A stretch of 64,000 nucleotides of DNA from NCBI GenBank assembly GCA_009839725.1, contig VXPF01000117.1:62001-126000 (forward strand). Reading direction: 5' to 3'. The stretch is from Dehalococcoidia bacterium. GTDB taxonomy: Bacteria > Chloroflexota > Dehalococcoidia > Tepidiformales > Tepidiformaceae. Below are positions 1 to 64,000 of the stretch, piece by piece. The notes under the pieces are model-generated. The model was not told the DNA's origin. It worked only from the letters and a program-made list of their open reading frames with translations, and made no database searches. Position numbers and translations under genes: made by a program. Each line of letters starts with the position of its first letter. The stretch's first letter is position 1.

Positions 1-191
1 TAGTTCCTCTCCGCGAGGATGCCTTCGACGTAGGTCCTGAAGGCCCACTTGAAGGGCGTGAAGTCCATGTCCTGGAACATCAGGTCTGCGTTCCGGCGGG
101 TGATCTCGCGCTCGTCGCCGCAGCGCCTGCAGCAGAGGCTGGTAACAGGCTCCTTCATGATGGGCCAGACGTGCTTGCATGACTTCGCCAT
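1..191 (-). CDS. small cysteine-rich (zinc-ribbon-like) protein, 3' end cut by window edge
   Basis: This ORF is not in the track because it runs off the window. An ATG preceded by AGGGAGGT at good spacing opens a frame of 63 codons to the window edge, starting MAKSCKHVW. Cysteines occur as a single Cys near residue 5 and a CC..C cluster (SLCCRRCGDE) near residues 20-24, the pattern of a small zinc-binding module. The downstream part is rich in aromatic and acidic residues. It lies downstream of the tmRNA on the same strand. I do not recognise the family. The strong ribosome binding site is the best evidence that it is real. Confidence 0.55.
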   Translation of the reverse strand, partial: MAKSCKHVWPIMKEPVTSLCCRRCGDEREITRRNADLMFQDMDFTPFKWAFRTYVEGILAERN

Positions 192-225
192 CGCATACCT
201 CCCTGTCATCGCTAGGATACCGACA

Positions 226-247
226 GGGCCCCGCGTGTGCGGGGCCC
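226..247 (-). terminator. hairpin downstream of tmRNA
   Basis: A perfect 9-bp inverted repeat, GGGCCCCGC with a 4-base loop and GCGGGGCCC, lies 14 bases past the tmRNA 3' end. The stem is very GC-rich but no clear T-tract follows on the minus strand, so termination efficiency is uncertain. Confidence 0.6.
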
Positions 248-260
248 CGTTCGTTGGCGT

Positions 261-626
261 TGGTGGAGACGCGGGAGAATCGAACTCCCGGTCCAGCCAG
301 GGTCTGCTCCGGATTGTCCTACAGGCTTTCCCACCAGTTGGGATCTCGTTCCGCCGCTCCGCAGGTGGGGGCCGAGGACGGTGGAACCAGCCGATGAATC
401 TTAGGTGAGCCGTATCGGCGTCAACTCACAGCGCCCCAACTTCTATGGCGCCTCACCGCGCTCCGTTGGGGAGGGAGCCATCGGTGAAACGTCTCACGGG
501 CTAAGCCGCGAGAGCGAGTTCGCGATCTTCGGCGCTTACTCAGATGGCCGCCTGTTTAACGAGGGTGACAGCCAACCTCGGCCTGCTACCCGGTTACGTT
601 CCCTCCTGTCGATACCTTTCGTCCCC
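261..626 (-). ncRNA. ssrA: transfer-messenger RNA (tmRNA)
   Basis: tmRNA rescues stalled ribosomes by acting first as tRNA-Ala and then as a template for a degradation tag. On the minus strand the 5' end GGGGACG pairs with CGTCTCC just before an encoded CCA, forming the 7-bp acceptor stem with one G-U pair. A T-arm with GGTTCGA-like sequence (GAGTTCGATTCTC) precedes the 3' end. The internal reading frame ends GAA CTC GCT CTC GCG GCT TAG, giving a tag ending DRELALAA, a typical hydrophobic LAA terminus. The exact resume codon, probably the Ser or Ala codon before GAAGAT, is inferred. smpB lies just upstream on the same strand, so the RNA and its protein partner form one locus. Confidence 0.93.
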
Positions 627-638
627 AGTGATGGATCC

Positions 639-666
639 AGCGTAGCACAGGCGATTCGCCGCACAA
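639..666 (-). promoter_or_regulatory. putative ssrA promoter
   Basis: On the minus strand TTGTGC and TACGCT are separated by 16 bases, with a TG one base before the -10 element (extended -10). The -10 lies 12 bases before the mature tmRNA 5' end, suitable for a short precursor. Confidence 0.4.
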
Positions 667-684
667 GGCGGCCGCGGCACGGGT

Positions 685-1143
685 CTAGACGGAGTGGCGG
701 AGGGCGCGGGCCACCTGGCGGCCTTCCTCGCGCTCGCGGATCTTGCGTCTCTTGTCATAACGCTTGATGCCGCGAGCCACGCCCAGCTCGACCTTGGCCA
801 TGCCCCGCTTCAGGTGCAGGTTGAGCGGCACGAGCGTGAGACCGCGCTCGTCGAGGGCGGTGCGGATGCGGCGCAGCTCCTTCCGGTGGAGCAGGAGCTT
901 GCGATCGCGGCGCGCCTCGTGGGGGGAGTAGCCGGCGTTGTGGTAGGGGGCGATGTAGGCGTCGAGGAGCCAGGCCTCGTTATCGCGGATGCGTCCGTAG
1001 GCGCCCTGGATATCGACCTTGCCCAGCCGGATCGACTTGATCTCGGAGCCGGTCAGCGCGAGGCCGGCCTCGTAGGTCTCGAGGATCTCGTAGTCGCGAC
1101 TCGCGCGGCGGTTCCTGGCGACGATCGCCTGTCCAGCGGGCAT
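685..1143 (-). CDS. smpB: SsrA-binding protein SmpB
   Basis: SmpB binds the tRNA-like part of tmRNA and delivers it to stalled ribosomes for trans-translation. The 152-residue length is normal for the family. The N-terminal half has the SmpB oligonucleotide-binding fold signature, including ETYEAGLALTGSEIKSIR and GAYGRI, and a central LHLKRGMAKVELGVARG strand pair. The basic C-terminal tail (KRYDKRRKIRERE) is the segment that enters the mRNA channel. The gene sits 58 bp upstream of ssrA and 45 bp downstream of the protease gene, all on the minus strand. Identification is secure. Confidence 0.96.
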   Translation of the reverse strand: MPAGQAIVARNRRASRDYEILETYEAGLALTGSEIKSIRLGKVDIQGAYGRIRDNEAWLLDAYIAPYHNAGYSPHEARRDRKLLLHRKELRRIRTALDERGLTLVPLNLHLKRGMAKVELGVARGIKRYDKRRKIREREEGRQVARALRHSV

Positions 1144-1188
1144 GGACCCAGTCTCGCACGCGCCGGGGTCGGGCCCAACCTCGCGGGG

Positions 1189-2685
1189 CTACTCCTCGTC
1201 CTGCGGTTCCTGAGCGTGCGGATCCTCGCGCTCGATGACGTTGGGGCGGTCGATCTCTTCCTCCTCGCCGTCCTCCGCGCGCTCGGGCGGGGGCGGGGGC
1301 TCGATGCCGCGGAGGACATCGATGGCGGCGAAGAGCTGGAGGTCGCCGAAGTCGATGTAGTCGTCGCCCGTGAGGGGAATCTCGTAGTCGGGGGCGATCC
1401 CGAGTCCCTCGATGACCTGGCCGTTGGGGCGGAGCCAGCGGCCAATCGTGACATAAAGCGCACCGCAGCCCTCGGGCGCGCCGCACTTGCGGAGCGGGTG
1501 GAGCTGGTTGACGGTGCCCTTGCCGAAGGAGCGCGTCCCAACGATAGAAGCGCGGCCGTTATCGACGAGGGCGGCGGAGAGCACCTCGGAACCGCTGGCG
1601 CTGGCCTCGTCCTGGATGATGACGATGGGCACGGAGATCGCGATGCCGCCGGGGGTCGCGCCGAAGGTCTGGGTCTCGCCGTCCGCGTCGATCTCGATGA
1701 GGATGACGCCATCGTCGAGGAACTCGTCCGTCACCTGGACCGTCTGGCGGAGCAGGCCGCCGGGGTTGGCCCGCACGTCGAGGATGAGGCCCATGTAGCG
1801 GCCGCTATCGGCTTCGGCGAGGGCAGAGGTGAGCTCACCGGGCGTCTCCGAGTGGAACTGCGCGATGTTCACGTACAGGATGTCGGTCACGAGGTTGCCA
1901 TCACGGTCGACCAGGTCGGACCCTGTCTCGCCAGGGACGGCCTCGAGTCGCGGCTCGGTGAAGACGCTCTGGATGAGGATCTCGTCACGGACGATCGTGA
2001 TGTCCTCGACCTCGGGGGGCGGGCCGCCTGTGGCGAGGTCGGTGTGCTGGACCGTCAGGGTGACCTCGGTGCCGCGCGGACCACGGATGCGCTGCACGGC
2101 CTGCGAGCTCGTCCACCCCTCCGTGGACTCGCCATCGACGGCGAGGACGATGTCGCCGGCGCGGATGCCGGCCGCCTCCGCGGGCGATCCGCGGAAGGGC
2201 GCGACGATCTGGATGAAGCCGTCGCGGTCGGTGACGCTGGCGCCGATGCCCTGGTAGGTGGACTCGATGCCGCCAACGCCAAGGGCGGCGTCGCTAGGGC
2301 TGATGTACTCGGTGTAGGGGTCGTTGAGGGAGTCGATGGCGCCCCGGATGGCGGCATCGCGGAACGAACGCTCGTCGAGGATTTCCTTGTCGACGAACTC
2401 GTCCTCGAGAACCTCGTAGATCTCCTCGAGGAGGGACGATGCCTCGGCAAGCTCGGATCGCACGTCGGAGGACGTGTCCGCGCCGGAGGGCTCGCCCTGG
2501 GTCGCAGCGGGGTCGCTCACGGGAGCCACGATCTCGGGTGCATCGTCGCTCGTGAGGTCGCTTACCCCGTAGCCGAGACCGAACATAAGCAAGAGGCCGG
2601 CGACGGCGAGGAGCGCAAACGCGAAACCGCGGACGGCGCCTGAGCCGCGCGACGGGGTTGCAGGAGGTTCTGGAGCGATCTCCAT
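1189..2685 (-). CDS. ctpA: S41-family C-terminal processing peptidase with PDZ domain
   Basis: This is a membrane-anchored serine/lysine protease of the Ctp (tail-specific) family that trims or degrades envelope proteins. Of 498 residues, a short cytoplasmic start is followed by one hydrophobic helix at about 20-42, so the body is outside the membrane. A PDZ domain covers roughly 140-225 (GSPAEAAGIRAGDIVLAVDG). The catalytic part shows the S41 features ILDVRANPGG near 301, EASASGSE near 360-367 (nucleophile serine) and RSFGKG with the catalytic lysine near 389. The C-terminus is acidic and proline-rich (PPPPPERAEDGEEEE). It precedes smpB by 45 bp and may be co-transcribed. Substrates are unknown. 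Confidence 0.92.
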   Translation of the reverse strand: MEIAPEPPATPSRGSGAVRGFAFALLAVAGLLLMFGLGYGVSDLTSDDAPEIVAPVSDPAATQGEPSGADTSSDVRSELAEASSLLEEIYEVLEDEFVDKEILDERSFRDAAIRGAIDSLNDPYTEYISPSDAALGVGGIESTYQGIGASVTDRDGFIQIVAPFRGSPAEAAGIRAGDIVLAVDGESTEGWTSSQAVQRIRGPRGTEVTLTVQHTDLATGGPPPEVEDITIVRDEILIQSVFTEPRLEAVPGETGSDLVDRDGNLVTDILYVNIAQFHSETPGELTSALAEADSGRYMGLILDVRANPGGLLRQTVQVTDEFLDDGVILIEIDADGETQTFGATPGGIAISVPIVIIQDEASASGSEVLSAALVDNGRASIVGTRSFGKGTVNQLHPLRKCGAPEGCGALYVTIGRWLRPNGQVIEGLGIAPDYEIPLTGDDYIDFGDLQLFAAIDVLRGIEPPPPPERAEDGEEEEIDRPNVIEREDPHAQEPQDEE

Positions 2686-2763
2686 CAGGTTCTCCGAGGG
2701 GCCTGGTGAGCCTGCGTTCGAGTGTAGGTGGGGGTGTCGCGGGCGGCAACGCGGAGCATGACC

Positions 2764-2782
2764 GTCCCTTTTCGGAAGGGAC
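2764..2782 (-). terminator. small inverted repeat at end of beta-propeller gene
   Basis: GTCCCTT TTCGG AAGGGAC is a perfect 7-bp inverted repeat overlapping the last base of the upstream gene's stop codon on the minus strand. It may end that transcript before ctpA, but no T-tract follows. Confidence 0.35.
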
Positions 2783-3957
2783 TATGCGGCGGCGGGCGGC
2801 GGCGGGAAGAAGCCGATCCCGCCGTCGCCGATCCGCTCGATGGGAGCGCCACGCTCGGGCCGCCAGTGGAGCAGCGCATCGCGGGAACCATCGCGGAAGG
2901 CGGCGGCGGGGGAGTCCGTGAGAAGGCGCCCTCCGCCGAGGAACGCGCTCCCATCGGGCGCCCAGAGACGGTGGGAGCGGCCGTATTGATCGAAGAAGCC
3001 GGCGATGGTCTGGTAGTCGGGGGAGGGGACGAAGGGCGCGCTCGCGCCGAGGAACTCCCCCGACGCCAGGCGCGCGTGCAGGGAGACGGACCCGTCGCCG
3101 GTGGCGGAGGGGACGATGAAGGCGAGCTTCTCGCCCGTGGGGTCCCAGAGGACGCTGGAGAAAGGACGGCGCAGCAGCAGCTCCGGCCGGCCGCCGGCGC
3201 CGAGGTCGATCGTCCAGAGCTCGTCGAAGGCGCCGGACGCGGGACGGGTGGTGACGGCGACGGAGAGGGTTCGCGTGCCGGGGCGGAAGGCGAGGGCGAC
3301 GCCGCCGGGGAACTCGCCCACGGCCTCGGTCACGTCCCCGGAGCCCGCCGCCACGCGCACGATGACGCCATCACCGCTGCCATCGGGGGTGGCGAAGGCG
3401 AGGAAGTGGCCGTCGTCGCTGAAGGCGGGGGTTCGGAAGCCACGCGCGTCGGCGGAGATGGGACGGGAGGCGCGGGCCTCGGCGAGTTCGAGCACGGAGA
3501 GGTTGACGCCGGCGTGGACGGCCAGCCGCCCACCGTCGGGCGACCAGGCGAGGAAGAGGGGCGCGCCCGTCTGGATGGGGTCGGCGATGAGGGGGCCGTC
3601 GGCCTCGCTCAGGAAGAGGGTGAGGCCGGCGCGCCCCTGGGCCACGAGGGCCAGCCGGTCACCCGTGGGCGACCAGAGCGCGTAGTGGGGCACGTTCGGC
3701 GCGATGACGGCTTCTCCACCCAGGGGGCTCTCGAAGAGCGAGCGGAGGTGGTTTCCCTCGAGGTCGAGCATCTCCACGGCACTGCGCTGCTGCTTCCCCT
3801 CCCGGACGACGACGGAGAGCGCGATGGCCTCGTGACCGGGCCGCCACGTCGGCCAGTAACCGGCACGGGCGAGGGGCGATACGCGCCAGCCATCCTCGTC
3901 GGGGCGGAGGAGGGTGACGGCCTTTCCCGGCTCGGCGGTGAGGATTGGGGCGGTCAC
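2782..3957 (-). CDS. WD40/PD40-like beta-propeller protein
   Basis: The 391-residue product is built of repeated blades of the PD40/TolB type: segments such as PTWRPGHEAIAL, ALWSPTGDRLALVA, LAWSPDGGRLAVH, PAFSDDGHFLAFA and VLWDPTGEKLAFIV recur about every 40-50 residues, each with a W/F-S-P/D-D/T-G core. No signal peptide is visible at the N-terminus (MTAPILTAEPGK), unlike periplasmic TolB, so a cytoplasmic place is more likely unless the start is wrong. It is upstream of ctpA and smpB on the same strand. Ligand or partner cannot be told from sequence. Confidence 0.8.
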   Translation of the reverse strand: MTAPILTAEPGKAVTLLRPDEDGWRVSPLARAGYWPTWRPGHEAIALSVVVREGKQQRSAVEMLDLEGNHLRSLFESPLGGEAVIAPNVPHYALWSPTGDRLALVAQGRAGLTLFLSEADGPLIADPIQTGAPLFLAWSPDGGRLAVHAGVNLSVLELAEARASRPISADARGFRTPAFSDDGHFLAFATPDGSGDGVIVRVAAGSGDVTEAVGEFPGGVALAFRPGTRTLSVAVTTRPASGAFDELWTIDLGAGGRPELLLRRPFSSVLWDPTGEKLAFIVPSATGDGSVSLHARLASGEFLGASAPFVPSPDYQTIAGFFDQYGRSHRLWAPDGSAFLGGGRLLTDSPAAAFRDGSRDALLHWRPERGAPIERIGDGGIGFFPPPPAAA

Positions 3958-4105
3958 GCGCCGATTGTAGGGGATGGGGCGTCCCGGTCAGCCCCGGGAG
4001 GGGGTGGTCAGGGGATCGGATATGAACTTCGCACTATTCCAGTTATGTGGGGGAAAGGGGCGATCTGGGGGGCAATTGGGCCCGAAACGGCCCGCCACCG
4101 GGACA

Positions 4106-4546
4106 CTACGCCCTCTCCAGGGGATCGCGCGTTCGCAACTCGGGGAAGAGGGAAAAGTCGCGGTCTCGGGTGAGCAATGCCTCCACGCCGTGGGCCACGC
4201 AGATGGCCGCGATGCGCGCGTCGTGCACAACTCCGCCCGTCACGCGAGGTCGGCGAGCAAGGCGCTCCAGCGTCGCAAGGAACCCGTCGGTCTCCCCGAT
4301 CAGGCGGGCGACCGGAGATGCAGCCCAGGCCGAGAGTTGTTCCCACGCCTGGTCGGCGCTCGACTGGTTACCGCTCCAGAGTCGACGGTTGGTAGCCACG
4401 CTCAGGAACTCGTAGCAGCACGGCCAGGGAATTGCCCAGGGGGTGTCTCCTTCGGCGAGCGCGTGGAGGAGAGAGGCTGCCGCGTTGTGCTCCCGTGATT
4501 CGCGGCGATGGGCGTAGACGAGGATGTTTGTGTCCACGGCGATCAA
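4106..4546 (-). CDS. vapC: PIN-domain ribonuclease toxin (VapC-like)
   Basis: A 146-residue PIN domain with the expected acidic metal-binding residues: Asp in MIAVDTNILVYAH near 5, Glu in CCYEFLSVATN near 47, Asp in VHDARIAAIC, and Asp in LLTRDRDF near 127. PIN toxins cleave RNA, often initiator tRNA or rRNA. The start ATG overlaps the stop of the upstream antitoxin by four bases (ATGA), indicating translational coupling. The product likely stays inactive while bound to its partner. Family assignment is firm; its RNA target is unknown. Confidence 0.9.
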   Translation of the reverse strand: MIAVDTNILVYAHRRESREHNAAASLLHALAEGDTPWAIPWPCCYEFLSVATNRRLWSGNQSSADQAWEQLSAWAASPVARLIGETDGFLATLERLARRPRVTGGVVHDARIAAICVAHGVEALLTRDRDFSLFPELRTRDPLERA

Positions 4547-4791
4547 TTTGGCTCGTCCTCGCCGTAGATTATGTCGCGCAATTCCTGCCAGGAGTAGGCC
4601 TCGAGGGGATCCACATCGGCGAGGTCTCCGACACTCCGGTCAGGCAATCGATAGGGGACATCACGAGGTGGGACGGAGAGCACCTGCCGGAGGCCCTCCT
4701 CGACGACCGATCTCAGGGAGCGGCCCGTGTTCCGCGCGTGCCGCTTCGCTCGCACCAGTAGTTCGTCCTGAATGTCGAGCGTGGTCTTCAT
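4543..4791 (-). CDS. vapB: VapB-type antitoxin
   Basis: The track start at 4878 adds an implausible leader. The likely start is the ATG at 4791, giving 82 residues beginning MKTTLDIQDELLVRAKRHA, the ribbon-helix-helix opening typical of antitoxins that act on PIN toxins (KTTLDI strand, then helix DELLVRAKR and SLRSVVEEGLRQ). The C-terminal tail, rich in acidic and aromatic residues (SWQELRDIIYGED), would wrap the toxin active site. Three TATGGGT elements lie directly upstream and are likely operators for autoregulation. Confidence 0.86.
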   Translation of the reverse strand: MKTTLDIQDELLVRAKRHARNTGRSLRSVVEEGLRQVLSVPPRDVPYRLPDRSVGDLADVDPLEAYSWQELRDIIYGEDEPN

Positions 4792-4793
4792 GC

Positions 4794-4832
4794 ACCCATA
4801 GTACCCATATTCCCAAGGCTGGCATACCCATA
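4794..4832 (-). promoter_or_regulatory. repeated TATGGGT elements upstream of vapB (putative operator)
   Basis: Three copies of ACCCATA (TATGGGT on the minus strand) occur at 4794-4800, 4803-4809 and 4826-4832, immediately before the vapB start. Spacings are 9 and 23 bases. Short iterated sites at this position are usual for ribbon-helix-helix autoregulators. Confidence 0.5.
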
Positions 4833-4976
4833 TCCCTCCGTCCTGCCGAGCACCAGAGGTCGCACAGCGGCCAGCCACCCTGACACCGCCCGCCCAGCCA
4901 CTCTCCCCGAACCTTTACCTTCCGCCCTGCCCCCTTGACCTAGGCTAGGATCACAGACCACCGCAGGAGAGATGCC

Positions 4977-5639
4977 ATGCGCGTCCTGGTAGTTGAAGAC
5001 GAAGAGTCCCTCGCTTCTGCGCTTGACCGTGGGCTCACAAAGCTTGGGTATGCGGTCGATGTCGCCTACGACGGAGCGGAAGCGCTCGACAAGGCGGGAG
5101 GCACGCCCTACGACGTGGTGTGCCTGGACCTGAACCTGCCCCGCGTCGACGGGATCGAGGTGTGCCGGCGGCTGCGGGCGGAGCGCTTCGATGGCGGGAT
5201 CATTATGTTGACCGCACGCAGCGGTATCAAGGAGCGCGTGGAGGGGCTGGACGAGGGCGCCGACGACTACCTCGTGAAGCCGTTCGCCTTCAGCGAACTG
5301 GCCGCCCGCATCCGCGCCGTCACGCGGCGGGAGGGGACGCCGCTCGACCCGGTGCTCTCGACCCGGGGCCTGGAGCTCGACCCGAACACGAACATGGTGC
5401 GGCGGGAAGGCGTCTCCATCCACCTGACGCCCAAGGAGTTCGAGCTGCTCTACTACCTCGCCAGACACGAGGGACGGGCGATTCCCCAGGAAGAGCTCAT
5501 CGAGCGCATCTGGGACGAGCGCATGAATCCGTTCACGCAGACCGTGAAGGTCCACATGAACAACCTCCGCCGCAAGCTGAACGACGGCTTCGAGGAGGCC
5601 ATGATCACCACCATCCGGGGGAAGGGTTACGTCCTTTAG
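4977..5639 (+). CDS. OmpR/PhoB-family response regulator
   Basis: A 220-residue two-component regulator. The receiver domain (1-120) has the acidic pair in VVEDEE near 7-9, phospho-acceptor Asp in VVCLDLNLPRVDG near 51, Thr in MLTARS near 79 and Lys in DYLVKPF near 101. The winged-helix DNA-binding domain (about 125-220) has the typical LTPKEFELLYYLARHEG and final RGKGYVL. It uses an AGGAG ribosome binding site eight bases before ATG. The partner kinase follows at once. The signal and target genes are not evident. Confidence 0.95.
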   Translation: MRVLVVEDEESLASALDRGLTKLGYAVDVAYDGAEALDKAGGTPYDVVCLDLNLPRVDGIEVCRRLRAERFDGGIIMLTARSGIKERVEGLDEGADDYLVKPFAFSELAARIRAVTRREGTPLDPVLSTRGLELDPNTNMVRREGVSIHLTPKEFELLYYLARHEGRAIPQEELIERIWDERMNPFTQTVKVHMNNLRRKLNDGFEEAMITTIRGKGYVL

Positions 5640-5646
5640 GCCGCAG

Positions 5647-6873
5647 CTGCCGCCGGTAGTCCGGACCGTCCGCTTCCGGCTGACGGTCTGGTATTCCACG
5701 CTCCTGCTCATCCTCGGGCTCGCCTTCATCCTCTTCCTGAACGTCGCCGCGCGTCTCGACGAACCGGACGACCAGGCGGTCATGGAGGAGATGGGGCTCG
5801 ACCGGGCCGAGTGGCAGGAAGACGGCATCAACACGAACGAGCCGGCCGCGGCCGTGAACGACATGACGCCCGCCCAGCTCGTGGAGGAGGCGGGGGATGA
5901 GTTCCAGTCGGAGAACCTTGACCGGCTGCGGACGTGGTCGATCGTGGCGGGCTTCGGGCTGGCGATTATCTCGGGATTCGGGGGCTTCGCGCTGTCCGGC
6001 ATCATCCTGCGGCCGATGCGGGACATCACGGAGGTGGCCTCCGAGATCAGCGCGACGAACCTCTCGCAGCGGATCAACCACCAGGGGCCGGACGACGAGC
6101 TGAAACAGCTGGCGGACACGTTCGACTCGATGATCGACCGCATCGAACGGGGCTTCGAAGCGCAACGGCGTTTCGTCCAGGACGCCTCGCACGAGCTGCG
6201 CACGCCGCTCGCCGCCATCCGCACGAACATCGAGGTCGCGGAGATGGCGAGCGAGGCCGAACAGGAGGAGCAGCGAGCGCTGCTCGAGACCGTGAAGGGC
6301 CAAACGGAGCGCCTGACGCGGCTCTCCGAGGACCTCCTGCTGCTGACCGCCCCGCAGGCAGCGCTGCCCCTGGAGACGGTGAATCCGGGGGAGCTCGTGT
6401 CGATGGCGCTGGAGGAGCTGGCGCCGCTCGCGGAGCGGGCCGACGTGACCCTCGCCGCCAACACACAGGGCTCCTGCGAGGCGGTGGCGAGCACGGACCT
6501 GCTCTATCGCTGCGTGCTCAACCTGGTCGACAACGCCGTGAAGCACACCGGCGAGGGGACGGTGGTAACGGTGGAGGTGGCGTGCGGGGCCGAGACCGTC
6601 TCGATTGGGGTGCAGGACACCGGACCCGGCATCCCGCCCGAAGATGTCGCGCACGTGTTCGAGCGGTTCTACCGGGTGGATCGAAGCCGCGTGCGGGGCA
6701 GGGGCGGCTCGGGGCTGGGGCTTGCGATCGTGCGGGAGCTGATGGACTCGATGGGGGGATCGGTGGAGGTGGAGTCGACGCCCGGGCAGGGCGCGAGGTT
6801 CACGCTCCGGCTGCCGCGCGCGCAGGCCGAGAACGGAGCCGGGCCCATTCGACAGGGAATCTCGCCGCCTTAA
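5647..6873 (+). CDS. membrane sensor histidine kinase
   Basis: HAMP/HisKA/HATPase sensor kinase paired with the preceding regulator. The track ORF begins at ATG 5782, but the same frame continues upstream and encodes a clear first membrane helix (VWYSTLLLILGLAFILFLNV). No ATG, GTG or TTG lies between the upstream TGA (5602) and that helix; I set the start at a CTG (5647) only as a working choice. Further features are a ~70-residue extracytoplasmic loop, a second helix (SIVAGFGLAIISGFGGFAL), HAMP, phosphorylated His in DASHELRTPLAAIR, N box LNLVDNAVKHT, G1 DTGPGIP, F box FERFYRVD and G2 GGSGLGLAIV. Kinase assignment is secure; the start is not. Confidence 0.88.
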   Translation: MPPVVRTVRFRLTVWYSTLLLILGLAFILFLNVAARLDEPDDQAVMEEMGLDRAEWQEDGINTNEPAAAVNDMTPAQLVEEAGDEFQSENLDRLRTWSIVAGFGLAIISGFGGFALSGIILRPMRDITEVASEISATNLSQRINHQGPDDELKQLADTFDSMIDRIERGFEAQRRFVQDASHELRTPLAAIRTNIEVAEMASEAEQEEQRALLETVKGQTERLTRLSEDLLLLTAPQAALPLETVNPGELVSMALEELAPLAERADVTLAANTQGSCEAVASTDLLYRCVLNLVDNAVKHTGEGTVVTVEVACGAETVSIGVQDTGPGIPPEDVAHVFERFYRVDRSRVRGRGGSGLGLAIVRELMDSMGGSVEVESTPGQGARFTLRLPRAQAENGAGPIRQGISPP

Positions 6874-6880
6874 CCATTCC

Positions 6881-6910
6881 TTGACCTTTTGGTCCCGGCT
6901 CGCGTATATG
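6881..6910 (+). promoter_or_regulatory. sigma70-like promoter for dxs
   Basis: TTGACC (6881-6886) and TATATG (6905-6910) are separated by 18 bases and lie about 100 bases before the dxs start, leaving an untranslated leader. This is one of the better consensus matches in the window. Confidence 0.6.
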
Positions 6911-7009
6911 TCGCGAACGGACCGGGTCGGGGGGCGCCCGTAAGCCCCCTCACTGCGGGAGAACGCCGCAGCCGTTTGACTCACTACAAGGAACCCAAGG
7001 AGGCTTCCT

Positions 7010-8950
7010 ATGGGACCTTTGCTTGAAACGATTAACTCGCCCGCGGACCTGCGTGATCTCACGCCCGACGAGCTCGAGCAGCTCGCCACCGAGATCCGCG
7101 ATGAGCTCGTCAGTACCATCCAGGGCATTGGCGGCGGCGGGCACCTCGCCTCGAACCTGGGCGTCGTCGAGCTGACGCTGGCGCTGCACCGCCAGTTCGA
7201 CTCGCCGAAGGACCGCATTCTCTGGGACGTGAGCCACCAGGTGTACGTCCACAAGATGATGACCGGACGCCGCGAGCAGATGGGCTCGATCCGGCAGTAC
7301 GAGGGGCTTTCAGGCTTCGCCGACCGGAACGAGAGCCCGCACGACCTCTTCGGCGCCGGCCACGCGGGAACCTCGATCTCGGCGGCGACGGGCATGGCGG
7401 CCGCGCGCGACCTGCGCGGCGAGGACCATCACGTGATCGCCGTCATCGGCGACGGCGCGATGACGGCGGGCATGGCCTTCGAGGGCCTGAACCACGCGGG
7501 ACACCTGGGCACGAACCTGATCGTGATCCTGAACGACAACTCCATGTCGATCTCGCCCAACGTGGGCGCGCTCAGCCGCAACGTGAACAAGCTGCGTATC
7601 GAGCCCCACTACCGGCGCGTGAAGCAGGAGATCGAGGGCCGCATCGACGGCCTCGTGGAGCAGTTCCCCATCGGGCGGAACCTGGCGAGGGACGTCTGGC
7701 AGGGCGCACAGCGCGTGCAATCGAGCATGCGCGACCTGATCGTGCCGGCGAGCTTCTGGGAGCAGTTCGGCTTCGACTACTACGGGCCCATCGACGGACA
7801 CAACCTGGGTGAACTGGAGGCGACGCTCTCGGCGGTGAAGCAGGTGAAGGGCAAGCCCGTGCTGCTCCACATCCTCACGAACAAGGGCCACGGCATTCCC
7901 GAGGCGGCCGCCGACCCCGTGAAGAGCCACAGCGGCACGTTCTGGCTGAAGAAGCCGGCCGCGCCCGACGCCCCCAAGGCCCCACCCACCTACAGCCAGG
8001 TGTTCGCGCAGGCCGTGGACGAGCTGATCGAGCAGGACCCGCGCGTGGTCGCCATCACCGCCGCCATGCTCGAGGGCACCGGTCTGGCGGCGACCCAGAA
8101 GGCGCACCCGGAGCGCGTCTTCGACGTGGGCATTGCCGAGCAGCACGGGGTCACGTTCGCTGCGGGCCTGGCGACGCAGGGCATGCGACCCATCGCGGCC
8201 ATCTACTCAACATTCCTGCAGCGCGGCTTCGACTCGATCGTGCACGACATCGTGGTGCAGAAGCTGCCGGTCATCTTCGCGCTGGACCGCGCCGGTTTCG
8301 TCGGGGACGACGGCAAGACGCACCAGGGCTTCATCGACACCTCCTACATGCGCTGCCTGCCGAACATGGTGGTGAGCGCGCCCAAGGACGAGGCCGAGCT
8401 TCGCGACCTGCTCTACACGGCCGTCGCGCACGACATGCCGTTCTCGGTGCGGTACCCGCGGGGCGCAGGCCCCGGGGCGCCGACGGACCAGCCGATGAAG
8501 AAGATCCCGATCGGCCAGTCCGAGACGCTGCGAGAGGGCCGCGACATCACGCTCATCGGCTACGGGGCGTCCGTGATCGAGTGCGTGAAGGCGGGCGACC
8601 TGCTGGCGCTGGAGGGCATCGAGGCGCGGGTCATCAACTCGCGTTTCGCGAAGCCGCTCGACGAGGACGCGATCCTGGCGGCGGCCCGCGAGACGGGCGG
8701 CATCATCACGGCCGAGGAGAACGTGCGGGCGGGAGGCTTCGGCGAGGCCGTGCTGGCGCTTCTCGCCGACAACGGCGTGCCCGAGTCTCTCCTCCTGAAC
8801 CTGACGATGCCGGACGACATCGTCGACCACGGACCGCAGAAGGTGTACCGAAACGTGTACGACCTCGACGGAGAGGGCATCGCCCGCCGAGCGATGGAGG
8901 TCCTGAAGGACCGCCGCCCCGAGCGCAAGGAGAGCCTTGCGACCGCCTGA
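7010..8950 (+). CDS. dxs: 1-deoxy-D-xylulose-5-phosphate synthase
   Basis: Thiamine-diphosphate enzyme that condenses pyruvate and glyceraldehyde 3-phosphate, the first step of the MEP isoprenoid pathway. At 646 residues it is near full family length. Seen in sequence: the substrate/ThDP segment HQVYVHKMMTGR, the ThDP-binding GDGAMTAGMAFEGLN, Mg-binding LNDNSMSIS, the acidic AEQHGVTFAAGLA region with catalytic Glu, and DRAGFVGDDGKTHQG. The ribosome binding site is AAGGAGG. The next gene, a prenyl synthase, lies 24 bases downstream, so precursor supply and chain elongation are probably co-expressed. Confidence 0.97.
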   Translation: MGPLLETINSPADLRDLTPDELEQLATEIRDELVSTIQGIGGGGHLASNLGVVELTLALHRQFDSPKDRILWDVSHQVYVHKMMTGRREQMGSIRQYEGLSGFADRNESPHDLFGAGHAGTSISAATGMAAARDLRGEDHHVIAVIGDGAMTAGMAFEGLNHAGHLGTNLIVILNDNSMSISPNVGALSRNVNKLRIEPHYRRVKQEIEGRIDGLVEQFPIGRNLARDVWQGAQRVQSSMRDLIVPASFWEQFGFDYYGPIDGHNLGELEATLSAVKQVKGKPVLLHILTNKGHGIPEAAADPVKSHSGTFWLKKPAAPDAPKAPPTYSQVFAQAVDELIEQDPRVVAITAAMLEGTGLAATQKAHPERVFDVGIAEQHGVTFAAGLATQGMRPIAAIYSTFLQRGFDSIVHDIVVQKLPVIFALDRAGFVGDDGKTHQGFIDTSYMRCLPNMVVSAPKDEAELRDLLYTAVAHDMPFSVRYPRGAGPGAPTDQPMKKIPIGQSETLREGRDITLIGYGASVIECVKAGDLLALEGIEARVINSRFAKPLDEDAILAAARETGGIITAEENVRAGGFGEAVLALLADNGVPESLLLNLTMPDDIVDHGPQKVYRNVYDLDGEGIARRAMEVLKDRRPERKESLATA

Positions 8951-8974
8951 GCAACGAAGGGGGGAGCAGGCCGT

Positions 8975-9997
8975 ATGACTACCGCTGCAGCATCGCCTCC
9001 GTCTGCGTTGACCGCGCACCTCGACGCGCTCGAGGACGCGCTGCGTGCGGCCGTGGGCGCGGACGAGAGCGGCCTCGCGGCTGCTGCTCGTTATGTCATG
9101 GGCTGGGAGGACGAGCAGGGGCGGCCCGCCACGACCGGTGGCAAGCGCATCCGGCCGGCCCTCTGCCTGCTGGCGGCGGAGGCGCTCGGCGGCTCGGCCG
9201 CCGACGCCATGCCCGGCGCGGTGGCGGTGGAGCTGGTGCACAACTTCTCGCTCGTTCACGACGAGATCCAGGATCGCGACGCGGAACGCCACCACCGGCC
9301 CACGATCTGGCGGATCGTGGGCGAGGCGCAGGCGATCAACGTGGGCGACTTCCTCCTGACGCGAGCGCTCCGGGCGCTCTCCGAGTCAGACGCGCCCAGC
9401 GAGCGCCGGGTGGCCGCCCTGGACGCCCTCCTGACCGCCACCGACGACATGATCGGGGGGCAGTGGAACGACCTCAGCTTCGAGCCGCGAGGGGATGTCT
9501 CCACCGAGGACTACCTGGCGATGGTGGAGGGGAAGACGGGCGCGCTCATCGGGGCGCCGCTGCAGATGGGCGCCATTCTGAGCGGCGCGCCGGCGGAGCA
9601 GAGCGACGGCATCCGCGACTGGGGCCGCAGGGTGGGGCTGGCGTTCCAGGTGCGGGACGACATCCTCGGCATCTGGGGCGACCCCACGGTGACGGGGAAG
9701 TCGAACCAGAACGACCTCGCCCGCCACAAGAAGACGCTGCCGGTGATCGCGGCGCTGGCGGTGCCGCGCACGCGCCACGCGATCGAGCGGCTGTACGCGC
9801 ACGAGGAGCCGCCGGCGGCGGAGATCGAGGCGGTTTCGGCACAGATGGAGGCGGACGGGGTGAAGGCGGTGGCGGAGGAGCACGCGAGGCGTTATGTCGA
9901 TGAGGCGAGCAGCCTCCTCGACAGCCTCGGGCTGCGGGAGGACGAGCGCGTCCTGATGGCAGCGGTCGCGCGCTACCTCATCGAGCGGGCGGGGTAG
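8975..9997 (+). CDS. polyprenyl (probably farnesyl/geranylgeranyl) diphosphate synthase
   Basis: Trans-prenyltransferase of 340 residues that elongates allylic diphosphates with IPP. It shows GGKRIRPAL near the N-terminus, a first aspartate motif HDEIQDRD and second aspartate motif FQVRDDILGIWGD, plus the KSNQND lysine region. The first motif is D-E-x-x-D rather than D-D-x-x-D, a variant known in some bacterial synthases. GGAG-type ribosome binding site; 24 bases after dxs. Chain length cannot be assigned with confidence; carotenoid or lipid side-chain precursors are likely. A second, more ordinary DDVVD synthase is encoded near 35 kb. Confidence 0.9.
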   Translation: MTTAAASPPSALTAHLDALEDALRAAVGADESGLAAAARYVMGWEDEQGRPATTGGKRIRPALCLLAAEALGGSAADAMPGAVAVELVHNFSLVHDEIQDRDAERHHRPTIWRIVGEAQAINVGDFLLTRALRALSESDAPSERRVAALDALLTATDDMIGGQWNDLSFEPRGDVSTEDYLAMVEGKTGALIGAPLQMGAILSGAPAEQSDGIRDWGRRVGLAFQVRDDILGIWGDPTVTGKSNQNDLARHKKTLPVIAALAVPRTRHAIERLYAHEEPPAAEIEAVSAQMEADGVKAVAEEHARRYVDEASSLLDSLGLREDERVLMAAVARYLIERAG

Positions 9998-10034
9998 GCC
10001 CAGCGCTTCAGGAATCCCCGAGGCGGGGTGTGGT

Positions 10035-10253
10035 CTAGAGCGTTTCGGCGATCGCAACTGCAGCTGCGGCGATTGTCACGGCGAGAGCCGTGACTGCCGC
10101 GATGGTTTGAGCCAGCCGCTTGTCGAGGTAGTCCTTCGTCACAAGGTCGGCGGAGGCCTCCTCGACGACGCCAACAATTCCTTCAGCCAGAGGTTCAGCT
10201 GCTCCAGCATCAGTGAGTTCTCTCACTGCCTTGTGCGTGTCCAAGGTTGCCAT
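10035..10253 (-). CDS. small coiled-coil membrane-tail protein, DUF1640-like
   Basis: The 72-residue product opens MATLDTHKAVRELTDAGA, then a helix with alternating charges and a C-terminal hydrophobic segment (TIAAVTALAVTIAAAAVAIA). The opening D-T-x-x-x-V-x-x-L-x-x-A-G pattern plus a C-terminal membrane helix resembles the small DUF1640/CCDC90-like proteins. It is transcribed convergently to the prenyl synthase and lies 120 bp downstream of gltD. Function unknown; family resemblance is by eye only. Confidence 0.6.
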   Translation of the reverse strand: MATLDTHKAVRELTDAGAAEPLAEGIVGVVEEASADLVTKDYLDKRLAQTIAAVTALAVTIAAAAVAIAETL

Positions 10254-10294
10254 CGTTAAGCAGTCTACCGGAGACGCCAGGATTCGACCACTCA

Positions 10295-10313
10295 GGGGGG
10301 CCGACGGCGCCCC
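10295..10313 (-). terminator. possible gltD terminator
   Basis: A bulged GC hairpin (GGGGCGCC, loop GTC, GGCCCC on the minus strand) lies about 60 bases after the gltD stop and before the small DUF1640-like gene. No T-tract, so this is tentative. Confidence 0.3.
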
Positions 10314-10372
10314 GAGGGGGCGATTCAGCGCTGAGGCTTAGGGTGAAGAGCGAGTGACTGCGCCGCCCCGGA

Positions 10373-11809
10373 CTACGGCAGGGACGTTTCGCCCATCAGG
10401 TAGCGGTCGATGCCGCGGGCGGCGTCGCGGCCTTCGGCGATGGCCCAGACGATGAGGGACTGGCCTCGGGTCATGTCGCCGGCGGTGAAGATGCCGGGGA
10501 CGCTCGTCATCTTGTTCTCATCGGCGGCGACGTTGCCGCGCTCGGTCAGCTCGACGCCGAGCTGCTCGAGCATGCCGGGGCGCTCGGGGCCGAGGAAGCC
10601 GAGGGCGAGCAGCACGAGGTCGACGGGCTCGACGAACTCGCTGCCCGGGACCTCGGTCATCTGCATGCGGCCGTCCTCGCCGGGCGCCCACTCGAGGCGC
10701 ACGCCGTGGAGGGCGGTCAGGCGGCCGTCCTCGCCGGTGAACTCCTTGGTGAGGATGCTGTAGTCGCGGTCGCCGCCCTCTTCGTGGGCGCCGGAGGTGC
10801 GGAAGATGTTCGGCCAGGTGGGCCAGGGGGGTTCGGGCGGGCGGGCGTCGGGCGGCCGGGGGAGGAGCTCCCACTGCTTCACGCTCAGGGCGCCGTGGCG
10901 GTGCACCGTCCCGAGACAGTCGGCGCCGGTATCGCCTCCCCCGAGGATGATGACGCGCTTTCCGGCGGCGGAGATGACCTCGTTCTCGGGGACGTCGTCT
11001 CCGGCGACGAGCTTGTTCTGCGGGGGCAGGAAGTCCATGGCGAGGTGGATGCCGTCGAGCTCGCGGCCGGGGATGGGGAGGTCGCGGGAGTGGGTGGCGC
11101 CGCCGGCCAGGCAGATGGCGTCGAACTCGTCGATCAGGTCGCGGGCATCGACGTCGACGCCGATGTTGACGCTGGAGCGGAAGACGACGCCTTCCGCCTC
11201 CATCTGCTCGAGGCGGCGGTCGATGAAGCGCTTCTCCATCTTGAATTCGGGGATGCCGTAGCGGAGCAGGCCGCCGATGCGGTCGTCACGCTCGAAGACG
11301 GTAACGTCGTGGCCGGCGCGGCGGAGCTGCTGGGCGGCGGCGAGTCCCGCCGGGCCCGAGCCGATGACGGCAACGCGGCGCTCGGTGCGCTGCTGGGGCG
11401 GCTCGGGGTGGATCCAGCCCTCGCGCCAGGCGCGCTCGATGATGCTGACCTCGACCTGCTTGATGGTGACGGGGTCGTTGTTGATGCCGAGGACGCAGGC
11501 CGCTTCGCAGGGGGCGGGGCAGAGGCGTCCGGTGAACTCGGGGAAGTTGTTGGTGGCGTGCAGGCGGTCGATGGCGTCGCGCCAGTGGCCGCGATACACG
11601 AGGTCGTTCCAGTCGGGAATGATGTTGCCGAGGGGGCAGCCCTGGTGGCAGAAGGGCACGCCACAGTCCATGCAGCGCGCGGCCTGCTCGTTGAGCTGCT
11701 TGGGCGGCATCTCCTCGTAGTACTCGAGCCAGTCGGTGACGCGCTCGGCCACGGGGCGGCTGGGCGGCCCCTTGCGATCGAACTCGATGAAGCCCGTGAC
11801 CTTAGCCAC
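10373..11809 (-). CDS. gltD: glutamate synthase (NADPH) small subunit
   Basis: The beta subunit passes electrons from NAD(P)H to the large subunit. I choose the GTG at 11809 (478 residues, [10 protein letters not shown]) over the track start, because it overlaps the gltB stop by eight bases and matches usual GltD length. N-terminal cysteines [17 protein letters not shown] and [12 protein letters not shown] bind iron-sulfur clusters. Two dinucleotide folds follow, [13 protein letters not shown] (FAD) and [12 protein letters not shown] (NADPH), and the C-terminus carries [14 protein letters not shown]. Co-transcribed with gltB. Confidence 0.95.
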
Positions 11810-14800
11810 CGCTCGCCCCCACCTGCTCGCGCTCGGCCTCCTCGGCGGCTTTCTGCTCGTCGAGGACACGGCGGTAGTCGAGCGGCATAACCTTTACGAA
11901 GCGCGAAATCGTGCCCTGCCAGTCCTGGAGGAGCCGATCGGCGACGGTGCTGCCGGTGTGCTCGCGGTGGCGCTCCAGGAGGCTGCGGACGAGGTCGACG
12001 TCCTCATCGTCGGTGAGCGGCTCCAGGTCGACCATCTCCTTGTTGCAGCGGATGTCGAAGTCGCCCTCATCGTCGAGCACGTAGGCGACGCCGCCGCTCA
12101 TGCCGGCGCCGAAGTTGCGGCCCGTAGGTCCGATGACGACGACGCGGCCGCCGGTCATGTACTCGCAGGCGTGATCGCCGGTGCCCTCGACGACGGCGTG
12201 GGCGCCGCTGTTGCGTACGCAGAAGCGTTCGCCGGCCACACCACGGATGAAGGCGGAGCCCCCGGTGGCGCCGTAGAGGGCGACGTTGCCGATGATGATG
12301 TTCTCCTCGGGCACGAAGGTTGAGTCGGGGGGCGGGGCGGCCACGAGGCGGCCGCCGGAGAGGCCCTTGCCGAAGTAGTCGTTGGCGTCGCCCGAGAGGA
12401 GGAGGGTCATGCCCTTGGGCACGAAGGCGCCGAAGCTCTGCCCGGCCGAGCCCTTGAAGCGGAAGGTGATCGTGTCGGGCGGGAGGCCGGCGGCGCCGTG
12501 CCGTCGCGTCACTTCGCTGCCGAGGATGGTTCCGACCACACGATTTACGTTTCGGATAGGTACTTCAACATCCACCGGCTCCCCGCTTTCGAGGGCTGGG
12601 CGGGCCAGCTGGATGAGATCCTGGTCGAGGGCGTGGCGGAGGCCGTGGTCCTGCTCGGCGATGCGCCGCGTGGCGATGTGCTCGGGCACCTGGGGCCGGT
12701 AGAGAATGGCGGAGAGGTCGATGCCCTGCGCCTTGTAGTGGTCCACGGCGCGGCGGGCGTCGATGAGGTCGCTGCGCCCGATGAGCTCGTCCAAGGAGCG
12801 GTAGCCGAGCTCGGCGAGGGTCTCGCGGATCTCCTCGGCGACGAACTCGAAGAAGTTGACGACGTGCTCGGCCTTGCCCGTGAACTTCTCGCGGAGCTGC
12901 GGGTTCTGGGTGGCGACGCCAACGGGGCAGGTATCGAGGTGGCAGACGCGCATCATGATGCAGCCCATGACCACGAGCGGCGCCGTCGCGAAGCCGTACT
13001 CCTCCGCCCCGAGGAGGGCGGCGATGACGACGTCGCGGCCCGTCTTCATCTGGCCGTCGGTCTGCACGATGATGCGGTCGCGCAGCTTGTTCAGGACGAG
13101 GGTCTGCTGGGTCTCGGCGAGGCCGAGCTCCCAGGGCACGCCCGCGTGCTTGAGCGAGGTGAGGGGGCTGGCGCCGGTGCCGCCGTCGTGCCCGCTGATG
13201 AGGACGACGTCGGACTTGGCCTTGGCCACGCCCGCCGCGACCGTGCCCACGCCCACCTCGGCGACGAGCTTGACGCTGATGCGGGCGCGCGGGTTCGAGT
13301 TCTTCAGGTCATGGATGAGCTGGGCAAGATCCTCGATCGAGTAGATGTCATGGTGCGGGGGCGGGCTGATGAGGCCCACGCCGGGGGTCGAGTAGCGCAC
13401 CTGCGCGATCCAGGGCCAGACCTTGTGGCCGGGGAGCTGGCCTCCCTCGCCGGGCTTCGCGCCCTGGGCCATCTTGATCTGGAGCTCGTCGGCGTTCACG
13501 AGGTACTCGCTGGTGACGCCGAAGCGGCCAGAAGCGACCTGCTTGATGGAGCTGCGGCGGAGGTCGCCGTTGTCGTCGGGGGTAAAGCGTCGGGGGTCCT
13601 CGCCGCCCTCACCGGTGTTGCTGCGGCCGCCGATGCGGTTCATGGCGATGGCGAGGGTCTCGTGGGCCTCGGCGCTGATCGATCCGAACGACATGGCGCC
13701 CGTCGCGAAACGGGGGAAGATGCTGGAGGCCGGCTCGACCTCCTCGATGGGAATGGGGTCGCGGTCGGAGCGAAGCTCCATGAGGCCGCGGAGGGTGGCC
13801 ATCTGGCGGGCCTGGTCGTTCACGAGGGTGGTGTACTCGCGGAAGATCTCGCGGCGCTTCGTGCGGGTTGCGTGCTGGAGCTTGAAGATCGTGTCGGGGT
13901 TGAAGAGGTGGTACTCGCCGTCGTGGCGCCACTGGTACTGGCCGCCCCAGCCGATGCCGTAGAGTCCACCGTCGCGGTCGGGGTAGGCACGGGCGTGGTG
14001 GGCGAGCATCTCGGCCGCGATCTGCTCGAGCCCGGCCCCGCTGATGCGTGAAACCGTGCCCGTGAAGTAGCGGTCGATGAGGTCCTCGTTGAGGCCCACG
14101 GCCTCGAAGATCTGGGCGCCGCGGTAGCTCTGCACCGTAGAGATGCCCATCTTCGACATGACTTTCACGACGCCCTTCTTGAGGGCCTTGCCGAAGTTGG
14201 CCTCGGCCTCCTCCCAGGGGATGTCGCTCTCGAGGGAGCCCTCGTCCACCATCTCGCGGAGGGTGTCGAGCGAGAGGTAGGGGTTGATGGCGCCGGCGCC
14301 GTAGCCGATGAGCAGGGCGAAGTGGTGCACCTCGCGCGGCTCGCCCGTCTCGACCACAAGCCCGACCTTGGTGCGCTGCTTGTTACGCACGAGGTGGTGG
14401 TGAAGGCCGGCCGTGGCGAGGAGGGCGGGCAGGGGCGCGCGGTCCCGATCGATGTCGCGGTCGGAGAGGATGAGGATGTTGGCGCCGCCTTCGATCGCCT
14501 GGTCGGCGCGCTCGAAGAGCTCGTCGAGGGCGGGCTGCATGCCGGCGGGCCCCTCGTCGGCGGGCATCGTCATGGGCAGCACGGCGGAGCGGAAACCGCT
14601 CTCCCCGTCGAGCGCCCTGAGCTGCGCGAGCTCGCCGTTCGTGAGGAAGGGCGAGGGCAGAGCGATCATGCGGTAGCCGTCGTCGAGGCCCTCGCTGAAG
14701 AGGTTGCCCTCGGCGCCGATGAGGGAGTCGACGGAGGTCACGATCTCCTCGCGGATGGCGTCGAGGGGCGGGTTCGTGACCTGCGCGAAGAGCTGCTTGA

Positions 14801-16358
14801 AATAGTTGTAGAGCGGCTGCGGGCGCTCGGAAAGCACGGCTAGCGGCGTGTCCGTCCCCATCGAGCCAAGCGCCTCCTGGCCCTGGCGCGCCATCGGCCC
14901 GAGGTGGTACTTCGCGTCCTCGACCGTGTAGCCGAAGGCGATCTGGCGCTCGAGCAGGTCCGGACCCTGGACCGGGGCGGGAGGCTCAGCGGGGGGCAGG
15001 TCGGCGAGGCGGGTAAGGTTCGCGTCGAGGAAGCCGTCGTAGTCGTGGGCGCCTGCGAGCCGCTGCTTCAGCTCCGTATCGCCGATGATGCGCCCTTCCT
15101 CGAGGCTGACGAGGAACATGCGCCCGGGCTGCAGGCGGCCCTTCATGAGGACGTTGTCGTCCTCGACGTGCAGGACGCCGGACTCCGAGGCCATGACGAC
15201 GAGGTCGTCCTTGGTCACGAGGTAGCGGGAGGGGCGGAGGCCGTTGCGGTCGAGGACGGCGCCGATGGTGCGGCCGTCCGTGAAGGCGACGGAGGCAGGG
15301 CCGTCCCAGGGCTCCATGAGCAGGCTGTGGTACTCGTAGAAGGCCTTCTTCTCGGCACTCATGGTCTCGTGGCCGGACCAGGCCTCGGGGATGAGCATCA
15401 TCATCGCGTGCTCGATGGGGCGTCCGCCGAGGGTCAGCAGCTCGAGGGCGTTGTCGAGGCAGGCGGTGTCGCTGCCGGCCTCATCGATGATGGGAATGAT
15501 CTTGTGGATATCGTCGAAGTGGGGCGATTCGAGGAGCGCCTCGCGCGCGGCCATCCAGTTCTTGTTGCCGCGGAGGGTGTTGATCTCGCCGTTGTGGGAG
15601 ATGGTGCGGTAGGGATGGGCGAGCTTCCAGCTGGGGAAGGTGTTGGTGCTGAAGCGGGAGTGGAACATCGCCAGGGCGGTGACCATGCGGCGGTCGCGGA
15701 GGTCGGGGTAGTACTCGGGCAGCTGGAGGGCGGTGAGCATGCCCTTGTAGACGACCGTGCGGCAGGAGAGGCTGGGGAAGTAGAAGTCCTCGGAGTCGCC
15801 GATGCCGCGGCGCTCGACCTCGCGCTCGAAGAGCTTGCGGATGACGAAGAGGCGGCGCTCGAAGTCGTCCTCGCTCTCGACCCAGGTGCCGCGCCCGATG
15901 AAGACCTGGTGGACGGAGGGCTCGGCGACGAGTGAGGTCTCGCCCAGCATCTCGTTGTTGGTGGGAACCTCGCGCCAGCCGAGGAGGTGCTGGCCCTCGC
16001 CCCGGACGAGCTCGCCGAGGAGGTTCATGGCGAGGGTGCGGGCGTGCTCATCGCCGTGGCAGAAGAGCATGCCCACGCCGTAGGAGCCGCGCGGGGGCAG
16101 GTTGATGCCAAGCTCGGCGCACTCGTGGTGGAAGAACTCGTCGGGGGTCTGGATGAGGAGGCCGGCGCCGTCGCCGGTGTTGACCTCGGCGCCGCTGGCG
16201 CCGCGGTGGTTGAGGTTGGCGAGCGCCTCGATCGCCTTCTCGACGATCATGTGGGAGCGGTGTCCCTTGAGGTGCACGAGGAAGCCGACGCCGCACGAGT
16301 CGTGCTCGAGGCGGGGATCGTAGAGACCCTGCTTCGGGGGCCGGGTATGCGCGGCCAT
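11802..16358 (-). CDS. gltB: glutamate synthase large subunit
   Basis: Makes glutamate from glutamine and 2-oxoglutarate. The track ORF begins at 16478, but the ATG at 16358 has a GGGAGGT ribosome binding site and gives a standard 1518-residue protein. After a short propeptide, HDSCGVGF supplies the catalytic Cys of the class II glutaminase domain. A central domain, the FMN-binding synthase domain ([24 protein letters not shown]), the 3Fe-4S cysteines in [15 protein letters not shown], and the C-terminal GXGXG beta-helix ([21 protein letters not shown]) follow in order. The adjacent aminotransferase is divergent. Confidence 0.97.
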
Positions 16359-16603
16359 CCAGGCGACCTCCCTCGTTGTCGTTACCCGGTGCGACGCTGC
16401 TCGCGGAGGCGGCTCGTGCGCGGGGTAACACTCTCCCGCGCCTCGCCTCGCGAGGCTCACGCCTCCCAACGCACACACGGGTGAACCATAAGTATAGCGA
16501 GATCAAGTCCCTGAGATCGCCCCCGACCGTTACACCTGCATTAACGGAAATCCAGAAACGCGCGCTGCTCGCCCCTGACGCCCGCCGCCGCCATACTGAG
16601 GCC

Positions 16604-17842
16604 ATGCCCGAGACCCCCTTCTGGACCCAGGACTCCCTTGAAGACCTCGTGAGCGCCCGCTCGAAGATCATGGGCGCGGGCGTGTGGGCCGCGGCGCGGC
16701 CCGACGACCGGCCTGTTATCTCGTTCGCGGGCGGGCTGCCGGACGTGCCCTCGCTGCCCAGCGAGGAGCTGCTGCGCGCAACCCGCAACGTGCTCGAACG
16801 TGAGCGTCGCGAGGCGCTGCAGTACGGCGGCACGTTCGGCCCGCATCCGCTGCGCGAGGCGATCGCGGAGCGATCGTCGGTCATCGAGGGGATCCCGCTG
16901 ACGGACGAGCACGTGATCATCAGCTCGGGGGCGGCGCACGGCATCGGCATCGCCTGCGAGGCGCTCCTCGACCCGGGCGACACGGCGCTCGTGGAGAGCC
17001 CGACCTTCCCGGGAAGCCTGCGCACCATCCACTCGTTCGGGGCCGAGATCGAGGCTATCCCCATGGACGACGAGGGGCTGCGGGTCGACCTGGTCGAGGA
17101 GACGCTGAAGCGGCTCGCGGACGAGGGGCGCCGGGCGAAGCTGCTCTACACCATCCCGACGCACCAGAACCCGGCAGGGTCGACCCTGCCGCTGGCGCGC
17201 CGCGAGAAGCTGCTCGAACTGGCGCGCGAGCACCGCGTGATGCTGCTGGAGGACGATGCCTACGGCGAGCTCTGGTTCGGCGACAATCCGCCGCCACCCT
17301 CGCTGTTCGCGCTCTCCGGCGGCGAGCTCGCGATCAGGGTGCTGACCTTCTCGAAGATCATCGCGACGGGGCTGCGGCTGGGCTGGAACCTGGCGCCGCC
17401 GACCCTGATCACGCGCATGGCCGCCCTCCGCTACGACATGGGGTCGAGCCCCTACCTGGGCCGCACCGTGGCGGAGATGATCCGGAACGGCGACCTCGAC
17501 CGGCACGTCGAGCGGCTGCGGGGCATCTACCGGCGCAAGCTCGAGCGCCTGTGCGCGGCGATCGAGGAGCACTGCAGCGACTACGTCAGCTACAGGCTGC
17601 CCGAAGGCGGCTTCTTCCTGTGGCTGGGGCTGCGCCCCGGCCTTTCCGCGCTCGAGGTGCAGCAAGTCGCCAACGAGAAGGGCGTCCTGATCGGCGCGGG
17701 ACCGCACTTCTTCGCCGACAGCAACGTGACACAGCACCTGCGGGTGGCCTTCAGCTACACGCCCGTCGAGGAGATCGAGGAGGGCGTCCACCGGCTGGGC
17801 GAGGCGCTGCGCGAGGTGGCGGCCAACTCGGCGGTTAAGTAG
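16604..17842 (+). CDS. PLP-dependent aminotransferase (class I/II, 2-aminoadipate/aromatic type)
   Basis: Fold-type I aminotransferase of 412 residues from ATG 16604; the track start at 16376 would cross the gltB leader and lacks a ribosome site. Key points: SFAGGLPDVPSLP opening, LQYGGTFGPHPLREAIAE, PTHQNPAGSTL, LLEDDAYGELWF (Asp/Tyr binding PLP) and TFSKIIATGLRLGW with the Schiff-base Lys. This set is typical of the LysN/MocR-like branch with broad specificity. It lies between gltB and ilvD, consistent with amino-group transfer using glutamate. The exact substrate cannot be fixed. Confidence 0.9.
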   Translation: MPETPFWTQDSLEDLVSARSKIMGAGVWAAARPDDRPVISFAGGLPDVPSLPSEELLRATRNVLERERREALQYGGTFGPHPLREAIAERSSVIEGIPLTDEHVIISSGAAHGIGIACEALLDPGDTALVESPTFPGSLRTIHSFGAEIEAIPMDDEGLRVDLVEETLKRLADEGRRAKLLYTIPTHQNPAGSTLPLARREKLLELAREHRVMLLEDDAYGELWFGDNPPPPSLFALSGGELAIRVLTFSKIIATGLRLGWNLAPPTLITRMAALRYDMGSSPYLGRTVAEMIRNGDLDRHVERLRGIYRRKLERLCAAIEEHCSDYVSYRLPEGGFFLWLGLRPGLSALEVQQVANEKGVLIGAGPHFFADSNVTQHLRVAFSYTPVEEIEEGVHRLGEALREVAANSAVK

Positions 17843-17928
17843 CGGTCCGCTCCCCGGCGGTTCTGGCTCGGGACACGGGCAGCGCGTAGGCTCGATTTCC
17901 TGGATTTCGACCTTCCTGGAGACCCCTC

Positions 17929-19602
17929 ATGCCGCTCGATCCCCGCCACCGCAGCCGCACGCTCGTCGACGGTCCCGACCGGGCGCCCGCGCGCGCCATG
18001 CTCAAGTCCGTCGGCTACGACTCGGAGTCGCTGACGCGTCCGCTCGTGATGGTCGCGCACAGCTGGATCGGGACGATGCCGTGCAACTACAACCAGCGGG
18101 ACCTGGCGGCCGAGGTGATGCGCGGCATCCGCGAAGCGGGCGGGACGCCGATGGAGATCAACACCGTCTCCATCAGCGACGGCATCGCGATGGGGACGGA
18201 GGGGATGAAGGCCTCGCTCATCAGTCGGGAGGTCATAGCAGACAGCATCGAGCTGTGCGGGCGGGGCTACCTGTTCGACGCCGCCGTCGTCATCGTCGGC
18301 TGCGACAAGACGATCCCGGGCGGGGTGATGGGCCTCTCGCGGCTCGGGGTGCCGGGACTCGTGCTCTACAGCGGGTCGATCGCGCCCGGCAGCTACGAGG
18401 GTCGCGACGTGACGATCCAGGATGTGTTCGAGGCGGTCGGCAGCCACGCGGCGGGCGGGATGACCGACGAGCAGTTGACGGCGCTCGAGGATGTGGCCTG
18501 CCCGGGCGCGGGCGCCTGCGGCGCGCAGTACACGGCGAACACGATGGCGACCGCGATCGAGTTCCTCGGCATCTCGCCGATGGGAAGCGGGTCGGCGGGA
18601 GCGACCGACCCGCGTAAGCAGGGCGCCGGCTACGAGGCGGGCCGGCTCGTGATGGACGTCCTGGCGCGCGGTCAGCTCCCTACGGACGTTATGACGCGCG
18701 AGGCGTTCGAGAACGCCATCGCCTGCGTGGCGTCGACGGGCGGCTCTACGAACGCGGTCCTGCACCTGCTGGCGATGGCGCGCGAAGTCGGGGTGTCGCT
18801 GGACATCGACGACTTCGACGACATCAGCGAGCGCACACCGATCATCGGGGACCTGCGGCCGGGTGGCCGTTATGTCGCGCTAGACATGGACCGTGCGGGC
18901 GGCACGCGCTTGCTCGCGCAGCGCCTGCTCGAGGGCGAGAAGGTGCACGGGGACCAGCCGACCGTCACCGGCCGAACCCTCGAAGAAGAGGCGGGGGACG
19001 CGCAGGAGGCGCCGGGCCAGGACGTGATTGTGTCGCTGGACGAGCCGCTCAAGGACACGGGCGGACTCGTGATCCTGAAGGGGAACCTCGCGCCGGAGGG
19101 GTGCGTCATCAAGGTGGCGGGGCACGAGATCATGCAGCACCGCGGTCCGGCGCGCGTGTTCGACCGCGAGGAGGACGCCTTCGCGGCCGTCTCCGAGCGG
19201 CGCATCTCCCCGGGCGACGTGGTCGTGATCCGTTACGAGGGGCCGAAAGGCGGTCCCGGCATGCGCGAGATGCTGGGCGTGACGGCCGCGCTCGTGGGCG
19301 AGGGGCTGGGCGACTCGGTGGCGCTGCTCACGGACGGGCGCTTCAGCGGCGCGACGCACGGCCTGATGGCCGGGCACGTCGCCCCGGAGGCGGCGGTGGG
19401 CGGCCCCATCGCAGCGATCGAGGAGGGCGACATCATCGCTTTCGACATCGACGCCCGCCGTCTGGACGTGGAGATCGACGAGGCTGAGGTGGCCCGGCGG
19501 CTGGCGGCGTGGTCGCCGCCGGCGCCGCGCTACGAGCGGGGCGTGTTCGCAAAGTACGCGGCGGGAGTCTCGAGCGCGTCGGAGGGCGCGGTCACGAGCT
19601 AG
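17929..19602 (+). CDS. ilvD: dihydroxy-acid dehydratase
   Basis: Iron-sulfur dehydratase of the valine/isoleucine pathway, converting dihydroxy acids to 2-oxo acids. The 557 residues match family length. Cluster cysteines are visible in [18 protein letters not shown] and [16 protein letters not shown]; the metal-binding and active-site region includes [12 protein letters not shown] and [19 protein letters not shown] ribosome site precedes ATG. The gene ends exactly against a converging small ORF, their stop codons overlapping. Confidence 0.97.
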
Positions 19603-19772
19603 CGGCGGCGGCGCGGCCGGCCGCGAGGTCGACGGTAGCGGGGGGTGGAGCCCGTGGTGAGGAACAAGTGGGCCATGACCTCCTGCCGGCGCCGCCAGGG
19701 ACGGGCCACGCTCTCGATGACACCATCGACAAACGCCAGGAAGGCAGCCGTGGCTTCCAGCAGAGCCCTCAC
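19599..19772 (-). CDS. micro-protein A, paralogue of micro-protein B (57 aa)
   Basis: Not in the ORF track because it starts with GTG and is short. The frame opens [20 protein letters not shown] with TGGAGG seven bases upstream and ends with an arginine/proline-rich tail. It aligns with the next ORF: both begin (M/V)R-x-LL, share LAF(V/I)D, an RRR...V(I/M) segment, T-T-G-S-(T/S)-P and a final RRP-x-R stretch. Hydrophobic N-terminal helix plus basic tail suggest membrane or nucleic-acid contact. The stop overlaps the stop of ilvD on the other strand. Function unknown. Confidence 0.6.
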
Positions 19773-19817
19773 GGGCAACCTCCAGGCATGTGGGGCCAGC
19801 CGAACCGAGCCCCCGGA

Positions 19818-19979
19818 CTAGCGGCGGGGTGGTCGGCGGTGTGGGTCGGGACTGGAGCCGGTCGTGATCGTCGTGCGATCGATGACACGCCGCCTGAAGC
19901 CCACGAGCCGGAACATGCCGGCGAGTGTGTCGTCGATGAAGGCGAGAACCGCAAGGACTTTCCTGAGGAGCTGCCTCAT
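19818..19979 (-). CDS. micro-protein B, paralogue of micro-protein A (53 aa)
   Basis: The track lists a longer frame; I place the start at ATG 19979 (MRQLLRKVLAVLAFIDDTLA) because it aligns with the start of micro-protein A. The product has a hydrophobic helix at 3-27, a basic segment (FRRRVIDR), T-T-G-S-S-P and a Pro/Arg tail. GGAGG lies eight bases upstream but inside GGAGGATCCCTCC, a short hairpin that could hide the ribosome site. An in-frame ATG at 19994 would add five residues. It lies downstream of tRNA-Asp and its terminator on the same strand. Confidence 0.6.
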   Translation of the reverse strand: MRQLLRKVLAVLAFIDDTLAGMFRLVGFRRRVIDRTTITTGSSPDPHRRPPRR

Positions 19980-20020
19980 GGAGGGATCCTCCATGGGTGC
20001 AAGCCTAGCAGGACAAGCAA

Positions 20021-20044
20021 GGCCCCTGCCGGCTGGCAGGGGCC
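20021..20044 (-). terminator. terminator downstream of tRNA-Asp
   Basis: GGCCCCTGCC, 4-base loop, GGCAGGGGCC: a perfect 10-bp stem 17 bases past the tRNA-Asp 3' end, followed on the minus strand by TTGCTTGT, a weak T-rich tail. Confidence 0.7.
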
Positions 20045-20061
20045 TCAATCGGTTGCGGTTC

Positions 20062-20138
20062 TGGCGACCCCGATCGGATTTGAACCGACGATCTCCACCT
20101 TGACAGGGTGGCGTGTTAGGCCGCTACACCACGGGGCC
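20062..20138 (-). tRNA. tRNA-Asp (GTC)
   Basis: On the minus strand GGCCCCG pairs with CGGGGTC, followed by discriminator G and an encoded CCA. The anticodon stem-loop CCACC CTGTCAA GGTGG places GTC in the loop. The T-arm contains GGTTCAAATCC. All four arms fold, 77 nt including CCA. Confidence 0.96.
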
Positions 20139-20208
20139 GCGGCGCGTCTGATCGTAGCGGCTCGGCACGGCCCAGCCAACCTGCGGGACGGCGCGAACCG
20201 GATGAGAC

Positions 20209-20514
20209 CTAGGCCAGGAGCGGCTTGCCGTCCTTGATGATCGACCAGCCCCCGCTATCGCGCTCCATGTCGTACAGGACCACGTGGCAGTTGCCGCAGA
20301 TGGGCCCCGTCACCTCGCGCTCGCCGTTGGAGACGGTGTGCTCGTCGCACACGCCCCCATAGCGCTCGACGCCGTCGAGGTTGCAGAAGATGCACGTCAA
20401 GTGGGGCGTGTTCTCCTTCGGGCAGTCGGGGCAGGTCGAGCCGGCGGAGAAGTCGCAGCCGCCGGGGCCGCAGGTGTACTTCTCCAGGTTCTCAAGCACG
20501 TAGTTACTGGCCAT
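20209..20514 (-). CDS. zinc-ribbon protein adjacent to ThuA-like gene
   Basis: The track merges this with a shadow frame; the true start is ATG 20514 with GGGGAGGG upstream, giving 101 residues (MASNYVLENLEKY). Four cysteine pairs stand out: CGPGGC near 15-20, CPDC near 28-31, CIFC near 41-44 and CGNC near 73-76, so two structural zinc sites are likely. The remainder is soluble. It follows the ThuA-like gene by 17 bases, implying one transcript and perhaps a shared task. I do not recognise a named family. Confidence 0.82.
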   Translation of the reverse strand: MASNYVLENLEKYTCGPGGCDFSAGSTCPDCPKENTPHLTCIFCNLDGVERYGGVCDEHTVSNGEREVTGPICGNCHVVLYDMERDSGGWSIIKDGKPLLA

Positions 20515-20531
20515 GGTTTCGCTTCCCTCCC

Positions 20532-21365
20532 CTAGGAGACCGCGGCGGCGTTGCGCGCGCGCGCCCACTCGTGGGCCTCGTCGGAGGCGACCCACTTGAT
20601 GGCGTTGGCGAGCAGCCGGCGGTAGTTCGCGTTGTTGTAGGAGGTGGGCACGTCGCCCGCCTGCACGTAGACGATGGGGCTGTTGCGGTAGTTCTTCGCC
20701 CAGACCACCAGGTTCGGCGTCGGCGGGTGGGTCCAGTCGCCGCGCTCGTACATGCGGCCGTCGTTCACGACCAGCGAGGGCGAGAAGAAGTTCCTGTAGG
20801 TGAAGTCGAAATCGCTGCGGACGAGGGGCACGAGGCTGTCCTCGTGGTAGGGCGCCAGGTAGATCTCGTCCTGCAACTCGAACGAGAGGTCGACGCCCTG
20901 GACGACGGGGTGGTCGGCCTCTTCGTCGACCACGCTGCAGGTGTGGTTGGCAGCGAGGAGGTAGCCGGAGTCGGGGTAGTCGACGCCGCGCAGGCTGCCG
21001 GGGTTGTAGAAGAAGCGGCCGCCGATGATCTCCGCGTACTCCTCCCAGGCGGGCCAGGAGCAGATGTTGTGGTGGATCATGACGAGGCCCTTGCCCTCTT
21101 CGGTGAGGCGCATGTAGCCGTCCTTCAACTCCTGGGGCGGATCCGGGGGACCACCGACGCCGAAGACGCCCGGCATCGAGTAGTCGACGATGCAGTCGTA
21201 CTCGCGGGAGTTCTCGGGCTGGAAGAAGAGCTGGGCGGCGGGCTGCTCGACGTGCGTCCACGCGGAGATCTCACCCTCCTGCTGGAACGCATCGAACATC
21301 TGGAAGAAGGGTTCGCGCTGGAAGGGATGCCCCTTCGAGGCGAGCAGGACGTTGGGGGCGCTCAT
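20532..21365 (-). CDS. ThuA-like (glutamine-amidotransferase-fold) protein
   Basis: The 277-residue protein resembles the ThuA/trehalose-utilisation family: N-terminal VLLASKGHPFQREPF, YDCIVDYSMPG, GKGLVMIHHNICSWP with the strand-elbow region, GGRFFYNPG, HPVVQGVDLSFELQDEIYL and a late WAKNYRNSPIVYVQAG segment. Members have a flavodoxin/class I amidotransferase-like fold, often with sugar-related roles, but many are uncharacterised. Start chosen at MSAPNVLL. A zinc-ribbon protein follows in the same operon. Confidence 0.82.
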   Translation of the reverse strand: MSAPNVLLASKGHPFQREPFFQMFDAFQQEGEISAWTHVEQPAAQLFFQPENSREYDCIVDYSMPGVFGVGGPPDPPQELKDGYMRLTEEGKGLVMIHHNICSWPAWEEYAEIIGGRFFYNPGSLRGVDYPDSGYLLAANHTCSVVDEEADHPVVQGVDLSFELQDEIYLAPYHEDSLVPLVRSDFDFTYRNFFSPSLVVNDGRMYERGDWTHPPTPNLVVWAKNYRNSPIVYVQAGDVPTSYNNANYRRLLANAIKWVASDEAHEWARARNAAAVS

Positions 21366-21534
21366 GGCTGTGTCCTCCGTCTGGTCCGGATTGGCTGGCG
21401 CATTCTACGAGGTTCGCGAGGGCGGCGGGGCCAGTCTCGGTGGGCGTCACCTTGGCTGCCGGAGGAATGGCGCACAGAGCCACCGGCAATGGTGTCTGGT
21501 TGCCATGATTGTGTCATGGCGGCAGACTGCGCCG

Positions 21535-23058
21535 ATGCTTGCACGCGTGCAGTCGAGCGCGGTCGTTGGGCTCGACGGCGTCATGGTCGACGTCGAGGTC
21601 GACATTTCCCGTGCGCAGAACCCGACGACGGCGATCGTCGGGCTGCCCGACGCGGCCGTACAGGAGTCGAAGGAGCGGGTGCGGGCAGCCATCCGCAATA
21701 GCGCGCTCACGTGGCCGTTCAACAGCCGCATCGTCGTGAATCTGGCGCCGGCCGACCTGCGCAAGGAGGGCCCCGCCTACGACCTGCCCATCGCAGCGGG
21801 AGTGATGGTCGCGAGCGGGCAGGTGGAAGCCGACCTCGGCGACGCGGTGTTCGTGGGGGAGCTGGCGCTCGATGGGGAGGTGCGGAGCGTGCGGGGGGCA
21901 CTGCCGATGGTGGCGGTGGCGCGGGACCGGGGCGCGCGGCGAGCGTTCGTGCCGGCCCCGAACGCGCCCGAGGCAGCACTGGTGGACGGGCTCGAGGTGT
22001 ATCCCGTGGAGTCGCTCACGCAGCTGGCGGCGCACCTGCTGGGGAAGGCGCCGATCGCCCCGTACTCGCCGGACGACATAGACGAGGACGCGGAGTCACT
22101 GGGCCCGGACCTGGCCGACGTCATCGGGCAAGAGCACGCGAAGCGGGCGCTGGCGATGGCCGCGGCGGGCGGTCACAACCTGCTGATGCGGGGTCCGCCC
22201 GGCAGCGGAAAGACGCTGCTGGCGCGGGCCATCCCCTCGATCCTGCCGCCGATGACGAACGACGAGGCGCTGGAGGTGACGCGCATCTACAGCGTCGCGG
22301 GCCTCCTGCCGGCAGGCGCGGGGCTCGTGCGCGAGCGGCCGTTCCGGGCGCCCCACCACACGATCTCGCACGCGGGACTGGTGGGGGGAGGGTCCGTGCC
22401 GCGACCGGGAGAGATCACCCTGAGCCACCACGGCGTGCTCTTCCTCGATGAGCTTCCCGAGTTCGGGACGCAGGTGCTGGAGGTGCTGCGCCAGCCTCTG
22501 GAGGACCGCATCGTGACCATCAGCCGGGCGCGGCAATCGGCCACGTTCCCGGCGAGCTTCGCGCTGGTGGCGGCGCAGAACCCCTGTCCCTGCGGCTACC
22601 TCGGCGACCCCGTGCGGGAGTGCCGCTGTCCGGCGAACGCGGCGGCCCGCTACCAGCGGCGCGTCTCGGGGCCGGTGCTGGACCGGATCGACATCTTCAT
22701 CGACGTGCCCCGCGTCGACTACGAGAAGCTGGCGGCGGGGGCGAAGGGGGAGGCGTCGTCGGTGGTGGCGGCGCGGGTGCGGGAGGTGCGGGCGATCCAG
22801 CGGGAGCGCTTCGCGGGGACGGCCACGCGCCTGAACGCGGAGATGGGGCCGACGGAGGTGCGGGAGCACGCCCAGTGGAAGCTGGACGAGCAGGCGCAAC
22901 GCATCCTGAGCCAGGCGACGGCGCAGATGGCGCTCTCGGCACGGGCGTTCCACCGCGTGCTCAAGGTCGCGCGCACGGTGGCGGACTTCGACGGCAGCGA
23001 TGTGATCGGGAGCGCGCACGTGGCGGAGGCGTTGCAGTACCGGGAGCGGGCGGAGTAG
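21535..23058 (+). CDS. comM: YifB/ComM family Mg-chelatase-like ATPase
   Basis: AAA+ ATPase of the ComM type; the family includes hexameric helicases that promote branch migration during natural transformation. Start at ATG 21535 (507 residues, MLARVQSSAVVGLDG) follows the conserved family opening; the track start lies far upstream without support. N-terminal domain with VDISRAQNPTTAIVGLPDAAVQESKERVR, Walker A GPPGSGKTLLAR near 220, Walker B LFLDELPEF, Mg-chelatase part with QNPCPCGYLGDP and C-terminal helical lid. It is divergent from the ThuA gene and directly upstream of the SOS-type promoter. Confidence 0.93.
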   Translation: MLARVQSSAVVGLDGVMVDVEVDISRAQNPTTAIVGLPDAAVQESKERVRAAIRNSALTWPFNSRIVVNLAPADLRKEGPAYDLPIAAGVMVASGQVEADLGDAVFVGELALDGEVRSVRGALPMVAVARDRGARRAFVPAPNAPEAALVDGLEVYPVESLTQLAAHLLGKAPIAPYSPDDIDEDAESLGPDLADVIGQEHAKRALAMAAAGGHNLLMRGPPGSGKTLLARAIPSILPPMTNDEALEVTRIYSVAGLLPAGAGLVRERPFRAPHHTISHAGLVGGGSVPRPGEITLSHHGVLFLDELPEFGTQVLEVLRQPLEDRIVTISRARQSATFPASFALVAAQNPCPCGYLGDPVRECRCPANAAARYQRRVSGPVLDRIDIFIDVPRVDYEKLAAGAKGEASSVVAARVREVRAIQRERFAGTATRLNAEMGPTEVREHAQWKLDEQAQRILSQATAQMALSARAFHRVLKVARTVADFDGSDVIGSAHVAEALQYRERAE

Positions 23059-23071
23059 GCAAACACGGTTA

Positions 23072-23128
23072 GAACATACGTGTTGACAGGCGAACGGACG
23101 TTCGCTATGGTGTTCGGACCCTGCGAAC
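23072..23128 (+). promoter_or_regulatory. SOS promoter: -35/-10 with LexA box in the spacer
   Basis: TTGACA (23083-23088) and TATGGT (23106-23111) are 17 bases apart. The spacer holds CGAACGGACGTTCG (23091-23104), a perfect CGAAC-N4-GTTCG LexA box as used by Gram-positive-type and related LexA proteins. A degenerate half-match GAACATACGTGT (23072-23083) overlaps the -35 side, and GTTCG-N7-CGAAC (23112-23128) covers the start region. LexA bound here would block polymerase directly. Confidence 0.82.
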
Positions 23129-23141
23129 GGATGTGCTAGCC

Positions 23142-23399
23142 ATGGTGAACACCATCCCCACCATCATCGTCGAAGTTCTCCTCGCCGGATCTGCGGTCGC
23201 GCTTCTTGGAGCGACCATTCGCTCCATGCTTCCGCGGCGGGGAGCGCGGCGCCGGGGTGGGTTGCGCGTGCTGGACGTCCCGCGAGTGGCCCTGTGGCAA
23301 CCGCGGCGGCGGTCCGTTCGAGGAGAGTTGCGTCCGGCCCTGGGCCGCGTGGAACCCCTCGCCACGCGGCGCCAGGAGCTGGCGCGGCGCGCTTCGTAG
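23142..23399 (+). CDS. small membrane protein under SOS control
   Basis: An 85-residue protein beginning MVNTIPTII (ATG 23142; a GTG nine bases earlier, 23133, is the track start). One strong membrane helix, IPTIIVEVLLAGSAVALLGATI at about 4-26, is followed by a long arginine-rich tail (PRRGARRRGG ... RRQELARRAS). It sits about 24-30 bases after the -10 of the LexA-box promoter, with no strong ribosome site, and ends four bases from the converging rel stop. Small single-helix SOS proteins in other phyla (SidA, DidA, YneA-type) delay cell division; similarity here is in architecture and control only, not sequence. A repair or toxin role is also possible. Confidence 0.68.
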   Translation: MVNTIPTIIVEVLLAGSAVALLGATIRSMLPRRGARRRGGLRVLDVPRVALWQPRRRSVRGELRPALGRVEPLATRRQELARRAS

Positions 23400-23403
23400 C
23401 AGC

Positions 23404-25599
23404 CTAGTTGGTCTTGCGCGCGCAGCTGCGCACGCCGCGAATCGTCTCGATTCGGGTGAGCAGCCTCGATATCTGTGACAACCCGCTTGTTTCCAGCGTG
23501 GCGAGGACGGAAACGGTTCCGTTGCCGTTCTTGGTCGTGTTGACGTTGACCATGTTGACGTCTTCCGCCGCCACCAGCGTGCTGATATCGCGAAGAAGCC
23601 CGACGCGGTCCCAGGCGTCGATGTGGACGGTGGCCGGGTAGCGCTGCTCGTCAGTGCGGCCCCAGTCGAGATCGATGAGGCGGTCGGGCTCGCGCTCGTG
23701 CAGGACGTTGTGGCAATCGGCGCGGTGGACGGTGACGCCACGGCTGCGCGTGACGTAGCCGCGCACGCTGTCTCCGGGCACGGGATTGCAGCAGCGCGCG
23801 AGGGTTGTCTCCAGGCCTCCGGCGGCGAGGCCGCGCAGGCCCGGGCCGCTGCCCGGGCTGGAGGGACGGCCCAGGGGAATCTCGTCGAGGTCGTCGGGTT
23901 CGTGGTGCTGCTGGAGGAGGGCGCTCGCCTTGTGCGTGACCGATTCGACGCTGACATCGCCGTAGCCGATGTTGGCGAGCAGGTCGTTCCAGGTCTTTCC
24001 GGGGAAGAGGGCAACGAGCTCGTCCTGGTGGTCGGCGATGTCGAAGCCGAGGCGGCGCAGCTCGCGCTCCAGCATGTCGCGCCCGCGATCGATGCTCTCC
24101 GCCTTGCGCTGCTTGCGGAACCATTGCCGCACCTTCTGGCGGCCGGTGGTGGTCTGCAGGTAGCCGAGGCTCTCGCTGAGCCAGTCGCGCGAGGGGCCGC
24201 TGCGGGAGCGGCTGCGCATGATCTCGACGACGTCGCCGTTCTGCAGGGTTGAGTTGAGCGCCGCCATCTTGCCGTTGACCTTGGCGCCGATGGTCTGGTG
24301 GCCGAGGTCGGTGTGGATGCGGTAGGCGAAGTCGAGGGGGGTGGCGCCGGCGGGGAGGTCGAGCACATCGCCCCGGGGCGAGAGCACGAACACCTGGTCG
24401 TCGAACACGTCGGTCTTGACGCTCTCGACGAACTCCTCGGCGCCCGAAAGTTCGCGCTGCCACTCAAGCAGCTGGCGCAGCCAGGCGATGCGCTCCTCAT
24501 CCTGGGAAGAGCGGTCGGTGGACCCCTTGTAGCGCCAGTGGGCGGCGACGCCGTACTCGGCCACGCGGTGCATCTCGTAGGTGCGGATCTGCACTTCGAG
24601 GGGGCGGTTTCCCGGGCCGATGACGGTCGTGTGCAGGGACTGGTACATGCTCGCCTTGGGGCTGGCGATGTAGTCATCGAACTGCCCCGGGAGGGGACGC
24701 CAGGTGGAGTGGACCACGCCGAGGGCGGCGTAGCAGTCGGAGACGTCCTTCACGAGGATGCGGAGGGCGAGGAGGTCGTAAATCTGATCGAAAGACTTGG
24801 CCTCGCGGCCGTAGCGATTCGCCTTCTGGAAGATGGAGTAGATGTGCTTGGCGCGGCCGGTCACCTCGGCCTCGATGCGGGCGTCGTCGAGCTGGGTTCG
24901 CAGCCCCGCGGCGACGTCCTCGATGTAGCGTTCGCGGGCAAGCCGGGTCGCGTCGAGGCGGGCGGCAATCTCCTGGTAGCGCTCCGGCTCGAGGTAACGG
25001 AAGGCGAGATCCTCCAGCTCCCACTTGATCTGCCAGATCCCGAGGCGGGTCGCGAGTGGGGCGAAGATCTCCATGGTCTCGCGGGCGATGCGGTGCTGCT
25101 TCTCATCGGAGAGCGCATAGAGCGTGCGCATGTTGTGGAGGCGATCGCAGAGCTTGATGAGGACGACGCGCACGTCGGCGGCCATAGCGAGCAGCATCTT
25201 GCGGAGGTTCTGGGCCTGGACCCCGCCGCCCTCCTCCTCCGTCACGCGCAGGGGGAGGCTATCGAGCTTGGTCAGCCCCTCGACGAGCTGGGCGGCGTCG
25301 TCGCCGAAGCGGTCGGCGATCTCCTCGTTGGGCACGCCGCAGTCCTCCTGCACGTCGTGCAGGAGGGCGGCGATGAGGGAAGGCTGGTCGAGCTCGAGCC
25401 CGGCGACGAGCTTGGTCACTTCCAGGGGATGGGTGATGTAGGGGTCGCCGGTGCGGCGCATCTGGCCCTGGTGGCTCTTCTCGGCGAAGGCGTAGGCCTC
25501 GGCGATACGCTCGACTCGCTCGGATGGGAGGTAGCTCCCGACGGTGTCGAGGAGGTCCGTGACGGCGGTGGTTTCCGGAGAGCTCTCCAGGACGCTCAC
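23404..25599 (-). CDS. rel: bifunctional (p)ppGpp synthetase/hydrolase (Rel/SpoT)
   Basis: Controls the stringent response by making and breaking ppGpp. The 731 residues carry in order: HD hydrolase (ITHPLEVTKLV, LLHDVQEDCG, LCDRLHNMRT), synthetase (FDQIYDLLALRILV, YQSLHTTVIGP, EVQIRTYEMHRVAEYGVAAHW), TGS (VFVLSPRGDVLDLPAGATPLDFAYRIHTDLGH) and a C-terminal ACT domain (DRVGLLRDISTLVAAEDVNMVNVN). Intact HD residues argue for a bifunctional enzyme. Divergent from hisS, a neighbour seen in many bacteria. Confidence 0.96.
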   Translation of the reverse strand: MSVLESSPETTAVTDLLDTVGSYLPSERVERIAEAYAFAEKSHQGQMRRTGDPYITHPLEVTKLVAGLELDQPSLIAALLHDVQEDCGVPNEEIADRFGDDAAQLVEGLTKLDSLPLRVTEEEGGGVQAQNLRKMLLAMAADVRVVLIKLCDRLHNMRTLYALSDEKQHRIARETMEIFAPLATRLGIWQIKWELEDLAFRYLEPERYQEIAARLDATRLARERYIEDVAAGLRTQLDDARIEAEVTGRAKHIYSIFQKANRYGREAKSFDQIYDLLALRILVKDVSDCYAALGVVHSTWRPLPGQFDDYIASPKASMYQSLHTTVIGPGNRPLEVQIRTYEMHRVAEYGVAAHWRYKGSTDRSSQDEERIAWLRQLLEWQRELSGAEEFVESVKTDVFDDQVFVLSPRGDVLDLPAGATPLDFAYRIHTDLGHQTIGAKVNGKMAALNSTLQNGDVVEIMRSRSRSGPSRDWLSESLGYLQTTTGRQKVRQWFRKQRKAESIDRGRDMLERELRRLGFDIADHQDELVALFPGKTWNDLLANIGYGDVSVESVTHKASALLQQHHEPDDLDEIPLGRPSSPGSGPGLRGLAAGGLETTLARCCNPVPGDSVRGYVTRSRGVTVHRADCHNVLHEREPDRLIDLDWGRTDEQRYPATVHIDAWDRVGLLRDISTLVAAEDVNMVNVNTTKNGNGTVSVLATLETSGLSQISRLLTRIETIRGVRSCARKTN

Positions 25600-25662
25600 A
25601 CGCTTTCTCGTTGGGCCTTTTCTGCCAGTATCTTAGCAGGCAACCCCACTACACCTGACGGG

Positions 25663-26943
25663 ATGGGCATGAGCGGACGGTACCAGACGCCGCGGGGGAC
25701 GGAGGACATCCTCCCCGAAGAGCAGCCGTACTGGCGCGCGATTCGCGACGCCGCCGAGGACGTGACGCGGCTGTTCGGCTACGAGCGGCTCGATACGCCG
25801 ACCTTCGAGGACGCCGCCCTCTTCGAGAAGGGGACGGGCGACACGACGGACATCGTCGAGAAGGAGATGTACGGCTTCGAGGACCAGGGGGGCGAGTCGC
25901 TCTCGCTCATCCCGGAGGCGACGCCGGCTATCTGCCGGGCCTACCTCGAGCACGGGCTCGCCAGCCGTCCGCAACCGGTGCGGCTCTTCACGATCGCGCG
26001 CATGTTCCGCTACAACCGCCCGCAGCTCGGGCGGCTGCGCCAGTTCAACCAGTTCGACTGCGAGGTGCTGGGCTCGGACACGGCGTTGGTCGACGCCGAG
26101 CTGATCGAGCTGCACTGGCGCTTCTACGAGCGGCTCGGACTGCGCGACCTGGAGATCCGGCTGGGGAGCATCGACGACCCGGAGCCGCGCCGCGCCTATC
26201 TCGACCGGCTGCGCGCGTACTACCTGCCCCTCCGGGACCAGCTCTCGGAAGACAGCCAGCGCCGGCTCGAGCGCAACCCCCTGCGCCTGCTCGACAGCAA
26301 CGACCCGGGCGACCAGGCGCTGCGCGAGGGCGCGCCGACGATGATCGACGCGCTGAGCGCGGAGGCGAGGGAGCACTTCGAGGGCGTGAAGGACGCACTC
26401 ACGGCGGCGGGCGTGCCCTTCGTGGTCGACCCGCTGCTGGTGCGGGGGCTCGACTACTACAACCGCACGGTCTGGGAGATCGTGCCGAAGGGCGACGGGC
26501 GCCAGCAGAGCTCGATCGGCGCAGGCGGGCGGTACGACGGCCTGATCGAGACGATCGGGGGCAAGCCCACGCCGGCGAGCGGCTTCGCCACCGGCCTCGA
26601 GCGGGTGATCATCGAGATGAAGCGGCAGGAGCTGACCCTGGCCGAGGCCGGGGCGCCCGACGTGTTCATCGTGCACGCCGGCGAGGAGGGGGCGCGGGGG
26701 GCGGTGCGCGCGGGCGCGGACCTGCGCGCCGCGGGCTTCGTGACGCTGCTGGGGGAGTCGGGGCGCTCGTTCCGGGCGCAGCTGCGCCGCGCGAACGGGA
26801 GCGGTGCGCGGTTCGCGGTCATCATCGGGGAGGACGAGGCGGCGCGGGGCGTGGCCGCGCTGAAGGACCTGCGCGAAGAGGGGGAGCAGGAGGACGTTCC
26901 CCTCGGCGAAGTCGCCGCCCGGCTCGGCCGGGAGCTGCGCTAG
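25663..26943 (+). CDS. hisS: histidyl-tRNA synthetase
   Basis: Class II synthetase charging tRNA-His. The track ORF starts 1.3 kb upstream inside rel; I take ATG 25663 (426 residues), with ATG 25669 as an alternative. Motifs: [15 protein letters not shown] opening, [31 protein letters not shown] (motif 2), the histidine-specific [15 protein letters not shown] and GGRYDGL, and motif 3 [12 protein letters not shown]-terminal anticodon-binding domain closes the protein. It is followed 38 bases later by prfA. Confidence 0.96.
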
Positions 26944-26980
26944 CCGAGCGCGAAGGGCGTGCCGCCCGCAGAATAGACCC

Positions 26981-28057
26981 ATGGACGAGGCCGTTCGCCA
27001 GAGGCTCAGCGAGATCCGGGTCCGATTCGACGCGATCACGGAGGAGATGGGGCAACCCGAGGTTGCCGCCGACTACGACCAGGTCGCGAAGCTTGCGCGC
27101 GAGCGCTCCGAGATCGCACCGATAGTCGAGCTGCTGACCGCGTACACCGAGGCTGAATCGGCCCGTGCGGACGCGCAGGAGCTGCTGGACGAGGGCGACG
27201 AGGAGATGCGCGAGCTGGCGGAGGCGGAGCTCGCCGGGGCCGACGAGAAGCTGGAGCAGCTCGACGGGGAGATCCTGCGGGCGCTCCTGCCGAAGGACGA
27301 GCGCGACAGCCGCAACGTGATCATGGAGATCCGGGCGGGGACGGGCGGCGAGGAGGCGGCCCTGTTCGCGCAGGAGCTGTACCGCGCCTACTACCGCTAC
27401 GCCGAGCGGCGCGGCTGGCGCACGCAGGTGCTGAACGTCTCGGAGACGGGCCTCGGCGGGTACAAGGAGGTCATCTTCAGCGTGACCGGCGAGGGCGCCT
27501 TCTCGAGGCTGAAGTACGAGAGCGGCGTTCACCGCGTCCAGCGCGTACCCGAGACGGAGGCGCAGGGCCGGATTCACACCTCCACGGCCACGGCGGCGGT
27601 CCTGCCCGAGGCGGAAGAGGTGGACGTGGACGTCCAGGAGAAGGACCTGCGGGTCGACATCTTCCACGCCTCGGGGGCGGGCGGCCAGAACGTGAACAAG
27701 GTCGCGACGGCCGTGCGCTTGACCCACCTCCCCACGGGGCAGGTGGTGGTGTGCCAGGACGAGCGCTCGCAGCTCAAGAACCGGGCGAAGGCGATGACGG
27801 TCCTGCGCTCGCGGCTGCTGGCGATGGAGCAGGAAAAGCAGGAGGCGGAGCTGGCGGCCGATCGCCGCACGCAGGTGGGGAGCGGCGACCGCAGCGAGAA
27901 GATCAGGACCTACAACTTCCCGCAGGACCGAATCACGGACCACCGCATCGGGCTGACCGTGCACAACATCCCCGACCGGCTGGACGGCAACATCGACGAC
28001 ATCATCGATGCCGTGGCGGCGGCGGAAGAGGCTGCGAAGCTGCAGGCGACGGCGTGA
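26981..28057 (+). CDS. prfA: peptide chain release factor 1
   Basis: Terminates translation at UAA and UAG. The 358 residues include the peptidyl-hydrolysis GGQ in [12 protein letters not shown] and the codon-recognition P-x-T motif as PET in [13 protein letters not shown], which marks RF1 rather than RF2. Length is standard. Its stop overlaps the start of prmC (GTGA), the enzyme that methylates the GGQ glutamine, so factor and modifier are translated together. Confidence 0.97.
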
Positions 28058-28875
28058 AAGCCCGGGAGGCGGCGGCTCAGGTTCGCGCCGAGCTGGAAGC
28101 CGCCGGCATTCCCGATGCGGCCATGGAGGCGGAACTGCTCACGCGCCACGCGAGCGGACTCAGCCGGAGCGCGTTCTTCGCCGACGAGCCCGTGGCGGAG
28201 GGCGCCTGGGACGAGCTCCGGGCGCTCATGACGCGAAGGCTCCGGCGCGAGCCAACCCCCTACCTGACGGGATTGCGGGAGTTTCACGGACTCGAGCTGG
28301 TGGTGGGGCCGGGCGCCCTTATCCCACGGCCGGAGACGGAGCTGCTGGTGGAGGTGGGGCTGCGCGAGCTCGAACGCGACCCGGCGGCGACCGTGCTCGA
28401 CCTGGGCACGGGCTGCGGGGCCATCGCTATCGCCGTAGCGAAAGCGGCGCCGGGGACGCGCGTGATCGCGGCCGATGTGAGCGCCGAAGCCCTGCGGGTC
28501 GCGGCCCTGAACGTGAAGCGGCACGGCGTGCCGGTCTCGCTCGTGCAGAGCGACCTGGCACGGGCCATCCGTCGGGCGGACATCATCCTGGCGAACCTGC
28601 CGTACGTGCCCGAGGGCATCATCGAGACGTTGCAGCCCGAGGTTCAGCACTACGAACCGCGCGTCGCGCTCAACGGCGGCGAGGACGGGCTCGACCTCGT
28701 GCGGGCGCTGCTCGCGGACTGCGAGTCGCGATTGCGGCCGCGGCTGGTGGCCTTCGAAATCGGGATGGGGCAGGCCAGGCACGTGGTGGAGGCGGCGGAG
28801 GCGCTGGGGGCGGAAGCGGGCATCGAGCACGACCTGGTGGGGTGGGAACGGGTGGTCACGGCACGGTGGGCGTGA
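28054..28875 (+). CDS. prmC: release-factor glutamine methyltransferase
   Basis: N5-glutamine methyltransferase acting on the GGQ motif of release factors. I choose GTG 28054, which overlaps the prfA stop; 273 residues. Visible: helical N-terminal domain, [29 protein letters not shown] motif [16 protein letters not shown] and catalytic NLPY (ANLPYVP) where most relatives have NPPY. Its own stop overlaps the next gene. Operon prfA-prmC-HAD. Confidence 0.94.
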
Positions 28876-29657
28876 AACTGATCGCCCTCGATATAGACGG
28901 CACGCTCCTGCCCTACGAGGGACCGTACAAGGGGGAGCTCTCGCCGCGCCTGCGGGCGGCGGTACGGGCGCTCGTGGAGCACGGCCACACGGTCATGCTG
29001 GCGAGCGGGCGGATGCGGGCAGGCGTCATGAGCATCGCCCGCGAGCTTGGTCTCGACACGCCCTTCGTCGCGCAGGAGGGCTGCCTGATCGCGGAGGCGA
29101 GTGGGAAGATCGTGCAGGAGATCAAGCTGGAGCGGCGGCTGGCGCTGGCCGTCTCCGACTACGCGCGCGAAGCGGGCTACGCCTACGAGTGGTTCAGCTC
29201 GGATCGCTATGCGGTGACGGAGCGGTCGCCGGCCACGGACTACTACTCGGAGCTGGGCGAGGTGACGCCGGAGTACCACCCACGGCCGGAGTCGCTGGGC
29301 TTCGAGCCGAGCGGGGTGGGGGTGCTGGGCGACCGGGACAGCTCGTCGGAGGTGCACAGGACCCTCGACGCGCTGCACGGGGACTCGCTCCACCTGCTCG
29401 ACTTCCCCTTCGTGACGGTCGCGCTGGCGCCGGAGGCGACCAAGGGGAACGCCCTCTCGCTCATCGCCGGCGACCTCGGCGTCGCACGCAGCGAGACGGT
29501 CGCGATCGGGGACAGCGTGAACGATGTCTCCATGCTCGCGTGGGCGGGGCGGGGCCTCGCGACGGCGAAGGCCGATCCCCGTGCACAGGCAGCCGCCAAC
29601 GAGTCCCTCCCGGACGAGGTGGACGCGGTGGCGCAGGCGCTCGAGGAGCTGCTCTAG
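28872..29657 (+). CDS. HAD superfamily Cof-type phosphatase
   Basis: 261 residues from GTG 28872, which overlaps the prmC stop. It has the C2-cap HAD order: motif I LIALDIDGTLL, motif II in VMLASGR, a large central cap, Lys in ATKGNALSLIAGDLG and motif III/IV IGDSVNDVSMLAWAG. Such enzymes hydrolyse sugar phosphates, FMN or other small phosphates; substrate not inferable. Translational coupling to prmC appears to be positional rather than functional. Confidence 0.9.
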   Translation: MKLIALDIDGTLLPYEGPYKGELSPRLRAAVRALVEHGHTVMLASGRMRAGVMSIARELGLDTPFVAQEGCLIAEASGKIVQEIKLERRLALAVSDYAREAGYAYEWFSSDRYAVTERSPATDYYSELGEVTPEYHPRPESLGFEPSGVGVLGDRDSSSEVHRTLDALHGDSLHLLDFPFVTVALAPEATKGNALSLIAGDLGVARSETVAIGDSVNDVSMLAWAGRGLATAKADPRAQAAANESLPDEVDAVAQALEELL

Positions 29658-30250
29658 CCCTCCGGGTCGATGCGGTGCCAGATACGGAGGAGGACGAGCG
29701 CGATCCCGAGGATGAGGATGGCCGCCAGCGTGACCGGCAGGACAACTCGCAGCCAGTCGATGGAGGCGCCCTCGGACTCGTCGACGGCAAGAACGGCGTA
29801 CTGGCCGCTCACCTCGCGGATGCGTGAGACGAGCTCGTCCTCGGGGAGGGACACGGGCGCGTCTCCACCGTTGGTCGCGATGCCGCCCTCGACCACGAAG
29901 AGGGCGGCGGGGACGGGCCACTGGAACGTGCGCCCATCCCGGCGGAGGCCGACGACGACGCGGGCGCCCTCGGACGGTTCTTCGGCGCGAGGGCACTCGG
30001 ATGGGGCGGTCGAGAACCTGAGGTCCTGGGCGATGGCGGAGCCCTTCAGGTAGACCTCGGGCTGGACCGCCGGCGCCCCACCGAGCGCCACTACCTCGCC
30101 GACAACGATCACGTCCAGGTCCTCGATGGACGCCCAGAGGTCATCCAGGTCGAAGTGGGGGCAGTCGTCGTGGGCGCGGGCCGTTTCGGCTTGCGCCGTC
30201 GCGAGCCCGACAAGAGCTGTCGCCAGCGCGAAGAGCGCCGCGAAGACCAC
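29654..30250 (-). CDS. exported protein with C-terminal membrane helix, unknown function
   Basis: The track ORF mixes a shadow of guaB3 with the real gene. From GTG 30250 the 198-residue product has a signal-like helix (VVFAALFALATALVGLATAQA), a soluble domain with two cysteines in AHDDCPHFDLDD and APSECPRAEE, and a C-terminal helix (VVLPVTLAAILILGIALVLLRIW) with a short basic end. The strand pattern DVIVVGEVVALGG...VEVYLKG recalls OB/tissue-inhibitor-like secreted domains, an impression only. It lies 33 bases after guaB3 and converges on the HAD gene with overlapping stops. Confidence 0.7.
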   Translation of the reverse strand: MVFAALFALATALVGLATAQAETARAHDDCPHFDLDDLWASIEDLDVIVVGEVVALGGAPAVQPEVYLKGSAIAQDLRFSTAPSECPRAEEPSEGARVVVGLRRDGRTFQWPVPAALFVVEGGIATNGGDAPVSLPEDELVSRIREVSGQYAVLAVDESEGASIDWLRVVLPVTLAAILILGIALVLLRIWHRIDPEG

Positions 30251-30282
30251 CCGGGGAGCGCCGGTCGTTTCCGTCGGACGGC

Positions 30283-31428
30283 CTACGATTCGGCCTGGGC
30301 GAACTGGTAAATCTTGCCCTCGGTCTTGATGGAGGGCGCGATGACCATCTCGGCGTCCTGGAACTCGCGGATGGTGTGGGCGCCGCACATGCCCATCGCC
30401 GTCTTGAGCGCGCCGGCCAGGTTCTCCGTGCCGTCGGTGCGGCTGGTCGGGCCGAAGAGGGTCTTCTGCAGCGTCGTGTTGACGCCGACGAAGACGCGGG
30501 TGCCCCGGGGGAGGTCGGCGTGGGAGGTGGCCATGCCCCAGTGATAGCCGCGCCCAGGCGCCTCGGTGGTGGCGGCGAAGGGCGAGCCCATCATGACGCC
30601 GTCGGCGCCGGCGGCGAAGCACTTGCAGACGTCACCGCCGGTGCGGATGCCGCCGTCGGTGATGATGGGGATGTAGTTGCCGGTCTCGGCGAGGTAGGCC
30701 TCGCGGGCGGCGGCGCAGTCGATGGTGGCGGTCACCTGGGGGACACCGATGCCGAGGACCTCGCGGCTGGTGCAGCCGGCCCCGGGCCCCACGCCCACGA
30801 GGACGCCGGCGACGCCCGAGCGCATCACCTCGAGGGTGGCGCTAAAGCCGACCGTGTTCCCAACGACGACGGGGATGTGAATCTGCTCGAAAAGCTTCTC
30901 GAAGCGCAAACCCTCGATGCTGGTGGACTCGTGACGGGCGGTCGTGACCGTGCTCTGGACGACGAGGATATCGGCGCCCGCTTCCTGCACGAGGGGCGCG
31001 TACTGCTTGGTGCTCTTGGGGGTCACGGACACGGAGGCGACGGCGCCGCCCGCCTTCATCTCCTTGATGCGCTGGGCGATGAGGTCGTCGCGAATGGGCT
31101 GCTGGAAGGCCGACTGGAGGATGGCCGTGGCCTCGTCGCGATTGACGGAAGCGACCTCGTCGAGGATGGGGCGGGGGTCATCGTAGCGGGTCCAGATGCC
31201 CTCGAGGTTGAGGACGCCGAGGCCGCCAGCCTCGTGCATCAGAAGGGCGAACTCCGGGTCGACGACCGCATCCATGGCGGAAGCGATGAAGGGCAGCCCG
31301 AAGTGGTAGTCGCCGATGTCCAGGCCGATCTCGACCAGCTCGGGGTTGATCGTGACCTCGCCGGGAACGATGGCGACGTCGTCGAACCCGTAGGCATGTT
31401 TGAGCTGCTTGAATCGCGGTGCAGGCAC
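30283..31428 (-). CDS. guaB3: GuaB3-family IMP dehydrogenase-related protein
   Basis: TIM-barrel protein of the IMPDH/GMPR superfamily; the short GuaB3 group, without CBS domains, is known from actinobacteria and cyanobacteria. I start at GTG 31428 (381 residues, VPAPRFKQLKHAYGFDDV) preceded by AGGAGGAGGG; the longer track frame is a shadow of the upstream region. Features: FDDVAIVPG, FIASAMDAVVD, VGVGPGAGCTSREVLGIGVPQ with the catalytic Cys loop, IITDGGIRTGGDVCKCFAAGADGVMMGSPFA. Probably purine metabolism; some GuaB3 proteins lack or alter IMPDH activity. Confidence 0.9.
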   Translation of the reverse strand: MPAPRFKQLKHAYGFDDVAIVPGEVTINPELVEIGLDIGDYHFGLPFIASAMDAVVDPEFALLMHEAGGLGVLNLEGIWTRYDDPRPILDEVASVNRDEATAILQSAFQQPIRDDLIAQRIKEMKAGGAVASVSVTPKSTKQYAPLVQEAGADILVVQSTVTTARHESTSIEGLRFEKLFEQIHIPVVVGNTVGFSATLEVMRSGVAGVLVGVGPGAGCTSREVLGIGVPQVTATIDCAAAREAYLAETGNYIPIITDGGIRTGGDVCKCFAAGADGVMMGSPFAATTEAPGRGYHWGMATSHADLPRGTRVFVGVNTTLQKTLFGPTSRTDGTENLAGALKTAMGMCGAHTIREFQDAEMVIAPSIKTEGKIYQFAQAES

Positions 31429-31659
31429 GGACAAACCCTCCTCCTGGGTATGCAAAACGCCGCGCTCTGGCGAATCAGGCGCGGCGACGGTTGCGGGTGC
31501 TGTTTCGAGGCTCACCGAGGCAGTTTCCGTTCGATGCTGGATGACTCGAATGGGAGTGTCACGGCTATGCAGAAAGCGTATCCCGAGCGGGCTGCAAGGG
31601 TCAATGAACAGCCACCAGAATTCGCGCTCGCCGCGCGCTTCTGTGAAGCTGACCGAAGC

Positions 31660-32487
31660 ATGAATGACCTCGCGCCCGGCCTCTACGTCGTCGCTACGCC
31701 GATCGGGAACCTCGGCGACCTGAGCGAGCGCGCGGCGGCTGTGCTCCAGGCAGCGTCGCTCATCGCCGCGGAGGATACGCGCGTGCTGCGCACGCTCACG
31801 GAACGGGTCGGCAGCGGGGCGACGCCCCTGAGCCTGACCGAACACAACGTGGAGGCGCGCATCCCGCGGCTGCTGGAGGCGGCGCGCGAGGGGGTCGTGG
31901 CGCTCACCTCGGACGCAGGCACGCCCGTGGTGGCCGACCCCGGAGGGCGCGCGGTCGAGGCCGCGCACGAGGCGGGCATCCCCGTCTTCGCGGTGCCGGG
32001 ACCCTCCGCGCTGGCGGCGGCCGTGTCGGTGGCGGGGTTCGACGGGAGCGACGTGCACTTCCTCGGCTTCCTGCCCCGCGCGCAAGGCGACCGGCGGCGG
32101 CGGTTGACGGGGGCCGCATCGACGGCGAACACGCTCGTGTTCTTCGAGAGCCCGCGACGGGTGGCGGCGTCACTCGGGGACGTGGCGGACGCGCTCGGGG
32201 ATCCACCGGCGGTGGTCTGCCGGGAGCTCACGAAGGTGCACGAGGAGGCGGTGCGTGGGCGCGCCTCGGAGCTGGCGGAACGCTTCGGGGAGACGCGCGG
32301 GGAGTGCACAGTGGTGGTCGACGTGCGGGGCTGGGCGGCCGGGAGCGACGAGCGCGAGCTTCGCGCCTACCTGGAGGAGATGCGGGAGGCGGGGGCGCAG
32401 CGCAGCTCGGCAGCGAGCGCGGCGGCGCGCCGCTTCGGCGTGTCGCGGGCGGAGGCGTACGAGGCGTGGCCGGACGACAAGGAATAG
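31660..32487 (+). CDS. rsmI: 16S rRNA 2'-O-ribose C1402 methyltransferase
   Basis: SAM-dependent methylation of C1402 in 16S rRNA. From ATG 31660, 275 residues: GLYVVATPIGNLGDLSERA, AAEDTRVLRTL, SLTEHN, VALTSDAGTPVVADPG and VPGPSALAAAVSVAG are the tetrapyrrole-methylase-fold landmarks of RsmI, then FFESPRRVAASL and ELTKVHEE. No clear ribosome site precedes this ATG; upstream ATGs in frame lack one too. The region 31429-31659 to guaB3 carries both divergent starts; I see no clear promoter in it. Confidence 0.94.
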   Translation: MNDLAPGLYVVATPIGNLGDLSERAAAVLQAASLIAAEDTRVLRTLTERVGSGATPLSLTEHNVEARIPRLLEAAREGVVALTSDAGTPVVADPGGRAVEAAHEAGIPVFAVPGPSALAAAVSVAGFDGSDVHFLGFLPRAQGDRRRRLTGAASTANTLVFFESPRRVAASLGDVADALGDPPAVVCRELTKVHEEAVRGRASELAERFGETRGECTVVVDVRGWAAGSDERELRAYLEEMREAGAQRSSAASAAARRFGVSRAEAYEAWPDDKE

Positions 32488-32496
32488 GAAACGCCT

Positions 32497-32522
32497 GCTT
32501 TACCCGCTCTAAGCCGTAAAGC
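32497..32522 (+). terminator. inverted repeat between rsmI and metG
   Basis: GCTTTAC, 12-base loop, GTAAAGC: a perfect 7-bp stem ten bases after the rsmI stop. No T-tract; may be a weak terminator or part of the metG leader. Confidence 0.35.
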
Positions 32523-32569
32523 GGCGCGGTGCTAGACTCGCCACCGAGGGCTCTCCCAAAGGGGCATCC

Positions 32570-34219
32570 ATGGCCGAACGCATCTTCGTGGCGGTGGCCT
32601 GGCCGTACGCGAACTACCTCCTGCACGCCGGACAGGCGGCGGGGGCGTACCTCCCCGCAGACATCTTCGCCCGCTACCACCGCATGCGCGGCAACGACGT
32701 CCTCATGGTCTCCGGCTCGGACTGCCACGGAACGCCCATCACCGTGGCGGCCGACAACGAGGGCATCACGCCCCGGGAGATCGTCGACCGCTACCACCCG
32801 AAGATCCTGGAGGCGTGGGAGCGTTTTGGCATCTCGTTCGACCTCTACACCACGACCCTGACCGATAACCACTACGAGACGACACAGGACCTGTTCACGC
32901 GGCTGCTGGAGCAGGATCTGCTCTACACCGGAACCCAGGAGCAGCTCTACGACCCCGAGGCCCAGCGCTTCCTGCCCGACCGCTACGTGGAGGGCACCTG
33001 CCCGCTCTGCGGGTACACCGAGGCGCGCGGCGACCAGTGCGACCAGTGCGGCTCGCAGCTCGACGCGATCGACCTGATCGAGCCGCGCAGCAAGGTGAGC
33101 GGGGCCACGCCCGAGGTGCGCGAGTCGGAGCACTTCATGCTGCGTCTGTCCGCGTTCAACCAGCAGCTGCGCGAGTGGGTGAGCGCCCAGCCGCACTGGC
33201 GCCGGAACGTGGCCAACTTCACGCTCGGCATCCTCGAAGAGGGGCTGAAGGACCGCGCGATCACACGCGATATCAGTTGGGGCGTGCCGGTGCCGGTCGA
33301 GGGGTACGAGGACAAGCGCATTTATGTCTGGTTCGACGCCGTCATCGGCTACCTTTCGGCGGCGAAGGAGTGGGCCAGCCAGAGCGGGGACCCCGAAGCC
33401 TGGCGCCTCTACTGGGAAGACGAGGACACGAAGGCGTACTACTTCATCGGGAAGGACAACATCCCCTTCCACACCCTCATCTGGCCGGCGATGCTGCTCG
33501 GCTACGGGGGCCTGAACCTCCCCCACGACGTTCCCGCAAACCAGTACGTCAACTTCAGCGACGGACAGAAGCAGAGCAAGTCGAAGGGCACGGCGACGTG
33601 GCTGCTGGACCTGCTCGACACGTACGACGCCGACGTCGTGCGTTTCTACCTGACGCAGATCATGCCCGAAACGAGCGACTCCGAGTTCCGCGAGGAGGAG
33701 CTGATCCGGGCGAACAACGAGGTCCTGATCGCGACCTGGGGGAACCTGGCGAACCGCGTGCTCGCGATGATCCGGCGGAACTTCGACGGCGTCGTGCCGG
33801 ACCCGGGCGCGCTGGGCGCGGAGAGCGAAGCGCTGCTCGCGACCGTGCGCGAGGGCTTCGAGCGCGCGGGCGCCGAGTACGCAGCCTGCCAGTTTCGGGG
33901 AGCGCTGCGCGAGGGGCTCGCCGTCGCCCAGGCCGCCAACAAGTACCTCGACGACCGCGCCCCCTGGCGAGCGGTGAAGGAAGACCGCGATCACGCAGCG
34001 GAGACCCTCTACACGGCGTTGCAGGCAATCTCGGGACTGTGCGCGCTGCTGCACCCCATCCTGCCCTTCTCCACGAACCAGCTCCACGCCACGCTCGGGA
34101 ACGAGGGGACGCCCGAGATGTCGGGCTGGAATCTGACGGAGGCCCCCGCAGGGCGGGCCCTCGGCGAGGGCGGCGCGCTCTACCGCAAGCTGGACCTGCC
34201 CGAGCCGGTCTCGACCTGA
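32570..34219 (+). CDS. metG: methionyl-tRNA synthetase, archaeal-like type, altered HIGH motif
   Basis: Class I synthetase charging tRNA-Met; 549 residues, no C-terminal dimerisation domain. The opening VAVAWPYANYLLHAGQAAGAYLPADIFARYHRM follows the archaeal-like MetG pattern, but the HIGH signature reads HAGQ, its last His replaced by Gln. Zinc cysteines CPLC and CDQC lie near 145-160. The second signature reads KQSKSKG. Anticodon-binding helices fill the C-terminus. The stop overlaps the tatD start (TGATG), then a prenyl synthase. Role is secure from the whole sequence; kinetics could be affected by the HIGH change. Confidence 0.94.
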   Translation: MAERIFVAVAWPYANYLLHAGQAAGAYLPADIFARYHRMRGNDVLMVSGSDCHGTPITVAADNEGITPREIVDRYHPKILEAWERFGISFDLYTTTLTDNHYETTQDLFTRLLEQDLLYTGTQEQLYDPEAQRFLPDRYVEGTCPLCGYTEARGDQCDQCGSQLDAIDLIEPRSKVSGATPEVRESEHFMLRLSAFNQQLREWVSAQPHWRRNVANFTLGILEEGLKDRAITRDISWGVPVPVEGYEDKRIYVWFDAVIGYLSAAKEWASQSGDPEAWRLYWEDEDTKAYYFIGKDNIPFHTLIWPAMLLGYGGLNLPHDVPANQYVNFSDGQKQSKSKGTATWLLDLLDTYDADVVRFYLTQIMPETSDSEFREEELIRANNEVLIATWGNLANRVLAMIRRNFDGVVPDPGALGAESEALLATVREGFERAGAEYAACQFRGALREGLAVAQAANKYLDDRAPWRAVKEDRDHAAETLYTALQAISGLCALLHPILPFSTNQLHATLGNEGTPEMSGWNLTEAPAGRALGEGGALYRKLDLPEPVST

Positions 34220-35040
34220 TGCGCTTCTTCGACTCCCACAGCCACCTCCAGGACGAGCGCTTCGACGAGGACCGCGCGGCGGTCCTCGGGCGCGCGGCCG
34301 CGGCGGGCGTAGAGACGATCGTCGTGTGCGGAGAGGATGTTGCGTCAAGCGAAGCGGCGATCAGCCTGGCCGAGCGGACGGAGCGCCCGGGACTGCTGGC
34401 GACCGCGGGCTTCCACCCGCACGAAGCGTCACGGGCGACCACGGCCGCGCTCAGCGCGATCGAGACCCTGGCCAGGAACGCCGGAGTAGCGGCGATCGGC
34501 GAGATCGGGCTCGACTTCTACCGCGACCTCTCGCCCCGCGACGTGCAGCGCCGCGTCTTCGACGCACAGCTCGCGATCGCGGCGCGGCTAGGGCTGCCGG
34601 TGACGGTTCACTCCCGCGACGCCGAGGAAGACCTGGCCCCGCACCTGGAGACGTTCGCAGCCGAGTCGCCGCTCGGCGGCGAGGGGCGACCGCTGGGCGT
34701 CCTGCACGCCTTCGGGGGAACGCTCGAGCAAGCGCAGCGGCACGTCGAGCTGGGCTTCCTCATCTCGCTGACCTGCGCGGCGGGCTACCCGCGCAACGAC
34801 GAGGCCCGGCGCATCGCCGCGGGCCTGCCCCTTTCGGCGCTGTTGATCGAGACCGACAGCCCGGCCCTGCCGCCGCAATCGGCGCGGGGCACCCGCAACG
34901 AGCCCGCCAACGTGCGCGCCGCCGCCGAGGTTGTGGCCGAAGCTCGGGGCATCGGCGTGGAGGCGGTCGCCGCCGCGACCACGGCCACCGCGGAGGCGCT
35001 CTTCGCGGCGCCCGTCCCGGTGGTGGAGGCCCCGGCGTGA
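34219..35040 (+). CDS. tatD: TatD-family metal-dependent deoxyribonuclease
   Basis: 273 residues from ATG 34219, which overlaps the metG stop. Amidohydrolase-type metal ligands are visible: MRFFDSHSHLQD, ATAGFHPHEA, AIGEIGLDFYRD, VTVHSRDAEED, LHAFGG and LIETDSPALPP. TatD enzymes have 3'-5' DNase activity and roles in DNA quality control. Coupled downstream to a polyprenyl synthase. The MetRS-TatD neighbourhood is common in bacteria. Confidence 0.94.
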   Translation: MRFFDSHSHLQDERFDEDRAAVLGRAAAAGVETIVVCGEDVASSEAAISLAERTERPGLLATAGFHPHEASRATTAALSAIETLARNAGVAAIGEIGLDFYRDLSPRDVQRRVFDAQLAIAARLGLPVTVHSRDAEEDLAPHLETFAAESPLGGEGRPLGVLHAFGGTLEQAQRHVELGFLISLTCAAGYPRNDEARRIAAGLPLSALLIETDSPALPPQSARGTRNEPANVRAAAEVVAEARGIGVEAVAAATTATAEALFAAPVPVVEAPA

Positions 35041-36011
35041 CGCAGACGCAGATGTCGCTGTACGGCCCCGTGGCGGAGGACCTGATCCTGGTCGAGGACC
35101 TGCTCGAGTCGGTGAAGCGCGTGGACCTCGCGCCCCTGCGCCTGATGCTGGACCACGCACTGGCGCCGCGAGGCAAGCGACTGCGGCCCGCCCTCGTGCT
35201 GCTGGCGGGCACCTTCGGCGACTACAACCTGAACCGGCTCGTCCCGCTGGGAACGGCGATCGAGCTCCTCCACACGGCGAGCCTCGTGCACGACGACGTG
35301 GTCGACGGAGCGACGAGCCGCCGGGGCCGCCCCACCGCCAACGCCGTCTTCGACAACGCGCTGACGGTGCTGCTGGGCGACTTCATGTTCGCGAACGCGG
35401 CTGAGATGGTGACGCGCACGGGCAGCCTGCCAGTGACGCGGCTCTTCGCACTGGCGCTCATGAAGATGACGAACGGCGAGCTGGACCAGGACTCGGCCGC
35501 CTTCGACGTTGGGCGCGACGTGCAGCACTACCTCTGGCGCATCGGCGGAAAGACGGCGGCGCTGTTCGGGCACTCGACCCAGGGCGGGGCCCTGCTGGCG
35601 GGCTGCAGCGAGGGACAGGTCGAGGCGCTGCGGAGCTACGGCTACAACCTGGGCATGGCCTTCCAGATTGTCGACGACATCCTCGACTTCACGGGGGACG
35701 AGGCGGAGATGGGGAAGCCGGCGGGGGGCGACCTTCTCGAAGGCACGATCACGCTGCCGGCGCTCTTCTACCTGGACTCGGCGCCGCAGGAGAACCCGGT
35801 GCGCCGCTTCCTCGCGGCGGACGGCGACCGCGCGGCGGTCCTGCCGGACGCGCTGGAGGCGGTGGTGGAATCGGAAGCGATCGGGCGGGCGCAGGGGATG
35901 GCGCAGGAGTTCGTGGACCGCGCCCTCCAGGGCCTCTCGACCCTGGAGGCGACCGACGCCCGCCGCACGCTCGAAGAGCTGAGCGGCTACGTGCTGTCCC
36001 GGCGAAGCTAG
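35037..36011 (+). CDS. polyprenyl diphosphate synthase (long-chain type)
   Basis: 324 residues from GTG 35037, overlapping the tatD stop. First aspartate motif VHDDVVDGATSRRGRPT, second motif FQIVDDILDFTGDEAEMGKPAGGD, and GGKTAALF. This matches octaprenyl/heptaprenyl synthases that make quinone side chains. It differs from the dxs-linked synthase, which has DEIQD. The C-terminal stop faces the converging FmdB-like gene with a 4-base overlap. Confidence 0.92.
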   Translation: MTQTQMSLYGPVAEDLILVEDLLESVKRVDLAPLRLMLDHALAPRGKRLRPALVLLAGTFGDYNLNRLVPLGTAIELLHTASLVHDDVVDGATSRRGRPTANAVFDNALTVLLGDFMFANAAEMVTRTGSLPVTRLFALALMKMTNGELDQDSAAFDVGRDVQHYLWRIGGKTAALFGHSTQGGALLAGCSEGQVEALRSYGYNLGMAFQIVDDILDFTGDEAEMGKPAGGDLLEGTITLPALFYLDSAPQENPVRRFLAADGDRAAVLPDALEAVVESEAIGRAQGMAQEFVDRALQGLSTLEATDARRTLEELSGYVLSRRS

Positions 36012-36475
36012 CGGAACTTCCTCTTCAGGTCCTTGTGGATGCGGGCGGGCACGCCCTTCTTGATGACGTCGCGCCGCTCGTAGGCATCCTTCACCTCCCG
36101 GGGGGAGATGGGGTTGTTGAACATGTCGACGAGGTCGCCCCTGGCGGCCACTTCGCGCATGTCGTTGAGGGCGGAACGCTCGCCCCTGCTGAGGCGCTTC
36201 TTCGGAACGGGCTTGTTGATCTCGGGGTGCTCGTTAGGGCGGCCACCCGTGAGGCGCTTGCTGACCTTCTGGCCCAGGTGCCAGTAGGTACCGTCATCGG
36301 GAATCTTGCGGGGGTACCCGTCACGGAACGTGAACGCCGCGAACGATGTGGGCATGATGCGCTCGGCATCCACGTAGCACTCGGGGCAGGGAACGGCCTC
36401 GCCGGCCTCGCGCATGGGCCGCAGCTCTTCGAACACGCCGTGGCAGGGGTCGCAGTAGTACTCGTAGAGGGGCAT
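36008..36475 (-). CDS. FmdB-type zinc-ribbon protein
   Basis: From ATG 36475 (GGAGG upstream), 155 residues. The N-terminus MPLYEYYCDPCHGVFEE...VPCPEC is the classic FmdB/CxxC putative regulatory zinc ribbon. A second, conserved-looking but unnamed part (residues 70-155) is basic and includes NNPISPREVKDAYERRDVIKKG. The FmdB family lacks a clear role. The track ORF to 36784 adds a shadow of recO. recO lies 80 bp upstream on the same strand. Confidence 0.85.
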   Translation of the reverse strand: MPLYEYYCDPCHGVFEELRPMREAGEAVPCPECYVDAERIMPTSFAAFTFRDGYPRKIPDDGTYWHLGQKVSKRLTGGRPNEHPEINKPVPKKRLSRGERSALNDMREVAARGDLVDMFNNPISPREVKDAYERRDVIKKGVPARIHKDLKRKFR

Positions 36476-36555
36476 GGAGAACCTCCGCTCGCCTTTGGAG
36501 CGACTCTTCGTAACGAAGATTCTACCGCGATCGTCAAATCTGGGAACGTTGCCGG

Positions 36556-37326
36556 TTACTCGCCCTTGTCGAGCGCGCTCACACCCTCGACGAAGCGGCG
36601 GGCGTTGGGGTCGCGGTCGAGGTGGTAGCGGACCAACTCGGCGATGGCCGTTCGCAGCTCCCGCTGGACCTCGGGAGGGATGCCTACGGCGGCGAATTCG
36701 GCGGCGGTGGCGCGCCTCGCGAAGCGCAGCAGCTTGATCACGGGCACTGAGACGATCCGTCCGCCGCCCGCCTCGGGCCGGCACTCGCGGCAGACGAGTC
36801 CGCCCGCTGAGGGAGAGAGCAGCGTCTCCTCCTCGGGCAGGCGATCCCCGCAGGCCACGCAGCCGTCGATGTGCGGCTCGTAACCGAGGAGGGCGAGGAG
36901 GCGCAGCTCGAAGTGGCGCGTGACGGAAGCCCCCTTGCCGCCTTCGAGCAGCTCCAGGGCGTTCACGAGGAGGGCATAGAGCTCGGGAAGCGGCTCGCGC
37001 TCCTCGGTGAAGCGGTCGACGAGCTCGAGGCAGTAGAGCGCCTCGGCGCTGGCGTCGAGGTCCTCGCGCAGGCGCCGGTAGGCGTCGACGGTTTCGGCCT
37101 GGGTGAACACGTCGAGGCTGCGGCCGTGGGCGACGAGGACGCGGCTGCGGGTCAGCGGTTCGAGGTGGCCGCGCATGCGGCTGCGGGCCTTGCGCACGCC
37201 CTTCGCGATCGCCTCGAACTTGCCTTCGCTGCCGCTGAAGACGGTGAGAATGCTGTCGGCCTCGCCGAGATTGCGGCGGCGCAGGACGACTCCCTCGGCA
37301 CGGTAGACGCGGGGCCGCGCGGCCAC
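36556..37326 (-). CDS. recO: DNA repair protein RecO
   Basis: Loads RecA onto SSB-coated DNA with RecR. From GTG 37326, one base after the recR stop codon, with AGGAG upstream: 256 residues. N-terminal OB-fold RVYRAEGVVLRRRNLGEADSILTVFS, central helical part, and a zinc site CVACGDRLPEE...GGLVCREC near 180-205. The order dnaX-ybaB-recR-recO on one strand supports the call. Confidence 0.93.
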   Translation of the reverse strand: MAARPRVYRAEGVVLRRRNLGEADSILTVFSGSEGKFEAIAKGVRKARSRMRGHLEPLTRSRVLVAHGRSLDVFTQAETVDAYRRLREDLDASAEALYCLELVDRFTEEREPLPELYALLVNALELLEGGKGASVTRHFELRLLALLGYEPHIDGCVACGDRLPEEETLLSPSAGGLVCRECRPEAGGGRIVSVPVIKLLRFARRATAAEFAAVGIPPEVQRELRTAIAELVRYHLDRDPNARRFVEGVSALDKGE

Positions 37327-37327
37327 G

Positions 37328-37933
37328 CTACAGCTCCTGCCGCCCCTCGAGCGCGCGGGAGAGGGTGAGGTCGTCCATGTATTCGATGTCAGCGCCGCTG
37401 GGGAGGCCACGGGCGAGACGGGTGACGCGCACCCCGAGGGGCTGGAGGAGGCGCTGCACGTACATGGAGGTGGCCTCTCCCTCGAGGCTCGGATTGGTGG
37501 CCATGATGACCTCGGCCACCGCGCCCGCTTCCACGCGCCGCAGCAGCTCCTGGATGCGCAACTGTTCGGGGCCGACGCCGTCGATCGGGTTCAGCGACCC
37601 GTGGAGCACATGGTAGAGGCCGCGGAAGCCGCCGGTGCGCTCGACGACCAGCACATCGAGGGGCTGCTCGACGACGCAGACGAGGGTGCGGTCGCGTTGC
37701 TCATCGTCGCAGAGGGCGCAGGGGTCGCTCACGGTGATGTTGAAGCAGGACTCGCAGAGGACGACGCGCTCCTTCACGTCGGCGAGGGCCTGGCCGAGAG
37801 CGCGGGCGTCGTCCTCGGGGGCCCTGAGCACGTGGTAGGCGAGTCGCTGGGCCGACTTGGGGCCGATACCCGGGAGCTTGGAGAACTCCTGGATCAGGCG
37901 GGCGATCGGCTCGGGCGCGCCGGCCTCGGGCAC
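37328..37933 (-). CDS. recR: recombination protein RecR
   Basis: Ring-forming partner of RecO/RecF in gap repair. 201 residues: helix-hairpin-helix FSKLPGIGPKSAQRLAYHVL, zinc finger CESCFNITVSDPCALC, Toprim VVEQPLDVLVVERTGGFRGLYHVLHG and C-terminal Walker-like GLPSGADIEYMDDLTL. Starts seven bases after ybaB and ends one base before recO. Confidence 0.97.
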   Translation of the reverse strand: MPEAGAPEPIARLIQEFSKLPGIGPKSAQRLAYHVLRAPEDDARALGQALADVKERVVLCESCFNITVSDPCALCDDEQRDRTLVCVVEQPLDVLVVERTGGFRGLYHVLHGSLNPIDGVGPEQLRIQELLRRVEAGAVAEVIMATNPSLEGEATSMYVQRLLQPLGVRVTRLARGLPSGADIEYMDDLTLSRALEGRQEL

Positions 37934-37939
37934 GCCGCC

Positions 37940-38311
37940 TCAGCCGCCGAGTCCCGGCAGGTCGAGCCCGCCGGTGAACATGCCGAGGGAATCCGCCTGG
38001 AGCGCATTGGCGCGCTCGGCGGCATCGTGGATGGCGGCCAGCACGAGGTCCTCCAGCATCTCGACGTCTTCCGGGTCGACGACGTCGGGCTCGATGGCGA
38101 TGGCTTGGATCTTCTGCTCGCCATTCATAGTGACGCGCACGGCGCCGCCGCCGGCGGTGCCCTCGACGGTCTTGGCGGCAAGCTCTTCCTGCGCGCGCTG
38201 GAGCATGGCCTGGGCCTCGGCGAGCTGCCCCGCCTGGGCGCCGCCCCGGCCACGCTGGCCGCCGCCGCCTCCGCGACGCATGTACCGGTTGCGACCACTG
38301 CTCTTGGCCAT
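37940..38311 (-). CDS. ybaB: YbaB/EbfC nucleoid-associated protein with RG-rich N-terminus
   Basis: Small DNA-binding dimer conserved between dnaX and recR. 123 residues; the core begins near QLAEAQAMLQRAQEEL and contains VEGTAGGGAVRVTMNGEQKIQAIAI. Unusual is the first 30 residues, a glycine/arginine-rich extension (RNRYMRRGGGGGQRGRGG) not found in typical YbaB. Start overlaps the dnaX stop (TGATG). The tail, residues 100-123, is Gly/Leu-rich. Confidence 0.93.
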   Translation of the reverse strand: MAKSSGRNRYMRRGGGGGQRGRGGAQAGQLAEAQAMLQRAQEELAAKTVEGTAGGGAVRVTMNGEQKIQAIAIEPDVVDPEDVEMLEDLVLAAIHDAAERANALQADSLGMFTGGLDLPGLGG

Positions 38312-39819
38312 CAGGCGTTCTCCTCGGGGGGCTGGGGGCGTTGGGGAGGTTCGGGCGACTCGACGGGTTTCGCGCCCATCTCGCGCGCGGCGGCCGCCAG
38401 GTGGCCGCCCTTGGCGGGGCGGCTTGCGGGCGCGGTCCGCTCGATACGCTCGACCGCAAGGGTGACGGGGCGCTTCAGCAGCTCCTCCGCCTTCTGCTCC
38501 ACCAGGGTGCGTCCGTCGCTCGCGATCTTGTTCATGTGGATGGGATGGTAGAAGCCGAGCCGCAACTCGTCACCGTCCATCGCCAGCACCTTGCAGGAGT
38601 CGTTCAGCCAGGCGGCGAGGGCCGGCTGGGTCATCCGGCAGCGCTGGTAGAGCTCCCTGAGGAAGCGATCCTCGCGGCTTTCGCTGGCGGGGTCGCGACG
38701 ACGGGCCCGGGACCCGCGTTGCGGGCGCTGGCCGCCGCGGGTCGGCTGTCCGTTCGCAGCGGCGGCTGCCGGAGCGGCGGCGGGTTGGGCGGGGCCGAGG
38801 ACGGCGGCCGCACAGGCGACCTCAAGGGGCACGGGGCTACCGGGGTCGCGGCGGAAGTCGGCGGCGGCGAGCTCCGCCACCGCCGTCGTCAGGACGCCGA
38901 CGTCGGGCGTGCGCTCGCGGGCGGCCACGAGCAGGCGCTCGCGGAGGGTGTCGATGGCCTCGCGCGTGAAGCGGGCGATATCGAGGCCGTCGCCGGCGAC
39001 CTCGCGGGCGATCTCGAGAGCCGCGCCGAGATCACGGTCGGCGATGGCACCGGCGAGCTTCTCGGTGCGCTCGTCGCGCACGAGCCCGAGGGATTCGAGC
39101 ACGTCGTCGGTGCTCGGGGAGTTGCCGTACATGGAGGCGATCTGTTCGAGCAGGGTGATGGCGTCGCGGAGCGCGCCCCGCGCCTCGCGGGCGATGGCCA
39201 GGAGGCCTTCCTCGGGGAGGCTGTAGCCCTCCTCTCCGGCGATGAAGCGCAGGCGTTCGACCATCGCCTCGATGGGGATGCGGCGAAAGTCGAAGCGCTG
39301 GCAGCGGGAGGTGATGGTGGCGGGGATCTCGTGCAGCTCGGTGGTCGCGAGGATGAAGATGGCGTGGGGCGGGGGCTCCTCGAGCGTCTTGAGGAGGGCG
39401 TTGAAGGCGCCGGTCGTGAGCATGTGAACCTCATCGAGGAGGTACACCTTCCGCTCGAGGTCGCTTGGGGCGAAGGCAATCTTGTCGCGGAGCTCGCGCA
39501 CGTCGTCGATGCCGCGGTTGCTGGCGGCGTCCATCTCGATCAGGTCGAGGGCGGCGCCGCGGTTGATGGCGTCGCAGGAGGGGCAGGCGTTGCAGGGCTC
39601 GCCGCTCACGCGAGTCGTGCAGTTCACGGCCTTGGCGAGGATGCGGGCGGTGGTGGTCTTGCCGGTGCCGCGAGGCCCGGCGAAGAGGTAGGCGTGGGCG
39701 ACCTTATCCGTTACGAGGGCATTGCGAAGGGTCTCGACGACGTGGTCCTGGCCGACCACTTCCTCGAAGCCGCGTGGGCGCCACTTCCCGTAGAGCACCG
39801 TCCCTCCCCGGAGAGCCAA
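38311..39819 (-). CDS. dnaX: DNA polymerase III subunits gamma/tau
   Basis: Clamp-loader ATPase. 502 residues: GKWRPRGFEEVVGQDHVV, Walker A AGPRGTGKTTTARILAKAV, zinc module CTTRVSGEPCNACPSC, Walker B VYLLDEVHMLT and the SRC box TITSRCQRFDFRR. A Pro/Gln/Arg-rich linker near 350-385 separates the ATPase from a short tau-like tail. No obvious slippery frameshift site was noted. The ORF overlaps ybaB. Confidence 0.96.
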   Translation of the reverse strand: MALRGGTVLYGKWRPRGFEEVVGQDHVVETLRNALVTDKVAHAYLFAGPRGTGKTTTARILAKAVNCTTRVSGEPCNACPSCDAINRGAALDLIEMDAASNRGIDDVRELRDKIAFAPSDLERKVYLLDEVHMLTTGAFNALLKTLEEPPPHAIFILATTELHEIPATITSRCQRFDFRRIPIEAMVERLRFIAGEEGYSLPEEGLLAIAREARGALRDAITLLEQIASMYGNSPSTDDVLESLGLVRDERTEKLAGAIADRDLGAALEIAREVAGDGLDIARFTREAIDTLRERLLVAARERTPDVGVLTTAVAELAAADFRRDPGSPVPLEVACAAAVLGPAQPAAAPAAAAANGQPTRGGQRPQRGSRARRRDPASESREDRFLRELYQRCRMTQPALAAWLNDSCKVLAMDGDELRLGFYHPIHMNKIASDGRTLVEQKAEELLKRPVTLAVERIERTAPASRPAKGGHLAAAAREMGAKPVESPEPPQRPQPPEENA

Positions 39820-39874
39820 CGTACAGCGTTGACACGGGAGAGTATAGAACGGATGTCCCGCCGTGGATCACGAA

Positions 39875-39898
39875 GGAGGGGGCCGATCGGCCCCCTCC
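39875..39898 (-). terminator. terminator between the orphan riboswitch gene and dnaX
   Basis: GGAGGGGGCC, loop GATC, GGCCCCCTCC: a perfect 10-bp stem 57 bases after the stop of the 62-aa gene and 56 bases before dnaX. It would make the riboswitch transcript monocistronic. Because the repeat is symmetric it could work in either direction. Confidence 0.65.
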
Positions 39899-39954
39899 TC
39901 CCGTTGGTACCCAGACCGGAGCCTCGCCCGGGGCGAGGTCCCAGGTTGAGGCGG

Positions 39955-40143
39955 TTACGCCGCCCGATCGAGCTCCTTCCCCTGCAGGAAGACGTCGACG
40001 GGATGCAGCCCCGCTTCGCTGTCGCTGATGCGCTCCTTGTTGGAGCGCAGGGCCTGCCACTCCTTGCGGAATCGAGCCTTGGGCGAGTTCGCCTCGTGAA
40101 GGCGCCCCAGAAGGACCGCGCGGGCCAGTTCATACTCAGTCAC
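39955..40143 (-). CDS. 62-aa orphan protein downstream of c-di-AMP riboswitch
   Basis: I start at GTG 40143, six bases after GGAGGAG, giving VTEYELARAVLLGRLHEANS. The product is a soluble, highly charged, mostly helical 62-mer without signal peptide, membrane helix or cysteine (KARFRKEWQALRSNKERIS ... FLQGKELDRAA). The longer track frame (start 40221) adds arginine-rich sequence from the leader. The gene lies 164 bases after a ydaO-type aptamer and before a strong hairpin, so it seems to be the only gene controlled. I do not recognise the family; confidence rests on the ribosome site and context. Confidence 0.68.
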   Translation of the reverse strand: MTEYELARAVLLGRLHEANSPKARFRKEWQALRSNKERISDSEAGLHPVDVFLQGKELDRAA

Positions 40144-40279
40144 AGATACTCCTCCGATTGAGCAATGGCGGCGGCGCTCCCGCCACGGGAGCATCGCCAG
40201 GCGACGCCGTCGGGGTCCCACGACTGCTTGCGGCCGTTTCGGGTCTGGGCGTTCGCTGCGAACCGGAGTCGAAGCGATC

Positions 40280-40304
40280 GAGAGACCCCCACGTGAGGTC
40301 CCTC
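40280..40304 (-). promoter_or_regulatory. candidate expression-platform hairpin of the riboswitch
   Basis: On the minus strand GAGGGACC pairs with GGTCTCTC across a 9-base loop (one G-U). It begins directly after the aptamer P1 3' arm, where a terminator or antiterminator is expected. No clear U-tract follows. Confidence 0.45.
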
Positions 40305-40306
40305 CT

Positions 40307-40436
40307 ACGCCGGCGGGGTTAGCTGTCGGGCTACGACTGGAGGTGCCGTCCGCTTTCGCGGTACGCCCCTGAATGTGGCGGTTCCCCCGCTCCCCCGGAG
40401 GGGATTTGGCGGCAGCAGATGCTGCCCATCCAGCGT
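40307..40436 (-). promoter_or_regulatory. cyclic-di-AMP riboswitch aptamer (ydaO/yuaA type)
   Basis: The minus strand carries the conserved blocks of this class: CGGGGGAGCGGGGGAACC, AGGGGCGTACCGCGAAAGCGG and CCCGACAGCTAACCCCG. Outer stem P1 is ACGCTGG with CCGGCGT (one G-U), and GGCAGC-ATCT-GCTGCC forms an inner hairpin. c-di-AMP aptamers usually control cell-wall hydrolases, K+ or osmolyte transport. Here the next gene on the strand is a 62-residue orphan. Confidence 0.88.
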
Positions 40437-40480
40437 TTCAGGTCGCCCCGCAACAAGCAAGGGGCCGGCGCCACAGTGGG

Positions 40481-40798
40481 TCAGAAATGGAGCGCGAGCC
40501 AGACCGTGGGCTCGTCCGGGGCCGTCCAGGCGACGCGGTGGCGGCGGTGCGGGGGGATGTCGGTCCAGCCGCCGGCCTCCAGATCCAGCGTCTCGCCGTC
40601 ATCGAACTCGAGGCGGGCGCGGCCCTGAACGACGAGCACGAACTCGCGCCCGGGCTGGTCGTACCAGAACCCCTCGGGCGAGGCGTGCCCCGTAGAGACG
40701 ATGCGCTCGATGCGGACGCCGTCGCCCTCCACAAGCGTCTCGACCAGCTCTTCCGGGAGGTCCGGCGGGAGGTCGCGGAGGAGGTCGCCGGCGCTCAC
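40481..40798 (-). CDS. small cupin-domain protein
   Basis: Single-domain cupin of 105 residues. Motif 1 region YDQPGREFVLVVQGRARLEFDDG and motif 2 region GGWTDIPPHRRHRVAW are clear, with possible metal ligands Glu (REF) and His (PHRRHRV). Small cupins bind or isomerise sugars and other metabolites; no substrate can be named. The start overlaps the stop of the upstream isomerase-like gene by four bases, so the pair is coupled. Confidence 0.87.
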   Translation of the reverse strand: MSAGDLLRDLPPDLPEELVETLVEGDGVRIERIVSTGHASPEGFWYDQPGREFVLVVQGRARLEFDDGETLDLEAGGWTDIPPHRRHRVAWTAPDEPTVWLALHF

Positions 40799-41619
40799 CG
40801 GGAGGCTGCCAGCACCGTGCGGGCTGCATCGGAGGCGAGGCGGGCGCCCTCGTCGATGGGGTGGCCGCGGAGCCAGTCGCTGAAGACCTCGACGGCGGTC
40901 GGGCCTCGCCGGCCCGTCTCGTCGAGGATGCGGAGGAGGCCAGCCAGGTCGACATCGCCCTGGCCGGGGAGGAGGCGGTGGCCGATCGTCTCTGCGACGA
41001 CGTCGGGCGAGGGTTGGGCGGGGGCATCGCTGATCTGGAGGTGGATCACCTTCTCGCCGGGGATGGCGCGGAGCAGATCGGGGTCGGGGCCTGAGCGGAA
41101 CCAGTGCCAGGCGTCGAGGACGAGGCCGGCGTTGAAGCGTTCCGCATCACGGACGACGGGCCAAGCCGCAGCCAGGTTGGGGATGCCAGTCCAGGGAAGG
41201 AACTCGACGCCGAGCTGCTGCCCGTGGCGCGCGGCCACGTCGCAGGCGATGGCGAGGCCCTCGGCAGCGGCGGCAAGGTCTGTTGCCGGCTCCATGGTCA
41301 CCGCCAGCACGGTGTCAGCCCCCAGCTCCTCGGCGATGCCACAGATGCGGGCGGTTTGCTCGACGATGGCGTCGCGATCGCCGGGGCCGTTCGCCCAGGC
41401 GGTGATGTACTCCAGCATCGCGAGAACGACGCCCGCATCGTCGAGGAGGGCGCGCATGTCAGCGTGCGAGAGGCCCTCGGCGCGGGCCTCGTCGTAGTGC
41501 GACATCCACATGGAGATGCCCGCGAAGCCGTTCGCGCGGGCGGCGCGGACACGCTCGGCGAAGGGCGCGGTCTGGACCGCCCCGAGGCAGAGGACGAGGT
41601 CAGCGGGCGTCAGCACCAC
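40795..41619 (-). CDS. sugar phosphate isomerase/epimerase-like TIM barrel
   Basis: Xylose-isomerase-like barrel of 274 residues from GTG 41619, overlapping the methyltransferase gene by 20 bases; the longer track frame is its shadow. Metal-site segments are visible: TMEPATD, GVEFLPWTG, VLDAWHWFRSGPD, VIHLQISDAP and PTAVEVFSDW. Such proteins act on inosose, hydroxypyruvate or 2-keto sugars. Coupling to a cupin suggests a sugar-acid route, which is inference. Confidence 0.87.
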   Translation of the reverse strand: MVLTPADLVLCLGAVQTAPFAERVRAARANGFAGISMWMSHYDEARAEGLSHADMRALLDDAGVVLAMLEYITAWANGPGDRDAIVEQTARICGIAEELGADTVLAVTMEPATDLAAAAEGLAIACDVAARHGQQLGVEFLPWTGIPNLAAAWPVVRDAERFNAGLVLDAWHWFRSGPDPDLLRAIPGEKVIHLQISDAPAQPSPDVVAETIGHRLLPGQGDVDLAGLLRILDETGRRGPTAVEVFSDWLRGHPIDEGARLASDAARTVLAASR

Positions 41620-42445
41620 CGCTCTCCCAGGTAATGAGCAGGCCTTGGAGGGGCGGCCGCCAGGTGGGGAGCCACTCACCGCCGGGGCCGCGTTCGAACA
41701 GCTCGTCGAGGCGGGCGGCGACGCGCTCCGCCGCCCCGGCCGCGCCCGTCGCCTCAACGTCCTCGAGTGCGAAGGCGACGGCCTCCTCCTCGCTCGCGGG
41801 GTAGGCGACGCGCTCGGGCCAGGTGAAGGGCTCGGGAAGGAGGCGAACCTCCGGGAGGAGGCCGGCATCCCACATGACGGGCAGCAGCTCGCGATGGTCA
41901 GGGGAGCGGACCATCTCGACCCCGTGGGCGATGCGGAAGAGGCGGGCATTTCGGGCAGGGGGCGTAGGGCTCCAGATCCAGATGGCGGCGCGGCGTGAGG
42001 CGGCGCGGTCGAGCTTCAGCACGAACTCGTCGATCTCGCGCACGAAGTAGACGACATCGACGCTGATGACGAAGTCGCCCTCAGCCCCGGCATCGAGCCA
42101 GGGGGCGCGTTCGAGCGCGGCGGTCGTGATTCCGGCTTCCTCGGCGGAGGCGAGAAACTCATCGCCCATGCCCGGGGCGGGCTCGGCGTTGGTGAGGGCG
42201 CGGCAGCGCAGGGCGAGGGGCAGGCCGACGCGGCCTGCCCCGCCCCCCACGTCGACGACGTGGTCGTCGGGCCGGACGAGGGCCGCGATCTCGACGAGAT
42301 TCGCATCGAGGGGACGGTGCGGGTCGAAGCGGTAGGAGGGAGCGTGCTTGCTCCAGCGATCCGCATTGAGCTCGTCTAGTCCGAGCGCCTGGCGTTGCTC
42401 CCGCCGGGCGTCGATCAGGGACTGGTAGCGATCGAGGGCGGTCAT
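41600..42445 (-). CDS. class I SAM-dependent methyltransferase
   Basis: From ATG 42445 (MTALDRYQSLIDARR), 281 residues; the extra 54 residues in the track lack support. SAM motif I reads DHVVDVGGGAGRVGLPLAL, with post-I acidic residue in TNAEPAPGM and motif III-like DFVISVDVVYFV. The C-terminal half is helical and not diagnostic. It precedes the isomerase-like and cupin genes with an overlapping frame. Substrate unknown. Confidence 0.85.
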   Translation of the reverse strand: MTALDRYQSLIDARREQRQALGLDELNADRWSKHAPSYRFDPHRPLDANLVEIAALVRPDDHVVDVGGGAGRVGLPLALRCRALTNAEPAPGMGDEFLASAEEAGITTAALERAPWLDAGAEGDFVISVDVVYFVREIDEFVLKLDRAASRRAAIWIWSPTPPARNARLFRIAHGVEMVRSPDHRELLPVMWDAGLLPEVRLLPEPFTWPERVAYPASEEEAVAFALEDVEATGAAGAAERVAARLDELFERGPGGEWLPTWRPPLQGLLITWESGGADAR

Positions 42446-42488
42446 GACAGGGGCAGGATAGCCCGTCGACGGCGAGTCGTCGTTCGCG

Positions 42489-43235
42489 TTATGACGAGTC
42501 GTTGGCCGGCGAGCGCCGCGCTCGCAGGAGCGAATACACAAGCACGGCGAGCGTTGCCCCCACGACCGGCCCGACCCAGTAGATCCAGTGCGCGCTCCAC
42601 TCGCCACCGGCGATGGCGGGGCCGAGGGAGCGGGCGGGATTCATGGAGGCGTTGCCGACGGGACCCCAGGCAAGGATCGCGAGGCCGACGTAGGAGCCGA
42701 CCGCGATAGCGGCGAAGCTGCCCTGGGCCCGCTCGTCGGTGGCCACGCCCATGATCACGAGAGCGAGGAAGAAGGTGAGGATGACCTCGGCGAGGAAGGC
42801 GGCATCCACGCCGCCGATGCGAGGGGCGGTCGCCCCGGCGTCGCCGGCATCGCCCACGATGGCGACGATGGCGAGCCCCGCGAGGACGCTCCCGATGAGC
42901 TGCGCCACGACGTAGGCGAGGGCGCGGAGGGAGCCGATGCGGCCCGCCAGCCGGAAGGCCAGCGTCACGACCGGGTTGATGTGCGCGCCGGAGACGTGGC
43001 CCAGCGCGAAGATGGCGGCGACCACGACCAGGCCGGCGGCAAGCCCCATCCCCACGGGCGTGACACCGCCACCACTGGCAGCGTCCACGGCCACCGCGCC
43101 CGCGCTGAAGAACACGAGCGCGAACGTGCCAAGCACCTCGGAGAGCAGGGTGGCGGCTGCGCCACGGCGATCGCCGCGCCACTCCCGGTCGATCGCGGTT
43201 CCCGTCACGGCCTGCGCGAGGCTTCTCTCGGTCAC
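42489..43235 (-). CDS. aquaporin/glycerol facilitator (MIP family)
   Basis: Membrane channel of 248 residues from GTG 43235. Six hydrophobic helices and the two half-helix signatures are seen: GHVSGAHINPVVTLAF (NPV in place of the first NPA) and GNASMNPARSLGPA (canonical NPA). An about 28-residue hydrophilic N-terminus precedes helix 1. The aromatic/arginine filter includes the Arg after the second NPA. Water, glycerol or another small neutral solute may be carried. The track ORF to 44012 is mostly shadow. Confidence 0.93.
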   Translation of the reverse strand: MTERSLAQAVTGTAIDREWRGDRRGAAATLLSEVLGTFALVFFSAGAVAVDAASGGGVTPVGMGLAAGLVVVAAIFALGHVSGAHINPVVTLAFRLAGRIGSLRALAYVVAQLIGSVLAGLAIVAIVGDAGDAGATAPRIGGVDAAFLAEVILTFFLALVIMGVATDERAQGSFAAIAVGSYVGLAILAWGPVGNASMNPARSLGPAIAGGEWSAHWIYWVGPVVGATLAVLVYSLLRARRSPANDSS

Positions 43236-43296
43236 GGTCGCACACCCCCGGTGCGGCGACGGAGTATACGGACGCGATGTGGTCGGACGGCTGCGC

Positions 43297-44628
43297 TCAG
43301 CGGACGGACTCGTCGTACTTCGTGGCGATGTGGCCCTCGGCGACGAGGCGGTCGTACTCGTCGTCGGAGACACCCAGCAAGTCGCGGTAGACGTAGTCGT
43401 TGTCCTGTCCGAGGGCCACGGGGGGCCGGCGAATGCCACCCTCGGACGCGGGCAGGGCGTAGAGGGGTCCGGGGTAGAGGTACTCCCCGATGTCGTCCTC
43501 GATCTCGCAGGGCTGGTACAGATCGCGCGACTGGACGTGGGGGTCGGCGAGCACCCGCCATGCGTGGAGGACGGGCGCGGCGGGGATCCCCGCTTCCTGC
43601 AGGCGGTGGAAGAGGCGCTCATCCTCGAACTGGCAGGTCCACTCCGCCAAATTCGCGTCGAGGAGGTCGTGGTGGGCGGCGCGGCCGGCGCCGGTTGCGA
43701 GTTCGGGCGCGGCTGCCCAGGCGGGATCGCCCATGACGCCCCGGAGCGCCTCCCACTCGGCGTCGCTGGAAATGGTGATGGCGATCCAGCAGTCGTCGCC
43801 CTCGCCACCGTGGTCGGCGGGAAGGCAGGGGTAGAGGCCCGCGGGGGCGACGCCGTCGGCGGCGTAGATCGAGCGGTTGCCGATGGCGCGCTGCACGTTC
43901 CCGGTGAGGGCGTAGTCGAGGTACGCATGGGAGAACATGGCGACGGCGTTCTCGGCCTGGGCAAGCTCGATGAGCTGCCCCTCGCCAGTGTTGTTCCGAT
44001 GCCACAGGGCAAAGAGGACCGAGAGCGCGATCTGGGTGCCGCTCACGTAGTCGGCGGCGAAGACGCCGATGATGGGGTCGTCGCCCTCGTAGCCGCGCAG
44101 CATCTGGTGGCCCATGACGCTCTCGAGGTGGATGCCGAGGACGCGGGCATCGGAATAGTCGCCGCTCAGGCCGTAGCCGGAGGCGCGCACGAAGATGATG
44201 TCGTCGCGCTGTTCACGCAGCCACTCGTAGGTGATGCCGAGCTTCTCCATCGTTCCGGCGAGGCTGTTTTCGATGACCACGTCCGACTCGGCGATGACGC
44301 GCCCGAGGATCTCGCGGCCCTCGGGACGGCGGAGGTCGACGGTGAAGCTGCGCTTGTTCCGGAACATACCGACAAAGAGCGAGCAGTAGTTCCAGGAGCG
44401 TTCGCCGGGATCGTTGTTGGGGAAGCAGATGGTGGAGGGGTAGTTCTTGACCTCTTCGGGGGTGGGGTGGGCGCGCGATCCGCGCGTGAGCGGCTGCCAG
44501 ACGTACTGGTTCTCGGCCTTCAGCACCTCGGCGCCGAGGTCGCCGAGGATGGCGGTGGAGAAGGATCCCGCCCACACGCCCGTCAGGTCGACGACACGCA
44601 CGCCTTCAAGGGGGAGAGGAACGGTCAC
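43297..44628 (-). CDS. family III CoA-transferase (CaiB/BaiF type)
   Basis: 443 residues from GTG 44628 (ATG 44658 is possible, adding ten). N-terminal LEGVRVVDLTGVWAGSFSTAILGDLGAEVLKAE is diagnostic. NKRSFTVDLRRPEGREIL and SDVVIENS follow. In the active-site stretch GYGLSGDYSDARVLGIHLESVMG, the usual Asp of the Y-D motif is not at its normal place; a Glu follows instead, as seen in other divergent members. Likely moves CoA between organic acids. Adjacent HAD, LLM and decarboxylase-like genes suggest catabolism of small acids. Confidence 0.9.
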   Translation of the reverse strand: MTVPLPLEGVRVVDLTGVWAGSFSTAILGDLGAEVLKAENQYVWQPLTRGSRAHPTPEEVKNYPSTICFPNNDPGERSWNYCSLFVGMFRNKRSFTVDLRRPEGREILGRVIAESDVVIENSLAGTMEKLGITYEWLREQRDDIIFVRASGYGLSGDYSDARVLGIHLESVMGHQMLRGYEGDDPIIGVFAADYVSGTQIALSVLFALWHRNNTGEGQLIELAQAENAVAMFSHAYLDYALTGNVQRAIGNRSIYAADGVAPAGLYPCLPADHGGEGDDCWIAITISSDAEWEALRGVMGDPAWAAAPELATGAGRAAHHDLLDANLAEWTCQFEDERLFHRLQEAGIPAAPVLHAWRVLADPHVQSRDLYQPCEIEDDIGEYLYPGPLYALPASEGGIRRPPVALGQDNDYVYRDLLGVSDDEYDRLVAEGHIATKYDESVR

Positions 44629-44680
44629 GGCGCGCACCGTACGCCTCGATCGTGACAATCGCGAGTCCGCGCGGCGGGCG

Positions 44681-45376
44681 TCACAGGAGAGCGTCGGCGA
44701 GTTCGGTGAAGGTGGACACGGTCAGGTCGGGCTGGAGAGGCGAGTCCTCGTAGGGCAGGTTCTGGCGGTTGACGAAGGCGGCGCGGAAGCCGCAGGCGCG
44801 CGCGCCGAGCACGTCGAAGGAGTTGGCGGAGACCATGAAGCACTCGGCCGGCTCGAGACCCAGCCTGGCGGCGGCGTGGCGGTAGACGGCGGGGTGCGGC
44901 TTGAACGCCCCGATCTCGGCGACGGAGATGATGGCATCGAAGTCCCAGCCGATGCGGTTGGTTGCGAGGTGCTCGAGGAAGTGCGGGTCGCCGTTGGAGA
45001 GGGCGACGAGGTCGTAGCTCTTCTTGAGCCGGTGGAGTGCATCAAGCACCTCGGGGTAGGGGTGCAGGTCCTGCCAGAAGGCCATGATCTCGTCGTCCGC
45101 GCCGTCGTCGGAGTCGATGCGGTTGAGCCGCAGGGTGTAGCGGAGGGCGCGGCGGCAGGTCTCGAGGTAGCCGCTGTGGCCAAGCAGAAGGATGTTGTCC
45201 TGGTACTGCTCGATGCGCTGGCGGGCGCGCCACTGCGCCCAGAACTCCGCCGGGTCGGCGTCGATCCCGCGTTCGGCGAACCAGCGTCCCACCGGCGGCT
45301 CGAGGCTGCCGCCGAGGTCGAGCACGGTCCCGAAGAGGTCGAAGGTCAGGGCGCGGACGCCACCGAGGCGGGTCAT
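44681..45376 (-). CDS. HAD hydrolase, 2-haloacid dehalogenase (type II) group
   Basis: 231 residues from ATG 45376. Motifs: nucleophile Asp in VRALTFDLFGTVLD, Ser/Asn in LVALSNGDP, Lys in IGAFKPHPAVY, and the type II end motif MVSANSFDVLGARACGF. This order fits haloacid dehalogenase type II rather than phosphoglycolate phosphatase. Activity on 2-haloacids is plausible but needs the specific pocket residues. 52 bp upstream of the CoA-transferase gene and divergent to the LLM gene. Confidence 0.88.
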   Translation of the reverse strand: MTRLGGVRALTFDLFGTVLDLGGSLEPPVGRWFAERGIDADPAEFWAQWRARQRIEQYQDNILLLGHSGYLETCRRALRYTLRLNRIDSDDGADDEIMAFWQDLHPYPEVLDALHRLKKSYDLVALSNGDPHFLEHLATNRIGWDFDAIISVAEIGAFKPHPAVYRHAAARLGLEPAECFMVSANSFDVLGARACGFRAAFVNRQNLPYEDSPLQPDLTVSTFTELADALL

Positions 45377-45496
45377 GGGCCGGGAGGATAGCCGGTTCGC
45401 ACATCGTGGACGCGGGCGCAGGTTCGACAAGAACGGCGAAAGTGTCCACGATTGCCGTTGACTCGCGGCCGCCCGGTTCGCGAGGGGAGCAACAGC

Positions 45497-46615
45497 ATGA
45501 AGTTCGGGGTCTTCTTCGAGATATCGGTGCCGCGTCCGTGGGGCCCGGAGACCGAGTACACGGTGTACCAGAACTGCCTGGAGCAGGCTCGGGTCGCCGA
45601 CGAACTGGGGTTCGACCAGGCATGGGCGGTGGAGCACCACTTCCTGGAGGAGTACTCGCACTGCTCGGCGCCGGAGATCTTCCTGACGGCGATCGCGATG
45701 CAGACGAAGCAGATCCGCGTGGGGCACGGCATCGTGACGTGCGTTCCCGAGCTGAACAGCCCGATCCGTGCGGCCAAGCGCGGCGCCGTGCTCGACCTCG
45801 TGTCGGGCGGGCGGCTGGAGTTCGGCACGGGCCGCTCGGCGACGTGGACGGAGCTCGGCGGCTTCGGCGCGAACCCGGACGAGACGAAGAAGACGTGGGA
45901 CGAGTACGTGCGCGTCATCCCGAAGATGTGGACGCAGGACCGCTTCAGCTGGCAGGGCCGGGCGTTCTCGATGCCCGAGCGCAGCGTCCTCCCGAAGCCG
46001 TACCAGAAACCGCACCCGCCTATGTGGGTGGCAGTGACGAGCGTGGGCACGGAAATCGACGCGGCCGAGCGGGGGCTCGGCAGCCTGGGGCTCTCCTTTG
46101 GGGGCGTGGGCGAGCAGGCACAGAAGATCGCCGGCTACCGCAAGCGCATCCAGTCATGCGACCCCGTGGGCGAGTTCGTGAACGAGCAGGTCAACACCGT
46201 CAGCTTCCTCTACTGCCACGAGGACGACGAGAAGGGGATCACGACGGGCCAGCGCATGGCCGGGACGTTCAACTACCTCTCCGAGCAGACGCTGGCGACG
46301 CGGCAGGCGTACCCGACGCCGTCGTACCTGTCGCCGGGGCTGCTGTACCAGCTGCGGCAGGAGTCGACGAGCGGACCCGAGGGCCGGGTGCCCGAGGGCC
46401 TCACGATCGGCGATCCGCACCGGGTGGCGCAGGCCGTGCGTCGCTGGGAAGAGGCAGGCGTGGACCGCATCAACTTCCTGCTGAACGTGCACGAGATGGT
46501 CCCGCAGGAGGACGTGCTCGCCTCGATGCGGCTGTTCGCGAGGGAAGTGATGCCGCAGTTCCAGGGCGACCAGGCGGCTGAGCCCGCCGGGGCCACGGCG
46601 GCGGGCGGCGCCTGA
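45497..46615 (+). CDS. LLM-class flavin-dependent oxidoreductase
   Basis: Bacterial luciferase-like monooxygenase of 372 residues starting MKFGVFFEISVPRPW, with GAGGGGAG-type ribosome site. Typical: ARVADELGFDQAWAVEHHF, IRVGHGIVTCVPELNSPIRAAK, LDLVSGGRLEFGTGR, PKPYQKPHPPMWVAV and a late VDRINFLLNVHE. Uses FMN or F420; the AVEHHF motif is common in FMN members. Its stop overlaps the ATG of the next gene (TGATG), so both act together. Substrate not known. Confidence 0.92.
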   Translation: MKFGVFFEISVPRPWGPETEYTVYQNCLEQARVADELGFDQAWAVEHHFLEEYSHCSAPEIFLTAIAMQTKQIRVGHGIVTCVPELNSPIRAAKRGAVLDLVSGGRLEFGTGRSATWTELGGFGANPDETKKTWDEYVRVIPKMWTQDRFSWQGRAFSMPERSVLPKPYQKPHPPMWVAVTSVGTEIDAAERGLGSLGLSFGGVGEQAQKIAGYRKRIQSCDPVGEFVNEQVNTVSFLYCHEDDEKGITTGQRMAGTFNYLSEQTLATRQAYPTPSYLSPGLLYQLRQESTSGPEGRVPEGLTIGDPHRVAQAVRRWEEAGVDRINFLLNVHEMVPQEDVLASMRLFAREVMPQFQGDQAAEPAGATAAGGA

Positions 46616-47376
46616 TGCCACTGACAGGCACCCGCGACCTCTCCGAGATCGCCGACACCGCCCCGCTCCTCGCGAGCCTCGAGACAGAGGAGTGGGAGTT
46701 GAAGGGCGCCCAGCATCTGCAGCTCCACTACGAGCTCGGCGGCGACCGTGAGGCCCTGTTGCCTCCGGCTCTCCACCCCAGCATTCCCCCGACGCTGCTG
46801 GTCAACGTGACGCAGGTTCCCGACAGCGAGGTGGGCGCGTTCACGTTCGCGACGGTGCGCGTGGGATGCCGCGCGGGGGCGCGGCCGCGAGGGCTGCTGG
46901 TAAGGGGCTACTGCGACTCGGCCGCGGCGGCGAGCGTGCTGCGGGAGCGCTGGGGCCTCCCGCTGGAGGTTGCGGACGTGGAGCTCGACCCGAGCTACGC
47001 CCGCGCCACGACGAGCGTGACCGTCGACGGTACGTGCGTGCTGGCGGGGGAGCTGGTCGACCCGCAGCCCATCACGGGCGCGGACGTGCAGTACATGGCG
47101 ACGCTGGCCCTCGCGCGGGTGGCTCGCGACGGCGAGGAGACGCTGCTGCTCCAGGTCGACCCCGACTACACGTTCGACCGGGCGCAGCGGGGCCGCGCGA
47201 GACTCACCGCCTTCGAGGCGGAGGCGTGGAACCTGCCCGGCGCGAGCGCCTCGCACCCGATCTCGGCCTCGCTGACGACGGTCGACATGACGCTGCCGCG
47301 GCTGCGCTACCTGATCCACCCGGACAAGGATCCGCTGAGCGCGGTCGAGCGGCTCCCGCAGCCGCAGCCGGCCTGA
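46615..47376 (+). CDS. acetoacetate decarboxylase-fold protein
   Basis: 253 residues, coupled to the LLM gene. The strand pattern LLPPALHPSIPPTLLVNVTQVPDSEVGAFTFATVRVGCR and RPRGLLVRGYCDS resembles the acetoacetate-decarboxylase superfamily. In true decarboxylases a Lys pair follows the R-E-x-x-G-x-P segment; here it reads RERWGLPLEVA, so the Schiff-base Lys seems to be missing. The protein is therefore more likely a hydratase/aldolase-like or binding member of the fold. Assigned by eye. Confidence 0.72.
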   Translation: MPLTGTRDLSEIADTAPLLASLETEEWELKGAQHLQLHYELGGDREALLPPALHPSIPPTLLVNVTQVPDSEVGAFTFATVRVGCRAGARPRGLLVRGYCDSAAAASVLRERWGLPLEVADVELDPSYARATTSVTVDGTCVLAGELVDPQPITGADVQYMATLALARVARDGEETLLLQVDPDYTFDRAQRGRARLTAFEAEAWNLPGASASHPISASLTTVDMTLPRLRYLIHPDKDPLSAVERLPQPQPA

Positions 47377-47421
47377 GGGGCGCTTGGGACACCTCTCGCA
47401 GCCTGCAGCGGAGAGCTACGG

Positions 47422-48567
47422 TCACTCCGGTGGCTCTGGAGACCTGCACCCCCGTCCACGGGACGCTGTCCGGTTCTCGCCACGCCACTCAAGGGAGGCT
47501 CTGATCTCGCGAAACAGAGCGCCTACATCCCTCAGGCTCGCATCGTCCGAACCTGACGATGCCTGCTCGATGAGCTCGCGTCCCGCCTCTTCCCCAGCCT
47601 CATCGAACCAGATGCTGGAACCACTCTCCACATCGGTGAGACCCGTGCACCAGCCGCCCGTGTAGGCGCCACCGACCCGAACGGTCATGCCGTCCGGAAT
47701 CGTGACGATCAGATTGTCGCTTATCCAGTAGCGCCCTGGGCCCGGAACCGGCTCCCCGAAGACCTCCCGCACACCATCTGGTCCCACCAACCATGGCGGT
47801 TGGCGCCAGCGAAACTGCACTGGCTGGAGTTCATCAGGGTCTGTCAGTTCATCACCACAACCCCGGTAGTCGTGGGCAAGACTCTCGACGACGAGCAGGG
47901 TACGCAGGCGATGGCCCGTGGGGTCAGGCCGTAGCTCCGCCACCTTGAACCGGACCAGGCACTGGTCTCCCCAAGTCCAGTCGATACGGTCTCCCGCCTC
48001 AATCGTCCCATAGAACGCCGCCCGGGAGGCTCCTGTGGCGTCCGCAACATGCAGCAGCAGGCCTACGGGCGTGTATCGATCGGGCCAGTCGATAGTGCTC
48101 GTCAAGTCGTTCACATCGGAGAGGAAGGCGTAGGAGCCCGGCGCTGACACAGCCCCCATCGTGTGGAGGTTGTAGGACGTGGACTCCACCCTGAAAGCGG
48201 CCGCCACAGCCACCGGCCCATCCACAGTGAAGCTTGCCGTGCTCGTCTCCGTGCCCCTCGTCGTCGTCACCGCGGCCGGTCCGGCCGTGACGGTGGCGCC
48301 CTTCGGGAGACTCCTCCACACGCTGAAGTCGTACCCCTTTTCTGCCTCCGCCACCAGCGTCACCACTGTACCGAGGACGTACGTTCCGTCCTCGCGCGGC
48401 TCAGGATTAACCGCCACACTCCCACCCTCGCCCACCATCACCGCCAGCACGTATCCCCGTGGCGCCCCCGTGAAGTGTGCCGTCGCCGTTGTGTCCCGGG
48501 TGAGCCGGAACTGCGTGGGATTCATGGCCGCTTCAACGACGCCCCGCTTCCGTCTTCGAGCGTCCAT
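47422..48567 (-). CDS. C-terminal part of a secreted beta-repeat protein (frameshifted)
   Basis: 381 residues in the track, but the first 14 look like out-of-frame translation. The sensible part begins at VVEAAMNPTQFRLTRD and continues the repeat domain interrupted in the upstream ORF. It contains a second bacterial repeat (GEGGSVAVNPEPREDGTYVLGTVVTLVAEAEKGYDFSVW) and then a unique region with several Trp and Cys residues and no membrane helix. One extra G in a G run near 48542-48545 would join both frames. Read alone the ORF lacks a signal peptide. Confidence 0.65.
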   Translation of the reverse strand: MDARRRKRGVVEAAMNPTQFRLTRDTTATAHFTGAPRGYVLAVMVGEGGSVAVNPEPREDGTYVLGTVVTLVAEAEKGYDFSVWRSLPKGATVTAGPAAVTTTRGTETSTASFTVDGPVAVAAAFRVESTSYNLHTMGAVSAPGSYAFLSDVNDLTSTIDWPDRYTPVGLLLHVADATGASRAAFYGTIEAGDRIDWTWGDQCLVRFKVAELRPDPTGHRLRTLLVVESLAHDYRGCGDELTDPDELQPVQFRWRQPPWLVGPDGVREVFGEPVPGPGRYWISDNLIVTIPDGMTVRVGGAYTGGWCTGLTDVESGSSIWFDEAGEEAGRELIEQASSGSDDASLRDVGALFREIRASLEWRGENRTASRGRGCRSPEPPE

Positions 48568-48824
48568 CGGCTGAATGTACAGCCCTCATCGGCCAACGCT
48601 TCAACTTCGATGGAGACGTCCCCGGGAAGAGTCCACTCCCTCGCGGGGTCGGAAGCCAGGCCACCGTTGCTCGCCTCGCGGACAAGGACCGTGCCGCATC
48701 CCTCCGGGGTGACGGGAGTTAGCAGCCGATGGGTGGAGCCGCGCGTAGCGAGAACTCCCGCAGTCACCATCCCGGCAACCACGGCCAAGGCCCACAGCGC
48801 AAGGGCGATGTTGCGCTTGCTCAC
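48522..48824 (-). CDS. N-terminal part of the same secreted beta-repeat protein
   Basis: 100 residues: signal/anchor helix (IALALWALAVVAGMVTAGVLA) then a first repeat, GCGTVLVREASNGG ... VSIEVEALADEGCTFSRWTLEDGSG, ending SLKRP by frameshift. The repeat type (G-x-V ... V-x-L-x-A-x-P-x-x-G-x-x-F-x-x-W) is the same as in the downstream ORF and normally runs on to a T-V-T-A-x-F strand, which is present in the other frame. Taken with the downstream piece it makes one protein of about 460 residues. Confidence 0.65.
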   Translation of the reverse strand: MSKRNIALALWALAVVAGMVTAGVLATRGSTHRLLTPVTPEGCGTVLVREASNGGLASDPAREWTLPGDVSIEVEALADEGCTFSRWTLEDGSGASLKRP

Positions 48825-48908
48825 AGCTCACCTCCCCCGGGGGCGACCCCAACGCGCCCTCGCGAGCGTAGCAGGGGCCGCGTGATGCGGATAAGAGGCG
48901 TGGCGGCC

Positions 48909-49655
48909 TTAGCGCCCGAAGAGCTTGGAGCCGAGCCAGCGGATGGGGTCGAAGTAGCGGTCGGCGACGCGCTCCTTCAGGGGGATGATGGCGTTGTCCG
49001 TGATGTGGATCTCTTCCGGACAGACCTCGGTGCAGCACTTGGTGATGTTGCAGTAGCCGACGCCCGCATCCTGGCGGGCCAGCTCGAGCCGGTCCTCGGT
49101 GTCGAGGGGGTGCATCTCGAGCTCGGCGAGGCGCACGAAGAAGCGCGGACCGGCGAACTCGGGCTTGTTCTCGGGATGGTCGCGGATGACGTGGCAGACG
49201 TTCTGGCAGAGGAAGCACTCGATGCACTTGCGGAATTCCTGCCCGCGCTCGATGTCTTCCTGCATCATGCGATAGGTGCCGTCGGCCTCCCGAGGGCGAG
49301 GCTTGAAGGCGGGAATGGTCTTGGCGACCTCGTAGTTGAAGGAGACGTCGGTCACGAGGTCGCGGATGAGCGGCCACGTCTTCATGGGAGCGACGGTAAT
49401 CTGCTCGCCGGGCTCGTAGAGGTTCATGCGCGTCATGCACATGAGGCGGGGTTCGCCATTGATCTCGGCGCTGCAGGAGCCGCACTTGCCGGCCTTGCAG
49501 TTCCAGCGGACGGCGAGGTCGGGGGCTTCGGTGGCCTGGATGCGATGGATGACGTCGAGGACGACCTGGCCTTCCTCAACCTCGACCGAGTAGTCCTGCC
49601 AATCGCCGCTCTCGCCGTCGCCACGGAACACGCGCATGTTCGCTGTTTCGCTCAT
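48909..49655 (-). CDS. sdhB: succinate dehydrogenase iron-sulfur subunit
   Basis: 248 residues from ATG 49655 with GAGGAG upstream. Three cluster sets are visible: plant-type 2Fe-2S (CKAGKCGSCSAEING...LMC), then CIECFLCQNVC and CCTEVCP for the 4Fe-4S and 3Fe-4S centres. Passes electrons from SdhA towards the membrane anchor and quinone. Located last in sdhCAB, three bases after sdhA; the preceding track frame to 51146 is a shadow. Confidence 0.95.
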   Translation of the reverse strand: MSETANMRVFRGDGESGDWQDYSVEVEEGQVVLDVIHRIQATEAPDLAVRWNCKAGKCGSCSAEINGEPRLMCMTRMNLYEPGEQITVAPMKTWPLIRDLVTDVSFNYEVAKTIPAFKPRPREADGTYRMMQEDIERGQEFRKCIECFLCQNVCHVIRDHPENKPEFAGPRFFVRLAELEMHPLDTEDRLELARQDAGVGYCNITKCCTEVCPEEIHITDNAIIPLKERVADRYFDPIRWLGSKLFGR

Positions 49656-49657
49656 GG

Positions 49658-51454
49658 TTACTCCTCGAACAGCTCCTGCAGGTCGGCGGGCATCTCGGGA
49701 AGGGGCGAGGTGGTGACCTCCATCTCCCCGTCCGCGCCCTGGCGGATGACGACGTTCTTGTTGCCCCACTCTGCATCGTTGGGGCCGGGGTAGTCGTCGC
49801 GGGTGTGGCCGCCACGGCTCTCCTGGCGGACGTTGGCGGCGCGCGCGGTGGCCTCGGAGACGGTCAGGAGGGCCTGCAGGTCGATGGCCAGGTGCCAGCC
49901 CGGGTTGTACTGCTGGTGCCCGTAGACGCCCACGCTGGCGGCGCGCCCCTTGTAGCCCTCGATGCGCTCCTGCGCCTCGATCAGCTCCGACTCGGTGCGG
50001 ATGATGCCGACGAGGTTGTGCATCGTGTCCTGGAGGTCTCGCTGGATGTCGTAGGGACCCTCGGCGCCGTCGCGCTCGAAGGGGGCGCGCATGGCCGCCA
50101 CGATCTCCTCGACCTGCGCATCGTCCGCCTCGGGAGCGGAGGCCTGGGCGGCGGCGTCCTCGGCGGCGCCCAGGCCGGCGCGGCGTCCGAAGACGACGAG
50201 GTCGGAGAGGGAGTTGCCGCCGAGGCGGTTGGCGCCATGCATGCCGCCGGCGCACTCGCCCGCGGCGTAGAGCCCGGGGACGGTCGTGGCAGCGGTGTCG
50301 GCATCGACACGGATGCCGCCCATGATGTAGTGCATCGTGGGACCGACTTCCATCGCCTGGGAGGTGATGTCGACGTCGGCGAGCTGCTTGAACTGGTGAT
50401 ACATGCTCGGCAGGCGGCGGCGGATGTACTCGGTGGAACGGCGCGTGGCGATGTCGAGGAAGACGCCGCCGTGGGGGCTGCCGCGCCCCGCCTTCACCTC
50501 GGAGTTGATGGCGCGGGCCACCTCGTCGCGGGGGAGGAGGTCGGGGGTGCGGCGGTTGTTGACCTTGTCCTCGTACCAGGCGTCCGCTTCCTCGATCGAG
50601 TCGGCCGTCTCTGCCGCGAAGAACTCGGGGATGTAGTTGAACATGAAGCGCTCGCCGTCGCTGTTGCGCAGCGTGCCGCCGTCGCCGCGGACGCCTTCGG
50701 TCACGAGAATGCCGCGCACGCTCGGGGGCCAGACCATCCCGGTCGGGTGGAACTGGACGCACTCCATGTCGATGAGCTCGGCGCCGGCCCAGTAGGCGAG
50801 GGCGTGACCGTCGCCGGTGTACTCCCAGGAGTTCGAGGTGACGGCAAAGGCCTTGCCCGTGCCGCCAGTAGCGAGCACGGTCGACTTCGCGTTGAAGACC
50901 AGCAGGTTGCCGCTTTCGCGCCAGTAGGCCACAGCGCCGGAGACGCGGTCGCCATCCTTGAGCAGCCGCGAGACCGTGCACTCCATGAACACGTCGATGC
51001 CGTTGTGGACGGCGTGCTGCTGGAGCGTGCGGATGAGCTCGAGGCCGGTGCGGTCGCCAACGTGGGCGAGGCGGGCGTAGCGGTGGCCGCCGAAGTCGCG
51101 CTGGAGGATGCGGCCGTCGTTGGTGCGGTCGAAGAGGGCGCCCCACTCCTCGAGCTCGTTCACGCGGTCGGGGGCTTCCTGGGCATGGAGCTGGGCCATG
51201 CGCCAGTTGTTGAGCATCTTGCCGCCGCGCATGGTGTCGCGGAAGTGGACCTGCCAGTTGTCCTGGGGCCAGACGTTGCCGAGCGCGGCGGCGATGCCGC
51301 CCTCGGCCATCACGGTGTGGGCCTTGCCCAGCAGTGACTTGCAGATGAGGGCGGTGCGGGCGCCCCGAGCGGACGCCTCAATGGCGGCCCGTAGCCCGGC
51401 GCCGCCGGCCCCGATGACGATGACGTCGTAGTCGTGGCGTTCGTACTCAACCAT
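49658..51454 (-). CDS. sdhA: succinate dehydrogenase/fumarate reductase flavoprotein subunit
   Basis: 598 residues. N-terminal FAD fold YDVIVIGAGGAGLRAAIEAS, covalent-FAD His region KAHTVMAEGGIAAALGN, active-site segments MECVQFHPTG, GPTMHYIMGGIRVD and AAGECAGGMHGANRLGGNSLSDLVVFGRRAG, and an Arg-rich helical tail with RESRGGHTRDDYP. Oxidises succinate. Gene order sdhC-sdhA-sdhB and tight spacing indicate one operon. Confidence 0.97.
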   Translation of the reverse strand: MVEYERHDYDVIVIGAGGAGLRAAIEASARGARTALICKSLLGKAHTVMAEGGIAAALGNVWPQDNWQVHFRDTMRGGKMLNNWRMAQLHAQEAPDRVNELEEWGALFDRTNDGRILQRDFGGHRYARLAHVGDRTGLELIRTLQQHAVHNGIDVFMECTVSRLLKDGDRVSGAVAYWRESGNLLVFNAKSTVLATGGTGKAFAVTSNSWEYTGDGHALAYWAGAELIDMECVQFHPTGMVWPPSVRGILVTEGVRGDGGTLRNSDGERFMFNYIPEFFAAETADSIEEADAWYEDKVNNRRTPDLLPRDEVARAINSEVKAGRGSPHGGVFLDIATRRSTEYIRRRLPSMYHQFKQLADVDITSQAMEVGPTMHYIMGGIRVDADTAATTVPGLYAAGECAGGMHGANRLGGNSLSDLVVFGRRAGLGAAEDAAAQASAPEADDAQVEEIVAAMRAPFERDGAEGPYDIQRDLQDTMHNLVGIIRTESELIEAQERIEGYKGRAASVGVYGHQQYNPGWHLAIDLQALLTVSEATARAANVRQESRGGHTRDDYPGPNDAEWGNKNVVIRQGADGEMEVTTSPLPEMPADLQELFEE

Positions 51455-51457
51455 CGG

Positions 51458-52258
51458 CTAGAAGTGGCTCCAGGTGTTCGGGTCGGTCATGTGGCCGTTG
51501 GCGACCAGCCGGATGTAGACATCGACGGTGACGATGACCAGGAGGCTCGACCATGCCCAGAAGCGGTGGTTCTCGTTCCAGATCGTGACGTAGTCCCAGA
51601 CGCGCTTGCGGGCGCGGGTGAAGGCGGAGCAGCTGAAGCAGTTCAGTCCACCGCCCACGAAGTGGCGCAGGGAGTGGCAGGAGAAGGTGTACATCATGAG
51701 GAGGAAAGCGTTGAGGATGAGGAGGGTGGAGCCGACCCCGATGCCCCAGCCCTCGCCTGAGACGTAGAGGCTGCGGATGGCGCCGATCCAGAGCAGGGGT
51801 ACGAACACGAGGGCGACGTACATCACGTAGCGGTGCAGGTTCTGCATGATGAGGGGGAAGGTTGACTCGCCCTTGTAGGTCGGTCCCACATCGCCCACGG
51901 CGCAGGCGGGCGGGCTCAGGAAGTAGGAGCGGTAGTAGGCGCGCCGGTAGTAGTAGCAGGTGGCGCGGAAGGGGACGGGGCCGATGAGCACGATGAAGGC
52001 CGGGGAGAGGTACCAGGCGCCCTCCCAGTCGGCGTTGATCATGGTGAGCCAGGTGGGCTCGAAGACGGGACTGAGGAGGTGGGTGCCCTCGACCTCGTAG
52101 TGCCCGATGGGGCCGAAATCCATGATGATGGAGACGGTGAGCCAGCCGAAGAAGAGCCCGATGCTGGCGAAGACGAGGACCGGTTCAACCCACCAGCGGT
52201 CCTCCCGGAGCGTGGTCAGAAATCCGCGTCGAAGGGGCGCGGCGACAGCCTGAGCCAT
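51458..52258 (-). CDS. sdhC: succinate dehydrogenase membrane anchor (five-helix type)
   Basis: 266 residues from ATG 52258 (the TTG start in the track adds 21). Five hydrophobic helices are seen (VLVFASIGLFFGWLTVSI; PAFIVLIGPVPF; YVMYVALVFVPLLWIGAI; LLILNAFLLMMYTF; SSLLVIVTVDVYIRLV). Candidate heme or metal ligands are His in LHRYVM, SCHSLRHF and Cys in LNCFSC. A single 5-helix subunit with order C-A-B resembles the mycobacterial Sdh1 complex more than the two-subunit E. coli type. No separate sdhD is seen. Confidence 0.85.
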   Translation of the reverse strand: MAQAVAAPLRRGFLTTLREDRWWVEPVLVFASIGLFFGWLTVSIIMDFGPIGHYEVEGTHLLSPVFEPTWLTMINADWEGAWYLSPAFIVLIGPVPFRATCYYYRRAYYRSYFLSPPACAVGDVGPTYKGESTFPLIMQNLHRYVMYVALVFVPLLWIGAIRSLYVSGEGWGIGVGSTLLILNAFLLMMYTFSCHSLRHFVGGGLNCFSCSAFTRARKRVWDYVTIWNENHRFWAWSSLLVIVTVDVYIRLVANGHMTDPNTWSHF

Positions 52259-52385
52259 GGTTACCCTCGGAAGTGTCAGACCCGCGTAGCGGGCCGTCGG
52301 GCATCGTACCGCTGGCCCCAACAGCGGGCAATTGCGGGGCGTGGTGATCGGTGGTCGGTGATCGGCGGTTGGTGGCCGGGGCGCG

Positions 52386-52415
52386 TTGACGGTGCTCGCA
52401 GCGCCGTGCTACCAA
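52386..52415 (+). promoter_or_regulatory. weak candidate promoter for the VOC/P450 pair
   Basis: TTGACG and TACCAA with an 18-base gap lie 20 bases before the start codon. Just upstream are two GGTGATCGG copies 14 bases apart (52343 and 52357) that may be regulatory. The -10 is poor. Confidence 0.3.
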
Positions 52416-52434
52416 CCCTCCGCAGGAGTGGCCC

Positions 52435-52812
52435 ATGCTTGGATCGAGTGACCTGACCGTGCTCGTGGGAACCGCCCGCCTCGAAGAGACGCGCGCCTTC
52501 TACGAGGAGACCCTTGGACTCACGCTGATCTCCGAAGATCCCTTCGCCGCCGTTTTCGATGCGCATGGCACCACGCTGCGCCTCTCGAAGGTCGAGGAGC
52601 TGACGCCGCAGCCCTTCGCCGTGCTCGGCTGGTCGGTTCCCGACATCGAGACTGCCGTGGACGCGCTCGGCGGGCGCGGCGTCGGGTTTGAGCGGTATCC
52701 GGGCATGGAGCAGGACGACCGCGGCCTCTGGCAGGCGCCGGGCGGGCCCCGCGTCGCCTGGTTCCGGGATCCGGACGGGAACACCCTCTCACTCACCGAG
52801 GCTTCCGCATGA
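52435..52812 (+). CDS. VOC (glyoxalase/bleomycin-resistance) family protein
   Basis: 125 residues with AGGAG before the ATG. Paired beta-alpha-beta-beta-beta modules: LTVLVGTARLEETRAFYEETLGLTLIS and WSVPDIETAVDALGGRGVGFERYPGM, ending AWFRDPDGNTLSLTE with the conserved D-P-D-G-N and metal-binding Glu. VOC proteins include lyases, dioxygenases and drug-binding proteins. Its stop overlaps the P450 start (ATGA), so both may act on the same compound. Confidence 0.88.
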   Translation: MLGSSDLTVLVGTARLEETRAFYEETLGLTLISEDPFAAVFDAHGTTLRLSKVEELTPQPFAVLGWSVPDIETAVDALGGRGVGFERYPGMEQDDRGLWQAPGGPRVAWFRDPDGNTLSLTEASA

Positions 52813-54035
52813 CCGCAACTGCCGACCTGAATCCGTACAACGCCGACGTGATCGAGTGTCCGTACCCGATGTACGAGCGCATGCGCGAGCAGGGCGCGTA
52901 CTACCTCGAGTCGGCGGACGCCTGGATCGTGACGCGCTGGGAGGACGTGCAGTTCGTCCTGAAGCGGTCGGACCTGTTCTCGAACTTGCCCGGGGTTGAT
53001 CCGCACGGAGTCACCCCTGAGCAGGTGCAGATGGCCCGCGAGACGGGAGCGCTGCCGGCGAGCGATCCGCCCGAGCACACGCATTACCGGCGGCTTGCGG
53101 GCCCGTGGCTCTCGAAGCGCGGCATCGAGTCGTTCGAGCCGAACGTCTACCGCGTGATCGACGGGCTCATCGACCGCTTTATCGACGACGGCGAGGTGGA
53201 GCTGGCGAGCCAGTTCTCGACGCCGCTGACGGTGCTGGTGTTCGTCGAGCTGATGGGCATCCTCGACGAGGACATTCCGCAGGTGACGAGCTGGGTGAAC
53301 GACACGATCGAACTGATGGGCGCAGGCTTCGGGCTGGTGGAGCGGGAGCGAGTGGGGGAGCTGCTCGCGAGCGGCGAGGAGTTCCGGCGCTACCTGCTGA
53401 ACCTGGCCGAGGGCCGCCGCCGTGAGCCCCGGGACGACATGCTCACGGACCTCGTGACGGGGCCGCTGAAGGGCTTCGGCGGGCGCACGCTCCACGAGCA
53501 GGAGCTGCAGGGGATGCTCGTGACCCTCCTGATGGGCGGCACGGAGACGACCCTGAACATGGTCGACAGCGGCATGTGGCTGCTGCTGGAGCATCCGGAG
53601 ACGATGGCCCAGCTACGTGCGGACCAGTCGCTCATCGAGAACTTCGTGGAGGAGGCGCTGCGGATAGAGTCGCCGGTGCAGCAACTCTCGCGGCGGGCGG
53701 TGGTCGACACCAAGATCGGTGGGGTGGCCATACCGGCGGGCGCGCGCATCTCGGTGTTCTACGCGGCCGCCAACCGCGACCCCGAACACTGGGAGGCGCC
53801 CGAGGCGTTCGACATCCACCGCGAGGAAGCGAAGCGGCACGTGGGATTCGGGGCCGGTGTGCACTACTGCATCGGGGCGCCCCTGGCGCGGATGGAGGGG
53901 CGCATCGCCTTCGAGCGCCTGCTGACGCGCCTCAAGAACATCCGCTACAGCCCGGGCAAGAACGACTTCCGCCACGGCCCGAACCACGTCATCCGCGGCT
54001 TCCGGGAGCTGTGGCTGGAGTTCGACAGGGCGTAG
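52809..54035 (+). CDS. cytochrome P450
   Basis: Soluble bacterial P450, 408 residues. I-helix oxygen motif LLMGGTETTLNM, ExxR as EALR, PERF-like region with NRDPEHWEAPEAFDIHRE and heme-binding FGAGVHYCIGAPLARMEG near 350. No membrane anchor. Redox partners are not encoded nearby. Translationally coupled to the VOC gene. Likely hydroxylates a small hydrophobic compound; the substrate cannot be inferred. Confidence 0.95.
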   Translation: MTATADLNPYNADVIECPYPMYERMREQGAYYLESADAWIVTRWEDVQFVLKRSDLFSNLPGVDPHGVTPEQVQMARETGALPASDPPEHTHYRRLAGPWLSKRGIESFEPNVYRVIDGLIDRFIDDGEVELASQFSTPLTVLVFVELMGILDEDIPQVTSWVNDTIELMGAGFGLVERERVGELLASGEEFRRYLLNLAEGRRREPRDDMLTDLVTGPLKGFGGRTLHEQELQGMLVTLLMGGTETTLNMVDSGMWLLLEHPETMAQLRADQSLIENFVEEALRIESPVQQLSRRAVVDTKIGGVAIPAGARISVFYAAANRDPEHWEAPEAFDIHREEAKRHVGFGAGVHYCIGAPLARMEGRIAFERLLTRLKNIRYSPGKNDFRHGPNHVIRGFRELWLEFDRA

Positions 54036-54157
54036 GGACACACCGGCGGCGCCCGCCTCTCTCCTCGCTCGCCGCAGGTTCCGTAGGATGGCGGCCAGTC
54101 GGGCAGCGCTACACGTAAGGCATAGTCGCCGGTCGGGCCCCATCGCGGAGTCGACAG

Positions 54158-55888
54158 ATGGCCGAGAACATCCGGTACGAGCCGGAGGAGCAGTCTCCAC
54201 CCCTGACGACGCTGGCCGTGGGCGTCCAGGGCACGGCCCTGATCGTGTCGAACACGGTCATGATCGCGAGCATCTTCGCGGCCGCGTTCGACGACGACGG
54301 GAGCTACCTGGAGTGGGCGCTCTTCGCGGGCCTTGTCGTTGCCGGTGCGGTCGTCGCTCTGCAGGCAACCCGATTCGGGCGGCTGGGATCCGGGTACGTG
54401 CTGCTGATGGGCCCGGGCGTGCCCTTCCTGGCGGTGTGCGTGCTGGCCGTCCACGAGGGCGGTCTGGCGCTCATGTCGAGCCTCGTGGTCGCCTCATCGC
54501 TGGTCCAGTTCGCGGTGGGGGCCTGGCTCGCGCAGCTGCGCCGCCTGATCACTCCCGTCGTGGCGGGGGTGGCGTTCATGATGATCGCAGTCTCCGCCAT
54601 GCCCATCGCCCTGGGACGGCTCAACGATGTCCCGGCCGATGCCTCCCCGGGAGCGGGCGTGGCCGTGGCGGCGGTCACGCTGGGCGCGGCGGCGCTGCTG
54701 ATGCTGCGGGGCAGGGGGCTCTGGCGATTGTGGGCCCTGCCGATCGCCATTGTGGCGGGCTGCGCCGTCGCCGTACCGCTTGGTGTCTACGACGCGCAGC
54801 ATGCACTCGACACGCCGTGGTTCTACCTCCCGGACGGCTCGGCCTGGCCCGGCTTCGCCTCGATCTTCGACGAAGACTTCTGGGCGCTGCTGCTCGTGTT
54901 CCTCGTCGTGAGTGCGGTGGTCGCCGTCAGGGCCAGCAACGAGGGCGCGGTGATCCAGCAGGTCTCCCGGCGGACCCCCCGCACGATCGATTTCCGCAGC
55001 GTGCAGGGAACCCTGAATGCGGGGGGGATCGCGATCCTGCTCTCGGGAATCGCGGGCACGCCACCGACCATCATCTACCTGCCCACGACGATCTCGCTCA
55101 TCGACTTCACCGGCGTGGCCGCGCGGCGAGTGGCCGTGGTCATGGGAGCGATGGTTGTCGTGCTGGCCCTGCTTCCGAAGATCGTCGCGGTCTTGCACAC
55201 GGTCCCTCGCTCGGTGACGGGCGCCCTGCTGTTGATCATCATGGGGCTGTTCTTCGTCGAGGGAACGCGAAGCGTGTTCCGGGAGGGGCTCAGCCGGCAG
55301 CGGGCCTTCATCGTCGGCGTTTCCCTCTCGATCGCGGTCGGTTTGCAGAGCCAGAACATCCTCGCGGGCGTGATCGCCAGCCCGTGGGATGTGGCGCTGG
55401 GGAACGGCGTGGTGCTAGGCGTGTTCGTTGCGGTCCTGCTGACCCTGGTTCTGGACGTGACCGGATCTCGTCGCAGGCGCCTCGAGACGGAGTTGGACGA
55501 CTCTGCCTTCCCCAAGGTCGAGGCGTTTCTCCGCGAACTCGGCGCGGGTGCAGGGTGGGGCGAGGCCGCGAGGGACCGGCTCTGCGCGGCGGGCGAAGAG
55601 ACCGTGTCGGCGATGCTGCAGCTACGCGACGACTACGAGTCCGAGAAGCCTCCGCGACTCGTCGTGCTCGCGCGTCCGGCAACGGAGGCGGTCGAGCTGG
55701 AATTCCTGGCGGTGTTCTCGGAGGAGAACATCGAGGACCGTCTCGCCTACCTCAGTGAGCAGGCCGAGGAGCCAGACGTGAGCGACATCTCGTTCCGCCT
55801 GCTGCGGCACTACGCCTCCTCCGTCCGCCACCGCAAGTACCACGGCCTCGACATCGTCACGGTCGAGGTCGAGGGCTCCCGGCAATGA
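54158..55888 (+). CDS. NCS2-type (xanthine/uracil) permease with C-terminal cytosolic domain
   Basis: 576 residues. Residues 15-440 form about 12-14 hydrophobic segments with the nucleobase-ascorbate pattern, including GVAFMMIAVSA, NEGAVIQQVSRRTPRTIDFRSVQGTLNAGGIAILLSGIAGTPPTIIY and SRSVTGALLLI-like helix 10. The last 125 residues (after SRRRRLETEL) are soluble: a helix with DRLCAAGEETVSAMLQL, then PRLVVLARPATEAVELEFLAVFSEENIEDR. That end resembles a degenerate RsbW/HATPase-like fold. Transports purines or pyrimidines in all likelihood; the tail may regulate it. Confidence 0.82.
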   Translation: MAENIRYEPEEQSPPLTTLAVGVQGTALIVSNTVMIASIFAAAFDDDGSYLEWALFAGLVVAGAVVALQATRFGRLGSGYVLLMGPGVPFLAVCVLAVHEGGLALMSSLVVASSLVQFAVGAWLAQLRRLITPVVAGVAFMMIAVSAMPIALGRLNDVPADASPGAGVAVAAVTLGAAALLMLRGRGLWRLWALPIAIVAGCAVAVPLGVYDAQHALDTPWFYLPDGSAWPGFASIFDEDFWALLLVFLVVSAVVAVRASNEGAVIQQVSRRTPRTIDFRSVQGTLNAGGIAILLSGIAGTPPTIIYLPTTISLIDFTGVAARRVAVVMGAMVVVLALLPKIVAVLHTVPRSVTGALLLIIMGLFFVEGTRSVFREGLSRQRAFIVGVSLSIAVGLQSQNILAGVIASPWDVALGNGVVLGVFVAVLLTLVLDVTGSRRRRLETELDDSAFPKVEAFLRELGAGAGWGEAARDRLCAAGEETVSAMLQLRDDYESEKPPRLVVLARPATEAVELEFLAVFSEENIEDRLAYLSEQAEEPDVSDISFRLLRHYASSVRHRKYHGLDIVTVEVEGSRQ

Positions 55889-55958
55889 GTCCGCCTTCGT
55901 GGGAGCGTGGCAGAATGCGCGCGCTGGCCTACGGGTTCTGAATAGAGGAGTCACTCAC

Positions 55959-56264
55959 ATGAACGGCTACATGATCATCAACACCGAGGTGTTCGACCCG
56001 GACGTCTTCGCCGAATTCCGCCCGAAGATCGCAGAAGCCATGCAGGCGCATGGGGGAAGGTTCCTGGTGCGCGGCGGCACGGTCGACGTCACCGAGGGGG
56101 ACTGGGAGTTTCAGCGCGTCGTGATCATGGAGTTCGACAGCTTCGAGCGCGCACGCGGCTTTGTGCGGTCGCCGGAGTACACGGCGCTCCAGGGCCTTCG
56201 CGATCGGTGCATGCACTCGAAGACGATGGTGGTCGAGGGGTACAACCCGGACGCCGACTCCTGA
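55959..56264 (+). CDS. DUF1330 family small protein
   Basis: 101 residues from ATG 55959 (GAGGAG upstream). Ferredoxin-like dimeric alpha-beta barrel: MIINTEVFDPDVFAEFRPKIAEAMQAHGGRFLVRGG, VVIMEFDSFERARGFVRSPEYTAL and a C-terminal MVVEGY strand match DUF1330 proteins, which are of unknown role. Located 70 bases after the permease, possibly in the same transcript. Confidence 0.88.
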   Translation: MNGYMIINTEVFDPDVFAEFRPKIAEAMQAHGGRFLVRGGTVDVTEGDWEFQRVVIMEFDSFERARGFVRSPEYTALQGLRDRCMHSKTMVVEGYNPDADS

Positions 56265-56320
56265 TAGAGGTCTAGCGTGGTCGGCGCCAGCAGGGCACAG
56301 GTCGAGGCGGCGACATCAAC

Positions 56321-56348
56321 CTTGCCAAGGCTTGCCAAGCTGGCTAGC
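56321..56348 (+). promoter_or_regulatory. CTTGCCAAG repeats upstream of parD (putative operator)
   Basis: Two exact copies of CTTGCCAAG, each semi-palindromic, occur 10 bases apart at 56321 and 56331, followed by a third degenerate copy CTGGCTAG. One-turn spacing beside the parD start fits cooperative binding of ribbon-helix-helix dimers. Confidence 0.55.
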
Positions 56349-56356
56349 GTTACAGC

Positions 56357-56596
56357 ATGAGCACGATGAATGTCTCGCTGCCCGAGTCCCTCAAGGCCTT
56401 TGTGGACGAGCAGGTCAGCGCCCGCGGTTACGGCTCGACGAGCGAGTATGTGCGCGAGCTGATCCGGAAGGAACAAGACATCCAGCACCTGCGCGACCTG
56501 CTCCTCGAAGGGGCCGCATCGCCCGTGGCGGGTGTTGCCGACAAGGCCTTTTTCCAGAGTCTCCGTGAAGAGGTACGGGAAGCCACGCAAGAGTGA
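56357..56596 (+). CDS. parD: ParD-type antitoxin
   Basis: 79 residues. N-terminal ribbon-helix-helix MSTMNVSLPESLKAFVDEQVSARGYGSTSEYVRELIRKEQ is the ParD/CopG hallmark. The C-terminal half (LRDLLLEGAASP...FFQSLREEVREA) binds the toxin. Stop overlaps the toxin start (GTGA). Tandem operator-like repeats lie ten bases upstream. Confidence 0.93.
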   Translation: MSTMNVSLPESLKAFVDEQVSARGYGSTSEYVRELIRKEQDIQHLRDLLLEGAASPVAGVADKAFFQSLREEVREATQE

Positions 56597-56913
56597 GCCC
56601 GAAGCCTGTCGTCTACCGTCAACGGGCGAGACGCGACATCGATGAGGCCAGGGAGCGCTACCTGTCCGAAGCCTCGGCAGCGGTCGCCCTGAGATTCGTT
56701 GACGCCCTTGAACTCGCCTTCGAACGCATGGGGGAGCACCCTTCCAGCGGTTCGCCACGGTACGCGAGCGTTCTGGGCATCGCGGGCCTGCGGTCCTGGA
56801 ACGTGACAGGGTTCCCCTACCTGGTCTTCGCCGTCGAGGAGGAGGACGTCGTCAACGTCTGGAGGGTCCTGCACACGTCAAGCGATATCGCCGCCTGGCT
56901 GCAGGAGCCGTAA
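56593..56913 (+). CDS. parE: ParE/RelE-superfamily toxin
   Basis: 106 residues from GTG 56593. Typical: VYRQRARRDIDEARERYLSEASAAVALRFVDALELAFERMGEHPSSGSPRY followed by the C-terminal strands RSWNVTGFPYLVFAVEEEDVVNVWRVLHTSSD. ParE members inhibit gyrase; RelE relatives cleave mRNA. The absence of an obvious RelE catalytic set and the partner type favour ParE. Coupled to parD. Confidence 0.92.
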   Translation: MSPKPVVYRQRARRDIDEARERYLSEASAAVALRFVDALELAFERMGEHPSSGSPRYASVLGIAGLRSWNVTGFPYLVFAVEEEDVVNVWRVLHTSSDIAAWLQEP

Positions 56914-56943
56914 GTCGACTGAGCGCTGGGGGCTGCGCTCGCC

Positions 56944-58239
56944 TTACACCACCGCCAGCGCGTCGACCGCCGTGCCGCGGAGGGCGAAGGGGCCGGCGTG
57001 GTCGATGCGCACCTCGACGAGGGCGCCGGGGCGGGCAGGGGCGTCCAGGTGGACGAGCTTGCCGGTGCGAGTGCGGCCGTAGTGCTGCCCCTTCTTGCTG
57101 ACACCCTCGACGAGGATCTCCTGCGTCGTGCCGAGCAGGGATTCGTTGATCTCGCGGGAGATGCGCTCCTCGATCGCGTTGACACGCTGCAGCCGCTCGG
57201 ACTTGACCTCGGCGGGAACGTCGTCGGGCATCTTGCGGTAGGCGATCGTGCCGGGCCGGGGGGAGTAGGCGGCGGAGTGAACCTTATCGAAGCGCAAATC
57301 CTCGAGTAGCTCCAGCGTCTCCTCGAAGTCGTCCTCGGTCTCGCCGGGGTAGCCGACGATGACGTCGGTGGTGATGCCGGCATCGGGCATGAGGGCGCGT
57401 ACCTCGTCCACCTTCTCCAGGTACTCGGCCTTCGTGTAGCCGCGCCTCATCGACTCGAGGACGGCGTCGCTGCCGGCCTGGACGGGCAGGGAGAAGCACT
57501 CCATGACCTTCGGCAGCTCGGCAACAGCTTCAAGGATGCGCGGGGTCATGTCCTTGGGGTAGGAGGTGAGGAAGCGGATGCGGGCGAGCCGCTCGATGGC
57601 GGAAAGCTCCCGCATGAGGTCCCCGAGGTCGGGGGCGCCGTCGAGGTCATGGCCGTAGGCCTCGACGGTCTGGCCGAGCAGGGTCACCTCGCGCACGTCG
57701 TTGGCAGCGAGGTAGGCGACCTCGCGCACGACCTCGTCGACCGGGCGGCTACGCTCGCGGCCGCGGCGGTAAGGAACGATGCAGTAGGTGCAGAACTTGT
57801 CGCAGCCGTGGACGACGGGCACGTAGGCGGTGGGGCCGTCGGGCACGGCGAAGGTCGAGGGCCAAAACTCGCCGCCGAGGTCCTCGGCGGGCTCCTCGAC
57901 GAGCGCCATGATGGGCTCGAACTGCTGCGGGCGGGCGAAGACGTCGACGAAGGGGAAGCGCTTCTCGAGGTCGGTCGTGCGGAGGCCGACCATGCAGCCC
58001 ATGACGGCGACCTTGAGGTCGGGGCGCTCCTCCTTGACGAGGCGCACGCGGCCAAGCAGGGAGTAGGCGCGATCCTCGGCGTGCTGGCGGACGCTGCAGG
58101 TGTTGATCACGACGATGTCGGCGTCGCCGGCCTCGGGAACGGGCTCCATGCCGAGGCGCGTGAAGCCGGCGGCAAGCTTCTCGCTATCCGCGACGTTCAT
58201 CTGGCAGCCGACGGTCCAGAGAAAGTAGCGCTCGGTCAT
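56944..58239 (-). CDS. miaB: tRNA-2-methylthio-N6-isopentenyladenosine synthase
   Basis: Radical-SAM methylthiotransferase acting on A37 of tRNAs. 431 residues: N-terminal cluster cysteines in TVGCQMN, INTCSVRQHAEDRAY and MGCMVG; radical SAM CDKFCTYCIVP; VTLLGQTVEAYG; and a C-terminal TRAM domain (ILVEGVSKKGQHYGRTRTGKLVHL). CQMN and the length fit MiaB rather than MtaB or RimO. It precedes tRNA-Ser, one possible substrate class, by chance or not. Confidence 0.95.
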   Translation of the reverse strand: MTERYFLWTVGCQMNVADSEKLAAGFTRLGMEPVPEAGDADIVVINTCSVRQHAEDRAYSLLGRVRLVKEERPDLKVAVMGCMVGLRTTDLEKRFPFVDVFARPQQFEPIMALVEEPAEDLGGEFWPSTFAVPDGPTAYVPVVHGCDKFCTYCIVPYRRGRERSRPVDEVVREVAYLAANDVREVTLLGQTVEAYGHDLDGAPDLGDLMRELSAIERLARIRFLTSYPKDMTPRILEAVAELPKVMECFSLPVQAGSDAVLESMRRGYTKAEYLEKVDEVRALMPDAGITTDVIVGYPGETEDDFEETLELLEDLRFDKVHSAAYSPRPGTIAYRKMPDDVPAEVKSERLQRVNAIEERISREINESLLGTTQEILVEGVSKKGQHYGRTRTGKLVHLDAPARPGALVEVRIDHAGPFALRGTAVDALAVV

Positions 58240-58260
58240 TCGTTGCTCTCGGGTCGCGAG

Positions 58261-58352
58261 TGGCGGAGGGGGAGGGATTCGAACCCTCGACCGACGTTTC
58301 CACCGGTAAGCGCTTAGCAGGCGCCCGCACTAGGCCACTATGCGACCCCTCC
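58261..58352 (-). tRNA. tRNA-Ser (GCT)
   Basis: Minus strand GGAGGGG pairs with CCCCTCC before G-CCA (encoded). Anticodon arm GCGCC TGCTAAG CGC places GCT in the loop. A long variable arm (TACCGGTGGAAACGTCGGT) and T-arm GGTTCGAATCC fit a class II tRNA of 92 nt. Confidence 0.96.
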
Positions 58353-58429
58353 GCAGGCATTGTAGGCACGGGATCGCTTGCGCCACATCCGGCCCGGTTT
58401 CGTTTGCCGGCACGTCCTACACTCTCCCT

Positions 58430-59038
58430 ATGGCACCCGCAGTGGTCGTGGTCATCTTCACCGTGCTGGAGGGACGACTCTCCGTGCTCCTGATCGAGCG
58501 CGCGGCGGAACCCTGCCAGGGGGAGTGGGCACTGCCGGGGGGCCTGCTTCAGGCGAACGAGACGCTCGACGGGGCAGCCAGCCGCAAGCTCCAGGACGAG
58601 ACGGGCCTCACGGACGTGTTCCTCGAACAGCTCTACAGCTTCGACGCGACGGACGAGGGGAACGCGGGGATCGTCGTGGCGTACTTCGCGCTGCTGCCCG
58701 CAGCGCAGGCGCGGCTGCGGCGGGAGCTGGAGTGGCGTCCCGCCTGGCACGCGCTGCGCGACCTGGAGTCCCTGGCGTTCGAGAACGAGCGCATCCTCGA
58801 ATACGCGCGCGAGCGGCTGCGGAACAAGCTCGCCTACACGAACGTGGCCTACAGCTTCCTGCCCCGCCGCTTCACGCTGCGGGAGCTGCAGGGCGTCTAC
58901 GAGGCGATCCTCGAGGAGCCGGTGGACAAGCGGAACTTCCGCAGGCGGATGGTCGGGCTGGGCATCGTCCGGGCGACGAACGAGACCCGCAAGGAAGGCG
59001 CCCACCGCCCCGCCCGCCTCTACGAGTTTTCTTCCTGA
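58430..59038 (+). CDS. Nudix-domain transcriptional regulator (NrtR-like)
   Basis: 202 residues from ATG 58430. N-terminal Nudix fold (APAVVVVIFTVLEGRLSVLLIERA...GEWALPGGLL) with a degenerate Nudix box, GGLLQANETLDGAASRKLQDETGL, where the R-E-x-x-E-E core reads R-K-L-Q-D-E. The C-terminal part (YSFLPRRFTLRELQGVYEAILEEPVDKRNFRRRM) is the winged helix typical of NrtR regulators, which sense ADP-ribose and control NAD metabolism. No NAD gene is adjacent. No ribosome site is evident; leaderless start possible. Confidence 0.88.
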   Translation: MAPAVVVVIFTVLEGRLSVLLIERAAEPCQGEWALPGGLLQANETLDGAASRKLQDETGLTDVFLEQLYSFDATDEGNAGIVVAYFALLPAAQARLRRELEWRPAWHALRDLESLAFENERILEYARERLRNKLAYTNVAYSFLPRRFTLRELQGVYEAILEEPVDKRNFRRRMVGLGIVRATNETRKEGAHRPARLYEFSS

Positions 59039-59105
59039 AGCCGGCAGCCTTCGAGCCAGCGCACGGGAGGCGTGGAGAACAGGAGGCGACCGCGGCTGCT
59101 GGGCG

Positions 59106-60200
59106 TTACAAGGGCGGTGACCACTCGTCGCGGAGCGCTTCGTAGAACACGTCGTCGACGCGGGAGCCGCGGTGGAAGCGGTTCTGGCGGGCGACTCCGG
59201 TGCGGGTCATGCCGACCTTCTCCATGACTCGCCAGGAGGCAGCGTTGCGGACGTCGGTCGAAGTCTGGATGCGGGCCAGGTCAGCCTTCCCAAAGCCAAA
59301 AGCGAGCACCGCGGTCGCGGCCTGGGTCATCAACCCCCGGCCCCAGAGGGACCGCGTGAGGCTGTACCCCATCTCGGCAGAACCGGGGCGGTAGACGGTG
59401 AGGCTGATACCGCCGACCACGCGGCTCCCGTGGACGATGGCCCAGACCGGCGCCTTGTCGGGATCGGCGAGGACCGCCCGGGCCACGTCGGCTTCGGCGC
59501 TGCGACGGGTGTAGGGCTCGGGCACGTCCAGGTAGCGGGCCCACTCGGGGTCCTTCCCGTATTCGAAGACTGCGTCGACATCAGACATGCGGTAGGGGCG
59601 GAGGAGGAGACGGTCGGTGCCGAGCTCGGGTGACCCTTCCTCGGCGGACGCTGCCGCCGTGCGCTCGTCTGGCGGTAGCGAGTCGTCCCGGACTAGCGAG
59701 TAGAGGACGTCGTCGACGTACTCACCGCGAATCATGCGGCGACGGCGCAGGATGCCCTCTCGCTGCATCCCAAGCTTCTCCATGACGCGCCAGGAGGCCT
59801 CGTTGTCGACGACTGCATAGGCGTAGATCCGGGCCAGTCCGAGCGCCTGGAATCCGTGCTCGATGACAGCGGCTACGCCCTCTGTCGCAAGCCCCTTTCC
59901 CCAGAGAGGCCGAGCGATGCCGCAGCCGATTTCGGCCGCGCCGGCCGAGGGCATGAGGTTGAGGAACCCTGAGACGTGAGCCTCGTGGACAATCGCCCAC
60001 CTCAGCTTCCCTCCCACGTCGGGGAGGACCGCACCAGCAACAAATTCTTCCGCGTCGCGTCGGGAGAAGGGCACAGGAACCTCGATGTAGCGTCCCCACT
60101 CCGGGTCGGAGGAGAACGAGAACACGTCGTCGACATCGTCCGCGCGGAAGGGGCGCAACAGGAGGCGCTCGGTGCGGATCTCGGGCGGGCGTTCGGTCAC
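59106..60200 (-). CDS. double GNAT-domain acetyltransferase (RimJ/RimL type), copy 1
   Basis: From GTG 60200, seven bases after the upstream copy's stop; 364 residues. Two full GNAT domains in tandem: the first opens EIRTERLLLRPFRADDVDDV and has the acetyl-CoA loop RPLWGKGLATEG and ASWRVMEKLGM; the second opens ELGTDRLLLRPYRMSDVDAV, with RSLWGRGLMTQA and ASWRVMEKVGM. Such proteins acetylate protein N-termini or antibiotics/metabolites. Similarity to the neighbour indicates duplication of a double-domain gene. Confidence 0.9.
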   Translation of the reverse strand: MTERPPEIRTERLLLRPFRADDVDDVFSFSSDPEWGRYIEVPVPFSRRDAEEFVAGAVLPDVGGKLRWAIVHEAHVSGFLNLMPSAGAAEIGCGIARPLWGKGLATEGVAAVIEHGFQALGLARIYAYAVVDNEASWRVMEKLGMQREGILRRRRMIRGEYVDDVLYSLVRDDSLPPDERTAAASAEEGSPELGTDRLLLRPYRMSDVDAVFEYGKDPEWARYLDVPEPYTRRSAEADVARAVLADPDKAPVWAIVHGSRVVGGISLTVYRPGSAEMGYSLTRSLWGRGLMTQAATAVLAFGFGKADLARIQTSTDVRNAASWRVMEKVGMTRTGVARQNRFHRGSRVDDVFYEALRDEWSPPL

Positions 60201-60207
60201 GGCTGCA

Positions 60208-61329
60208 TCACCCGCCGGTCTCCGACGGCGACCACTCCTCGCGGAGGATGGAATAGAACGCATCGTCCACGTACTCGCCGCGGATTCGGCGGTGGCGGCG
60301 CAGGACGCCTTCCTGCTTCATGCCCAGCTTCTCCATGACGCGCCGGGAGGCGGCGTTGGCGGAGACGGCATAGCCGAAGATTCGCACGAGGCCCATCGAC
60401 TCAAAGCCATGGGCGAGGACCGCCTCCGCGGCCTCCGTCACCAGGCCCCGGCCCCAGAGCGGCCAGGCGAGGGCGAAGCCCAGCTCGGCTACTCCCACGG
60501 GCCCAGGAGTAAGGTCAACGTTCCCCGCTACGCGCCCCTCGTGGACAAGCGCCCACCGCAGGTTCTCCTCCGGGTCGGTGAGGACGAGGCGGGCCACGAA
60601 TTCCTCGGCATCGCGCGGGGTGTAGGGAGCGGGAACCTGGATGTAGCGGCCCCACTCCGGGTCTGAGGCGTTGGCGAACACGTCGTCGACATCAGCCATG
60701 CAGAAGGGGCGGAGGAGGAGGCGGTCGGTGCGGAGCTCGGGCGGGGCTTCGGGAGCGGGTTCCGCATCCGATGGCGGTTCCGGCGGCGGCCAGTCGCCAC
60801 CGACAATGGCGTAGAGCACGTCGTCGATGGATTCGCCACGGATGGCGCCGTTGCTGCGCAACACGCCCTCCCGCTTCATGCCGGCCTTCTCCATGACCCG
60901 CCAGGAGCCCTTGTTTCGCGAGGCGGCATAGGCCTGGATGCGGACGATGCCCATCGATTCGAAGGCGTGCCCGATGACGGCTCGCACCGCCTCGGTCATG
61001 AACCCCTGGCCCCAGAGGCGCTGGGCGATGCTGTAGCCCATCTCCGCGAGGCCGGGGCGGCGAATCCTCAGGTCGATGCCTCCGCAGACGCGCCCTTCGT
61101 GGACGATGGCCCACATCGGGTTCTTCTCGGGGTCCGCGAGGATGGCCCTCGCGACGAACTCCTCGGCCATGCCGCGGGTGTAGGGCTCAGGCAGCCCGAG
61201 GTAGCGGTTCCACTCCGGGTCGGTGGCGTAGGCGAATACGTCATCGACATCGCCGTAGCGAAAGGGGCGGAGGAGGAGGCGTTCGGTACGGAGTTCGGGG
61301 AGGTCTTCCATCGATTGAGTATTCGGCAT
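60208..61329 (-). CDS. double GNAT-domain acetyltransferase (RimJ/RimL type), copy 2
   Basis: 373 residues. First domain ELRTERLLLRPFRYGDVDDVFAYATDPEW, QRLWGQGFMTEA, GSWRVMEKAGM; second domain ELRTDRLLLRPFCMADVDDVFANASDPEW, WPLWGRGLVTEA, ASRRVMEKLGM. The four domains of the two genes are alike in core motifs, and each ends with a (R)G-x-x-(V/I)DD-V-x-Y segment. ATG 61311 is an alternative start. Probably co-transcribed with copy 1. Confidence 0.9.
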   Translation of the reverse strand: MPNTQSMEDLPELRTERLLLRPFRYGDVDDVFAYATDPEWNRYLGLPEPYTRGMAEEFVARAILADPEKNPMWAIVHEGRVCGGIDLRIRRPGLAEMGYSIAQRLWGQGFMTEAVRAVIGHAFESMGIVRIQAYAASRNKGSWRVMEKAGMKREGVLRSNGAIRGESIDDVLYAIVGGDWPPPEPPSDAEPAPEAPPELRTDRLLLRPFCMADVDDVFANASDPEWGRYIQVPAPYTPRDAEEFVARLVLTDPEENLRWALVHEGRVAGNVDLTPGPVGVAELGFALAWPLWGRGLVTEAAEAVLAHGFESMGLVRIFGYAVSANAASRRVMEKLGMKQEGVLRRHRRIRGEYVDDAFYSILREEWSPSETGG

Positions 61330-61392
61330 CCCCGGGCTTTACGCGAGGATAGGGCGACCCTGCTGTATTCTTGAGGGTGAGGCTCGCCGGCC

Positions 61393-61656
61393 GTGCATCC
61401 CTACGTCGCCCAGTTCACGATGACGTTCCTGACGATCCTGACGTGGTCGATCGTGGCGCGCGCGCTGCTCAGCTTCCTGCCGATCGACCAGGGGAGCACC
61501 ATCTACCAGGTGCTGTTCCGGATCACGGAGCCGGTCATCGACCCAATCAGGCGGGTGCTGCCGAGCACGGGGATGCTGGACCTGAGCCCACTCGCGGCGA
61601 TCCTCCTGCTGATCATGCTGCAGCAGGTGGTCCACCAGCTCTCGGAGATCAACTGA
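61393..61656 (+). CDS. YggT family membrane protein
   Basis: 87 residues from GTG 61393. Two hydrophobic regions, FTMTFLTILTWSIVARALLSFLP and PLAAILLLIMLQQVVHQL, flank the conserved ITEPVIDPIRRVLPSTGMLDLSP loop typical of YggT. Family members affect cell division, FtsZ placement or osmotic/potassium behaviour. It converges on rplT, leaving ten bases between stops. Confidence 0.92.
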   Translation: MHPYVAQFTMTFLTILTWSIVARALLSFLPIDQGSTIYQVLFRITEPVIDPIRRVLPSTGMLDLSPLAAILLLIMLQQVVHQLSEIN

Positions 61657-61666
61657 GGGAACGGGG

Positions 61667-62020
61667 TCAGGCGGCTTCCTTGGCGCGCTCGGCGACGCGG
61701 GCGAACGCGTCCGGCCGCGTGACGGCGAGGTGCGCGAGCATCTTGCGGTCGAGTTCGATGCCGGCCTTCTTCAGCCCGCTGATGAGGCGCGAGTAGCTGA
61801 TGCCCTCACGGCGGGCGGCAGCGTTGATGCGGATGATCCAGAGGCGGCGGAAGTCGCCCTTGCGGGCGCGGCGGTCCTCGTAGCTGTAGCGGAGGGCGTG
61901 CATGACGCTCTCGTTGGCGCGCCGGAAGACGCGGTGGCGCTGGCCGTGGTGGCCCTTCGCCAGGGACAGGATCTTCTTGTGGCGGCGGTGCGAGGTGACA
62001 CCCCGCTTCACTCGACTCAT
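61667..62020 (-). CDS. rplT: 50S ribosomal protein L20
   Basis: 117 residues, [26 protein letters not shown] with the long N-terminal basic helix and [31 protein letters not shown]. Standard length. Third gene of the infC-rpmI-rplT operon, 45 bases after rpmI. In several bacteria L20 or IF3 represses this operon; no such site was searched. Confidence 0.98.
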
Positions 62021-62065
62021 GGGATGGGCTCCTTCGTGAACCCGGCGCGGAGCCGGGTGAGCGGG

Positions 62066-62260
62066 CTAGTTGCTGAGCATCTCCCGGATTGTCCGGGACT
62101 GCGACACGGAGACGGGAACGGTGCGGCCGTACTTGACGCGGACCGGCTTGCGCTTCTTTCGCCGAAACTTGTTACGGCTTCCGTACATCCGCATGATCTT
62201 GCCGCCGCCGGTTACGCGAAAGCGCGAGGCGGCGCCCTTGTGGGTCTTGAGCTTTGGCAC
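62066..62260 (-). CDS. rpmI: 50S ribosomal protein L35
   Basis: 64 residues, MPKLKTHKGAASRFRVTGGGKIMRMYG, ending RTIREMLSN. Basic and of normal length. Lies three bases after the infC stop. Confidence 0.98.
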   Translation of the reverse strand: MPKLKTHKGAASRFRVTGGGKIMRMYGSRNKFRRKKRKPVRVKYGRTVPVSVSQSRTIREMLSN

Positions 62261-62263
62261 TGG

Positions 62264-62935
62264 CTAGTCCCCGGACGCGGCCGCGGTGACCGGTTCTCCG
62301 CTCTCGCTCTCGGCCTCTTCCTCCGGCTGGGCGGCGCCGTTCTGGGCTTCCGCCTCGAGCTGGGCGGCGCGGTCCCGCGCCGCGATCCCGCGCTTGTCGG
62401 GAATCAGGATCATCGACATGTGCCGGCCTTCGAGCGCTGCGTCCTTCTCCTTCGTCGCTACATCTTCAAGGTTCCCGAAGATACGATCGAGGAGGTTCTT
62501 GCCGATCTGCGGGTGGGTGATCTCGCGCCCGCGGAACATCACGGTGACCTTCACCTTGTCGCCCTGGCGCAGGAGCTTCTCGACGGTGCGCGTCTTGAAG
62601 TCGATGTCATGGACGTCGATCTTCGGCTTCATGCGCACTTCGCGGAGGCGCGTCTTGGCCTGGTGCTTGCGCGCTTCGCTCTCCTTCTTCGACTGCTCGT
62701 ACTTGAAGCGGCCGAAGTCCATGAGGCGGGCAACGGGCGGGGTGGCCTGGCCGGAGACCTCGACGAGGTCGACGTCGCGCTCGCGAGCCATGGCGATTGC
62801 GTCTGCGGTTGGGAGCACGCCCACCTGCTGACCCTCTTCGTCGATAACCCGCACTTCGGGAACGCGAATGCGCTCGTTAATGCGCGGCTGCGGCGGCGGT
62901 GGCTTGGGCGGAACCTTCGAGCGTCGTTTTCTCAA
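62264..62935 (-). CDS. infC: translation initiation factor IF-3
   Basis: Keeps ribosomal subunits apart and checks initiator tRNA. Core residues RINERIRVPEVRVIDEEGQQVGVL, MDFGRFKYEQSKKESEARKHQ and KVTVMFRGREITHPQIGKNLL are diagnostic. The tail (AEAQNGAAQPEEEAESESGE) is a long acidic extension. I suggest TTG 62935, preceded by GGGGAG, which gives 223 residues; the ATG at 62977 in the track would add 14 poorly conserved residues. infC often uses unusual starts, so this is open. Confidence 0.93.
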   Translation of the reverse strand: MRKRRSKVPPKPPPPQPRINERIRVPEVRVIDEEGQQVGVLPTADAIAMARERDVDLVEVSGQATPPVARLMDFGRFKYEQSKKESEARKHQAKTRLREVRMKPKIDVHDIDFKTRTVEKLLRQGDKVKVTVMFRGREITHPQIGKNLLDRIFGNLEDVATKEKDAALEGRHMSMILIPDKRGIAARDRAAQLEAEAQNGAAQPEEEAESESGEPVTAAASGD

Positions 62936-63022
62936 GCTGCTCCCCGTTGAACGTGCGGAGGATGATAGCACCCCCATTTACGCCCTGTATATCGGAAGGG
63001 CTTCGCGCTCTACCATGCCTTT

Positions 63023-63901
63023 ATGGCGAGCGTGCGACGAGCGGTCATCCTCGCGGCCGGGCTCGGCACCCGCATGCTGCCGGCCACCAAGTCCGTCGCC
63101 AAAGAGATGCTGCCGATCGTCGACCGGCCCATCATCCAGTACGCGGTCGAGGAAGCGGCGGCGGCGGGGATCGAGGAGATCGTGATGGTGCTCGCGCCCG
63201 ACCGGGGCGCCATCCGCGAGCACTTCGGCGGGGGTTCGCGCACCGAGGCGATCGCTCGGGCACGCGGGAACGCGGCCCTGATCGAGCGCGTGGTCGCGCC
63301 CGAGCGCCTGGCCAGGTTCACGTTCGTGGAGCAGCGGGAGCCGCTGGGCACCGGACACGCCGTCCAGCAGGCACGGCCCTACCTGGAAGGCGAACCCTTC
63401 GCCCTCCTGTTCCCGGACGACATCATCCTCGGGGCCCCGCCCTGCACGGCGCAGCTCATCGCCACATACGAGGGCTGCGGCGCGGCTGCGGTCGTCGCGG
63501 TCCAGCAGGTAGCGGCGGAGCAGATCCCGCAGTACGGCATCGTGGACCCGGAGGGCCCGGGGAACCCCACCCGCCTTCGCGGCATCGTGGAGAAGCCGGC
63601 GGCGGACGAGGCGCCCTCCGACCTCGGGGTGGTCGGACGCTACGTGCTCGGCCCTTCCATCTTCGACCAGATCGAGAAGCTCGAGCCCGGCGCGGGCGGC
63701 GAACTCCAGCTGACCGACGCCATCGCCGGACAGATCGCGTCGGGCGAGGCGGTCTACGCCTGCCGCTTCGAAGGCCGGCGCTACGATGCGGGACGGCCGG
63801 CGGGGGCAATCGCCGCCGCGGTCGCGGCCGCGTTCGATCGGGAGGAGATCCGCACGGACCTCCTCGCCCACCTCACCACCCTCATGCCAAGGGAGCAGTA
63901 G
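63023..63901 (+). CDS. galU: UTP-glucose-1-phosphate uridylyltransferase
   Basis: Makes UDP-glucose for cell-surface polysaccharide. 292 residues: VRRAVILAAGLGTRMLPATKSVAKEMLPIVDRPIIQYAVEEA (nucleotide-binding loop), EQREPLGTGHAVQQA, ALLFPDDIILG (metal-binding Asp), GVVEKP-like GIVEKPAADEAPS and GELQLTDAI. Divergent from infC. An unidentified gene starts two bases after its stop. Confidence 0.96.
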   Translation: MASVRRAVILAAGLGTRMLPATKSVAKEMLPIVDRPIIQYAVEEAAAAGIEEIVMVLAPDRGAIREHFGGGSRTEAIARARGNAALIERVVAPERLARFTFVEQREPLGTGHAVQQARPYLEGEPFALLFPDDIILGAPPCTAQLIATYEGCGAAAVVAVQQVAAEQIPQYGIVDPEGPGNPTRLRGIVEKPAADEAPSDLGVVGRYVLGPSIFDQIEKLEPGAGGELQLTDAIAGQIASGEAVYACRFEGRRYDAGRPAGAIAAAVAAAFDREEIRTDLLAHLTTLMPREQ

Positions 63902-63903
63902 CC

Positions 63904-64000
63904 ATGCGCATCCTGACAATCGGGTATTCCTTGCCGAACCAGGTCGTGGATAACCACACGGTCCTCAACGCCCCCAGCCTCACGGACTACGACGCGGCGT
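63904..64000 (+). CDS. start of an unidentified gene, cut by window edge
   Basis: ATG two bases after galU opens MRILTIGYSLPNQVVDNHTV, 32 codons to the edge. The sequence M-R-I-L-x-I-G-Y-S-L-P-N at this point suggests the first beta-alpha unit of a Rossmann-like fold, possibly a glycosyltransferase given the galU link, but this is too short to classify. Confidence 0.6.
   Translation, partial: MRILTIGYSLPNQVVDNHTVLNAPSLTDYDAA

What the first reader, a model, noticed from the sequence alone, without database searches (positions are those of the whole stretch)
23072..23399. SOS promoter with a perfect LexA box driving an undescribed small membrane protein
A TTGACA-17-TATGGT promoter contains CGAACGGACGTTCG inside the spacer, with a degenerate site overlapping the -35 and another GTTCG/CGAAC pair over the start region. 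The only gene that can be served is an 85-residue protein with one membrane helix and a long arginine-rich tail, unlike neighbouring genes. The arrangement resembles SOS division-inhibitor genes (SidA, DidA, YneA) in position and size but not in sequence, so it may be a lineage-specific checkpoint protein or a damage-induced toxin.
Basis: partly seen in the sequence, partly recalled or inferred. Interest (0 to 1): 0.82.

Follow-up and report, generated by a model that had tools for sequence, protein, structure and literature searches.

The report
SOS-controlled small membrane protein family, Dehalococcoidia
A tiny, undescribed membrane protein in a lineage of Chloroflexota bacteria sits under a promoter with up to three LexA operator sites that is kept in nearly every relative, so it is almost certainly switched on by DNA damage and may be this lineage's cell-division brake.

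Summary
The 14-mer CGAACGGACGTTCG (23091-23104) lies in the 17-bp spacer of TTGACA/TATGGT. The organism's own lexA, dinB and recA carry the same kind of box. A LexA matrix built only from other operators ranks this site 1st in the 64-kb window, the site before the start codon (23124-23137) 2nd, and the site over the -35 (23072-23083) 16th. The 85-aa ORF is real. Orthologues occur in 32 of 38 genomes of its order by profile, 34 with an operator-guided search, and in none of the other class or phylum genomes sampled. The LexA sites stay at fixed spacing (about 20 and 33 bp), usually all three, even where the protein is barely recognisable. Codons are under purifying selection (dN/dS 0.16 in the membrane helix, 0.50 in the tail). 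The helix keeps T7 in 35/35 and D/E/Q11 in 35/35. The tail is Arg-rich (net +3 to +15) and predicted cytoplasmic. 29/35 proteins end in [AVIL][AS] against 2/32 local genes, resembling the genome's tmRNA tag (...ALAA). No Pfam, NCBIfam, PADLOC or PDB relative was found. LexA control is near certain from sequence. Division inhibition is the best reading but inferred; a pore toxin or nucleic-acid tether remain open.

The parts
23142..23399 (+). ORF, 85 aa: N-terminal membrane helix (residues about 5-29), Arg-rich tail (net charge +13), C-terminus LARRAS; stop codon included
   Evidence: orthologues; purifying selection; AlphaFold2 helix 5-29 with block pLDDT about 88-96, tail mostly unstructured
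23083..23088 (+). -35 hexamer TTGACA, conserved in most orthologous promoters
23106..23111 (+). -10 hexamer TATGGT (TAnnnT is typical of relatives), 17-bp spacing
23072..23083 (+). LexA-like site 1, GAACATACGTGT, overlapping the -35; rank 16 of the window with independent matrix
23091..23104 (+). LexA site 2, perfect palindrome CGAACGGACGTTCG in the promoter spacer; rank 1 of the window
23124..23137 (+). LexA-like site 3, CGAACGGATGTGCT, between the -10 and the start codon; rank 2 of the window; most invariant of the three across relatives
21190..23058 (+). Upstream neighbour comM (Mg-chelatase-like); context only. The ORF start listed is mechanical and probably too far upstream
23404..25599 (-). 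Convergent downstream neighbour relA (RelA/SpoT), ends 4 bp from the small gene's stop; convergent neighbour in 31 of 35 orthologous loci; context only

Best explanation
The locus is a LexA-repressed checkpoint gene. In undamaged cells LexA sits on up to three operators that cover the -35, the spacer and the transcript start, keeping a near-consensus promoter shut. After damage, RecA-driven LexA self-cleavage opens it and a burst of a 66-99 aa single-pass membrane protein is made. By the positive-inside rule its N-terminus lies outside and its Arg-rich tail inside. The membrane helix, with a conserved T7-x3-[D/E/Q]11 face, is proposed to dock on a membrane partner of the divisome (FtsW or its partners being the likeliest) and hold division until repair. 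When LexA re-forms, the protein is proposed to be removed through its exposed tmRNA-tag-like C-terminus (-AA/-AS/-VA) by a ClpXP-type protease. Shown by sequence: operator architecture, conservation, coding, helix plus basic tail, C-terminal motif, presence of an FtsW/RodA-family gene. Inferred: LexA binding, induction, topology, division target, degradation.
For: LexA box type established in-house: lexA of this genome and of family members has CGAACAT[C/G]CGTTCG just before its start; dinB, recA and ruvB carry such boxes. Independent-matrix ranks 1, 2, 16 in 64 kb. In 34 promoters, site 2 scores >5 bits in 33, site 3 in 34 (site 3 was part of the selection), site 1 in 27; spacing between sites 1 and 2 is 20 bp in 28 of 34, and between sites 2 and 3 it is 32-36 bp in 33 of 34; shuffled promoters give about 0.07 such sites. 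Orthologues in 32/38 genomes of the order, plus G014 and G021 found by operator alone at the same place beside relA. dN/dS 0.16 for residues 1-30 and 0.50 for the tail within the genus. T7 35/35 and D/E/Q11 35/35 (those two columns also served as alignment anchor, and all 35 sequences have them). C-termini 29/35 [AVIL][AS] against 2/32 window genes; own tmRNA tag reads ...DRELALAA. Two FtsW/RodA-family genes in the genome. Known precedent: SidA and YneA act on FtsW, YneA docking through its membrane segment (PMC4211646, PMC13396833).
Against: No homology to any known division inhibitor or any Pfam/NCBIfam/PADLOC family. Predicted topology (tail inside) is the reverse of YneA, SosA, ChiZ and DivS. 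In YneA the membrane helix alone localises but does not inhibit, so a tail function would be needed too, and none is known. The conserved-face periodicity of the helix is only suggestive (7% of shuffles reach it). The C-terminal -AS of this genus is a weaker degron match than -LAA. No expression or phenotype data exist; these are uncultured MAGs.
Confidence: 0.5

Rival explanations
1. SOS-induced membrane toxin of the TisB type: the helix inserts, depolarises the membrane and imposes dormancy after heavy damage; the tight operators keep a harmful product off.
For: Single hydrophobic helix and multi-site operator locking a strong promoter. TisB is a precedent for SOS-controlled small membrane toxins (PMC11575346, listed).
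Against: The leader is only about 20 nt by the predicted -10 and no antitoxin ORF or gene lies between comM and the promoter or before relA. An invariant T and D/E/Q inside the helix and a long tail kept basic suggest a specific partner. It is a chromosomal gene in a fixed place across an order, unlike typical patchy toxins.
Confidence: 0.17
2. Membrane tether for nucleic acid or ribosomes: the Arg-rich cytoplasmic tail binds DNA/RNA after damage, anchoring the nucleoid or slowing replication, transcription or translation.
For: Tail carries 5-17 Arg per 37-70 residues, net +3 to +15, is kept basic while its sequence drifts, and is predicted mostly unstructured.
Against: The strongest sequence constraint is in the membrane helix, not the tail (dN/dS 0.16 against 0.50). 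A merely anchoring helix would not need an invariant polar residue.
Confidence: 0.15
3. SOS-induced regulator of some other membrane process, for example a protease, transporter or peptidoglycan elongation (RodA) partner, rather than division.
For: The helix looks like an interaction helix and the partner is not identified by any test here; two SEDS-family genes are present.
Against: No specific evidence for any such partner; known SOS small membrane proteins with a docking helix mostly act on division.
Confidence: 0.12
4. The conserved output is not the protein but the RNA: SOS transcription toward the convergent relA produces antisense or interference that lowers RelA during damage.
For: The gene ends 4 bp from relA and relA is the convergent neighbour in 31 of 35 loci.
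Against: Four loci (G009, G011, G025, G030) keep operator and ORF without relA beside them within the 1.5-kb flank. The ORF is under codon-level purifying selection. The gap to relA is larger in other genera.
Confidence: 0.06

Closest known systems
SidA (Caulobacter), LexA-controlled division inhibitor
   Same: LexA-repressed, tiny single-pass membrane protein; helix is the core of the protein
   Different: SidA is 29 aa; this one is 66-99 aa with a long Arg-rich tail; no sequence link established (SidA sequence not compared here)
YneA (Bacillus) / ChiZ (Mycobacterium)
   Same: LexA-repressed single-pass membrane protein; removed by proteolysis in YneA, possibly short-lived here too
   Different: No LysM domain in any member; predicted C-terminus inside rather than outside
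SosA (Staphylococcus)
   Same: 77 aa, SOS-induced, one helix, same chromosomal place across a lineage, C-terminus implicated in turnover
   Different: SosA tail is extracellular and proposed to be cut by CtpA; here the tail is strongly basic, predicted cytoplasmic, with a tmRNA-tag-like end
TisB (E. coli)
   Same: SOS-controlled hydrophobic small membrane protein
   Different: TisB is a depolarising toxin paired with an antisense RNA; no such partner, short leader, and an invariant polar helix position here
Multi-box SOS promoters such as colicin promoters
   Same: More than one LexA operator on one promoter for a potentially harmful product (own knowledge)
   Different: Chromosomal core gene of an order, three sites at near-helical spacing of about 20 and 33 bp

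Membership tests
LexA (SOS) regulon of this organism | Operator of the same type as that of lexA itself, placed to block the promoter | tested here: met
LexA (SOS) regulon of this organism | Operator conserved with the gene in relatives | tested here: met
LexA (SOS) regulon of this organism | LexA binds; transcript rises after DNA damage | not testable with these tools
   needs gel shift and RT-qPCR
YneA/ChiZ LysM-type division inhibitors | C-terminal LysM domain | tested here: not met
   no Pfam match at E<=0.1 in 20 members
YneA/SosA/DivS-type inhibitors | Extracellular C-terminus | tested here: inconclusive
   charge bias (N-terminus 0 or -1, tail +3 to +15) predicts C-inside; not measured
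SidA-type inhibitors | Single membrane helix, LexA control | tested here: met
   (helix and LexA control are predictions from sequence)
SidA-type inhibitors | Binds FtsW/FtsN and blocks division | not testable with these tools
   an FtsW/RodA-family target exists in the genome but the interaction was not tested
TisB-type toxin-antitoxin | Cis or adjacent antisense antitoxin RNA and long structured leader | tested here: inconclusive
   predicted leader about 20 nt, no Rfam RNA near 23 kb, no adjacent small gene; an undescribed RNA cannot be excluded

The most novel reading that the evidence does not exclude
A new, order-wide class of SOS checkpoint effector with inverted (tail-inside) topology: a docking helix with an invariant buried T-x3-[D/E/Q] motif, an Arg-rich cytoplasmic tail as the acting part, and a built-in tmRNA-tag-like C-terminal degron for recovery, unrelated to SulA, SidA, YneA or SosA.
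Probability: 0.35. Interest if true: 0.78.

Novelty: new variant of a known kind. Interest (0 to 1): 0.62.

Why it matters
SOS division brakes have been invented repeatedly in different lineages. I found no paper on SOS in Dehalococcoidia in the held library (limited searches). This gives a ready, testable candidate for that lineage, defined by an operator so conserved that it finds the gene even when the protein sequence has drifted beyond recognition. If confirmed, it adds an independent origin with apparently reversed topology and would test the proposal that FtsW is the common target.

Tried and rejected
Genome-contig scan returned only five close relatives, all labelled Dehalococcoidia/Chloroflexi MAGs; GTDB names could not be had. 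Viral scan found no relative. PHROGs gave only single-member weak hits (best 0.015), and the NCBIfam FeoB (0.082) and PDB (0.39) hits are chance. ARAGORN missed the tmRNA that Rfam finds, so the tag was read by eye from the frame. Fold search was not run: a single helix plus a disordered tail would match anything. The other perfect palindrome in the window, 45601-45614, lies inside a coding region about 100 bp after a start-like ATG and was judged a chance match. Weak single-sequence protein hits outside the family mostly matched inside long Arg-rich frames and were dismissed; those with an operator were kept. A promoter of similar look in another family (G044) leads to a Y-family polymerase, not this protein.

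Full report
Setting. The window is part of a 2.83-Mb, 160-contig genome assembly (92% complete). Closest named relatives in the genome collection are MAGs labelled Dehalococcoidia / Chloroflexi bacterium. Neighbours of the feature are comM (same strand, ends 23058) and relA (opposite strand, 23404-25599).

The sequence reads GAACATACGTG-TTGACA-GGCGAACGGACGTTCGC-TATGGT, then CGAACGGATGTGCT and the ATG at 23142. The 85-codon ORF ends at 23399. The window has 10 matches to CGAACN4GTTCG with up to one mismatch against 3.3 expected, but only two perfect ones, and the whole genome has only six perfect ones.

The box is the right box. The lexA gene of this genome has CGAACATCCGTTCG 13 bases before the position where its profile match begins, and family relatives have the same word or CGAACATGCGTTCG. 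dinB has CGAACGGGTGTTCG directly before its ATG. recA has GCGAACAGGCGTTCTA and ruvB GAACATCCGTTC upstream (identities by Pfam). A symmetric matrix built only from such operators (lexA of the family and a few other class members, plus recA, dinB and ruvB) ranks site 2 first, site 3 second and site 1 sixteenth among all positions of the window. This is strong evidence that the promoter belongs to the SOS regulon. Binding itself is inferred.

The gene is conserved with its operator. A protein search found matches in all nine genomes of the genus, G004 and G008 being diverged. Reading upstream of these and of weak hits in other genera showed the same promoter anatomy. A profile from 20 members finds 32 of 38 genomes of the order, 32 of 393 genomes sampled from the class with none outside this family, and in the phylum sample of 400 only four family members (only a limited number of candidates per genome was scored, so remote relatives could be missed). 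Searching the remaining family genomes with TTGAC-N34-48-GAACGGATGT gave G014 and G021. Both have an ORF of the same build at the same place beside relA, and the wider profile then matched G021, which had been added to it. So 34 of 38 genomes have it; the four without (G010, G016, G026, G029) are 78-89% complete. G024 has a second copy on a short contig, possibly strain mixture.

Operator geometry. Over 34 promoters the distance between sites 1 and 2 is 20 bp in 28, and between sites 2 and 3 it is 32-36 bp in 33, near two and three helical turns. Site 2 scores above 5 bits in 33, site 3 in 34 and site 1 in 27; shuffled promoters give 0.04-0.13 such sites per region. Caveat: site 3 helped to define this set, so its 34/34 is partly by construction. 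But all except G014 and G021 had been found by protein alone, and the one locus left out of the set (G019) has a one-base variant.

It is a protein. Among genus members substitutions by codon position are 423/309/673, median dN/dS 0.33 overall, 0.16 for residues 1-30 and 0.50 for the tail. AlphaFold2 gives one confident helix, residues 5-29, and a low-confidence tail. In 35 sequences residue 7 is T in all and residue 11 is D (29), Q (5) or E (1); L14 in 33; A18 in 29. These lie on one helical face, though the overall conservation periodicity is only suggestive (7% of shuffles). The N-terminal five residues carry charge 0 or -1 and the tail +3 to +15, which by the positive-inside rule puts the tail in the cytoplasm. 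29 of 35 proteins end in [AVIL][AS], against 2 of 32 predicted genes of the window. The genome's tmRNA (window 626-261, minus strand) appears to encode a tag ending ...DRELALAA (my reading of the frame printed). A cytoplasmic, tag-like C-terminus would suit rapid removal by ClpXP; this step is inference.

Mechanism. A strong promoter shut by up to three LexA sites points to a product that is harmful when not needed. Small single-helix SOS proteins of this size known elsewhere mostly stop division: SidA interacts with FtsW (PMC4211646), YneA docks on FtsW through its membrane segment (PMC13396833), and SosA is a 77-aa counterpart in staphylococci (PMC6851548). The genome has two FtsW/RodA-family genes. 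I therefore favour a division brake that docks in the membrane through the T7/D11 face, at 50%. It is not a member of the YneA/ChiZ family (no LysM) and its predicted topology is opposite to YneA and SosA. It has no Pfam, NCBIfam, PADLOC or PDB relative.

Rivals. A depolarising toxin (no antitoxin or long leader seen; the invariant polar helix residue argues for a partner), a nucleic-acid tether through the Arg tail, a partner of another membrane process, and antisense control of relA (weak: four loci lack relA next door, and the ORF is under codon selection).

Verdict. Ordinary as regulation, new as a gene family: an order-wide SOS gene I found no description of, with a very conserved operator and no known homologues. 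Function remains to be tested.

Noticed in passing
window 261-626 (-): tmRNA gene found by Rfam (122.9 bits) but missed by ARAGORN; apparent tag ends DRELALAA.
   Followed up: partly
window 40293-40421 (-): c-di-AMP riboswitch (ydaO/yuaA leader) above gathering score.
   Followed up: no
L127 (G000:C14:13088) and L128 (G000:C33:7044): LexA-type palindrome AGAACGTCCGTTCT upstream of two closely similar serine-recombinase-like genes, suggesting SOS-controlled mobile elements.
   Followed up: no
L126 (G000:C11:3159) and L131 (G000:C64:15302): Palindrome GAACATCCGTTC in a nearly duplicated stretch before a helix-turn-helix regulator (118 aa); probably a repeated mobile element with SOS-linked control.
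   Followed up: no
L133 (G000:C38:3328): LexA-like box GAACATCCGTGC overlapping the start of a large DEAD-box helicase gene; a candidate further SOS member.
   Followed up: partly
L143 (G020:C1:421237-421362): 36-residue ORF MSGAAIATILIQSVLVGSALVLGAVVVRDFLGEVRR resembling the helix alone (T-x3-Q, GSA) without the basic tail, inside another gene cluster and without a LexA box directly upstream.
   Followed up: partly
L064 (G044:C27:41958): In another family of the class, TTGACA plus GAACATATGTTC directly precedes a Y-family-polymerase-like gene, extending this LexA box type across the class.
   Followed up: partly
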